A DNA stretch of 34,176 bases, taken from positions 1 to 34,176 of the forward strand of contig CAIJLJ010000086.1 of NCBI GenBank assembly GCA_903821395.1, written 5' to 3'. The notes under the pieces were generated by a model that saw only the letters and a list, made by a program, of their open reading frames with translations, searched no databases and was not told the origin of the DNA. How positions within the stretch are numbered: position 1 is the first letter of the stretch; every line of letters starts with the position of its first letter. Origin of the DNA: an uncultured Solirubrobacterales bacterium (GTDB lineage: Bacteria; Actinomycetota; Thermoleophilia; Solirubrobacterales; Solirubrobacteraceae). This document shows, in pieces, positions 1-34,176 of this stretch. The position numbers and the translations under genes are program-made.

Positions 1-1177
<1,177 letters not shown>

Positions 1178-1178
<1 letters not shown>

Positions 1179-1756
1179 TGCAGAGCGGACCAGAGCCGAC
1201 GGTGCCTGAAGAGGTGCCGTCGGAGGCCGAGCTCGAGCAAGCCGCAGCCGAAGTCGAGGCGGAGGTAATCGAAGGCGACGCCGTTACCAGCGAAGAGGCT
1301 GCAGTTGCGGCAGAGGCCGCCGTTGAAGCCGAGCCGGATTACAAGGACCAGTGGATGCGCTCGGTCGCTGAGCTCGACAACTTCCGCAAGCGGACGAGCC
1401 GCGACGCTGCTCAGGCTGAGCTGCGTGGAATCGCCAAGCTGGCACGCGAGCTATTGCCGGCGCTCGACAACCTTGACCGCGCAATCAAGGCTGCGGAGGC
1501 GCACCCGGAGAGCGCCAATCCAGAGCTGATCGGCGGCATCGAGCTCGTGCAGCAGGAGCTGCTCGCGGCATTCAGCCGTGTTGGCATCAGCCGCGACACT
1601 GCGCTCGGTGAGGCGTTCAACCCGCACCAGCATGAGGCCGTTGCCCAGCAGCAGGCCGAAGGGCAGGCGGCGGGCACCGTGATTGAGGTTTACGAACACG
1701 GCTATCTGCTCGGCGACGAGGTTCTGCGCGCAGCGAAGGTCGTCGTAGCCGCTTAA
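1178..1756 (+). CDS. grpE: Nucleotide exchange factor GrpE
   Basis: GrpE releases ADP from DnaK and so resets the chaperone cycle. The 192-residue protein has a long acidic, Ala/Glu-rich N-terminus (about residues 1-50), then the coiled-coil dimerisation region with the family pattern WMRSVAELDNFRKRTSRD, and the C-terminal beta domain with AFNPHQHEAVAQQ and GYLLGDEVLRAAKVVV. Length is normal for the family. The ATG shares one base with the dnaK stop, and dnaJ follows after 10 bases, so this is the second gene seen in a dnaK-grpE-dnaJ-hspR operon. Confidence 0.98.
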
Positions 1757-1766
1757 GGCCGAAGCG

Positions 1767-2870
1767 ATGGCTCAGCCCGATCTCTACAAGGTTCTCGGTG
1801 TCGACAAGAAGTCGTCGGCCGCCGAGATCAAGAAGGCCTATCGCAAGCTAGCGCGCGAGAACCACCCGGATCAGAACCCCGGCAATGAGGCCGCCGAAGA
1901 GCGCTTCAAGCAGGTATCGGCCGCCTACGACATCCTCGGCGACCCCGAGAAGCGTAAGCAGTACGAGAGTGGCGGCATGTTCAGCGGTGGTGGCGGAGGG
2001 CCGGGTGGCGTTCCGTTTGACGCCTCGAGCTTTGGCGACATCTTCTCCAGCTTCTTCGGCGGCGATCAGCAGTCGGGTCGAGCTGGCCGGCCGCGCCCGG
2101 CGCGCGGCCGCGATCTTGAAACCGAAGTGCGGCTCAGCTTCGATCAGTCGTTGGCTGGAATTCAGGTTCCAGTAACGCTTTCGATTCCTGGAGCCTGCGG
2201 CAGCTGCCATGGCACCGGCGCCGCACCTGGAACTTCGCCGAAGGTCTGTTCGAGCTGCCAGGGCCGCGGGATTGATTCACAGGGTCAAGGGCTCTTTTCG
2301 ATTTCGCAGCCCTGCTCGCGTTGCCAAGGCAGCGGAACCATTATTGAAGATCCCTGCCGCACCTGCGGCGGCAGCGGTCAAGTTGAGAAGACAAAGCGGC
2401 TCAAGGTAAATATTCCGGCCGGTGTGAAGGAGGGCTCGCGCGTGAGGATCGCTGGTCGCGGCGAGCCCGGCAGCAACGGCGGCCCCGATGGTGACCTTTA
2501 CGTGATCACGCGCGTCGCGCCGTCCTCGATCTTCCGCCGCAAGGGCGACAACGTTGAGGTTGAGGTTCCGCTAACGGTGCCCGAGCAGCTGCTTGGGGCT
2601 GAGGTAGAGGTCCCGACGCTCGACGGGCGCAAGACTTTGCGTGTTCCACCCGGTACGCGCAGCGGCAGCGTCCAGCGGCTGCGCGGCGAAGGCCCGCCGC
2701 GGCTTGGCGCGGGCAAGAAGGAGACGCGCGGCGACATTCATTACCGCTTCGTCGTTGACGTTCCAGCGGAGTTGACTGAGGAGCAGTCCGAGCTGGTCGC
2801 GAAGCTGTCTGAGACGATGAACGGCGGCGATCCAAGAGCCAAACTTTTCAGTGGCAGTGGTGACAAGTGA
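1767..2870 (+). CDS. dnaJ: Chaperone DnaJ (Hsp40)
   Basis: Type I J-protein that delivers substrates to DnaK and stimulates its ATPase. The order is a J domain at residues 1-70 with the essential HPD motif (ENHPDQNPGN), a Gly/Phe-rich linker (about 70-110, GGGGGPGG), a zinc-finger domain beginning near residue 144 with four CxxCxGxG repeats (CGSCHGTG, CSSCQGRG, CSRCQGSG, CRTCGGSG), and the C-terminal substrate-binding domain. At 367 residues it is full length. The TGA stop overlaps the hspR start. Confidence 0.98.
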   Translation: MAQPDLYKVLGVDKKSSAAEIKKAYRKLARENHPDQNPGNEAAEERFKQVSAAYDILGDPEKRKQYESGGMFSGGGGGPGGVPFDASSFGDIFSSFFGGDQQSGRAGRPRPARGRDLETEVRLSFDQSLAGIQVPVTLSIPGACGSCHGTGAAPGTSPKVCSSCQGRGIDSQGQGLFSISQPCSRCQGSGTIIEDPCRTCGGSGQVEKTKRLKVNIPAGVKEGSRVRIAGRGEPGSNGGPDGDLYVITRVAPSSIFRRKGDNVEVEVPLTVPEQLLGAEVEVPTLDGRKTLRVPPGTRSGSVQRLRGEGPPRLGAGKKETRGDIHYRFVVDVPAELTEEQSELVAKLSETMNGGDPRAKLFSGSGDK

Positions 2871-3313
2871 TGACGACGCGCAGAACCACAACTCGGATCA
2901 CGGTTGACTCCGGCCGAGGCGTTTTCATGATCTCGGTTGCCGCCGAGCTGGCCGAGATGCATCCCCAGACTTTGCGGATGTATGAGCAGCGCGGTTTGAT
3001 CCGCCCGCAGCGCTCGCCGAAGGGGACGCGGCTCTATTCGCAGACCGATGTTGATCGGCTGCGGCGGATTCAAGAGATGACGACCGAGCTCGGCCTCAAT
3101 CTCGCCGGCGTTGAGCGTGTGCTCGCGCTCGAAGAGCAACTTGAAGCAACGCGCCGTCGCCTTGAGCAGCTCGAGCAGCAAAGCAGCCAGGTGCGCGCCG
3201 AGATGGAGGCCGAGTTGGAGACCGCGCGGCGAACTTTGCGCGGCGAACTCGTGCCGGTCCGTCAGAGCTCAACCGAAGTTGTTCGAGCAGCCGATTTTCG
3301 CCGCCGTCGCTGA
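2870..3313 (+). CDS. hspR: Heat-shock repressor HspR (MerR family)
   Basis: HspR is the MerR-type repressor of the dnaK operon and often of clpB in actinobacteria; it binds HAIR inverted repeats and uses DnaK as co-repressor. The 147-residue protein has a short basic N-terminus, the winged-helix DNA-binding core (about residues 20-85; ISVAAELAEMHPQTLRMYEQ and GLIRPQRSPKGTRLYSQTDVD), and a coiled coil (LEEQLEATRRRLEQLEQQ). The ATG at 2870 overlaps the dnaJ TGA; a GTG one codon upstream (2867) is also possible. Its likely operator, a HAIR-like inverted repeat, lies just downstream in front of clpB. HspR autoregulation through the dnaK promoter is expected from the family but is outside the window. 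Confidence 0.95.
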   Translation: MTTRRTTTRITVDSGRGVFMISVAAELAEMHPQTLRMYEQRGLIRPQRSPKGTRLYSQTDVDRLRRIQEMTTELGLNLAGVERVLALEEQLEATRRRLEQLEQQSSQVRAEMEAELETARRTLRGELVPVRQSSTEVVRAADFRRRR

Positions 3314-3333
3314 GCTAAAAGTACAGATTAGGC

Positions 3334-3361
3334 TTGCAATAAGATCTAAGTCTGCTAGACT
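3334..3361 (+). promoter_or_regulatory. Candidate clpB promoter
   Basis: TTGCAA (3334-3339) and TAGACT (3356-3361) are separated by 16 bases and resemble -35 and -10 hexamers. The -10-like hexamer ends nine bases before the clpB ATG, so the transcript would have almost no leader. No Shine-Dalgarno is visible before the ATG. The -10 hexamer lies in the right half of the inverted repeat at 3342-3368, so a bound repressor would block the promoter. Confidence 0.55.
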
Positions 3362-3368
3362 TAGATCT
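3342..3368. promoter_or_regulatory. HAIR-like operator: perfect 12-bp inverted repeat
   Basis: AGATCTAAGTCT (3342-3353) and AGACTTAGATCT (3357-3368) are exact reverse complements separated by GCT. The HspR consensus (HAIR) is CTTGAGT-N7-ACTCAAG; here the inner AGT-N7-ACT core and its seven-base spacing are kept, while the outer positions differ. It sits directly after hspR and immediately before clpB, overlapping the candidate -10. HspR control of clpB is an inference from the family and the position. Confidence 0.75.
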
Positions 3369-3370
3369 GT

Positions 3371-5938
3371 ATGAATGCCGACCGTTTTACCGTGAAAAGT
3401 CAAGAGGCGCTTCAGGCCGCCCTGTCGCTCGCTGCCCGCAATCGCAACCCGCAAGCGCTACCGCCACACCTGCTCAGCGCGCTGCTCGAGCAGGAGGGTG
3501 GAATCGTTACCCCGGTGCTGCGAAACGCAGGCATCGATGACGTCGCCGTGCGCCAAGCCAACAATGCTGCAATCGAGGCGTTGCCGACACTCGCCGAAGG
3601 CGGCGAGGCGTCGCAGCCGGGGAGCGAACTACTCCAGGCGCTGCAGCGCGCCGAGACGTTGATGACCGAGATGAACGACGAGTACGTCTCAACCGAGCAC
3701 CTGCTGCTGGCCTTGGCCGCGCAGGACGGCGCCGCCGGTGATGCACTACGCGCCGCAGGAGCATCACCCGAAGTGCTCAAAGACGCGATCGCGAAGGTTC
3801 GCGGTCCCCACCGGGTGACCGATCAAAACGCTGAGGACCAGTACCAAGCTTTGGAGAAGTACGGAGTCGACCTGACCGCGCTCGCGGCAGATGGTGAGCT
3901 AGATCCGGTGATCGGCCGCGACGACGAGATTCGCCGCGTAATCCAAGTGCTCTCGCGCCGAAGGAAGAACAACCCGGTTCTAATCGGCGAGCCAGGGGTA
4001 GGGAAGACGGCGATCGTCGAGGGCCTAGCCCAGCGGATCGTCTCCGGCGACATCCCTGAGTCGCTTCGTGACCGCCGCCTGATCGCGCTCGACATTGGCG
4101 GCATGATCGCCGGTGCCAAGTACCGCGGCGAGTTTGAGGAACGGCTCAAGTCGGTGCTGAAAGAGATCACCGAGGCCAAGGGCCAGATCATCGTCTTCAT
4201 TGACGAGCTTCACACAATCGTCGGCGCCGGCGCCGCGGAGGGGGCGGTTGACGCCGCCAACCTACTCAAGCCGATGCTGGCCCGCGGCGAGCTGCGCGCT
4301 GTCGGTGCGACGACGCTCGACGAGTACCGCAAACACATTGAGAAGGACCCAGCGTTGGAGCGTCGCTTTCAGCCGGTCGTCGTCGATGAACCCTCGGTTG
4401 AGGACACGATTGCGATCCTGCGCGGACTAAGCGAGCGCTACGAGGTTCATCACAACGTCGCGATTAAAGACTCGGCGCTGATCGCCGCCGCCACGCTCTC
4501 CGACCGCTACATCGCCGACCGCTTCCTACCCGATAAGGCGATCGACCTAATCGACGAAGCGGCCTCGCGGGTGCGGATCGAGATCGATTCGCTCCCCGAG
4601 GAGATCGACGAAGTCGAGCGCCGCGTGCTGCAGCTGCAGATCGAGCGCACCTCGCTAGAGAAGGAAAGCGAGTCAGACAAGGCAACCGCCGAGCGGCTTG
4701 AAGTGATCGACCGCGAACTCGCCGAGCTGCAGGAGAAGGCGGCCGGAATGAAGGCCGAATGGCAGACCGAGAAGGATCGCGTCGCCGGAGTCAGCGATGT
4801 TCGTCGTCGGCTCGACGAGGCCCACCGTGAACTTGAGCGCGTCACCCGCGAAGGCAACCTTGAGCGCGCCGCGGAGCTGCGCCACGGTGAGATTCCTGAT
4901 CTTGAGCAGCAGATGGAAGAGGACATCCAGAGTGAGGATGAGCCGCAGCCAACTCGATTCTTCAAGGAGCACGTCGGCAGCGAGGACGTCGCCGAGATCG
5001 TCGCCCGCTGGACCGGCATTCCGGTCACCCGGATTGAAGAGACCGAAACGAACAAGCTCGTCTTCCTTGAGGATCGCCTGCACGAGCGCGTGATCGGCCA
5101 GGACGAAGCCGTCTCGGCTGTCGCCAGCGCGTTGCGCCGCTCGCGCGCCGGGCTCCAAGATCCAGATCGCCCAATCGGCTCGTTCCTTTTCCTCGGCCCG
5201 ACCGGCGTCGGCAAGACGGAGCTTGCCCGCGCGCTCGCCGAGCTGATGTTCGACAGCCAGGACGCGATGATCCGCATCGACATGTCGGAGTACATGGAGA
5301 AGCACTCCGTCTCGCGCCTCGTCGGAGCACCTCCAGGCTACGTCGGCTATGACGAGGGCGGCCAGCTGACCGAAGCGGTCCGTCGCCGCCCCTATTCGGT
5401 GGTGCTGCTCGACGAGCTCGAGAAGGCACACCCGGACGTATTCAATTCTCTGCTGCAGGTCCTTGACGACGGTCGCCTGACCGACGGTCAGGGCCGCACA
5501 GTCGACTTCAAGAACACGATCTTGATCATGACCTCCAACGTCGGCTCGGGCAGCGGCGACTACGAGGCCGCGGTGAAGGCGACCTTTAAGCCGGAGTTCA
5601 TCAACCGCCTTGACGACATAGTTGAGTTCGATTCGCTAACCCGCGAACAGATCGGCGAGATCGTCACGATCCAGGTCGCGCGGCTCGTCGCCCGCGTCAA
5701 TGATCGCGGCCTTGACGTTGAGCTGAGCGACTCCGCGGTCGAGCTGATCGGCAACCTTGGCTACGACCCGACCTACGGTGCGCGGCCGCTCAAGCGCGTG
5801 ATCCAAAAGAAGCTGATCGACCCACTGGCGATCGGGATTCTCGACGGCAGCTTCAGCGAAGGTGATCTCGTCAGGGTTGACAACAAGGACGGCGAACTTG
5901 TCCTTGCGGCCCAGCCTGCCAGCGTGACTGCCGCCTGA
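3371..5938 (+). CDS. clpB: Disaggregase ClpB (Hsp100)
   Basis: ClpB is a hexameric AAA+ chaperone that pulls proteins out of aggregates together with DnaK. The 855-residue protein has the N-terminal Clp domain (1-145), the first AAA+ module with Walker A GEPGVGKT (206-213) and Walker B IVFIDELH (near 277), the coiled-coil middle domain that defines ClpB (about 405-520), and the second AAA+ module with GPTGVGKT (609-616), the pore loop [19 protein letters not shown] and FINRLDD. Length matches the family. The gene is separated from hspR by 57 bases holding the inverted repeat and promoter, so it is probably its own HspR-controlled unit. The start matches the family N-terminus although no Shine-Dalgarno is present. 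Confidence 0.98.
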
Positions 5939-5974
5939 TCGGGTAGAACCGTCGTACACGACGACGGAGGCACC

Positions 5975-6256
5975 ATGCCGACCTACATCATGCTTTCGAA
6001 ATTGACCCCAGACGGGGTCGCGACTGTGAAGAACAATCCAACGCGGATCAAAGAGGTAAACAGCGAGATCCACCAGCTTGGCGCGACCGTCGTTGCGCAG
6101 TGGTCAACGCTCGGCCGCTATGACTTCGTCAACGTCGTCGAGGCCCCTGATGACATCACGATGGCGCGAATCTCGTTGGAGCTCGGTTCGCGCGGAACCG
6201 CCACCTACGAGACGCTCGTCGCTTTCCCGGTCGACGAGTTCATCGACGCGCTCTGA
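5975..6256 (+). CDS. GYD-domain protein
   Basis: A 93-residue protein whose whole length matches the GYD family of small alpha/beta proteins: MPTYIMLSKLTPDGV at the N-terminus, GATVVAQWSTLGRYDFV with the (G)RYD signature, and EAPDDITMARISLELGSRG. The molecular function of the family is not established. The ATG has a good Shine-Dalgarno (GGAGG, 5966-5970). A short imperfect stem (CCGTCGT 5949-5955 with ACGACGG 5961-5967) overlaps the first bases of that site. The stop is one base from the purD GTG, so the gene is probably co-transcribed with purD; a role connected to purines is only an inference from position. Confidence 0.85.
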   Translation: MPTYIMLSKLTPDGVATVKNNPTRIKEVNSEIHQLGATVVAQWSTLGRYDFVNVVEAPDDITMARISLELGSRGTATYETLVAFPVDEFIDAL

Positions 6257-6257
6257 C

Positions 6258-7517
6258 GTGAAGATCCTCGTCGTCGGCAGCGGAGGCAGGGAGCACGCGA
6301 TCGTCCGCGCCCTGCTGCGCTCCGCGCTTACGACTGAGCTGCTCTGCGCGCCAGGCAACCCGGGCATCGCTGCTGACGCTGAATGTGTGCCGGTAGCCGC
6401 TGACGCGATCGATCAGCTCGTCGAGCTGGCTGCTGAGCGGCAGCTCGATCTTGTTGTCGTAGGGCCCGAGGCGCCGCTCGTAGGCGGGCTTGTTGACGCG
6501 CTCACGGGCGCCGGCATACCTGCCTTCGGCCCGGTCGCGGCCGCAGCGCGGCTCGAGGGTTCGAAGGCTTACGCAAAAGAGGTGATGGAGGCCGCTGGCG
6601 TGCCGACCGGCGGCTGGGAGACAGTCGAAAGCGTTGAGGATGGTTTGGCGGCGGTGCGCAGCTACCCGACCGTGATCAAGTTCGACGGGCTGGCGGCAGG
6701 CAAGGGCGTAGTGATCGCCGCCGATGAGGCCGCTGCCCGCGCTGCGCTCGAAGAGTTCCTCGTCGAGCGGCGTTTCGGCGAAGGCCAAGTCGTCGTTGAA
6801 GAGTTCCTCGAAGGCGAAGAACTCTCGCTGCTGGCGCTTTGCGACGGTGAACGCGCCGTGCCGATGGCACCGGCGCAGGATTACAAACGGATCTTCGACG
6901 GCGACCTCGGCCCCAACACCGGTGGAATGGGGTCCTACTGCCCGGTCCCGGGGATCGACGCAGCCCGCGTCGCCGAGCTGTCAGCGCTAGTCCACCAGCC
7001 GATCGTTGATTACTTCGCCGCCGCCGGCACGCCCTTCCATGGCGTTCTCTACGCCGGCCTGATGATGACGGCCGACGGGCCGAAGGTGCTCGAGTACAAC
7101 ACGCGCTTCGGTGATCCCGAGACGCAGGCCGTTTTGCCGCGGCTTCGCAGCGACCTCGCTGAGCTGCTGCTAGCTGGTAGCAAGCACGGTGGCCTCGCGG
7201 GTCGCGAGCTCGAATGGGATCCGCGCTGGGCCGTGACGGTGGTGCTCGCAAGCGCCGGTTATCCAGACGCGCCGCGCCTCGGCGACGTGATCAGCGGACT
7301 TGAGAAGATCACCGACCCGCTCGAGCTGACCTGCGCTGGAGTTGCCGATGGAGACGGCAATCTCGTCACTGCGGGGGGCCGTGTTCTCAACGTTACGGCG
7401 CTCGGTGAAACGCCAGCCTCGGCCCGGGCTGCTGCTTACGCTGGGGTAGAATTGGTTGACTTCACCGGTAAACAAACGCGAACCGACATCGCACTACGAG
7501 CTGAGGGGGCAAGCTAG
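6258..7517 (+). CDS. purD: Phosphoribosylamine-glycine ligase (GARS)
   Basis: PurD joins glycine to 5-phosphoribosylamine with ATP, the second step of IMP synthesis. The 419-residue ATP-grasp protein begins at GTG with VKILVVGSGGREHAI, the characteristic N-terminus. It continues with VVVGPEAPLVGGLVDAL, the ATP-grasp region IKFDGLAAGKGV, EEFLEGEELSLLALCDG, and the catalytic loop DGDLGPNTGGMGSY followed by EYNTRFGDPETQ. The open frame extends upstream over the GYD gene, but the GTG after the GYD stop gives the family N-terminus. purE starts directly after the stop with no gap. Confidence 0.97.
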   Translation: MKILVVGSGGREHAIVRALLRSALTTELLCAPGNPGIAADAECVPVAADAIDQLVELAAERQLDLVVVGPEAPLVGGLVDALTGAGIPAFGPVAAAARLEGSKAYAKEVMEAAGVPTGGWETVESVEDGLAAVRSYPTVIKFDGLAAGKGVVIAADEAAARAALEEFLVERRFGEGQVVVEEFLEGEELSLLALCDGERAVPMAPAQDYKRIFDGDLGPNTGGMGSYCPVPGIDAARVAELSALVHQPIVDYFAAAGTPFHGVLYAGLMMTADGPKVLEYNTRFGDPETQAVLPRLRSDLAELLLAGSKHGGLAGRELEWDPRWAVTVVLASAGYPDAPRLGDVISGLEKITDPLELTCAGVADGDGNLVTAGGRVLNVTALGETPASARAAAYAGVELVDFTGKQTRTDIALRAEGAS

Positions 7518-7982
7518 ATGACCGACCAACCTGAAGAAGTTGCAGAAGCTGAAGCCGAGTTTGCCGATCTAGCAGTTGATTCGCCGAGCGTCGGAATCAT
7601 CATGGGCTCGAAGTCCGACATGGAAGTGATGGAGAAGGCCGGAGCGGTGCTCGAGGAGGCAGGTGTCTCATTCGAGATTCGCGTGATGTCCGCCCACCGC
7701 GACCCTGAAACCGTCTCCGAGTATTGCTCCAATGCCCGCACGCGCGGGATGAAGGTGATCATCGCCGGAGCCGGCCTCTCGGCCGCGCTACCTGGCGTAG
7801 CTGCCGCGCATACCGACCTTCCGGTTATCGGCGTGCCCCTCTCCAGCAGCCTCAGCGCTGCTGGCGGGCTTGACTCAATCCTCTCTGTAGTTCAGATGCC
7901 GCCCGGAGTGCCAGTCGCCGCGGTCGGGCTCGACAACGCCAAGAACGCCGGCCATCTAGCGCTGAGAATCTTGGGCGCATGA
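7518..7982 (+). CDS. purE: N5-carboxyaminoimidazole ribonucleotide mutase
   Basis: PurE moves the carboxyl group of N5-CAIR to C4 to form CAIR. The 154-residue protein has an acidic extension of about 27 residues before the core, then VGIIMGSKSDMEVMEKAG and VMSAHRDPE with the active-site SAHR motif, and VIGVPLSS and SVVQMPPGVPVA. The family segment AHLPG reads AALPG here, so the second usual His is replaced. No purK, the normal partner of class I PurE, is seen in the window. The stop overlaps the purB start (ATGA), giving tight coupling purD-purE-purB. Confidence 0.95.
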   Translation: MTDQPEEVAEAEAEFADLAVDSPSVGIIMGSKSDMEVMEKAGAVLEEAGVSFEIRVMSAHRDPETVSEYCSNARTRGMKVIIAGAGLSAALPGVAAAHTDLPVIGVPLSSSLSAAGGLDSILSVVQMPPGVPVAAVGLDNAKNAGHLALRILGA

Positions 7983-9253
7983 TCGATCGGTACACGCGCG
8001 ACGAGATCGGCGCGCTGTGGACCGACGCCGCCCGTTTTGAGTCGTGGCGCCAAGTTGAGGTAGCTGCCTGCGAGGAGCTCGAAGGGCCGACCGAGGCCGA
8101 TCTCGAAGCGATCCGCGGCGCGACGGCAACGGCTGAGCAGGTCGCAGAGCGCGAGAAGGTTCTCGATCACGACGTTGCGGCCTTCGTTGATGCTCTTTCG
8201 GCAAGTGCCGGCCAGCCGGCGGGCCGCTGGATTCACTACGGCCTCACCTCAAGCGACGTGCTCGACACTGCGCTCGCCGTTCAGCTTCGTGAGGTTGGCG
8301 AGATCATCCTCACTGGCGCGGAGCAGCTCACGCAGGCGCTCGCCAAGCTGGCGCGCGAGAACGTCGACACCCTCTGCGTCGGCCGCACACACGGCGTTCA
8401 CGCAGAGCCAACAACATTCGGCGTAAAAATCGCCGGCTTCGCCGCTGAGGCGGCACGCAACCGCGACCGGCTTCGCCGCGCCTTTGATCAGGCGGCCGTC
8501 GGTGCGCTTAGCGGGGCCGTTGGCACCTACTCGGCAACCGACCCGGCTTTCGAGCAGCGCGTGCTCGCGCGGCTTGGCCTCAAAGCAGAGACGATCTCAA
8601 CTCAGGTTGTCGCGCGTGACCGCTTAGCCGAGCTGCTGCAGGCGATCGCTCTCGCTGGCGCCGGCCTCGAGCGGCTCGCAACCGAAATCCGCCACCTTCA
8701 GCGCACAGAGGTGCGCGAGGTTCAGGAGCCGTTCCGCTCTGGCGCGCAAAAAGGCTCCAGCGCGATGCCGCATAAGCGCAACCCAATTACGAGCGAGCGG
8801 ATAACCGGCCTTGCGCGCGTGCTGCGCGGCAACGCTCAGGCGGCAACAGAGAATGTTGCGCTCTGGCACGAGCGCGACATCAGCCACTCCGGCGCCGAGC
8901 GGATCATCCTGCCCGACTCAACAATCCTGCTCGACTACATGCAGCACCTAGCGATTCGGCTGGTCGAAGGACTGGTTGTTGACCGCGATCGGATGCTCGC
9001 CAACCTTGAGATCACCTGCGGCGCACTCTTCTCGCAGCGCGCGCTGTTGGCACTCGTCGCCAGCGGAATGAGCCGCGACGACGCCTATCGCATAGTCCAA
9101 GAGGATGCTCAGCGCGCCTGGGACGAGCAGACGCAACTGCGCGGCCTACTCGAAGCGCGCGGCCTTGAGATTGACCTTGACGAGGTATTTGACTCGTCGG
9201 CCTATACCGCCCACTCTGCGGCAATCGTCGCTCGGCTAGGCGACGTCGTTTAG
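7979..9253 (+). CDS. purB: Adenylosuccinate lyase
   Basis: PurB removes fumarate twice: from SAICAR in IMP synthesis and from adenylosuccinate in AMP synthesis. The 424-residue protein has the fold of the fumarase/aspartase superfamily, with MIDRYTRDEIGALWTD at the start, HYGLTSSDVLDTA, VGRTHGVHAEPTTFG and the superfamily signature GSSAMPHKRNP at residues 259-269. The ATG overlaps the purE stop. After the stop there is a 51-base gap with a candidate promoter, so purB may end a GYD-purD-purE-purB unit. Confidence 0.97.
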   Translation: MIDRYTRDEIGALWTDAARFESWRQVEVAACEELEGPTEADLEAIRGATATAEQVAEREKVLDHDVAAFVDALSASAGQPAGRWIHYGLTSSDVLDTALAVQLREVGEIILTGAEQLTQALAKLARENVDTLCVGRTHGVHAEPTTFGVKIAGFAAEAARNRDRLRRAFDQAAVGALSGAVGTYSATDPAFEQRVLARLGLKAETISTQVVARDRLAELLQAIALAGAGLERLATEIRHLQRTEVREVQEPFRSGAQKGSSAMPHKRNPITSERITGLARVLRGNAQAATENVALWHERDISHSGAERIILPDSTILLDYMQHLAIRLVEGLVVDRDRMLANLEITCGALFSQRALLALVASGMSRDDAYRIVQEDAQRAWDEQTQLRGLLEARGLEIDLDEVFDSSAYTAHSAAIVARLGDVV

Positions 9254-9292
9254 CCGCCACTAAGCTTTGCTAGCCCTTTACCCGCCGACCCG

Positions 9293-9298
9293 TACGGT
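9293..9298 (+). promoter_or_regulatory. Candidate -10 for a leaderless haem-binding gene
   Basis: TACGGT ends six bases before the ATG at 9305, which would put the transcript start at or next to the start codon. No Shine-Dalgarno is present and no good -35 is seen. Such hexamers are frequent by chance; support comes only from the same spacing in front of other genes here. Confidence 0.3.
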
Positions 9299-9304
9299 CG
9301 CCCG

Positions 9305-9826
9305 ATGACTACTGAGCCTTCGTCTTCGTCCGCCCGCCCGTGGAAGCGCTATCTGCTCTACCTGATCGGCGCAGGCGTCGCTTTCCTTTTGCTGATTCAG
9401 CTTGTTCCGTACGGCCGTGATCACACCAACCCGCCGGTCACGAAGGCCGCTGTTTTTAAGGATCCGAGAGCGGCGCAGCTAGTCGCCAACAGCTGCGGCG
9501 ACTGCCACAGCAACCTGACCAAGTACCCCTGGTACTCAAATATCGCGCCGGGATCTTGGCTGCTCGCTAACCACATCAGCGAAGGCCGCTCAAAGCTCAA
9601 CTTCTCCGAGTGGAACAAACCGCAGCCGTCGGTCGAGGACCTCACCGAGAAGATCAACAGCGGTGAGATGCCCGGCTGGCAGTACACGCTGATGCACTCG
9701 AGCGCCAAGCTCTCGAGCAGCGACAAGAAGGTTCTTATCGCCGGGCTCGTCCAGATGTACCGCGATACGCCGCCGGCCGGAATCAAGGTTCGTGGCGGCG
9801 GCGAAGGTGGCGGCGACGGCGGCTGA
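9305..9826 (+). CDS. Membrane-anchored haem-binding-domain protein
   Basis: A 173-residue protein with a short polar N-terminus, one hydrophobic segment (residues 16-34, YLLYLIGAGVAFLLLIQLV) and an exported domain containing CGDCH at 64-68, a c-type haem attachment motif (CxxCH). The surrounding text, SCGDCHSNLTKYPWYSNIAP and later SEWNKPQPS and INSGEMPGWQYTLMH, is typical of the haem-binding-domain family related to cytochrome c. The tail is Gly-rich. Covalent haem and a redox role are expected from the motif, but the electron partner is unknown. Its place between purB and purC is unusual and no functional link to purines is evident. Confidence 0.88.
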   Translation: MTTEPSSSSARPWKRYLLYLIGAGVAFLLLIQLVPYGRDHTNPPVTKAAVFKDPRAAQLVANSCGDCHSNLTKYPWYSNIAPGSWLLANHISEGRSKLNFSEWNKPQPSVEDLTEKINSGEMPGWQYTLMHSSAKLSSSDKKVLIAGLVQMYRDTPPAGIKVRGGGEGGGDGG

Positions 9827-9839
9827 TCCAGCAGCTTCT

Positions 9840-9892
9840 ATAGCCCGCAAATAGCGTATTTCGCTGGGCTATTCCGCCTCTGCGCCTAATAG
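9840..9892 (+). promoter_or_regulatory. Purine-gene element and promoter upstream of purC
   Basis: ATAGCCC (9840-9846) and GGGCTAT (9866-9872) form a 7-bp dyad with an inner AAATA/TATTT pairing. It runs into TTCCGCCTCTGCGC (9872-9885) and then TAATAG (9887-9892), a plausible -10 whose end lies ten bases before the purC ATG. The block 9866-9885 recurs upstream of purF at 13900-13919 with 19 of 20 bases identical. No match to a known operator or riboswitch is recognised. It may be an operator, an activator site or an attenuator hairpin. Confidence 0.6.
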
Positions 9893-9902
9893 CATCGAGG
9901 CC

Positions 9903-10787
9903 ATGTCAGAGCTCTTAGATCTGCCTCTGCTCTCGAGCGGGAAGGTACGCGAAGTTTACGAACTCGGCGACGATCTTTTGATGGTCGCTTCGGACAGGAT
10001 CTCGACCTACGACGTGATTCACCCGACGCCGATTCCTGGAAAGGGCGCCGTCTTGACCGGTGTCTCCGACTTCTGGTTCGAACGCACTTCGGGGATCGTT
10101 GCGAACCATCTGATCTCCGTCACAGACGGCGTTCCAGACGAAGTTCGCGGCCGCGCAATGGTCGTTCGCAGATTGAAGATGCTGCCGATCGAATGTGTCG
10201 TGCGCGGCTACATAACCGGATCTGGATGGAGCGATTATCAGAAGAGCGGCAGCGTCTCGGGGATCGAACTTGCCGCTGGGCTGGAAGAGTCACAGCAGCT
10301 TCCGGAGCCGCTCTTCACTCCCTCGACGAAGGCTGAGGTCGGCCATGACGAGGCGATCGACTTCGAGCAGGCCGCCGAGCTCGTCGGCGATCGAGAGTTG
10401 ACCGAGCGGGTCCGCGACACGGCGATCGAGCTCTACCGCTTTGCTGCCGACTTCGCGCGCGAGCGCGGCGTGATTCTCGCCGACACGAAGTTTGAATTCG
10501 GACTTGACGCTGATGGCCAGTTGACCGTCGGCGATGAAGTTTTGACCCCCGACTCGTCGCGCTACTGGCCGCTCGATAGCTACGAAGTTGGCCGCGGTCA
10601 GCCGAGCTTTGACAAGCAGTTTGTCCGTGACTGGGCTACCGCCAGCGGCTGGGATAAGAGCCCGCCGGCGCCAGCGCTGCCGGAGGATGTTGTCGCCGGT
10701 ACGACGGCCCGTTACGCGGAGGCGTATGAACTGATCACGGGCGAGCCGCTGTCGGCTTGGCTGGAGCGGACCGGCGGAAGCATCTGA
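9903..10787 (+). CDS. purC: SAICAR synthetase
   Basis: PurC condenses CAIR with aspartate using ATP to give SAICAR. The 294-residue protein carries SGKVREVYELGDDLLMVASD (start of the ATP-binding half), RISTYDVI, ECVVRGYITGSGWSDYQKSG, GVILADTKFEFG and LTPDSSRYWPLDSYE, all typical. Length matches the single-domain bacterial enzyme. It is the first gene after the conserved dyad/promoter element and its TGA overlaps the purS ATG, so purC-purS-purQ-purL form one tight unit. There is a weak purine stretch (CGAGG) before the ATG; the closeness of the candidate -10 suggests a very short leader. Confidence 0.97.
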   Translation: MSELLDLPLLSSGKVREVYELGDDLLMVASDRISTYDVIHPTPIPGKGAVLTGVSDFWFERTSGIVANHLISVTDGVPDEVRGRAMVVRRLKMLPIECVVRGYITGSGWSDYQKSGSVSGIELAAGLEESQQLPEPLFTPSTKAEVGHDEAIDFEQAAELVGDRELTERVRDTAIELYRFAADFARERGVILADTKFEFGLDADGQLTVGDEVLTPDSSRYWPLDSYEVGRGQPSFDKQFVRDWATASGWDKSPPAPALPEDVVAGTTARYAEAYELITGEPLSAWLERTGGSI

Positions 10788-11026
10788 TGCGGGCACGAGT
10801 GCTCGTCAGGCCGAAGCAGGGAATCCTTGACCCTCAAGGCGTTGCCGTTGAACGCGCGCTGCCGGCGCTCGGCTTCAAAGGCGTCAGCGAGGTACGGATC
10901 GGCCGGCTCGTTGAGCTGGAGATTGAAAACCCGGCAGAGCTTGAAGCGATCTCTTCGCAGCTGCTGGCAAATCCGCTGATCGAAGATTTTGAGATCGAAC
11001 TGCTGGAAGACGCTCCCGCCGCGTGA
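10787..11026 (+). CDS. purS: FGAM synthetase subunit PurS
   Basis: PurS is the small bridging subunit of the three-part formylglycinamidine ribonucleotide synthetase and helps pass ammonia from PurQ to PurL. The 79-residue protein shows the family layout: MRARVLVRPKQGILDPQGVAV, ALPALGFKGVSEVRIGRLVEL, then LANPLIEDFEIELLE. The ATG overlaps the purC stop (TGATG); an in-frame start further upstream lies inside purC and is less likely. The stop overlaps the purQ GTG. Confidence 0.95.
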   Translation: MRARVLVRPKQGILDPQGVAVERALPALGFKGVSEVRIGRLVELEIENPAELEAISSQLLANPLIEDFEIELLEDAPAA

Positions 11027-11697
11027 AGACGGGGATCCTCCGCTTCCCCGGAAGCTGCGACGAAGTTGACGCGCAGCTGGCGGCGCAGCGGGTCGGCGAA
11101 ACTGTGCTGCTCTGGCACGGCGACCGCGACCTCCAAGATGTAGACGCCGTAATCGTCCCCGGTGGCTTCTCCTACGGCGACTACCTGCGCGCCGGTGCGA
11201 TCGCCCGCTTCTCGCCGGTGATGGAATCGGTAATCGAGTTCGCCCGCGACGGCGGCCTCGTGCTCGGGATCTGTAACGGCTTTCAGGTTCTGTGCGAGGC
11301 CGGGTTGCTGCCCGGCGCACTGCTGCCGAATGCCAATCGCCGCTTCACCTTCCGCCAAGTCGAACTTGCGGTCGTCGAGGGCGAGACTAAGTTCACCTCG
11401 GCCTGCCCGACTGACGAGCTTCTGAGCATTCCGGCCAAGCACGGCTCCGGCCGCTTCTACGCCGACGAGGCGACGCTCGACCAGCTCGAAGCTGACGGCC
11501 AAGTCGTCGTTCGTTACCGCCCGGAGCAGAACTTCAACGGCTCACTCCGCGACATCGCCGGCGTTCGCAACGCCGCCGGGAATGTCTTCGGCTTGATGCC
11601 CCATCCTGAGCATGCGGTTGACGCGCTGACAGGTTCAACCGACGGCCTGCGGATCTTTGAATCGATGCGCTCTGCCGTAGAGGGCGCGCATGTCTGA
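11023..11697 (+). CDS. purQ: FGAM synthetase glutaminase subunit PurQ
   Basis: PurQ hydrolyses glutamine and supplies ammonia to PurL. The 224-residue class I amidotransferase starts at GTG with VKTGILRFPGSCDEVDA. It carries the nucleophile Cys84 in LGICNGFQVL and the His194/Glu196 pair in PHPEHAVD, completing the triad. The oxyanion region VPGGFSYGDYLRAGAIA is also typical. It overlaps purS by four bases and purL by eight, which indicates strong coupling within the PurSQL complex. Confidence 0.96.
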   Translation: MKTGILRFPGSCDEVDAQLAAQRVGETVLLWHGDRDLQDVDAVIVPGGFSYGDYLRAGAIARFSPVMESVIEFARDGGLVLGICNGFQVLCEAGLLPGALLPNANRRFTFRQVELAVVEGETKFTSACPTDELLSIPAKHGSGRFYADEATLDQLEADGQVVVRYRPEQNFNGSLRDIAGVRNAAGNVFGLMPHPEHAVDALTGSTDGLRIFESMRSAVEGAHV

Positions 11698-13882
11698 GCA
11701 GCTGCCGGAGCTGAAAGACGCGATTGCGCTTGGCTTGACTGAGGCTGAGTACGAGCTCGTCTGCGAGAAGCAGGGCAGCCCACCGAACCAAGTTGAGCTG
11801 GCTATGTACTCGCTGCTCTGGAGCGAGCACTGCGCTTACAAACACTCGAAGAAGCTACTCGTGACGCTGCCGACCGAGGGGCCAGCGGTCGTGATGGGAC
11901 CGGGCGAAAACGCTGGCGCCGTAGACGTTGGCGACGGCTTGATCTGCGCCTTCAAGGTTGAGTCGCACAACCACCCAAGCGCGGTTGAGCCATTCCAGGG
12001 AGCGGCAACCGGCGTCGGCGGAATCCTGCGTGACATCTTCGCGATCGGCGCGCGCCCGATCGCGGTGCTCGACTCGCTGCGCTTCGGCGACATTGAGGAG
12101 AGCGAGCGCTCGCGCTACCTGCTCGAGCACGCCGTCGCTGGGATCGGCCATTACGGCAACTCGATCGGAGTGCCGACCGTCGGAGGCGAGGTTTACTTCG
12201 AAGGTCCTTACGAGCAGAACTGCCTCGTCAATGCGATGGCTTTGGGCCTCGGACCGCGCGAGCAGCTGATGCGCAGCGCCGCTGCCGGCGTTGGCAACGT
12301 CGTTCTGATCTACGGCGCCTCAACAGGCCGTGATGGAATCGGCGGCGCCTCGGTGCTCGCTTCGGCAGAGCTTGGCGAAGCCGACGATGACAAGCGGCCG
12401 ACGGTCCAGGTCGGAGACCCGTTTGAAGAGAAGAAGCTGATGGAGTGCTCGCTTGAGCTGCTCGAACTCGGCCTAATCGTCTCGCTTCAGGATCTCGGTG
12501 CCGCTGGCCTCACATCATCGGCCTGCGAGATGGCTTCGAAGGGTGAGGTTGGGATTGATATCGACGTGCGCAAGGTGCCGCTGCGCGAAGCTGACATGGA
12601 GCCATTCGAGATCATGGTCAGCGAGTCGCAGGAGCGCATGCTTTGCGTGATCGAGCCGAAGGACGTAGAGGCTGTGCGCGCGATTTGCGATAAGTGGGAG
12701 GTCAGCTCGGCGGCGATCGGTGAGGTCACAGGTACGCGCCTGATGAGGATCTACTCCGACGACGAGCTGGTCGGCGAAATGCCGGTCGAAGCGCTCGTCG
12801 ATGACTGCCCGATCTACGACCTCGCGCCGCAGAAGCCGAGCGAGCCGCTCTACCCGCCGCCGACTGCACGGCTCGACGGTTCCGAGAGCGTCGGCGACGC
12901 GCTGCTGGCGCTGATCGGCTCGCCGAACGTCGCTTCGCGCAGGCCTCTCTTCGAGCAGTACGACCCGATCGTTCAGTCGCGCACGGTGCGCCGCCCGGAG
13001 CAGGCCGACGCTGCCGTGCTGGCGCTACCGAACGGCAGCGCGCTGGCCGTCAGCATCGATGGCAACGGTCGCCGCGTCGCCGCAGATCCATACCGCGGAA
13101 CGCTAGGCGTGGTGCTCGAGTGCGCCTCCAACTTGGCCTGCGTTGGCGCCCAGCCGCTCGGCACCACCAACAACCTCAACTTTGGCAACCCAGAGAAGCC
13201 ACACGTCGCATGGCAACTAACCGAGGCCGTGCGCGCAATCGCCGATGCCTGCACGGCGCTCGAAGCGCCGATCGTGGGCGGCAATGTTTCGCTCTACAAC
13301 GAGGGCGCCTCAGGGCCGATCTACCCAACGCCGGTGATCGGCATGGTCGGCCTACTTCCTGATGCCACCCGCGCTGGCCGGCTCGGTTTCGTCGAGGAGG
13401 GCGAGGCGATCGCGCTAGTCGGGCCGTTCCAACCGTCGCTTGCAGCCAGTGAACTTTCGAAGCTACGCGGCGAGCCGCTGCCGGACGAGTTGCCAGAGGT
13501 TGACATCGAAGCTATCCGTGACGCTCAAGCCGCCGTTCGTGGCGCCGTCCGTGATGGGCTGATCGACTCCGCGCACGACATCGCCGAGGGTGGAATCGCG
13601 ACCGCGATCGCTGAATGCGCGCTGGCTGGTTCGATCGGTGCTTCGGTTGAGATTGAGGCGGGCGAAGACGTTTGGCAAGCCTGCTTTGGCGAGGCGCCCG
13701 GCGGTTTTATCTGCTGCGGCCATGCGACGGCGATGGCGCAACTCGCCGAGCGCACCAAGGTCACGTTGATTGGCAAGGTTGGCGGCGATCGGCTCGAGAT
13801 CACGCTCGGCCCAGAGAAGATCGAGCTCGGGCTCGACGAGCTGCGCCAGCGCCACCGAGCCCTAGAGTCGGTTTTCCAATGA
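11690..13882 (+). CDS. purL: FGAM synthetase large subunit PurL (small-type)
   Basis: PurL uses ATP and ammonia to convert FGAR into FGAM. At 730 residues it is the short bacterial form that needs separate PurS and PurQ, both encoded just upstream. Recognisable blocks are LWSEHCAYKHSKKLL, GPGENAGAVDVGDG, KVESHNHPSAVEPFQGAATGVGG, GNSIGVPTVGGEVYFE, LQDLGAAGLTSSACEMASKG and, in the second half, VGGNVSLYNEG and DIAEGGIATAIAECALA. The start matches the family N-terminus. The TGA at 13880 is followed at once by the dyad upstream of purF. Confidence 0.97.
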   Translation: MSEQLPELKDAIALGLTEAEYELVCEKQGSPPNQVELAMYSLLWSEHCAYKHSKKLLVTLPTEGPAVVMGPGENAGAVDVGDGLICAFKVESHNHPSAVEPFQGAATGVGGILRDIFAIGARPIAVLDSLRFGDIEESERSRYLLEHAVAGIGHYGNSIGVPTVGGEVYFEGPYEQNCLVNAMALGLGPREQLMRSAAAGVGNVVLIYGASTGRDGIGGASVLASAELGEADDDKRPTVQVGDPFEEKKLMECSLELLELGLIVSLQDLGAAGLTSSACEMASKGEVGIDIDVRKVPLREADMEPFEIMVSESQERMLCVIEPKDVEAVRAICDKWEVSSAAIGEVTGTRLMRIYSDDELVGEMPVEALVDDCPIYDLAPQKPSEPLYPPPTARLDGSESVGDALLALIGSPNVASRRPLFEQYDPIVQSRTVRRPEQADAAVLALPNGSALAVSIDGNGRRVAADPYRGTLGVVLECASNLACVGAQPLGTTNNLNFGNPEKPHVAWQLTEAVRAIADACTALEAPIVGGNVSLYNEGASGPIYPTPVIGMVGLLPDATRAGRLGFVEEGEAIALVGPFQPSLAASELSKLRGEPLPDELPEVDIEAIRDAQAAVRGAVRDGLIDSAHDIAEGGIATAIAECALAGSIGASVEIEAGEDVWQACFGEAPGGFICCGHATAMAQLAERTKVTLIGKVGGDRLEITLGPEKIELGLDELRQRHRALESVFQ

Positions 13883-13885
13883 TTG

Positions 13886-13929
13886 AGCCCAGCAAATACG
13901 GGCTATTCCGCGTCTGCGCTTGGTACCCT
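13886..13929 (+). promoter_or_regulatory. Purine-gene element and promoter upstream of purF
   Basis: AGCCC (13886-13890) and GGGCT (13900-13904) form a 5-bp dyad with an AGCAAATAC loop. The block 13900-13919 matches the one before purC at 19 of 20 bases. TACCCT (13924-13929) is a possible -10 just downstream; it would leave about 30 bases of leader before the purF ATG. The shared block and similar placement argue for joint control of purC and purF, but the factor is unknown. Confidence 0.55.
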
Positions 13930-13967
13930 CTACTGACTCTGCCCCGTATGGCGACCGGACGGGATTC

Positions 13968-15431
13968 ATGACCGAGCAGCCCTCTTTTGATGAGCGCGAC
14001 GGACCCCGCGATGAGTGCGGCGTCTTCGGCATTTACGCGCCTGGAAAAGAGGTAGCTCGCCTTACCTACTTCGCTCTTTACGCACTTCAGCACCGCGGGC
14101 AGGAGTCGGCCGGAATCGCCGCCGCTGACGATGGTGGTTTCATCATCACGCAGCGCGCGCTCGGGCTTGTTAGCCAAGTTTTCAAGGAGCACGACCTTCG
14201 AGCACTCGATGGCGATCTTGCCGTCGGTCACGTCCGCTACTCAACGACCGGGTCGAGCGGATGGGAAAACTCGCAGCCGGTCCACCGCACCGGCAACGCA
14301 ACTAGCAGCGGCCGCGAGTTGGCGCTGGCGCACAACGGCAACCTGACCAACGCCGTCGAACTCCATGCCGAGTTGCGCGCTCAGGGCGTCGAGTTCACTT
14401 CCACCTCGGACTCCGAGATCATCGCCGCGCTGATCGCCGATGATCCAAGCCCAACGATCGAAGAGTCGGTCTGCGCGATCATGCCACGGCTTCAAGGAGC
14501 GTTCTCAACCGTCGTGATGACGAACGAGCGCGTCGTCGCCTTCCGCGACCCGGCCGGCGTTCGGCCGCTGGTGCTCGGCCAGATCGATGACAGCTACTGC
14601 GTCGCCAGCGAATCCTGCGCGCTCGACATCATCGGCGCCACCTATATGCGAGACGTTCTCCCCGGCGAGATGGTCTCGATCGGCGCCGACGGGATTCGTA
14701 CGCAGATGGTTGTCGAAGGGGCGCGCGAGGCCTTCTGCCTCTTTGAGTACATCTACTTCGCCCGCCCTGACTCGAAGATGAACGGGACAGTTCTGCAGGC
14801 CGCTCGCGGCCGTATGGGCGAGGCGCTCGCTCGCGAGCATCCAGCGCCTAGCGCCGACCTCGTGATCGCCGTCCCCGACTCAGGCAACGCCGCCGCTCGC
14901 GGCTTCGCACGCGAGAGCGGGTTGCCGCAGGACGATGGCTTCGTCAAGAACCGTTACGTCGCCAGGACGTTCATTCAGCCAGGCCAGGAACTGCGCAAGC
15001 AAGGACTGCGGCTGAAGTTCAACCCGCTGCCGGAGATCGTCGGTGGCAAGAAGCTGGTCGTCGTCGATGATTCGATCGTGCGCGGCAATACGACGCGTCA
15101 GATCGTCCAAATGTTGCGTGACGCTGGCGCGCTTGAGGTCCATCTGCGGATTTCGGCGCCGCCGATCCGCAACCCGTGTTACTACGGCGTCGACATGTCA
15201 ACACGCGAAGAGATGATCGCCCACGGCAAAACGGTCGAAGAGATCGCCGAGATGCTCGGCGCTGACTCGTTGGCTTACGTTTCGTTGGAGGGCGTCTACG
15301 GTGCAATCGAAGGCGAGCCTGCCAACCACTGTGACGCCTGCTTTTCCGGTAACTATCCGTTGCCGGTTGCCGAAGAGGGCAACAAGCTTGCGCTTGAGTC
15401 AGAGCTTCCGATGGCGCCAACGTCGGCTTGA
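13968..15431 (+). CDS. purF: Amidophosphoribosyltransferase (Fe-S type)
   Basis: PurF makes phosphoribosylamine from PRPP and glutamine, the committed first step. From the ATG, 16 residues precede CGVFGIY, so Cys17 should become the N-terminal nucleophile after removal of a propeptide, as in the Bacillus-type enzyme. All four Fe-S ligand positions of that class are present: Cys257 (FCLFEYIYFARPDS), Cys404 (RNPCYYG) and Cys455/Cys458 (HCDACFSGNYP). The PRPP loop VVVDDSIVRGNTT lies at about 364-376. An upstream in-frame TTG at 13920 lies inside the conserved block and near the candidate promoter, so the ATG is preferred. An Fe-S cluster could make the enzyme oxygen-labile. Confidence 0.96.
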   Translation: MTEQPSFDERDGPRDECGVFGIYAPGKEVARLTYFALYALQHRGQESAGIAAADDGGFIITQRALGLVSQVFKEHDLRALDGDLAVGHVRYSTTGSSGWENSQPVHRTGNATSSGRELALAHNGNLTNAVELHAELRAQGVEFTSTSDSEIIAALIADDPSPTIEESVCAIMPRLQGAFSTVVMTNERVVAFRDPAGVRPLVLGQIDDSYCVASESCALDIIGATYMRDVLPGEMVSIGADGIRTQMVVEGAREAFCLFEYIYFARPDSKMNGTVLQAARGRMGEALAREHPAPSADLVIAVPDSGNAAARGFARESGLPQDDGFVKNRYVARTFIQPGQELRKQGLRLKFNPLPEIVGGKKLVVVDDSIVRGNTTRQIVQMLRDAGALEVHLRISAPPIRNPCYYGVDMSTREEMIAHGKTVEEIAEMLGADSLAYVSLEGVYGAIEGEPANHCDACFSGNYPLPVAEEGNKLALESELPMAPTSA

Positions 15432-15439
15432 CCGCAGCG

Positions 15440-17263
15440 ATGGCCGACCCGCACGCCGCGCTGACCGAAATCTTCGGGTTCGATCACTTTCGTCCTGGCC
15501 AGCAAGAGGCCGTCGAGGGCGCACTCGCTGGCCGCGACGTGCTGCTGGTGATGCCGACCGGCGCCGGCAAGTCGCTCTGCTACCAGCTTCCAGCGCTACT
15601 TCGAGATGACCTCTCGATTGTCGTATCGCCGCTCGTTTCGCTGATGCTCGATCAGGTTGAGTCGCTCGAGCGGCGTGTCGGAGGCAAGGTCGCGTTGATC
15701 AACGCCCAGCAGGATGCTGCGACAAACCGTGAGGTTCTCGAGCGGGCCCGCGACGGTGAGCTTCGGCTTCTCTACGTCGCGCCCGAGCGCTTCGCGTCGC
15801 CAGGTTTTCTTGAGGCGCTCAAAGAGGTTGAAATCGGGTGCTTCGTAGTCGATGAGGCGCACTGCGTTTCGCAGTGGGGTCACGACTTCCGCCCCGACTA
15901 CTTCCGCCTCGGCGACGCCGCCCGCTGGCTCGGCGCCGATTCGATCTTCGCGTCTACGGCAACGGCGACGCCGCAGGTCGCGCGTGACATCGCCGAGAGG
16001 CTCGGACTAGACGACCCGGTCAGCGTCGCGACCGGTTTCGACCGGCCGAACCTGACATTTGCCGTCGCGCCGTCAAAGTCGTCCAGCCATGCTCGCGCGC
16101 AGTTAGCCTCCGCGCTGGCTACGCCCGAGGCGCGCCCGGCAATTGTTTATGCCGGCACGCGCAAGCAGACCGCTGAGGTCGCATCCAACCTCGCAGCCGA
16201 TCTCGGCATCAAGGTCGTCGCCTACCACGCCGGTTTGGACCGCGAAAAGCGCGCCAAGATTCAGCGCAGCTTCATGGATGGCAGTGTTGACGTTGTAGTC
16301 GCTACTAACGCTTTCGGAATGGGTGTTGACAAGGCCGATGTCCGAACGGTCGTCCACGTGAGCGTGCCGCAGTCAATCGAGGCGTGGTACCAGGAGGCTG
16401 GCCGGGCCGGCCGCGACGGCGCCCCGGCGCGCGCACTGCTGCTTGCTCAAAACAAAGACAAAGGGCTCCACGTCTTCTTCATTGAACGATCCGAGGTCGA
16501 TGAGGCCGAACTCGACCGCGTTGCCAAGCGGATCTTCGCGTCCTCGCCCGATGGCCGCTACGACGCGGAGATCGGTGAGCTTGGAAGCAACCCGGATCAG
16601 GTTCGCGCAATTGTCGGCCACCTTGCGCGGGCTGGCGTCTTAAGCCCCTCACCGGCTCCGACTGATCGCCAGATCGGCCGCATCGACGGTGCCTACGACG
16701 GCCGCGCCCGCAGCCTCTGCCAAACATCGGCAAAGCAGGCGACGAAAGCGCGCTGGGCCGCCTACCGATCGGTTTGGCACTTCGTAGAGACGCCTAGTTG
16801 CCGCCGCGTCGCCGTGCTCGGCCACTTCGGCGATCGCGACCGCGACGCTGCCCCACTCGTCGTCCCCTGCTGCGACGTTTGTAATCCGGAGTCGATCGCC
16901 GACGTTGTCTCGGTCGAGGTTCGCGCGACAAAGAAGGGTCCGCCCTCGCGCGGCCGTTCGTTGGCTCCGCGAGCTGCGCTGGCCGATTCAAGTGAGCTCG
17001 ACGAGGCGATCATCGATCTCGTTGCCAGCGCGCATCCCCAGCTCGGCCGCACTCGCGCAGTTCAGGTGCTGCGCGGCGGCCGTTCAAAGGTGATCGCCAC
17101 AAACCATTACGACGAGCTCGAGCATTACGGAGCCTTCGGTGATCTCCACGCCGACGATGTGCTCGGCCGTGTCGACGCGCTTCTGGCAGATGGCCGAATC
17201 GTCTCCTCGGGCGGTCGTTTCCCAAAGCTTCAGTCCCCCGCTAGCCAAGGAGCAAGACGATGA
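15440..17263 (+). CDS. recQ: RecQ-type ATP-dependent DNA helicase
   Basis: A superfamily 2 helicase that unwinds DNA in repair and recombination. The 607-residue protein has FGFDHFRPGQQEAVEG (RecQ motif 0), Walker A MPTGAGKS (38-45), DEAH (138-141) followed by CVSQWGHDFRPDY (the RecQ aromatic loop), STATATPQV, then the second RecA domain with YAGTRKQTAEV, TNAFGMGVDKADVR and QEAGRAGRDG. The zinc site has Cys454, Cys477/478 and Cys481; the usual CGNC spacing is shortened to CC. The C-terminus resembles an RQC winged helix (TRAVQVLRGGRSK...ELEHYGAFGDL); no clear HRDC is seen. The ATG at 15440 is preferred; a TTG at 15428 overlaps the purF stop. The stop overlaps purN, so it sits inside the purine operon. 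Confidence 0.93.
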   Translation: MADPHAALTEIFGFDHFRPGQQEAVEGALAGRDVLLVMPTGAGKSLCYQLPALLRDDLSIVVSPLVSLMLDQVESLERRVGGKVALINAQQDAATNREVLERARDGELRLLYVAPERFASPGFLEALKEVEIGCFVVDEAHCVSQWGHDFRPDYFRLGDAARWLGADSIFASTATATPQVARDIAERLGLDDPVSVATGFDRPNLTFAVAPSKSSSHARAQLASALATPEARPAIVYAGTRKQTAEVASNLAADLGIKVVAYHAGLDREKRAKIQRSFMDGSVDVVVATNAFGMGVDKADVRTVVHVSVPQSIEAWYQEAGRAGRDGAPARALLLAQNKDKGLHVFFIERSEVDEAELDRVAKRIFASSPDGRYDAEIGELGSNPDQVRAIVGHLARAGVLSPSPAPTDRQIGRIDGAYDGRARSLCQTSAKQATKARWAAYRSVWHFVETPSCRRVAVLGHFGDRDRDAAPLVVPCCDVCNPESIADVVSVEVRATKKGPPSRGRSLAPRAALADSSELDEAIIDLVASAHPQLGRTRAVQVLRGGRSKVIATNHYDELEHYGAFGDLHADDVLGRVDALLADGRIVSSGGRFPKLQSPASQGARR

Positions 17264-17865
17264 GACTCGCCGTTATGGTTTCCGGCCGCGGCACCAATCT
17301 GCAGGCTTTGATCGAAAGCGTCCACGGCTTCGACGGTGAAATCGTTGCCGTCGTCTCCGACCATGAAGAGGCGCCGGCGCTGCGCCACGCGCGCACCGTG
17401 AACATTCTCACGCGCAGCTTCGAAGTTGACCAGTTCCCTGACCGCGCCACGCGTGACAACGCGATCGCCGACTGGCTCGACGAGAATGGTGTTGAGCTCG
17501 TCGTGCTGGCTGGTTACATGTCGCTGCTTGATGACTCGTTTATCGCTCGCTTCCGTGACCGCATCATCAATGTTCATCCGTCGCTGCTGCCTGCCTTCCC
17601 GGGGACTCGTGCCGTCGAGCAGGCGGTTGAGTACGGAGTCAAGATCTTCGGCGTGACCGTTCATCTGGTTGATGAAGGAATTGACAGTGGACCGATTCTG
17701 CTGCAGCGCGCCGTCGAGCTGCCGGGGTACAGCGATCCAACCGAGGTTCATCAGATTTTGCAGAAGATTGAGCACGAACTGCTGCCCGAAGGCGTGCGCT
17801 TGATGATCCGCGGCGCCGTCGCCAGAGATCCTGCAAACCCTCAGCGGCTGATCATCGAGCCCTGA
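17260..17865 (+). CDS. purN: Phosphoribosylglycinamide formyltransferase
   Basis: PurN transfers a formyl group from 10-formyltetrahydrofolate to GAR, the third step of the pathway. The 201-residue protein has MRLAVMVSGRGTNLQALIES (phosphate loop), LVVLAGYMSLL, the catalytic block IINVHPSLLPAFPG with Asn104 and His106, and the Asp-containing HLVDEGIDSGPILLQRAV. Length is normal. The ATG overlaps the recQ TGA (ATGA). The purH frame follows after 19 bases but in another reading frame. Confidence 0.97.
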   Translation: MRLAVMVSGRGTNLQALIESVHGFDGEIVAVVSDHEEAPALRHARTVNILTRSFEVDQFPDRATRDNAIADWLDENGVELVVLAGYMSLLDDSFIARFRDRIINVHPSLLPAFPGTRAVEQAVEYGVKIFGVTVHLVDEGIDSGPILLQRAVELPGYSDPTEVHQILQKIEHELLPEGVRLMIRGAVARDPANPQRLIIEP

Positions 17866-17872
17866 GCTGCGC

Positions 17873-17878
17873 TAGCCT
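17873..17878 (+). promoter_or_regulatory. Candidate -10 upstream of purH
   Basis: TAGCCT ends six bases before the ATC codon at 17885, the same spacing as the TATAAA before the leaderless MFS gene and TACGGT before the haem-binding gene. The first three bases are also the in-frame stop that closes the upstream part of the purH frame. No good -35 is visible in the end of purN. Confidence 0.35.
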
Positions 17879-17884
17879 CGCCAC

Positions 17885-19480
17885 ATCGTCGCTGAGTCTT
17901 CAGATTTCGATCCTCTCGCGCCTGGCACGGCGCCCGTAGCCCGCGCGCTGCTGTCGGTCTCCGATAAGAGCGGGATCGTCGAGTTCGCCCAGCGGCTGGC
18001 CGCGCTCGACGTTGAACTGATCTCAACCGGCGGCACGGCGACCGCGCTACGCGAAGCCGGGCTTCAAGTGCGCTCGATCGATGACCTCACCGGCTTCCCC
18101 GAAATCATGGACGGCCGCGTCAAGACGCTGAACCCGCGGCTCTACGCCGGGCTGCTCGCCGTGCGTGACAACGCCGCGCATCTGGAGCAGGCGCGCGAGC
18201 ACGAAATTGAGTTCGTCGACTTGGTCTGCGTCAACCTCTACCCGTTTGAAGAGACGATTGCGCGCGACGGCGTCAGCGACGCCGCGGTGATTGAGCAGAT
18301 CGATATCGGCGGGCCAACGATGGTTCGTGCTGCGGCCAAGAACGCCGCCTACGCCGCAGTCGTAACCGACCCGGCGCAGTATGGCCCGGTGCTCGACGAG
18401 CTTGAATCTGCAGATCGTTGCCTCTCGCTTGAGACGCGCCAGCGGCTCGCGGCCGAAGCGTTTGCGCTGATCGCCCGCTATGACGCAGCGATCAGCAACT
18501 GGTTCGCAGCGCGCGACGGCGGAATGCCGGCGGCGCTGGCTGCCACGTTCGAGCGCGAGCTGGAGCTGCCCTACGGTGAGAACCCGCACCAGCAGGCCGC
18601 CTACTACCGGCAGTCAGGCGCGGCAGGCGAAGGGGTGCTCGGCTCAGCTGAGCAGCTCAGTGGCAAAGCGCTCTCGTTCAACAACATTCTTGATCTCGAC
18701 GGCGCCCGCGCCACGCTCTCTGAGCTCGGCTCCGAGCAGCCGGCCTGCGTGATCGTCAAGCACAACAACCCCTGCGGCGCGGCCCGCGGCGCCGACCTGC
18801 TGGAGGCCTATCGCAAGGCCTTCGCCGGCGATCCCGTCAGTGCCTACGGCGGCGTGATCGCCCTAAACCGTGTCGTTGATGAAGAGACCGCAGCGGCCTT
18901 GAGCCAGCAGTTCATCGAGGTCTTGATCGCGCCCGGCTATGAGCCTGCGGCGCTGGAGGTTCTCTCGGCAAAGGAGAAATTGCGGATTCTCTCCTCGCCC
19001 GACGATGGCGCTGCGCCCGCCGGCCCTGAGCTCCGCCCGGTCGCCGGCGGCCTGCTCGTTCAAGAGCGCGACAGCGTCAGCATCGACCGTTCGAAACTTC
19101 AGGTCGTAAGCGACCGGATGCCGAGCGAGGATGAATGGCGCGACCTGCTCTTCGCTTGGCAGGTCTGCCGTCACGTGAAGTCAAACGCGATCGTCGCCGC
19201 TCGGGACGAGGCGACGCTTGGAATCGGCGCCGGTCAGATGAGCCGCGTTGATTCCGTGGGCATCGCACTCGGCCGGGACTGGATCACCGATCGCAGTGGC
19301 ATCGTGCTCGCCTCAGACGCCTTCTTCCCCTTCGCCGACGGAGTCGTCGGCGCACTTGACGGCGGTGCTTCGGCGCTAATTCAGCCCGGCGGCTCAATCC
19401 GCGACGACGAAGTGATCGCCGCTGCCAACGAGCGCGGCGCGGCGATGGTCTTCACCGGCGAGCGCCACTTTCGTCACTAG
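17885..19480 (+). CDS. purH: Bifunctional AICAR transformylase/IMP cyclohydrolase
   Basis: PurH performs the last two steps to IMP: formylation of AICAR and ring closure. The N-terminal cyclohydrolase domain is clear (RALLSVSDKSGIVEF, ISTGGTATALREAG, TGFPEIMDGRVKTLNPRL), as is the transformylase domain (LPYGENPHQQAAYY, VIVKHNNPCGAA, HVKSNAIV, GAGQMSRVDS, SDAFFPF, and the end AMVFTGERHFRH). The start is a problem. The frame is closed by TAG at 17873 and, before the conserved core at about 17942, there is no ATG, GTG or TTG. ATC at 17885 is the only AUN codon there and is taken as a tentative start, giving 531 residues. A GTG at 18068 would remove the first quarter of the domain. A base error that destroyed an ATG is the alternative. 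Confidence 0.9.
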   Translation: MVAESSDFDPLAPGTAPVARALLSVSDKSGIVEFAQRLAALDVELISTGGTATALREAGLQVRSIDDLTGFPEIMDGRVKTLNPRLYAGLLAVRDNAAHLEQAREHEIEFVDLVCVNLYPFEETIARDGVSDAAVIEQIDIGGPTMVRAAAKNAAYAAVVTDPAQYGPVLDELESADRCLSLETRQRLAAEAFALIARYDAAISNWFAARDGGMPAALAATFERELELPYGENPHQQAAYYRQSGAAGEGVLGSAEQLSGKALSFNNILDLDGARATLSELGSEQPACVIVKHNNPCGAARGADLLEAYRKAFAGDPVSAYGGVIALNRVVDEETAAALSQQFIEVLIAPGYEPAALEVLSAKEKLRILSSPDDGAAPAGPELRPVAGGLLVQERDSVSIDRSKLQVVSDRMPSEDEWRDLLFAWQVCRHVKSNAIVAARDEATLGIGAGQMSRVDSVGIALGRDWITDRSGIVLASDAFFPFADGVVGALDGGASALIQPGGSIRDDEVIAAANERGAAMVFTGERHFRH

Positions 19481-19494
19481 TAGCGAGCAGCGCG

Positions 19495-20895
19495 TTATGG
19501 CCAGCGGCGCCAAAGCTGCGGCTCGGGCCGCACGCGGCCGCTAAGCGATGGCGCCGGCGGCGTGTGCGACGGGAGCGATGCCGCCCAGCCGCTCACTTCG
19601 AGCCAGCCGTCGCTGCGCTGCGTGACGGTTGGGATACGCCGGTTAATTTCGTTTTCGGAGATCACGCGCGCTGGAGCGCAGCTCGAGCCGCTGTGGCAGT
19701 TGCCGTCGCCAAGGCCCAGCGAGTGGTCGGCGCCGCCGTCGTAGATCGCGTTGCCGACGATCCGCAGCCCATCGTCGGCCCGCTTTCCACGCGGCACTCC
19801 GCCGCTCGCGCCGGGCCTTGCGCCGGCAACCGAGAAGACCTGCCACTGGCTAGCCGCATCAACCGGGTTTGAGATCACGTTGTCGTAGATCGAGACGTTG
19901 CTGTTCGGAATTCGAATGAAGTTGTCGCCGTTGTCAACGACCGTCGTGCCCCATCCTCCGGCGCGGATGTTGCTGGCACAGCGGCTGCGGCCCGCGTCGC
20001 CTGGCCGCCCGTCGCAGGAGCGGCTGCCGTAACCGACCTCAAGGACGTGCGAGCGGGCGCCGATCCGCGTCGCAATGTTACGCCGAATCAGCACGTTGGC
20101 ACTGCCGTTGACGCCGAACGCTGCGCCCTCGGTATCACGGACGCTGTTGCCTTCGATTAGCACCGAGCTGGCTTCGTAGTGAGTGAACGGTGAGGCCATG
20201 AACTGCATTCCTGTCCCTTGCCCGGCGGTGAAGCCTCCGGTGCCGCACTCTGAGAAGAGGTTGCCTCGTACGATCACCTCGGTCGAGCCCCCTTTCGCGT
20301 AGCCGCACCAATCCTCGGCGTCATGGAAGTGGTTGCGTAGCAGCTTGATTCGCCGAACGGCAACGGCGTCGAAGTTGTTGTCGCCAGCACCCGACACGTC
20401 GGAATCGGCGACCGTCACGTCACTCGATTGGTTGACCTTAATCGTCTCCTGCGCACCGTCGCCGCGCAGAGTCACGTGATCGAGCAGCACTCGCTTGCAA
20501 AGCTCGCAGTGGAAGACATCGCCACCGTCGTCGAGGCGTAAGCCTCGTAGCGTCAGCCCGCCCACTCGGTAGACGTTCATTCCGGCCAGCCGCGCAGCGT
20601 CGCGTCCATCAACGCTCTCAATCGTGATCGGCCCGCCCCGCCGCTCCCAGTAGACCGGTGCGCCGTTGCGGTAGCTGCCGGCCTTAAGCCGCAGCAGCCA
20701 GCTGCCCGAGTTGCCTGTTGGGATTCGGCGCCAAGCGGCGCCGAGCGTGCGTAGAGGAGCGCCCCGGCTGCCGCCCGCGGAGTCCGATCCGGAGGGTGAG
20801 AGCGTCAGTTCGTGCGTGGCCGCGCTCGCCACAGTCGGCAGCGCGAGAGCTGCCATCCCTACCGTCAAAACCAGCAAGGAGCGGGTTTGCCTCAT
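19495..20895 (-). CDS. Secreted right-handed beta-helix protein
   Basis: A 466-residue protein with a Sec signal peptide (residues 1-25, ending TVASA-A) and a body of short repeated strands typical of right-handed parallel beta-helix (pectate-lyase-like) proteins: GLTLRGLRLDDGG, RVLLDHVTLRGD, SDVTVADSDVSGAG, TEVIVRGNLFSEC, SSVLIEGNSVRDT, ANVLIRRNIATRIG, SNVSIYDNVISNP and LRIVGNAIYDGG. The N-terminal LSPSGSDSAGGSRGAPLRTLGAAW is the usual lead-in of such proteins. Paired Cys residues (HCELC, CDGRPG...RC) suggest disulphides outside the cell. It could bind or cut a polysaccharide; no catalytic residues can be assigned. It lies convergent to purH, 14 bases away. Confidence 0.85.
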   Translation of the reverse strand: MRQTRSLLVLTVGMAALALPTVASAATHELTLSPSGSDSAGGSRGAPLRTLGAAWRRIPTGNSGSWLLRLKAGSYRNGAPVYWERRGGPITIESVDGRDAARLAGMNVYRVGGLTLRGLRLDDGGDVFHCELCKRVLLDHVTLRGDGAQETIKVNQSSDVTVADSDVSGAGDNNFDAVAVRRIKLLRNHFHDAEDWCGYAKGGSTEVIVRGNLFSECGTGGFTAGQGTGMQFMASPFTHYEASSVLIEGNSVRDTEGAAFGVNGSANVLIRRNIATRIGARSHVLEVGYGSRSCDGRPGDAGRSRCASNIRAGGWGTTVVDNGDNFIRIPNSNVSIYDNVISNPVDAASQWQVFSVAGARPGASGGVPRGKRADDGLRIVGNAIYDGGADHSLGLGDGNCHSGSSCAPARVISENEINRRIPTVTQRSDGWLEVSGWAASLPSHTPPAPSLSGRVRPEPQLWRRWP

Positions 20896-20913
20896 CGCTT
20901 CAGTCTGTCACTC

Positions 20914-20931
20914 GGCGCAGGCGCGTGCGCC
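20914..20931. other. Small hairpin between two secreted-protein genes
   Basis: GGCGCA (20914-20919) and TGCGCC (20926-20931) can pair around a six-base loop; one more C-G pair extends the stem. It lies just after the stop of the Ig-like gene (minus strand) and could act as a weak terminator, although no T-run follows. Confidence 0.25.
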
Positions 20932-20940
20932 GCTGGCTGA

Positions 20941-22359
20941 TCAGCGAGTGCGCGGAATGGTGACCGTGTCGCGCGCAGTGCTGGCCGCGCCTGAGGTCGG
21001 TGTGAAGCGGGTCTCTGCTCTGACTATGACGTTTCCTGCCCTCACTGCGGCCCTAGCGGTCTTGCCGAGCGTGCATCTGATTCGCGCCTTGCCCGCGCGC
21101 CGCGTTGCCGCTGGCGCTTCGCAGCGTGTCGTCTTGCCAGAGCCGAGCGTCACGCTCTGCTCAAGCCGACCGCGGCGGGGCAACTCAACCGGAGTTGTAA
21201 GCGTTATTGAGGACCCTTGCACCCTGAAGGAGGGCGAACCGGTGCGAACTGCAGCACGAGCCTTAAGCGGGGCGCCAACCGTCGCCTCGACGAGTGGCGG
21301 AGGGCTGGGAGCGCTGTAGTCCGTCGGTGGACCGACTAGGAAGTTCTGAGCCGCCGGATCGCTAGCCACACCTTCTTTCGAGACCGCACGTACGCGGAAC
21401 TCATGCTCGCCGTCGGCGAGCGCGTCGTAGCGAATCGGACTCGCACATGGCGTGAAGCTCTCCGCGCTATCGAAGGAACATTCAAATCGGTCTTGGATCT
21501 GCATCATGTTTTGATCGAAGTCGAATCGCGCCGAGTTACGGTCGTAGTGCCGCATACGGATCGTTGGCTCCGTTGGCTTCGGTATTGGGTTATTGCGCAC
21601 GAACTCATATTCAGCAACCGGGCCTGGGTTGCCAGCGGCATCGACTGCACGAACCTCGAGTTTCACCCGCAGGCCCGACAGCCCGTGCATGTCCTCGCTC
21701 ACGGCCGGACTCGTGCACTGCTGCCACTGCCAGTTGACGCCCGCCGTGTCGTCCTGCCACTTGCACCAGGTGTGCGAGCCTGGCTCGGAGTCGAATGCGA
21801 TGCTTGTCCTCGTGGCGGTCGTCACGCTGGGCGGCCCGTCCGTGAATGTTGGAGCCGATGGCGCGATCCGGTCGACCGTGAAATTGAAGGGCATCGGTTC
21901 ACTGGTGTTGCCGTTCGCGTCCGTTTCGGTCATGGCGACCGTGTGTGGGCCCTCCGCGAGCGGTTCTTCGACAACGAAGCTTGTCCTCAGATCGTCGCTG
22001 AGTCCGATGAAACGAATGATCGGAGTCACCGGAGGCAAATACGTGATTCCGATTCCGTACTCACGATCGAACACTGTCCACGATCCGTCGTCAATTCGGA
22101 TCCGCATTGTGCCTACACGCGGACTCCCGAGGTATCCGATTCCATAGCCGTCATGGGAGTCAGCGTCATGTGCGCTGATGAAGTTGCCATGTTGCGGAAA
22201 TGGCACAAAGTCAGCGTGTGCGTCGTACATTTGGCTGTCTGGCGTAATCAGCACTGGGCTCGGCGCGTTCGAGTTCCCCTCCTGTGCCAAAGCCGCTGCG
22301 GGCAGGGCCGAAGTAAGAGAAGCGGCGGTGAGGGCTGCGACGAGGAGACGGCGGGTCAT
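20941..22359 (-). CDS. Secreted Ig-like repeat protein
   Basis: A 472-residue protein with a signal peptide (residues 1-26, MTRRLLVAALTAASL... ending AALA-Q), followed by several beta-sandwich modules of bacterial Ig-like type: EPLAEGPHTVAMTETDANGN, LRVKLEVRAVDAAGNPGP and DALADGEHEFRVRAVSKEG. These are the classic ends of modules built around 'x.DxAGN/G.hx..rA.D..G'. Between them are Cys-containing segments (WCKWQDDTAG, FECSFDSAESFTPCASP) common in large extracellular proteins of this type. The C-terminal 100 residues are basic and Thr/Ser-rich. Surface attachment or adhesion is possible but unproven. The plus-strand frame over this region is a shadow. Confidence 0.8.
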   Translation of the reverse strand: MTRRLLVAALTAASLTSALPAAALAQEGNSNAPSPVLITPDSQMYDAHADFVPFPQHGNFISAHDADSHDGYGIGYLGSPRVGTMRIRIDDGSWTVFDREYGIGITYLPPVTPIIRFIGLSDDLRTSFVVEEPLAEGPHTVAMTETDANGNTSEPMPFNFTVDRIAPSAPTFTDGPPSVTTATRTSIAFDSEPGSHTWCKWQDDTAGVNWQWQQCTSPAVSEDMHGLSGLRVKLEVRAVDAAGNPGPVAEYEFVRNNPIPKPTEPTIRMRHYDRNSARFDFDQNMMQIQDRFECSFDSAESFTPCASPIRYDALADGEHEFRVRAVSKEGVASDPAAQNFLVGPPTDYSAPSPPPLVEATVGAPLKARAAVRTGSPSFRVQGSSITLTTPVELPRRGRLEQSVTLGSGKTTRCEAPAATRRAGKARIRCTLGKTARAAVRAGNVIVRAETRFTPTSGAASTARDTVTIPRTR

Positions 22360-22398
22360 TTAATGATCATTTCGGTCGGTTCCAAGGGGCGCCGATTA

Positions 22399-22427
22399 AG
22401 ATTATCCAAAATACGGCACAGAAACAA
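22399..22427 (-). promoter_or_regulatory. Candidate promoter of the Ig-like gene
   Basis: Read on the minus strand, TTGTTT (22427-22422) and TAATCT (22404-22399) are separated by 17 bases. The expected transcript start lies near 22392, leaving about 32 bases before the ATG at 22359. The stretch 22360-22430 is clearly more AT-rich than the surroundings and also holds the palindrome AATGATCATT close to the start. Confidence 0.45.
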
Positions 22428-22495
22428 TGAATTGAGCTTCGCGAAGCCTTCACCCGCACCTCTTCGTAGCGCTCAGACACCTCCGGCATTCGAAG

Positions 22496-22569
22496 TGCCG
22501 CCGGCAGGATTCGAACCTGCGCGCTTCGGGTTAAAAGCCCGCTGCTCTACCGGACTGAGCTACGGCGGC
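22496..22569 (-). tRNA. tRNA-Lys(UUU)
   Basis: On the minus strand the sequence folds as a full tRNA: acceptor GCCGCCG pairing with CGGCGGC, D arm GCTC-AGTCCGGTA-GAGC, anticodon loop CTTTTAA with anticodon TTT, and T arm GCAGG-TTCGAAT-CCTGC, with A as the discriminator. CCA is not encoded. A TACAGT hexamer (22583-22578, minus strand) eight bases upstream may be its -10. Confidence 0.95.
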
Positions 22570-22589
22570 GCGCGGCAACTGTAGCCCGC

Positions 22590-22844
22590 TTAGGGGGTTG
22601 GCGGCTGGCTGGCAACGACTTCAAGCTCCTCTACGCGGAGACTGCCTACCTCGAGCTCATCGATTCGCAGCTTCTTTATCTGGCCGCGACCGACCGAAAG
22701 TCGCCCGATCGCGAGCGCACCAATCGCCAGCGCACCGACTGCGAAAGCTCCCACGGCAAGCGCGCCCGCGCTGCCAGCGCCGAGCGCCGCGTGCCCCAGC
22801 CGAGCAGATGAAGACTGTTGTGAATTTCGAGCGAGGAGCGACAT
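22590..22844 (-). CDS. Small GALAIG-repeat protein
   Basis: An 84-residue protein with a hydrophobic repeat AGALAVGAFAVGALAIGALAIG (residues 26-47 approximately) followed by a regular alternating pattern, GRLSVGRGQIKKLRIDELEVGSLRVEELEV, with an aliphatic residue every few positions. Short proteins of this style occur in several bacterial phyla without assigned function. The repeat suggests a membrane or solenoid-like structure. The frame is open further upstream to 23060, but that part overlaps the amidohydrolase gene on the other strand; the ATG at 22844 gives a protein that fills the gap between tRNA-Lys and that gene. Confidence 0.65.
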   Translation of the reverse strand: MSLLARNSQQSSSARLGHAALGAGSAGALAVGAFAVGALAIGALAIGRLSVGRGQIKKLRIDELEVGSLRVEELEVVASQPPTP

Positions 22845-22886
22845 CAGGAAACAAGTTTGACATTCGCGCCACCATCCCGCAACGAG

Positions 22887-22892
22887 TAGCGT
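22887..22892 (+). promoter_or_regulatory. Candidate -10 for a leaderless amidohydrolase gene
   Basis: TAGCGT ends seven bases before the GTG at 22900, and there is no Shine-Dalgarno. The spacing agrees with other start codons in this window that seem to be the first bases of the transcript. Confidence 0.35.
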
Positions 22893-22899
22893 CCCTTCC

Positions 22900-23718
22900 G
22901 TGATTATTGACGCTTGGATGCAGCACCCGACGCTGCGGATGGTTGGCAGCCCGATCTTCGCTTCGCTGCGGCGCTGGGTTGGCGAGGAGCTGCCGACCGA
23001 AGAGATCCCGATCGACCTAACGATCGCGGCGATGGACGTGGCGGGGGTTTCGAAGGCCACGCTTTCCGCATGGAGCTCGCCGCGCTACGGCGAGATGATC
23101 AGCAACGCCGAAGTCGCTGGCTGGGTAGCCGAGCACCCCGATCGCTTCGTCGGCCTCGCCTCAGCAGACCTCGACACTCCAATGGAGAGCGTCCGCGAGC
23201 TGCGCCGCCGCGTCAAAGACGACGGCTTCAAGGGGCTCCGCATGCTGCCCTGGCTTTGGGATGCCGCACCGACCGACCGCCGTTACTACCCGCTCTACGC
23301 AGAGTGCGTTGAACTTGGCGTGCCGTTCTGCACTCAGGTCGGCCACGCCGGGCCTCTGATGCCGAGCGAGCCGGGCCGGCCGATCCCTTACATCGATCAG
23401 ATAGCGATCGACTTTCCTGAACTGGTGATCGTCTGTGGCCACGCCGGCTACCCCTGGACTGAGGAGATGGTCGCCGTTGCGCGCAAGCACGCCAACGTCT
23501 ACATCGACACCTCAGCTTGGACGCTGGCGCGCCTGCCACAGGAGCTAGTCGCCTACATGAAGACCGGCAGCGGCCGCCATAAGGTGCTGTTTGGATCGAA
23601 CTTCCCGATGGTCACGCCGCAGGCCGCGCTTGCTGGGCTGGACGCACTCGAGCTCGACGATGAGACGCGCGAACTCTTCCTCAGCGCGAACGCGCAGCGC
23701 GTCTTTGACATCAGCTGA
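22900..23718 (+). CDS. Amidohydrolase family protein (amidohydrolase 2 type)
   Basis: A 272-residue TIM-barrel hydrolase or decarboxylase of the amidohydrolase-2 group. It begins at GTG with MIIDAWMQHPTLRM, where the usual HxH metal motif is replaced by WMQH. Conserved blocks follow: TIAAMDVAGVSKATLSAW, GFKGLRMLPWLWDAAPTDRRYYPLY, FCTQVGHAGPLMPSEPGRPIPY, VIVCGHAGYPWTEEMVAVA, NVYIDTSAW and VLFGSNFPMV near the end with NAQRVF. Those blocks are typical of a well-conserved subfamily, but its substrate is not known. tRNA-Glu follows after 41 bases, and a perfect TTGACA lies in the last codons (23705-23710). Confidence 0.9.
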   Translation: MIIDAWMQHPTLRMVGSPIFASLRRWVGEELPTEEIPIDLTIAAMDVAGVSKATLSAWSSPRYGEMISNAEVAGWVAEHPDRFVGLASADLDTPMESVRELRRRVKDDGFKGLRMLPWLWDAAPTDRRYYPLYAECVELGVPFCTQVGHAGPLMPSEPGRPIPYIDQIAIDFPELVIVCGHAGYPWTEEMVAVARKHANVYIDTSAWTLARLPQELVAYMKTGSGRHKVLFGSNFPMVTPQAALAGLDALELDDETRELFLSANAQRVFDIS

Positions 23719-23759
23719 CCTCGAAGGCCCCGCCGCCTCTACACTTCGCCCTCGCACTA

Positions 23760-23831
23760 GCCCCCATGGTGTAGCGGTTAGCACGCCAGGTTTTCATCCT
23801 GGTAGCAGCGGTTCGATTCCGCTTGGGGGTA
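23760..23831 (+). tRNA. tRNA-Glu(UUC)
   Basis: The sequence folds as a tRNA: acceptor GCCCCCA with TGGGGGT (the last pair is G-U), D arm GTGTAGCGGTTAGCAC, anticodon arm CCAGG-TTTTCAT-CCTGG with anticodon TTC, and T arm AGCGG-TTCGATT-CCGCT. The discriminator is A and CCA is not encoded. TACACT (23740-23745) is a possible -10. Confidence 0.96.
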
Positions 23832-23864
23832 CTTCTCCTTCGCTGACGTTGCAATCTCCGCGCC

Positions 23865-23897
23865 GTGACGTTACGGTCACTTTGTGCCGTTTGGCAC
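23865..23897. promoter_or_regulatory. Two adjacent dyads upstream of the aldehyde dehydrogenase
   Basis: GTGAC-gttacg-GTCAC (23865-23880) and GTGCC-gttt-GGCAC (23884-23897) follow each other within 33 bases, in the otherwise empty 135-base stretch between tRNA-Glu and the aldehyde dehydrogenase. They might be a regulator site or hairpins ending the tRNA transcript; no T-run supports termination. Confidence 0.35.
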
Positions 23898-23966
23898 GCA
23901 GTCGCACGTTCAGATGACGCGGCCTCCCGCTCTCTAGGCGCTTGGCCTTAACCCAAGGAGCACGAG

Positions 23967-25454
23967 ATGACAACGACCACATCAGGAATCGAACACAACG
24001 TTTCGACCGACACACGCAAGCTGTTGATCGGCGGCGAGTGGCTCGAAGCTAGTAGCGGAAAGACCTTTGAAACGATTGATCCGGCAACCGGCGACCTGCT
24101 CGCACTGGTAGCCGAGGGCGGGAGCGAGGACGTAGATCGCGCAGTCAAGGCGGCGCGCAGCGCGCTCGAGGACGGCCCTTGGTCGACGATGAACCCATCG
24201 GAGCGCGGCCGCGTGATCCACCGCATCGGCGATCTAATCATGGAGAACGCTGAGGAGCTGGCAACGCTGGAGACGCTCGACAACGGCAAGCCGTATGGCG
24301 TTGCCCTTGCCGCTGACGTCGCCCTGGCGGCTGATCTCTTCTGGTACATGTCGGGCTGGGCGAGCAAGATCCACGGGTCCGTAATCAACCCGTCTGTCCC
24401 GTACATGCCGGGCGCTGAGTTCCATGCGTACACAACGCGTGAGCCGGTCGGCGTCGTCGGCCAGATCATCCCTTGGAACTTCCCGCTGCTGATGGCCGCG
24501 TGGAAGCTTGGCCCTGCCCTGGCGACCGGTTGCACCGTCGTGCTCAAGCCAGCCGAGCAGACGCCGCTTTCGGCGCTGCGTCTCGGCGAGCTGATGCTCG
24601 AGGCCGGGCTGCCAGCAGGTGTCGTCAACATCGTTACCGGCTTCGGTGACGCTGGCGCGGCCCTGGCTCAGCACGAAGGCGTTGACAAGGTCGCCTTCAC
24701 CGGTTCAACCGAAGTCGGCAAGCTGATCGTTAACGCCGCCTCCGGCAACCTCAAGCGCGTTTCGCTTGAGCTCGGTGGGAAGTCGCCGAACGTGATCTTC
24801 GCCGATGCCGACATTGACGCCGCAATTGCCGGCGCCGCATCGGGGATCTTCTTCAACCAAGGCCAGGTCTGTAGCGCCGGTTCACGGCTCTACGTTCAGG
24901 CTGATCAGTTCGACCGCGTGATCGAAGGCGTCTGCGACGCCGCTTCGAACATCAAGCTCGGTCACGGAATGGACCCTGAAACGGAGATGGGGCCGCTTGT
25001 GTCGCAGGAGCAGTTCGACCGCGTCGCCGGTTACCTGCAGACAGGGATTGACGAAGGCAACCGAGCCGCAGTTGGCGGAAACACGGTAGACGGCCCCGGC
25101 TTCTTCGTTGAGCCGACGGTGCTCGTTGACGCCGATGCCAGCCATGCGATTGTCCGTGAAGAGATCTTCGGACCGGTGATCGCAGCAATGCCGTTTGACG
25201 ATGTTGATGATCTGGCACGCCAGGCCAACGATTCCCACTACGGCCTTGCTGCCGGTGTGTGGACGCGTGACATCTCGAAGGCGCATCAGCTGGCAAATAA
25301 GATCCAGGCTGGCACCGTTCACGTAAACGCCTACCACGTCTTTAGTGCGGAGCTGCCTTTCGGAGGCTTCAAGCAGAGCGGCTGGGGCCGAGAGATGGGC
25401 GAAGAGGTCCTCTCCAACTACCTCGAGACCAAGACCGTCATCGTCGGTCTCTAA
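23967..25454 (+). CDS. NAD(P)-dependent aldehyde dehydrogenase
   Basis: A 495-residue enzyme that oxidises an aldehyde to the acid. It has the NAD-binding fold with [33 protein letters not shown] and FTGSTEVGK, the general base Glu268 in LELGGKSPN, and the nucleophile Cys302 in [13 protein letters not shown]. The C-terminal block [17 protein letters not shown] is typical of the betaine/phenylacetaldehyde-type group. The substrate cannot be told from sequence. The ATG has a good Shine-Dalgarno (AAGGAG), unlike several neighbours. A strong hairpin terminator lies 16 bases downstream. Confidence 0.95.
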
Positions 25455-25470
25455 GTCGCTTCGCTGAATG

Positions 25471-25499
25471 GGCGCCGTCGCTACTGCGGCGGCGCCTTT
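25471..25499 (+). terminator. Rho-independent terminator after the aldehyde dehydrogenase
   Basis: GGCGCCGTCGC (25471-25481) pairs with GCGGCGGCGCC (25486-25496), an 11-bp stem with one T-G wobble and a TACT loop, followed by TTT. It separates the aldehyde dehydrogenase from the MFS gene. Confidence 0.75.
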
Positions 25500-25538
25500 C
25501 AGCGCACTGCTCGGCACTCGTGCCCTAATCGGCGCTGG

Positions 25539-25544
25539 TATAAA
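25539..25544 (+). promoter_or_regulatory. Candidate -10 for a leaderless MFS gene
   Basis: TATAAA ends six bases before the GTG at 25551, so the transcript would begin at the start codon. It lies after the terminator at 25471-25499, so a promoter is needed here. No Shine-Dalgarno precedes the GTG, and the -35 region is weak. Confidence 0.55.
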
Positions 25545-25550
25545 AGGGCT

Positions 25551-26849
25551 GTGACTGGGACGGCGTCAAACGCAATCCTCGAGCGGCTTGACGCGATCCG
25601 CGTTTGGCCCTACCCGCGGCGCGTGCTGGTGGCGCTTGGCGCGGCCTACTTCTTCGCCTTCTACGACATCGTCAACATCGGCGACGCGCTGCCTCAGATT
25701 GCACAGCAGTTCGACATCAGCTCTGAGACGGCTGCTCATGCGATCTCCGTTGGCCTTCTCGGCTCTGTCGTTGGTTCGCTCGCCGTTGCTTTCATTTCCG
25801 ATCGCTTCGGGCGGCGGCCCGGCCTGCTGATCTCGGTTGCGATGTTCACGGTTGGCTCTTTGGTAATCGCTTTCAGCGGGTCGTTCACGGTGCTGCTCGT
25901 TGGCCGCTTCATTACTGGGATGGGAATTGGCGCCGAGGCCGCTGCTGCTGCTGCCTATCTCAATGGCATCTCACCGACGCGGCTACGGGGCCGCGCCGGT
26001 TGCCATGCCGTGGTTTGGGGCTACGTCGGTATCGCGATCACGCCGCTGATCGCATTGGCCCTGGTGCCGAGCTTCACTGACGGTTGGCGCGCAATGTTTG
26101 TGCTCGCCGCGGTCGGCGGGCTTGCGATCATGCCGCTCCGCAACCGCCTTCCGGAGTCGCCGCGCTGGCTGGTCGTGAAGGGCGACCATGACGATGCATT
26201 GGTCATCGTCGAAGAGGCGGAGCGCTTCGCCGCCACGCAAGGTCCGCCGCCTCCGATGGAGGAGCTAAAACCGCCGGTGCGGCTTCGCAGCTTCTGGGTC
26301 AGCTCGTCGCTCTTCTTCGCGATCTGGCTGATCTATTACATCGGCAACTACGGCTGGCTGACTTTGGCGCCAACGTTGCTGACGAGCGAAGGCTTCTCAC
26401 TGAAGTCGAGTCTCACATTCCTATGCGTGACAGGCGTCGGTCTGGTGATCGGTGCTCTCGGCTCGGTTCGCTACAGCGATCGCTTTGAGCGCAAGTTCAC
26501 GATCGCAGGCAGCCTCGTCGTTTTCGCCGCTGCGCTGATTGTGATCGGCCTTGCGCCAGTTGCTGCCGTGATCATGTTCTTCGGCTTCATCGTGTCCGCG
26601 ACGGTCGGGTTTGCGGTGCCAATGATGTACGTCAACACCGCCGAGCAGTTCGCCACCAATATGCGCGCTCGCGGTATCTCGATCGGCATTGGTGTCGGTC
26701 ACCTTGGTGGTGCGGTGGCGCCGCTTTTGATCCTCCCGGCCGCCGCGGTGGGCTTTTTCTGGGGATTGGGCCTGATGGCTCTAACCGGACTAATCGCCGC
26801 AGTGCTGATCCTCTTCGGTCAGCGAATGACAGGCCGGGCGATGAACTGA
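25551..26849 (+). CDS. MFS transporter, sugar/organic-acid porter type
   Basis: A 432-residue, 12-helix transporter of the major facilitator superfamily in the cytoplasmic membrane. Signature elements are AFISDRFGRRPGLL (motif A, loop 2-3), GRFITGMGIGAEAAAAAAYL in helix 4, and LPESPRWLVVKGDHDDAL before the central loop, as in the sugar and aromatic-acid porters. The second half repeats the loop as SVRYSDRFERKF. The substrate cannot be named. The frame begins at GTG, six bases after TATAAA. The cupin gene follows after 58 bases. Confidence 0.92.
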   Translation: MTGTASNAILERLDAIRVWPYPRRVLVALGAAYFFAFYDIVNIGDALPQIAQQFDISSETAAHAISVGLLGSVVGSLAVAFISDRFGRRPGLLISVAMFTVGSLVIAFSGSFTVLLVGRFITGMGIGAEAAAAAAYLNGISPTRLRGRAGCHAVVWGYVGIAITPLIALALVPSFTDGWRAMFVLAAVGGLAIMPLRNRLPESPRWLVVKGDHDDALVIVEEAERFAATQGPPPPMEELKPPVRLRSFWVSSSLFFAIWLIYYIGNYGWLTLAPTLLTSEGFSLKSSLTFLCVTGVGLVIGALGSVRYSDRFERKFTIAGSLVVFAAALIVIGLAPVAAVIMFFGFIVSATVGFAVPMMYVNTAEQFATNMRARGISIGIGVGHLGGAVAPLLILPAAAVGFFWGLGLMALTGLIAAVLILFGQRMTGRAMN

Positions 26850-26907
26850 GCGAACTTTCGTCAAACTTGTCAGCGGACGCGTCGTGACAACTAGAGAGGG
26901 AGAGACG

Positions 26908-27300
26908 ATGGCCGATTTCAGCGTGGTGAAGATTGACGAGATGGAGACGACTTTTGGTGGCGGGCTGCGCAAAGCGCGCGCTGAGCTCGGCGTGACGTCG
27001 GTCGGGATGAGCATCCTGACTCTGCCTGCCGGCTACGACCGCTACCCCGACCACGACCACACGCACGATAAGCAGGAAGAGGTCTACATCGTGCTCGCCG
27101 GCAGCGGTGTGCTCACAATCGAAGGCGAAGAGTTTGCGCTGGGCGGCGACACGATGGCTCGCGTCGGCCCGAGCACGAAGCGCAAGGTCGTCGCTGGCCC
27201 TGACGGCATCCGCATGCTCGTGCTCGGAGGCGTACCCGGTGAGGCTTATCAGCCGCCGGAGTGGGGCGAGCTGGGCGCAGCCGATCCGACGGCGGGCTGA
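26908..27300 (+). CDS. Cupin-domain protein
   Basis: A 130-residue single cupin barrel. The metal-binding first motif is seen in YPDHDHTHDKQEEVYIVLAGSG, with three His and one Glu in the expected order, followed by GVLTIEGEEFALGGDTM and VGPSTKRKVVAGPDGIRMLVLGG. The ATG has a purine-rich GAGAGGGAGAG before it; an in-frame GTG at 26884 is less likely. The next gene begins two bases after the stop, so the two form a unit. The reaction is unknown. Confidence 0.88.
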   Translation: MADFSVVKIDEMETTFGGGLRKARAELGVTSVGMSILTLPAGYDRYPDHDHTHDKQEEVYIVLAGSGVLTIEGEEFALGGDTMARVGPSTKRKVVAGPDGIRMLVLGGVPGEAYQPPEWGELGAADPTAG

Positions 27301-27302
27301 CA

Positions 27303-27671
27303 ATGGCGCTCGCGATTCCAAACGTCCTCTTTCAAGCTGGCCGCATCGTTATCGGCGCCGCGTTTATTGCCAACGCTGAGCAGGCAAGTTCGCGCTGGAT
27401 CGGTGAGCAGGCCGCCGGGGCCGACGGCGGTGTGATGGCGCGCGCTTTCGGCGTCCGTGACGTTGCACTTGGCGTGGCGACGATCTCAGCCGCGCGCGGC
27501 GGCAACCTCCGCACGCTGCTGGCGGTGGGAATTCTCTGCGATGTCGTTGACTGCGCCGCAACGCTGGCTGCCGGGGAGAAGATTCCTCAGCAGGCGCGGG
27601 TCTTGACTGCTGCAGTGGCGGCCGGCGCGGCGCTAAACGGTGTGGCGCTGCTCGCGGCCACGCGTGAATAG
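27303..27671 (+). CDS. Small membrane protein of unknown function
   Basis: A 122-residue, mostly hydrophobic, Ala/Gly-rich protein with about three to four likely membrane segments: PNVLFQAGRIVIGAAFIAN, VALGVATISAA, LLAVGILCDVVDCAATLAAG and AAVAAGAALNGVALLAAT. A RAFGVRDVALG stretch occurs in several small integral-membrane families, but no family can be named with confidence. The ATG follows the cupin stop by two bases; an upstream in-frame start overlaps the cupin. The DUF2855 gene starts 13 bases after the stop. Confidence 0.7.
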   Translation: MALAIPNVLFQAGRIVIGAAFIANAEQASSRWIGEQAAGADGGVMARAFGVRDVALGVATISAARGGNLRTLLAVGILCDVVDCAATLAAGEKIPQQARVLTAAVAAGAALNGVALLAATRE

Positions 27672-27684
27672 CGACAATTAGGAG

Positions 27685-28779
27685 ATGACCGACCTACTCG
27701 TTCGCCGAGACAGTCTTGAAACCGTCAAGTTCGCTGACGGCGCGAGTCCCGAGGCAACCGCGCTTGCTCCAGGAGAGGTGCTTCTGCGCGTTGACGCGTT
27801 CAGCTTTACCGCCAACAACATCAGCTACGCAATTTTCGGCGACTTCATGAACTATTGGAACTTCTTCCCCGCCGAGGACGGCTGGGGCCGTGTCCCGGTC
27901 TGGGGCTTCGCTGACGTAGCTGCCTCAGAGTGTGAGGGAGTTGAGCTTGGGCAACGCTTCTACGGCTACCTGCCAATGTCGAGCTACCTCGTTGTAACGC
28001 CGGGCAACATTACGGCGGCTGGCTTTTCGGATGTCGCTGAACATCGCAAGGAACTCCACGCGGTCTACAACAGCTACCAGCTGACCGCGACCGACCCAAG
28101 CTACGACGATGCGCTTGAAGCCGAGATTATGCTGCTGCGCCCGCTCTTCTCGACCTCATTCCTAATCGACGATTTCTTTCAGGACAACGACTGGTTCGGC
28201 GCAGAGGCTGTCGTTATGTCGAGCGCCTCCAGCAAGACCGCGTACGGCACCGCATTCATGCTCGCTAAGCGTGTCGGCGTGAACGTGGTTGGCCTCACGG
28301 CAGCGGGGAACGTTGAGTTCGTCGAGCGACTGGGCCTCTACGACCAAGTTCTCTCTTACGAAGAGATCGGCGAGCTTGATGCAGATGTGCCGATGGCCTA
28401 CATCGATTTCTCCGGCGACGCCGCGGTGCGCGCGGCGATTCACAACCAGCTTGGTGACTCGCTGGTCTTTGATTCTGCCGTCGGCGCAACGCACATCGGT
28501 GCGCTTGGCGGAGCCGACGGGCTGCCAGGGCCAGCGCCGGTGCTTTTCTTCGCGCCAGCTCAGGCCAAGAAACGCTCCGATGAATGGGGTACCGAGGGGC
28601 TAATCGAGCGGATCGCAGGTTCGCTCGACGAGTTCATCGCGCTCGTCGTCGAACCGGCAAACAGACTTATGAAGATCGAACACAGCTCAGGCGAAGCGGC
28701 CGTGGAGCAGGTTTACCTCGACGTGTTGGCCGGCCGGGCCGCGCCCGACGCTGGCAGCATTCTGTCGCTGCCAGCGTAG
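27685..28779 (+). CDS. DUF2855 family protein
   Basis: A 364-residue protein of the DUF2855 family, which resembles medium-chain reductases without clear zinc ligands. Visible are LLRVDAFSFTANNISYAIFGDFMNYWNFFP at the N-terminus, WGFADVAASECEGVELGQRFYGYLPMSSYLVV, and a Rossmann-like part AVVMSSASSKTAYGTAFMLAKR and VVGLTAAGNVEFVERLGLYDQVLSYEEI. The activity is not known. The ATG directly follows TAGGAG, and GACAAT (27673-27678) sits six bases upstream, so translation may be leaderless or from a too-close Shine-Dalgarno. The last codons form a perfect 11-bp hairpin. Confidence 0.88.
   Translation: MTDLLVRRDSLETVKFADGASPEATALAPGEVLLRVDAFSFTANNISYAIFGDFMNYWNFFPAEDGWGRVPVWGFADVAASECEGVELGQRFYGYLPMSSYLVVTPGNITAAGFSDVAEHRKELHAVYNSYQLTATDPSYDDALEAEIMLLRPLFSTSFLIDDFFQDNDWFGAEAVVMSSASSKTAYGTAFMLAKRVGVNVVGLTAAGNVEFVERLGLYDQVLSYEEIGELDADVPMAYIDFSGDAAVRAAIHNQLGDSLVFDSAVGATHIGALGGADGLPGPAPVLFFAPAQAKKRSDEWGTEGLIERIAGSLDEFIALVVEPANRLMKIEHSSGEAAVEQVYLDVLAGRAAPDAGSILSLPA
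28748..28777. terminator. Perfect 11-bp hairpin over the DUF2855 stop
   Basis: ACGCTGGCAGC (28748-28758) and GCTGCCAGCGT (28767-28777) pair exactly around an 8-base loop. The right arm ends on the T of the TAG stop. It lies inside the last ten codons and may act as a terminator or mRNA 3'-end structure. No T-run follows. Confidence 0.45.
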
Positions 28780-28795
28780 GCGGCAAAGCCCCTTA

Positions 28796-28820
28796 CGTTG
28801 CGCGCACTCCGCGCGCAACG
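28796..28820. terminator. Candidate bidirectional terminator between convergent genes
   Basis: CGTTGCGCGC (28796-28805) and GCGCGCAACG (28811-28820) form a perfect 10-bp stem with an ACTCC loop. It lies exactly between the convergent DUF2855 gene and the Asn/Gln-rich lipoprotein gene, 17 bases after the first and 6 bases before the last codon of the second. It lacks T-runs on both sides. Confidence 0.55.
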
Positions 28821-28825
28821 ATCGA

Positions 28826-29098
28826 TCAATGAGGGATGTTGGCGCAGTTCTGTGGGTAGTTCACGTTGTGCTTCATGCACTCCGCGTAACCCTGCGCTGA
28901 GGTTTGGTTGTTGTTCTGATTGTTGTTGTTCTGGTCGTTATTTTGGTTCTGGTTTTGGTTGTTCTGGTTCTGGTTCTGGTTCTGCGTCTGCGTCGTGACA
29001 ACCGTGGTCGTCGAGTCACTGCCACCGCAGGCAGCGATGCCAAAGGCCAACGACGAAGCGCAGAGCAGCGCGATAAGTAGATGGAATGGTCGGGTCAT
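28826..29098 (-). CDS. Asn/Gln-rich small lipoprotein
   Basis: A 90-residue exported lipoprotein: a signal peptide with the lipobox IAAC (Cys24), a short Thr/Ser linker, then a low-complexity Asn/Gln tract of about 30 residues (TQTQNQNQNQNNQNQ... with one Asp) and a small C-terminal part, YAECMKHNVNYPQNCANIP, with two Cys that may form a disulphide. The ATG at 29098 has AAGGA upstream; an in-frame start 14 codons earlier lacks support. No function can be assigned. The Asn/Gln tract probably keeps the C-terminal knob away from the membrane. Confidence 0.8.
   Translation of the reverse strand: MTRPFHLLIALLCASSLAFGIAACGGSDSTTTVVTTQTQNQNQNQNNQNQNQNNDQNNNNQNNNQTSAQGYAECMKHNVNYPQNCANIPH
28901..28990 (-). 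repeat. Low-complexity Asn/Gln codon repeat
   Basis: About 90 bases made almost only of AAC, AAT and CAG/CAA codons on the minus strand (plus-strand motif gttctg/gttgtt). Such runs vary in length by slippage. It encodes residues 37-66 of the lipoprotein. Confidence 0.85.
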
Positions 29099-29162
29099 TG
29101 GTTCCTTTCGTAGGCGGCAGGGCCGCGTAGTTGAAACCAACCTACAGGCTGGCGCGGCGACG

Positions 29163-29912
29163 CTAGACCGAGCGCATCATCCCGCCGTCAACGACCATCG
29201 CGACGCCGGTTACGTAACTTGCCTGCGCGGAGCAGAGGAAGGCGACCGCAGCAGCAAACTCCTCCGGGCTACCGAGCCGACCAGCGGGAATCTCCTCGCG
29301 TGCCATCTCGTCCGCGCTCTGGCGCGACCCGTAAAGCTCATAGAGGCGGTCGGTGGCGATCCGCCCGGGCAGCACGCTGTTGAGTGTCACACCGTCACGG
29401 GCAACTTGGTGCGCGATCGTCTTGATCGCCGTCAGCGTTGCCGCCCGATTAGCGTTACTGAGCATTAGGCCGGCGGCTGGCTCGCGGACCGTGGTTGAGC
29501 CGACGTTGACGATCCGCCCCCAGTTGCGCGATCGCATGTTCGGCATCACGGCCTCAATGAACTTCAGCGGCGAGCGAACGAGATTCTCGTAGGCATCGTG
29601 CCACTGCTGGTCGCTGAAGCCGAGCGCATTCGGGTCGAGCGGCGGGCCGCCCGTATTGGTTACAAGAATGTCGATTGGGCCGAGGAAGTGTTCGACCTCG
29701 TGGACGAGCACCGGAATGCCTTCGAGGTTGCCGCTGTCGTGAGCGAAGCCGGTTGCACCGATCTGCTTGGCAGCCTTTTGGATGTTGTTCTCGTCGCGCG
29801 AAGTGATCGCGACCTTCGCCCCTTCGGCGGCCAGCGTCTGGGCCACGGCAAGTCCGAGTCCCTTCGATGCTCCGGTTACGAGCGCTACGCGCCCTTCAAT
29901 TCCAAGATCCAT
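29163..29912 (-). CDS. Atypical short-chain dehydrogenase/reductase
   Basis: A 249-residue Rossmann-fold protein of the SDR superfamily. The cofactor motif TGASKGLG is at 13-20 and the NNAG motif reads NTGG (86-89). Ser139 (VNVGSTTV) is the usual catalytic Ser, but the YxxxK positions 152 and 156 are Ser and Arg (LSNANRAA), so the catalytic Tyr and Lys are missing. The end GRLGSPEEFAAAVAFLCSAQASYVTGVAMVVDGG is fully typical. A known SDR subgroup shares the LSNAxR pattern, so this is probably inherited and not a recent mutation. Its start overlaps the stop of the upstream membrane gene (ATGA). Confidence 0.9.
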   Translation of the reverse strand: MDLGIEGRVALVTGASKGLGLAVAQTLAAEGAKVAITSRDENNIQKAAKQIGATGFAHDSGNLEGIPVLVHEVEHFLGPIDILVTNTGGPPLDPNALGFSDQQWHDAYENLVRSPLKFIEAVMPNMRSRNWGRIVNVGSTTVREPAAGLMLSNANRAATLTAIKTIAHQVARDGVTLNSVLPGRIATDRLYELYGSRQSADEMAREEIPAGRLGSPEEFAAAVAFLCSAQASYVTGVAMVVDGGMMRSV

Positions 29913-30253
29913 CAGATTGCCTCTGCCGCGATCCTACGGGCCGCGAGCCCTCCGCACCAGAGCGAGAAGCAAATAATTGCCAGTACCGCTCCCAGCCAGT
30001 GCGCGCCTATCACGGTCGCGATTGCGCTCGGAATACCAGCCAGTACCGCTCCAAGCCAGGCCGGCGGTAGTGGCAGATGCACAGCTAGCGCCGTGACCGT
30101 CGCGGCAACCATCCAGGCAAGTGGGCCGATGATCCAACCGAAATCAACGAACGCCGAGTGAGGCAGAAGTAGTCCGCTGATCAAAGCCAGCACGCCGACG
30201 GCGACGAGCTGAACGATCCCTGCACGGAGCGCCGCTGATCTATTGAGCTTCAT
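29912..30253 (-). CDS. Small membrane protein with a WLGAVLA repeat
   Basis: A 113-residue protein with three or four membrane helices: GIVQLVAVGVLALISGLLL, FGWIIGPLAWMVAATVTALAVHL, and WLGAVLAGIPSAIATVIGAHWLGAVLAIICFSLW. The WLGAVLA segment occurs twice, reflecting a 20-base DNA repeat with one mismatch. The start overlaps the kinase-like gene stop and the stop overlaps the SDR start, so the three are coupled. No family is recognised. Confidence 0.75.
   Translation of the reverse strand: MKLNRSAALRAGIVQLVAVGVLALISGLLLPHSAFVDFGWIIGPLAWMVAATVTALAVHLPLPPAWLGAVLAGIPSAIATVIGAHWLGAVLAIICFSLWCGGLAARRIAAEAI
29980..30057. repeat. Internal 20-base direct repeat
   Basis: CCAGTACCGCTCCCAGCCAG (29980-29999) and the copy at 30038-30057 differ at one base, with a 58-base period. 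They encode the two WLGAVLA segments of the membrane protein. It may be a small duplication or helix constraint. Confidence 0.6.
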
Positions 30254-30819
30254 CTCAGAGAGTGTGGCGGATCGGTGTCGGTGAGGATGATCAGGTCAGC
30301 CCGCTTGCGCGTCTGCTCGCGCGCGAAGAGCTCCAGCTCCTGCGCGGCCCAGCGGTCCCAGTGCGGGGAGAACATCTCGCCGTCGCGCTCGATTGCCCTT
30401 TGCTTTCTGAGCTGTGGGTCGGCATCGAGCCAGATGATCATGCTCGTAAAGGTTGCTGCGGCTCTGCTGCCGCACCCGGCTCCGTCAACGATCAACGTCT
30501 CGCATGCCGGTATCGGCCGCGGCTCGCCTTCGCGGCTGGCGTTCCAATCCCACGGTCTAACAGTCGCTACTTCGCCTTCGCTGAGAGGAAGAAGAACGTC
30601 ATCCACGAGCCGCTGCGCCCCGTCCGCTAGACCGTCCCAACCCGGGTAGAGCTGGTCGGTGTTTAGAACTAGCGCGCCGCTGAGCTGCGCTGCGAGCTGT
30701 TCGGCCAGCGTCGTCTTACCCGAGCCCGCCGGGCCATCGATCGCGATTACGCGGGTCAGACCGGCGAGCGGCGGCAGCTTGCAAATGCTCTCCGCCAGAT
30801 CAGGAGCGTCGATCGCCAC
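30250..30819 (-). CDS. P-loop kinase-like protein (uridine-kinase type)
   Basis: A 189-residue protein with Walker A GPAGSGKT (residues 29-36) preceded by RVIAIDGP, then VLNTDQLYPGWDGL and DWNASREGEPRPIPACETLIVDGAGCG, the order found in uridine-kinase-like and other small-molecule kinases. MIIWLDADPQLRKQRAIERDGEMF resembles the LID region. The substrate is unknown. It starts at GTG, 12 bases after the stop of the ABC binding protein, so the two genes may be co-transcribed and the kinase could act on the imported molecule; that is inference only. Confidence 0.82.
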   Translation of the reverse strand: MAIDAPDLAESICKLPPLAGLTRVIAIDGPAGSGKTTLAEQLAAQLSGALVLNTDQLYPGWDGLADGAQRLVDDVLLPLSEGEVATVRPWDWNASREGEPRPIPACETLIVDGAGCGSRAAATFTSMIIWLDADPQLRKQRAIERDGEMFSPHWDRWAAQELELFAREQTRKRADLIILTDTDPPHSLR

Positions 30820-30831
30820 CGGTTCCGCCCA

Positions 30832-31866
30832 CTAACCGCCGGGTAGGTAAGCGTTGGTGAAGAAAGTCGACCAGTCGGGCTCGCGCGCCAGTGGTTTGCC
30901 GTTGGCGTCGGTGAGCAGCTTCGCTGAGTAAAGGAAGTTGCCGTACTTTTTCCAGATCGCGGCGTCGACAGGGCCGATCTTGCCGCCCGCGCCCTTGTAG
31001 TAACCATTGCGCGCGAGCATCAGCGCGCTCTGTTCGGCCAGGTTTGCGTCCTTGATCGTCTGTGGGTTCGCTTTGACGAGCAGCTTTGCCGCCTCTACTG
31101 GGTGGTTCTGCGCGTATTGGTAACCCTTCTGCGTTGCAGCTAGGAACTTCTTCGCCACGCCCGGGTTTGCGGTCAGGTACTTATTGCTCGATTCGATCAC
31201 CGATGAGTACTGCGCCGGGAAGCCATAGTCGGTGAACTCAAAGAAGCGCATCGGCTTGCCAAGCAGCTTGGCCTGAATCCCTTCCCAGGTTGTTACAGCG
31301 ATCGTGAAGTCAGCACTCCCGTTGTAGACGGCCTCGTAAGCGGTCGTGTTGAGCGTGATTGTTTTGAAAACCCCTGTGCCGCCGTCGGCCTTGATCACGT
31401 ATTTGAGTTCCGGCCCCTCGTCGGGAGTGCCGAAGCCGGCGTAGGTCTTACCGTCGAGATTCTTCGGTGAGCGGATCGCGTTGTTGCCCGCCCCAACGCC
31501 AATTGCGTACTGCGTCTTGGCGATGTTGGCTAGCACCTGCGTGACGTCCTGACCCGACGCGCGCGCGTAGGCGACGCCAGCTTGATTACCAACGGCGAAG
31601 TCGGCTTTGCCGTGCGCAACGAGGGTCTCCGGCTGCGTGCTGGCGTAGGGGATGATCGTCACGTTCAGCCCCGCGTCTTTGTAATAGCCAAGCTGATCGG
31701 CGACGAAGATGCCGATGTGGTTTGTGTTCGGCGTCCAGTCGAGCGCGATGCTTACCGGCGTGCTGCCCGAGCTGGTCTGCTGCGACGAGCCACAGCCAGT
31801 GGTCATGGCGACGGCCATCGCTGCTGCGATCAAGGTGATCATCGAAACTTTGTTCAGCTGCTTCAC
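30832..31866 (-). CDS. ABC transporter binding lipoprotein (NMT1/THI5-like)
   Basis: A 344-residue periplasmic-type binding protein anchored as a lipoprotein: the signal peptide ends in the lipobox TTGC with Cys25. VSIALDWTPNTNHIGIFVADQLGYYKDAGLNVTIIP is the classic start of NMT1/THI5-like proteins that bind pyrimidine precursors of thiamine and related compounds. Later come GKADFAVGNQAGVAYARASGQDVTQV, FGTPDEGPELKYVIKADGG and VTTWEGIQAKLLGKP. The start is GTG. The partner permease and ATPase lie on the other strand, divergent across 93 bases. Import of a thiamine precursor is plausible but other substrates occur in this family. Confidence 0.9.
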   Translation of the reverse strand: MKQLNKVSMITLIAAAMAVAMTTGCGSSQQTSSGSTPVSIALDWTPNTNHIGIFVADQLGYYKDAGLNVTIIPYASTQPETLVAHGKADFAVGNQAGVAYARASGQDVTQVLANIAKTQYAIGVGAGNNAIRSPKNLDGKTYAGFGTPDEGPELKYVIKADGGTGVFKTITLNTTAYEAVYNGSADFTIAVTTWEGIQAKLLGKPMRFFEFTDYGFPAQYSSVIESSNKYLTANPGVAKKFLAATQKGYQYAQNHPVEAAKLLVKANPQTIKDANLAEQSALMLARNGYYKGAGGKIGPVDAAIWKKYGNFLYSAKLLTDANGKPLAREPDWSTFFTNAYLPGG

Positions 31867-31949
31867 GTTCCGCCCAATCTGCTCGTTAACCGATGACTCT
31901 AGGTGCTAGCCGTAGCGGTAAGACGTCAGACTCGCAGGCAAAACCCCGG

Positions 31950-31955
31950 TACGCT
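31950..31955 (+). promoter_or_regulatory. Candidate -10 for the ABC permease operon
   Basis: TACGCT lies four bases before the ATG at 31960 and ten bases before a second in-frame ATG at 31966. The divergent 93-base region also holds CGTCAG (31923-31928) and CTGACG (31954-31959), a 6-bp inverted repeat. No TPP riboswitch pattern is visible. Confidence 0.3.
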
Positions 31956-31959
31956 GACG

Positions 31960-32733
31960 ATGCCGATGAGACAGTTAGGCAGGCTCGTTCCCGCACTCCT
32001 TGTAATCGCCCTGCTGCTGATCGTGTGGCAGCTTTACTCGACGCTCGGTGGAGTTGGCAGCGACCTGCTGCCGGCGCCAAGTCGCGTCGCCAGTGCTGGC
32101 TGGGCCGACCGCAGCTCGCTTTGGGACAACCTGCTCCCGACGGCGCGTGAAGTGGCACTTGGGTTCGCGCTCTCGCTGAGCTTCGCCTTCGTGCTTTCGA
32201 TCCTGCTTGATCGCTCGCAGATGGTCCGCCGAGCCCTTACTCCTGTCTTGATCGGTAGTCAGACGCTGCCGATCATCGTGCTCGCGCCGCTCGTCGTGAT
32301 CTGGTTCGGCTTTGGGCTCACTCCGAAGATCCTGCTGGTGGCGCTCGTCACATTCTTCCCGCTGCTAGTCGGTTTGCTTGAGGGCTACGCCTCGACCGCG
32401 CGCGATGCAATGACGTTGATGGAAACGATGGGCGCCGGTTGGTGGACGACTTGGCGGCTGGTTCGTTTGCCATCAGCGCTGCCGAGCTTCTTCACGGGCC
32501 TTCGCATCTCAGTTACCTACGCCGTTGTCGCCGCGATCTTCGCCGAGTACGCAGGCGCTGAGCTGGGGCTTGGGATCTACATGCAGTCGGCGAAGAACTC
32601 ATTCCGAACAGATCTGGTGCTCGCTGCGGTCGTCATATGCGCGCTCTTGACGCTGGCGCTCTACGCGCTGACCTTCGCGCTCCAGCGACTCGTGATGCCT
32701 TGGTACGCGCAGTCAAGGGAGCGGCCGTCATGA
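31960..32733 (+). CDS. ABC transporter permease
   Basis: A 257-residue inner-membrane permease of the binding-protein-dependent type (as in nitrate/sulfonate/thiamine-precursor systems). It has about six hydrophobic segments, beginning LVPALLVIALLLIVWQLY, and the EAA loop ETMGAGWWTTWRLVRLPSALPSFFTGLR, which contacts the ATPase. The ATG at 31960 or the one at 31966 (MRQLGRL) is the start; frames open upstream to 31903 are not supported. Its stop overlaps the ATPase start (ATGA). Confidence 0.92.
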   Translation: MPMRQLGRLVPALLVIALLLIVWQLYSTLGGVGSDLLPAPSRVASAGWADRSSLWDNLLPTAREVALGFALSLSFAFVLSILLDRSQMVRRALTPVLIGSQTLPIIVLAPLVVIWFGFGLTPKILLVALVTFFPLLVGLLEGYASTARDAMTLMETMGAGWWTTWRLVRLPSALPSFFTGLRISVTYAVVAAIFAEYAGAELGLGIYMQSAKNSFRTDLVLAAVVICALLTLALYALTFALQRLVMPWYAQSRERPS

Positions 32734-33500
32734 CGCGGATTGAGCTTGAAGGAGTAAGCAAGAGCTTCGACGGGCGCGAAGGCAAGCTCGAAGTGCTAGA
32801 CGGGATTTCACTCAGCGTTCAGCAAGGAGAATTTATTTCGATCCTCGGACCGAGCGGCTGCGGCAAGTCGACGCTCTTCTCGCTGCTAACTGGGATTGAA
32901 CCGGCCGACTCCGGGACGCTGCTTGCCGGCGGCGAGCCGCTCGCCGCTGGCCGTCAGCCGTTCGCATGGATGCCGCAGGACGACGTTCTCTTCCCCTGGC
33001 GCACAGTGCTCGGCAACGTTGCACTCGGCGCTGAGGTTGCTGCCGGCTGCTCGCGCAGCGAGGCCAGCGCGCGGGCGCTTGAACTGCTCCCCACATTCGG
33101 CCTCGAAGAGTTCGCTGACTCGCGCCCGTTCCAGCTCTCCGGCGGGATGCGCCAGCGCGCCGCGCTCGCCCGCACCGTCGCGCAGGGCCACGACGTGCTG
33201 CTGCTCGATGAGCCGTTCGGGGCGCTCGACGCGCTTACCCGCACCGACCTGCAGCTTTGGCTCGAGCAAATCTGGGAGCGCGAGCGCTGGACCGTCGTGC
33301 TGATCACCCACGACGTGCGCGAAGCGGTGCTGCTCTCCGACCGCGTCTACGTGCTCGGCCCGCGCCCGGCAACCGTTCGGCTAGAGCTTGAGATCCCGCT
33401 GCCGCGCCCGCGCACGCTCGAAACGCTCGCCGATCCGCAGGTCGCCGCGCTCGAGCACGAGCTGCTAACGGCACTCAATGTTGGCGCCGCGACTGCCTAG
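32730..33500 (+). CDS. ABC transporter ATP-binding protein
   Basis: A 256-residue ATPase that powers the permease just upstream. It shows Walker A GPSGCGKST (40-48), the Q-loop in MPQDD (Gln83), signature LSGGM (136-140), Walker B LLLDEPFGALD (157-167) and the switch His in LITHDVREA. The order is typical of nitrate/taurine/thiamine-precursor importers. The open frame upstream lies inside the permease and is not the gene start. The binding protein is encoded divergently at 30832-31866. Confidence 0.95.
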   Translation: MTRIELEGVSKSFDGREGKLEVLDGISLSVQQGEFISILGPSGCGKSTLFSLLTGIEPADSGTLLAGGEPLAAGRQPFAWMPQDDVLFPWRTVLGNVALGAEVAAGCSRSEASARALELLPTFGLEEFADSRPFQLSGGMRQRAALARTVAQGHDVLLLDEPFGALDALTRTDLQLWLEQIWERERWTVVLITHDVREAVLLSDRVYVLGPRPATVRLELEIPLPRPRTLETLADPQVAALEHELLTALNVGAATA

Positions 33501-33515
33501 CGCGAGGCACTCAGG

Positions 33516-33521
33516 TATACC
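33516..33521 (+). promoter_or_regulatory. Candidate -10 for the enoyl-CoA hydratase gene
   Basis: TATACC lies within the palindrome AGGTATACCT (33513-33522) and ends seven bases before the ATG at 33529. There is no Shine-Dalgarno, so this may be another leaderless transcript. Confidence 0.45.
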
Positions 33522-33528
33522 TGCGCTT

Positions 33529-34176
33529 ATGAGCCCGCTCGACCAAGACCAAGTCAGCTACGAGCTTCGCGGCCAGTGCGCCGTGATCACGATCGATAGG
33601 CCGGAGCGACGCAACGCCGTTGACGGCGCCACCGCCGACGCGCTAGCCGCCGCCTACCAGCGCTGGATTGTCGACGACGAGGCGAAGGTGATGATCCTCA
33701 CCGGCGCCGGCAGCGAGGCCTTCTGCGCTGGCGCTGACCTGAAAGCGATCGAAACTCTCGCGCCGCGGCTAACGGCCGAGGAAGGGCCGCTCGGCTTTAC
33801 GCGGCTGACCGCCCCGAAGCCCGTGATCGCCGCGATCGAGGGCTGGTGCCTAGCGGGGGGAATGGAACTGGCGCTCTGGTGCGACCTGAGGATCGCTGCC
33901 GAATCCGCCCGCTTCGGCTTTACCGAGCGCCGCTTCGGCGTGCCGCTGATTGACGGCGGAACGCAGCGGCTGCCACGGATCGTTGGCCTTGGCCGCGCGA
34001 TGGACCTTGTACTGACCGGCCGCGTGATCGATGTCGATGAGGCGAAGGAGATCGGTCTCGTCAATGAGAGCGTCGCCGACGGCTCAGCTCTGGAGCGAGC
34101 ACTTGAGCTCGGCGAGCAGATCGCCGGCTTCCCCTGGGTCACGATGATCGCCGACCGCGAATCAACGCTTGAGGCG
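33529..34176 (+). CDS. Enoyl-CoA hydratase/isomerase family protein, 5' part
   Basis: The first 216 codons of a crotonase-fold protein; the window ends before the stop. ITIDRPERRNAVDGATADAL is the classic N-terminal block, followed by ILTGAGSEAFCAGADLKAIE (first oxyanion-hole segment), PVIAAIEGWCLAGGMELALWCDLRIAAESARFGF (second oxyanion-hole segment with the GG of the fold), then FTERRFGVPLIDGGTQRLPRIVGLGRAMDLVLTGR. One usual catalytic Glu is replaced: where hydratases carry PE after GFTE, here VPLIDGG. The exact acyl-CoA substrate is unknown. Confidence 0.93.
   Translation, partial: MSPLDQDQVSYELRGQCAVITIDRPERRNAVDGATADALAAAYQRWIVDDEAKVMILTGAGSEAFCAGADLKAIETLAPRLTAEEGPLGFTRLTAPKPVIAAIEGWCLAGGMELALWCDLRIAAESARFGFTERRFGVPLIDGGTQRLPRIVGLGRAMDLVLTGRVIDVDEAKEIGLVNESVADGSALERALELGEQIAGFPWVTMIADRESTLEA

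What the first reader, a model, noticed from the sequence alone, without database searches (positions are those of the whole stretch)
3342..3370. Perfect 12-bp inverted repeat: a variant HAIR operator over the clpB -10
The arms pair without mismatch and keep the AGT-N7-ACT core of HAIR but not the flanking CTTG/CAAG. It lies right after hspR and covers the -10. HspR of this lineage may read a shifted sequence.
Basis: partly seen in the sequence, partly recalled or inferred. Interest (0 to 1): 0.6.

Follow-up and report, generated by a model that had tools for sequence, protein, structure and literature searches.

The report
Variant HspR operator on clpB promoter
The perfect inverted repeat before clpB is very probably the binding site of the heat-shock repressor HspR, written in a spelling (ATCTNAGT-N7-ACTNAGAT) shared by a whole class of actinobacteria and different from the textbook HAIR sequence, which suggests that this repressor's DNA code changed during evolution.

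Summary
It is the longest perfect short-loop inverted repeat in the window and lies between hspR and clpB. The same element, ATCTNAGT-N7-ACTNAGAT, recurs before clpB across the family, also where clpB is not next to hspR, and before lon, a zinc-finger Clp ATPase, hsp20 and groES in relatives (0 control matches in 121 genomes). Ten genomes of a family without recognisable HspR lack any operator half-site. Across the phylum dnaK operators fall into two spellings, HAIR and this one; they differ by a swapped outer dinucleotide (CT to TC), keep the N7 geometry, and track HspR residues Met20 versus Val/Ile/Leu and Leu55 versus Arg. Few independent switches exist, so that link is correlative. Best reading: HspR operator of variant spelling over the -10, repressing a probably leaderless clpB. 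HspR binding is untested. New variant of a known kind; no earlier description was found in the held library.

The parts
3342..3368 (.). perfect 12-bp inverted repeat, loop 3354-3356; variant HspR operator (23-bp core ATCTAAGT-N7-ACTTAGAT at 3344-3366)
3334..3339 (+). predicted -35 TTGCAA of clpB
   Evidence: sequence; TTG[CT]AA conserved in close congeners; not called by the scanner
3356..3361 (+). predicted -10 TAGACT of clpB, inside the operator
   Evidence: sequence; CTA[GC]ACT recurs at this place in clpB promoters with a very short leader in this and other genera
2867..3313 (+). hspR, MerR-family heat-shock repressor (147-148 aa depending on start)
   Evidence: NF047375 118.2 bits, cut-off 105; Pfam MerR_1
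3371..5938 (+). clpB, disaggregase; target gene, predicted leaderless mRNA (no Shine-Dalgarno, ATG 9 bp after the -10)
   Evidence: TIGR03346 1287 bits; sequence
1..1178 (+). dnaK, 3' part (contig starts inside the gene; the 5' end and its operator are on contig C156 of the same assembly)
1178..1756 (+). grpE
   Evidence: ORF and position in the operon
1767..2870 (+). dnaJ

Best explanation
The repeat is the operator at which an HspR dimer binds and represses clpB, in a spelling typical of this class. Each half-site is (A)ATCTNAGT, 7 bp from its mirror image, the geometry of HAIR. The predicted clpB -10 (TAGACT) lies inside it and the mRNA should start at or just before the ATG, so bound HspR would keep RNA polymerase off the -10 and start site. 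The same repressor would act on the dnaK-grpE-dnaJ-hspR operon through a degenerate copy over the dnaK -10, giving autoregulation. By analogy with studied HspR systems DnaK is probably the co-repressor, so unfolded protein titrates DnaK, HspR lets go and chaperones are made. Shown here: the repeat, its conservation, the genes behind it, its co-occurrence with HspR, its absence in a family without HspR. Inferred: binding, repression, start site, DnaK feedback.
For: HspR is an above-cut-off member encoded directly upstream. The 27-bp element is almost invariant while flanks vary in congeners. Own dnaK promoter has the same ATCT-N15-AGAT frame with an intact right half ACTAAGAT. dnaK upstream in families f1-f4 of the order nearly always reads ATCT....ACTNAGAT. 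In the family the pattern rings in 87 of 121 genomes, control 0; nearly all of the 30 loci examined have clpB, lon or a zinc-finger Clp ATPase downstream, many with clpB unlinked to hspR. Outside the class it precedes hsp20 in Collinsella and Acidimicrobiia and groES in Parvibacter. Ten genomes of family f16, whose best HspR match is far below cut-off, have no half-site upstream of dnaK. Two operator spellings across the phylum track HspR residues 20 and 55.
Against: No binding or expression data exist. The own dnaK site is degenerate in its left half (congeners match 11 of 14 consensus positions). The predicted -35/-10 do not reach the scanner's threshold. The HspR-operator covariation rests on at most 4 phylogenetically independent switches, too few for a test. 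Some lineages mix spellings: f5 has ACTCATRT and parts of f8 ACTCAACT, with Met20; f50 has an ATCTGAGT left half with Ile20; a Pontimonas dnaK has the variant.
Confidence: 0.87

Rival explanations
1. The repeat is the operator of another regulator (for example another MerR protein) and only happens to lie beside hspR.
For: No binding data; the genome holds a few other MerR-type proteins (4 matches of the HspR query).
Against: Geometry is that of HAIR and MerR sites; it is absent from dnaK promoters of the family without HspR; it occurs on dnaK-hspR and clpB, the classic HspR targets; it does not resemble CIRCE, which occurs as a separate element beside it at groES of Parvibacter.
Confidence: 0.07
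2. The repeat acts as RNA: terminator or attenuator hairpin after hspR, or a thermosensor at the clpB start.
For: The transcript could fold into a 12-bp hairpin (region -23 kcal/mol, z -3.4).
Against: No T run follows and no terminator is called on this strand; the element is kept where clpB is unlinked to hspR; the dnaK copies are poor palindromes but keep the half-site bases; with the predicted start site the repeat is hardly transcribed from the clpB promoter.
Confidence: 0.04
3. A chance palindrome.
For: Window-wide shuffles reach 10-13 bp arms.
Against: Conservation across genera with control 0 of 121 and heat-shock genes downstream.
Confidence: 0.01

Closest known systems
HAIR, the HspR operator of Streptomyces (CTTGAGT-N7-ACTCAAG; PMC6102357, PMC7464140)
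   Same: Two inverted half-sites 7 bp apart, core T-N-AGT / ACT-N-A, upstream of dnaK and clpB, in genomes with hspR in the dnaK operon.
   Different: Outer dinucleotide TC instead of CT (GA instead of AG), fourth base free, conserved A/T outside; lies on the -10 rather than, as in many other actinobacterial dnaK promoters seen here, on a TTGACA -35.
HAIR-like operators of Helicobacter pylori and Campylobacter jejuni HspR (PMC6102357, PMC7464140)
   Same: Imperfect HAIR-like repeats bound by HspR; divergence from the Streptomyces sequence is tolerated.
   Different: In C. jejuni the outer CTT is the most conserved part, exactly where the variant here departs; those sites can lie far upstream of the promoter and can be multiple.
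CIRCE, the HrcA operator (TTAGCACTC-N9-GAGTGCTAA; PMC7464140)
   Same: Inverted repeat controlling chaperone genes.
   Different: Different sequence and spacing; found as a separate element beside the variant at groES of Parvibacter.

Membership tests
HspR (MerR-family heat-shock repressor) | curated NCBIfam equivalog NF047375 over cut-off | tested here: met
   118.2 bits against 105
HspR (MerR-family heat-shock repressor) | encoded with dnaK-grpE-dnaJ, often clpB | tested here: met
   operon in window and throughout the class
HspR (MerR-family heat-shock repressor) | binds the operator and represses, with DnaK as co-repressor | not testable with these tools
   no binding or expression data
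canonical HAIR | AGT-N7-ACT core with inverted half-sites | tested here: met
   3348-3360
canonical HAIR | CTTGAGT / ACTCAAG half-sites | tested here: not met
   8 of 14 positions match; half-site TCTAAGT
canonical HAIR | present at dnaK of the same genome | tested here: not met
   own dnaK has the variant frame, no HAIR
variant HAIR (ATCTNAGT-N7-ACTNAGAT) | conserved at clpB and other heat-shock genes of relatives | tested here: met
variant HAIR (ATCTNAGT-N7-ACTNAGAT) | absent where HspR is absent | tested here: met
   family f16, 10 of 10 without half-sites before dnaK
variant HAIR (ATCTNAGT-N7-ACTNAGAT) | spelling follows HspR DNA-binding residues | tested here: inconclusive
   Met20 in 89 of 91 variant genomes (the two exceptions rest on weak site calls), 0 of 19 HAIR genomes, but only 2-4 independent switches

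The most novel reading that the evidence does not exclude
Actinobacterial HspR uses two operator codes, HAIR (CT outside) and AGAT (TC outside), and the code is set by a few residues of the winged helix, chiefly Met against Val/Ile/Leu at the start of helix 1 (residue 20) and Leu against Arg in the wing (residue 55); the switch happened a few times, with moves of the operator between the -35 and the -10.
Probability: 0.4. Interest if true: 0.6.

Novelty: new variant of a known kind. Interest (0 to 1): 0.45.

Why it matters
Searches for HspR targets use the Streptomyces HAIR and would miss this operator in Solirubrobacterales and probably in Coriobacteriia, Acidimicrobiia and others, hence the heat-shock regulon there. 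The paired regulator and operator differences give a small, directly testable case of how a repressor and its sites change together, and a pattern (ATCTNAGT-N7-ACTNAGAT) with which regulons can be annotated now.

Tried and rejected
Canonical HAIR in own genome: only scattered 2-3 mismatch hits, none on the window's contig (C86); the dnaK promoter on C156 was read directly and has none. The second-best variant hit in own genome with a symmetric look (C126:5168, TCAAAGTCTGCGCGACTTTGA) lies inside a short ORF with no heat-shock gene beside it: taken as chance. Of the Prochlorococcus matches of the collection scan, the two examined are a coding site in a helicase, not operators. A formal test of residue-operator covariation was run on a DnaK tree and lacks power. 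Terminator/hairpin reading rejected. lon and hsp20 were sought in own genome and not found; the hsp20 search rang in control genomes, the lon search had no positive control. The first extraction of downstream regions was in the wrong orientation for minus-strand loci and was redone.

Full report
What is there. The window begins inside dnaK and continues grpE, dnaJ, hspR, clpB. Between the hspR stop (3313) and the clpB ATG (3371) lies AGATCTAAGTCT-gct-AGACTTAGATCT at 3342-3368, with 12-bp perfect arms. It is the longest perfect inverted repeat with a loop up to 20 in the window; 7 of 20,000 dinucleotide shuffles of the 57-bp intergenic region reach such an arm.

Is it conserved. In three congeners the 27 bp are identical and in a fourth one base near the right end differs, while the rest of the intergenic region varies; a more distant congener and other genera keep ATCTNAGT-N7-ACTNAGAT or nearly so. 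Searched with one mismatch, this pattern rings in 87 of 121 genomes of the family, with no match of the reversed pattern in any. In 38 distinct clpB-proximal sites the specified bases are invariant, which the pattern itself imposes; but positions left free by the pattern show a boundary of their own: A/T-rich conserved positions just outside the half-sites (-3, +23, +24) and background beyond them.

Which genes. The sites lie 2-40 bp before clpB (one at 110), also in genomes in which clpB is far from hspR. Other genes directly downstream are lon (Svornostia abyssi and another genome), a Clp-type AAA ATPase with an N-terminal CxxC zinc-finger-like stretch, hsp20 (Collinsella, uncultured Coriobacteriaceae, Acidimicrobiia) and groES (Parvibacter), identified by Pfam for lon, hsp20 and Cpn10 and by AAA match plus sequence reading for the Clp ATPase. 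The list is that of an HspR regulon.

dnaK of this genome. The contig ends inside dnaK, but the 5' end is on contig C156. Its promoter region carries AAAGATCTGCTACACTCACACTAAGATTTTG (core at C156:13319-13341): ATCT and AGAT 15 bp apart as at clpB, right half ACTAAGAT intact, left half replaced by GCTA where the predicted -10 TACACT lies, and no HAIR. Nearly all dnaK promoters of families f1-f4 have this form.

Beyond the order. Sixty further loci from across the phylum show two spellings of the right dnaK half-site: ACTCAAG (HAIR; families f30, f35, f39, f33, f19, f32 and others) and ACTNAGAT (most families of this class plus f17, f23, f24, f29, f31, f45, f51). In many families the left half doubles as the -35 TTGACA. 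The spellings differ by a swap of the outer dinucleotide (CT to TC, AG to GA), with the same N7 spacing. Intermediates exist (f5 ACTCATRT; part of f8 ACTCAACT; f50 ATCTGAGT on the left with GCTCAACC on the right).

Link to HspR. Family f16, which has only weak MerR matches below the HspR cut-off, lacks any half-site before dnaK in 10 of 10 genomes. HspR residue 20 (numbered from codon 2870-2872) is Met in 89 of 91 genomes with the AGAT spelling and Val/Ile/Leu in 19 of 19 with HAIR; residue 55 in the wing is Leu (or Met, rarely Arg) against Arg. The two exceptions (f21, f54) rest on weak site calls. On a DnaK tree the spelling needs at least 4 changes, Met20 3; only 2 to 4 independent pairs are available, so this is suggestive, not significant. 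In heavy-metal MerR proteins correlated protein-DNA positions lie in the recognition helix, helix 1 and the first wing (PMC5045206); residues 20 and 55 fall, by alignment, at the start of helix 1 and in the wing.

Mechanism. The predicted clpB promoter is TTGCAA (3334-3339), 16 bp, TAGACT (3356-3361); the ATG follows 9 bp after the -10 and no Shine-Dalgarno is present, so the mRNA is probably leaderless. HspR on the repeat would cover the -10 and start site. In other genera with longer clpB leaders a -10-like element (TAAAAT, TATGAT) overlaps the left end of the operator instead, so operator and -10 seem to stay overlapped although the promoter register moves. DnaK as co-repressor is taken from established knowledge of HspR in Streptomyces and mycobacteria and was not tested.

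Novelty. The operator described in the papers read is CTTGAGT-N7-ACTCAAG, with HAIR-like sites in H. pylori and C. jejuni. Searches of the held library for HspR together with Solirubrobacter, Rubrobacter, Coriobacteriia or Acidimicrobiia found no description of this variant; subscription papers and regulon databases such as RegPrecise could not be searched. Verdict: ordinary in kind, a variant in sequence, lineage-wide and useful.

Noticed in passing
L218 (CAMCVN010000034.1; same length, 18299 bp, and same site position as G204:C34): A public MAG labelled Bifidobacterium breve carries the dnaK-grpE-dnaJ-hspR-clpB operon of the window's genus (88-98% protein identity): the taxon label is very probably wrong.
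   Followed up: partly
L209, around 6081 (Parvibacter caecicola groES): The variant HspR operator and a CIRCE-like repeat (TTAGCACTCATGTTACGTGAGTGCTAG) lie one after the other upstream of groES, suggesting dual HspR/HrcA control.
   Followed up: no
L158, about 6690-6790 (Pontimonas sp.): dnaK of a Microbacteriaceae MAG has three successive operator-like sites: ATCTGAGTCACACCGACTCAGAT, a TTGACA-overlapping one, and TTGAGTCACACCGACTCAGATT, mixing both spellings.
   Followed up: no
family f16 of the phylum (L365-L374): A family of small genomes (1.3-2.1 Mb) seems to have no HspR and has no HAIR-type half-sites before dnaK.
   Followed up: partly
window 28748-28777 and 28796-28820: Two further perfect inverted repeats (11 and 10 bp arms) close together; not examined.
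   Followed up: no
own assembly G000: No hsp20 and no lon match was found in the 94% complete assembly; the HspR regulon here may be only the dnaK operon and clpB.
   Followed up: partly
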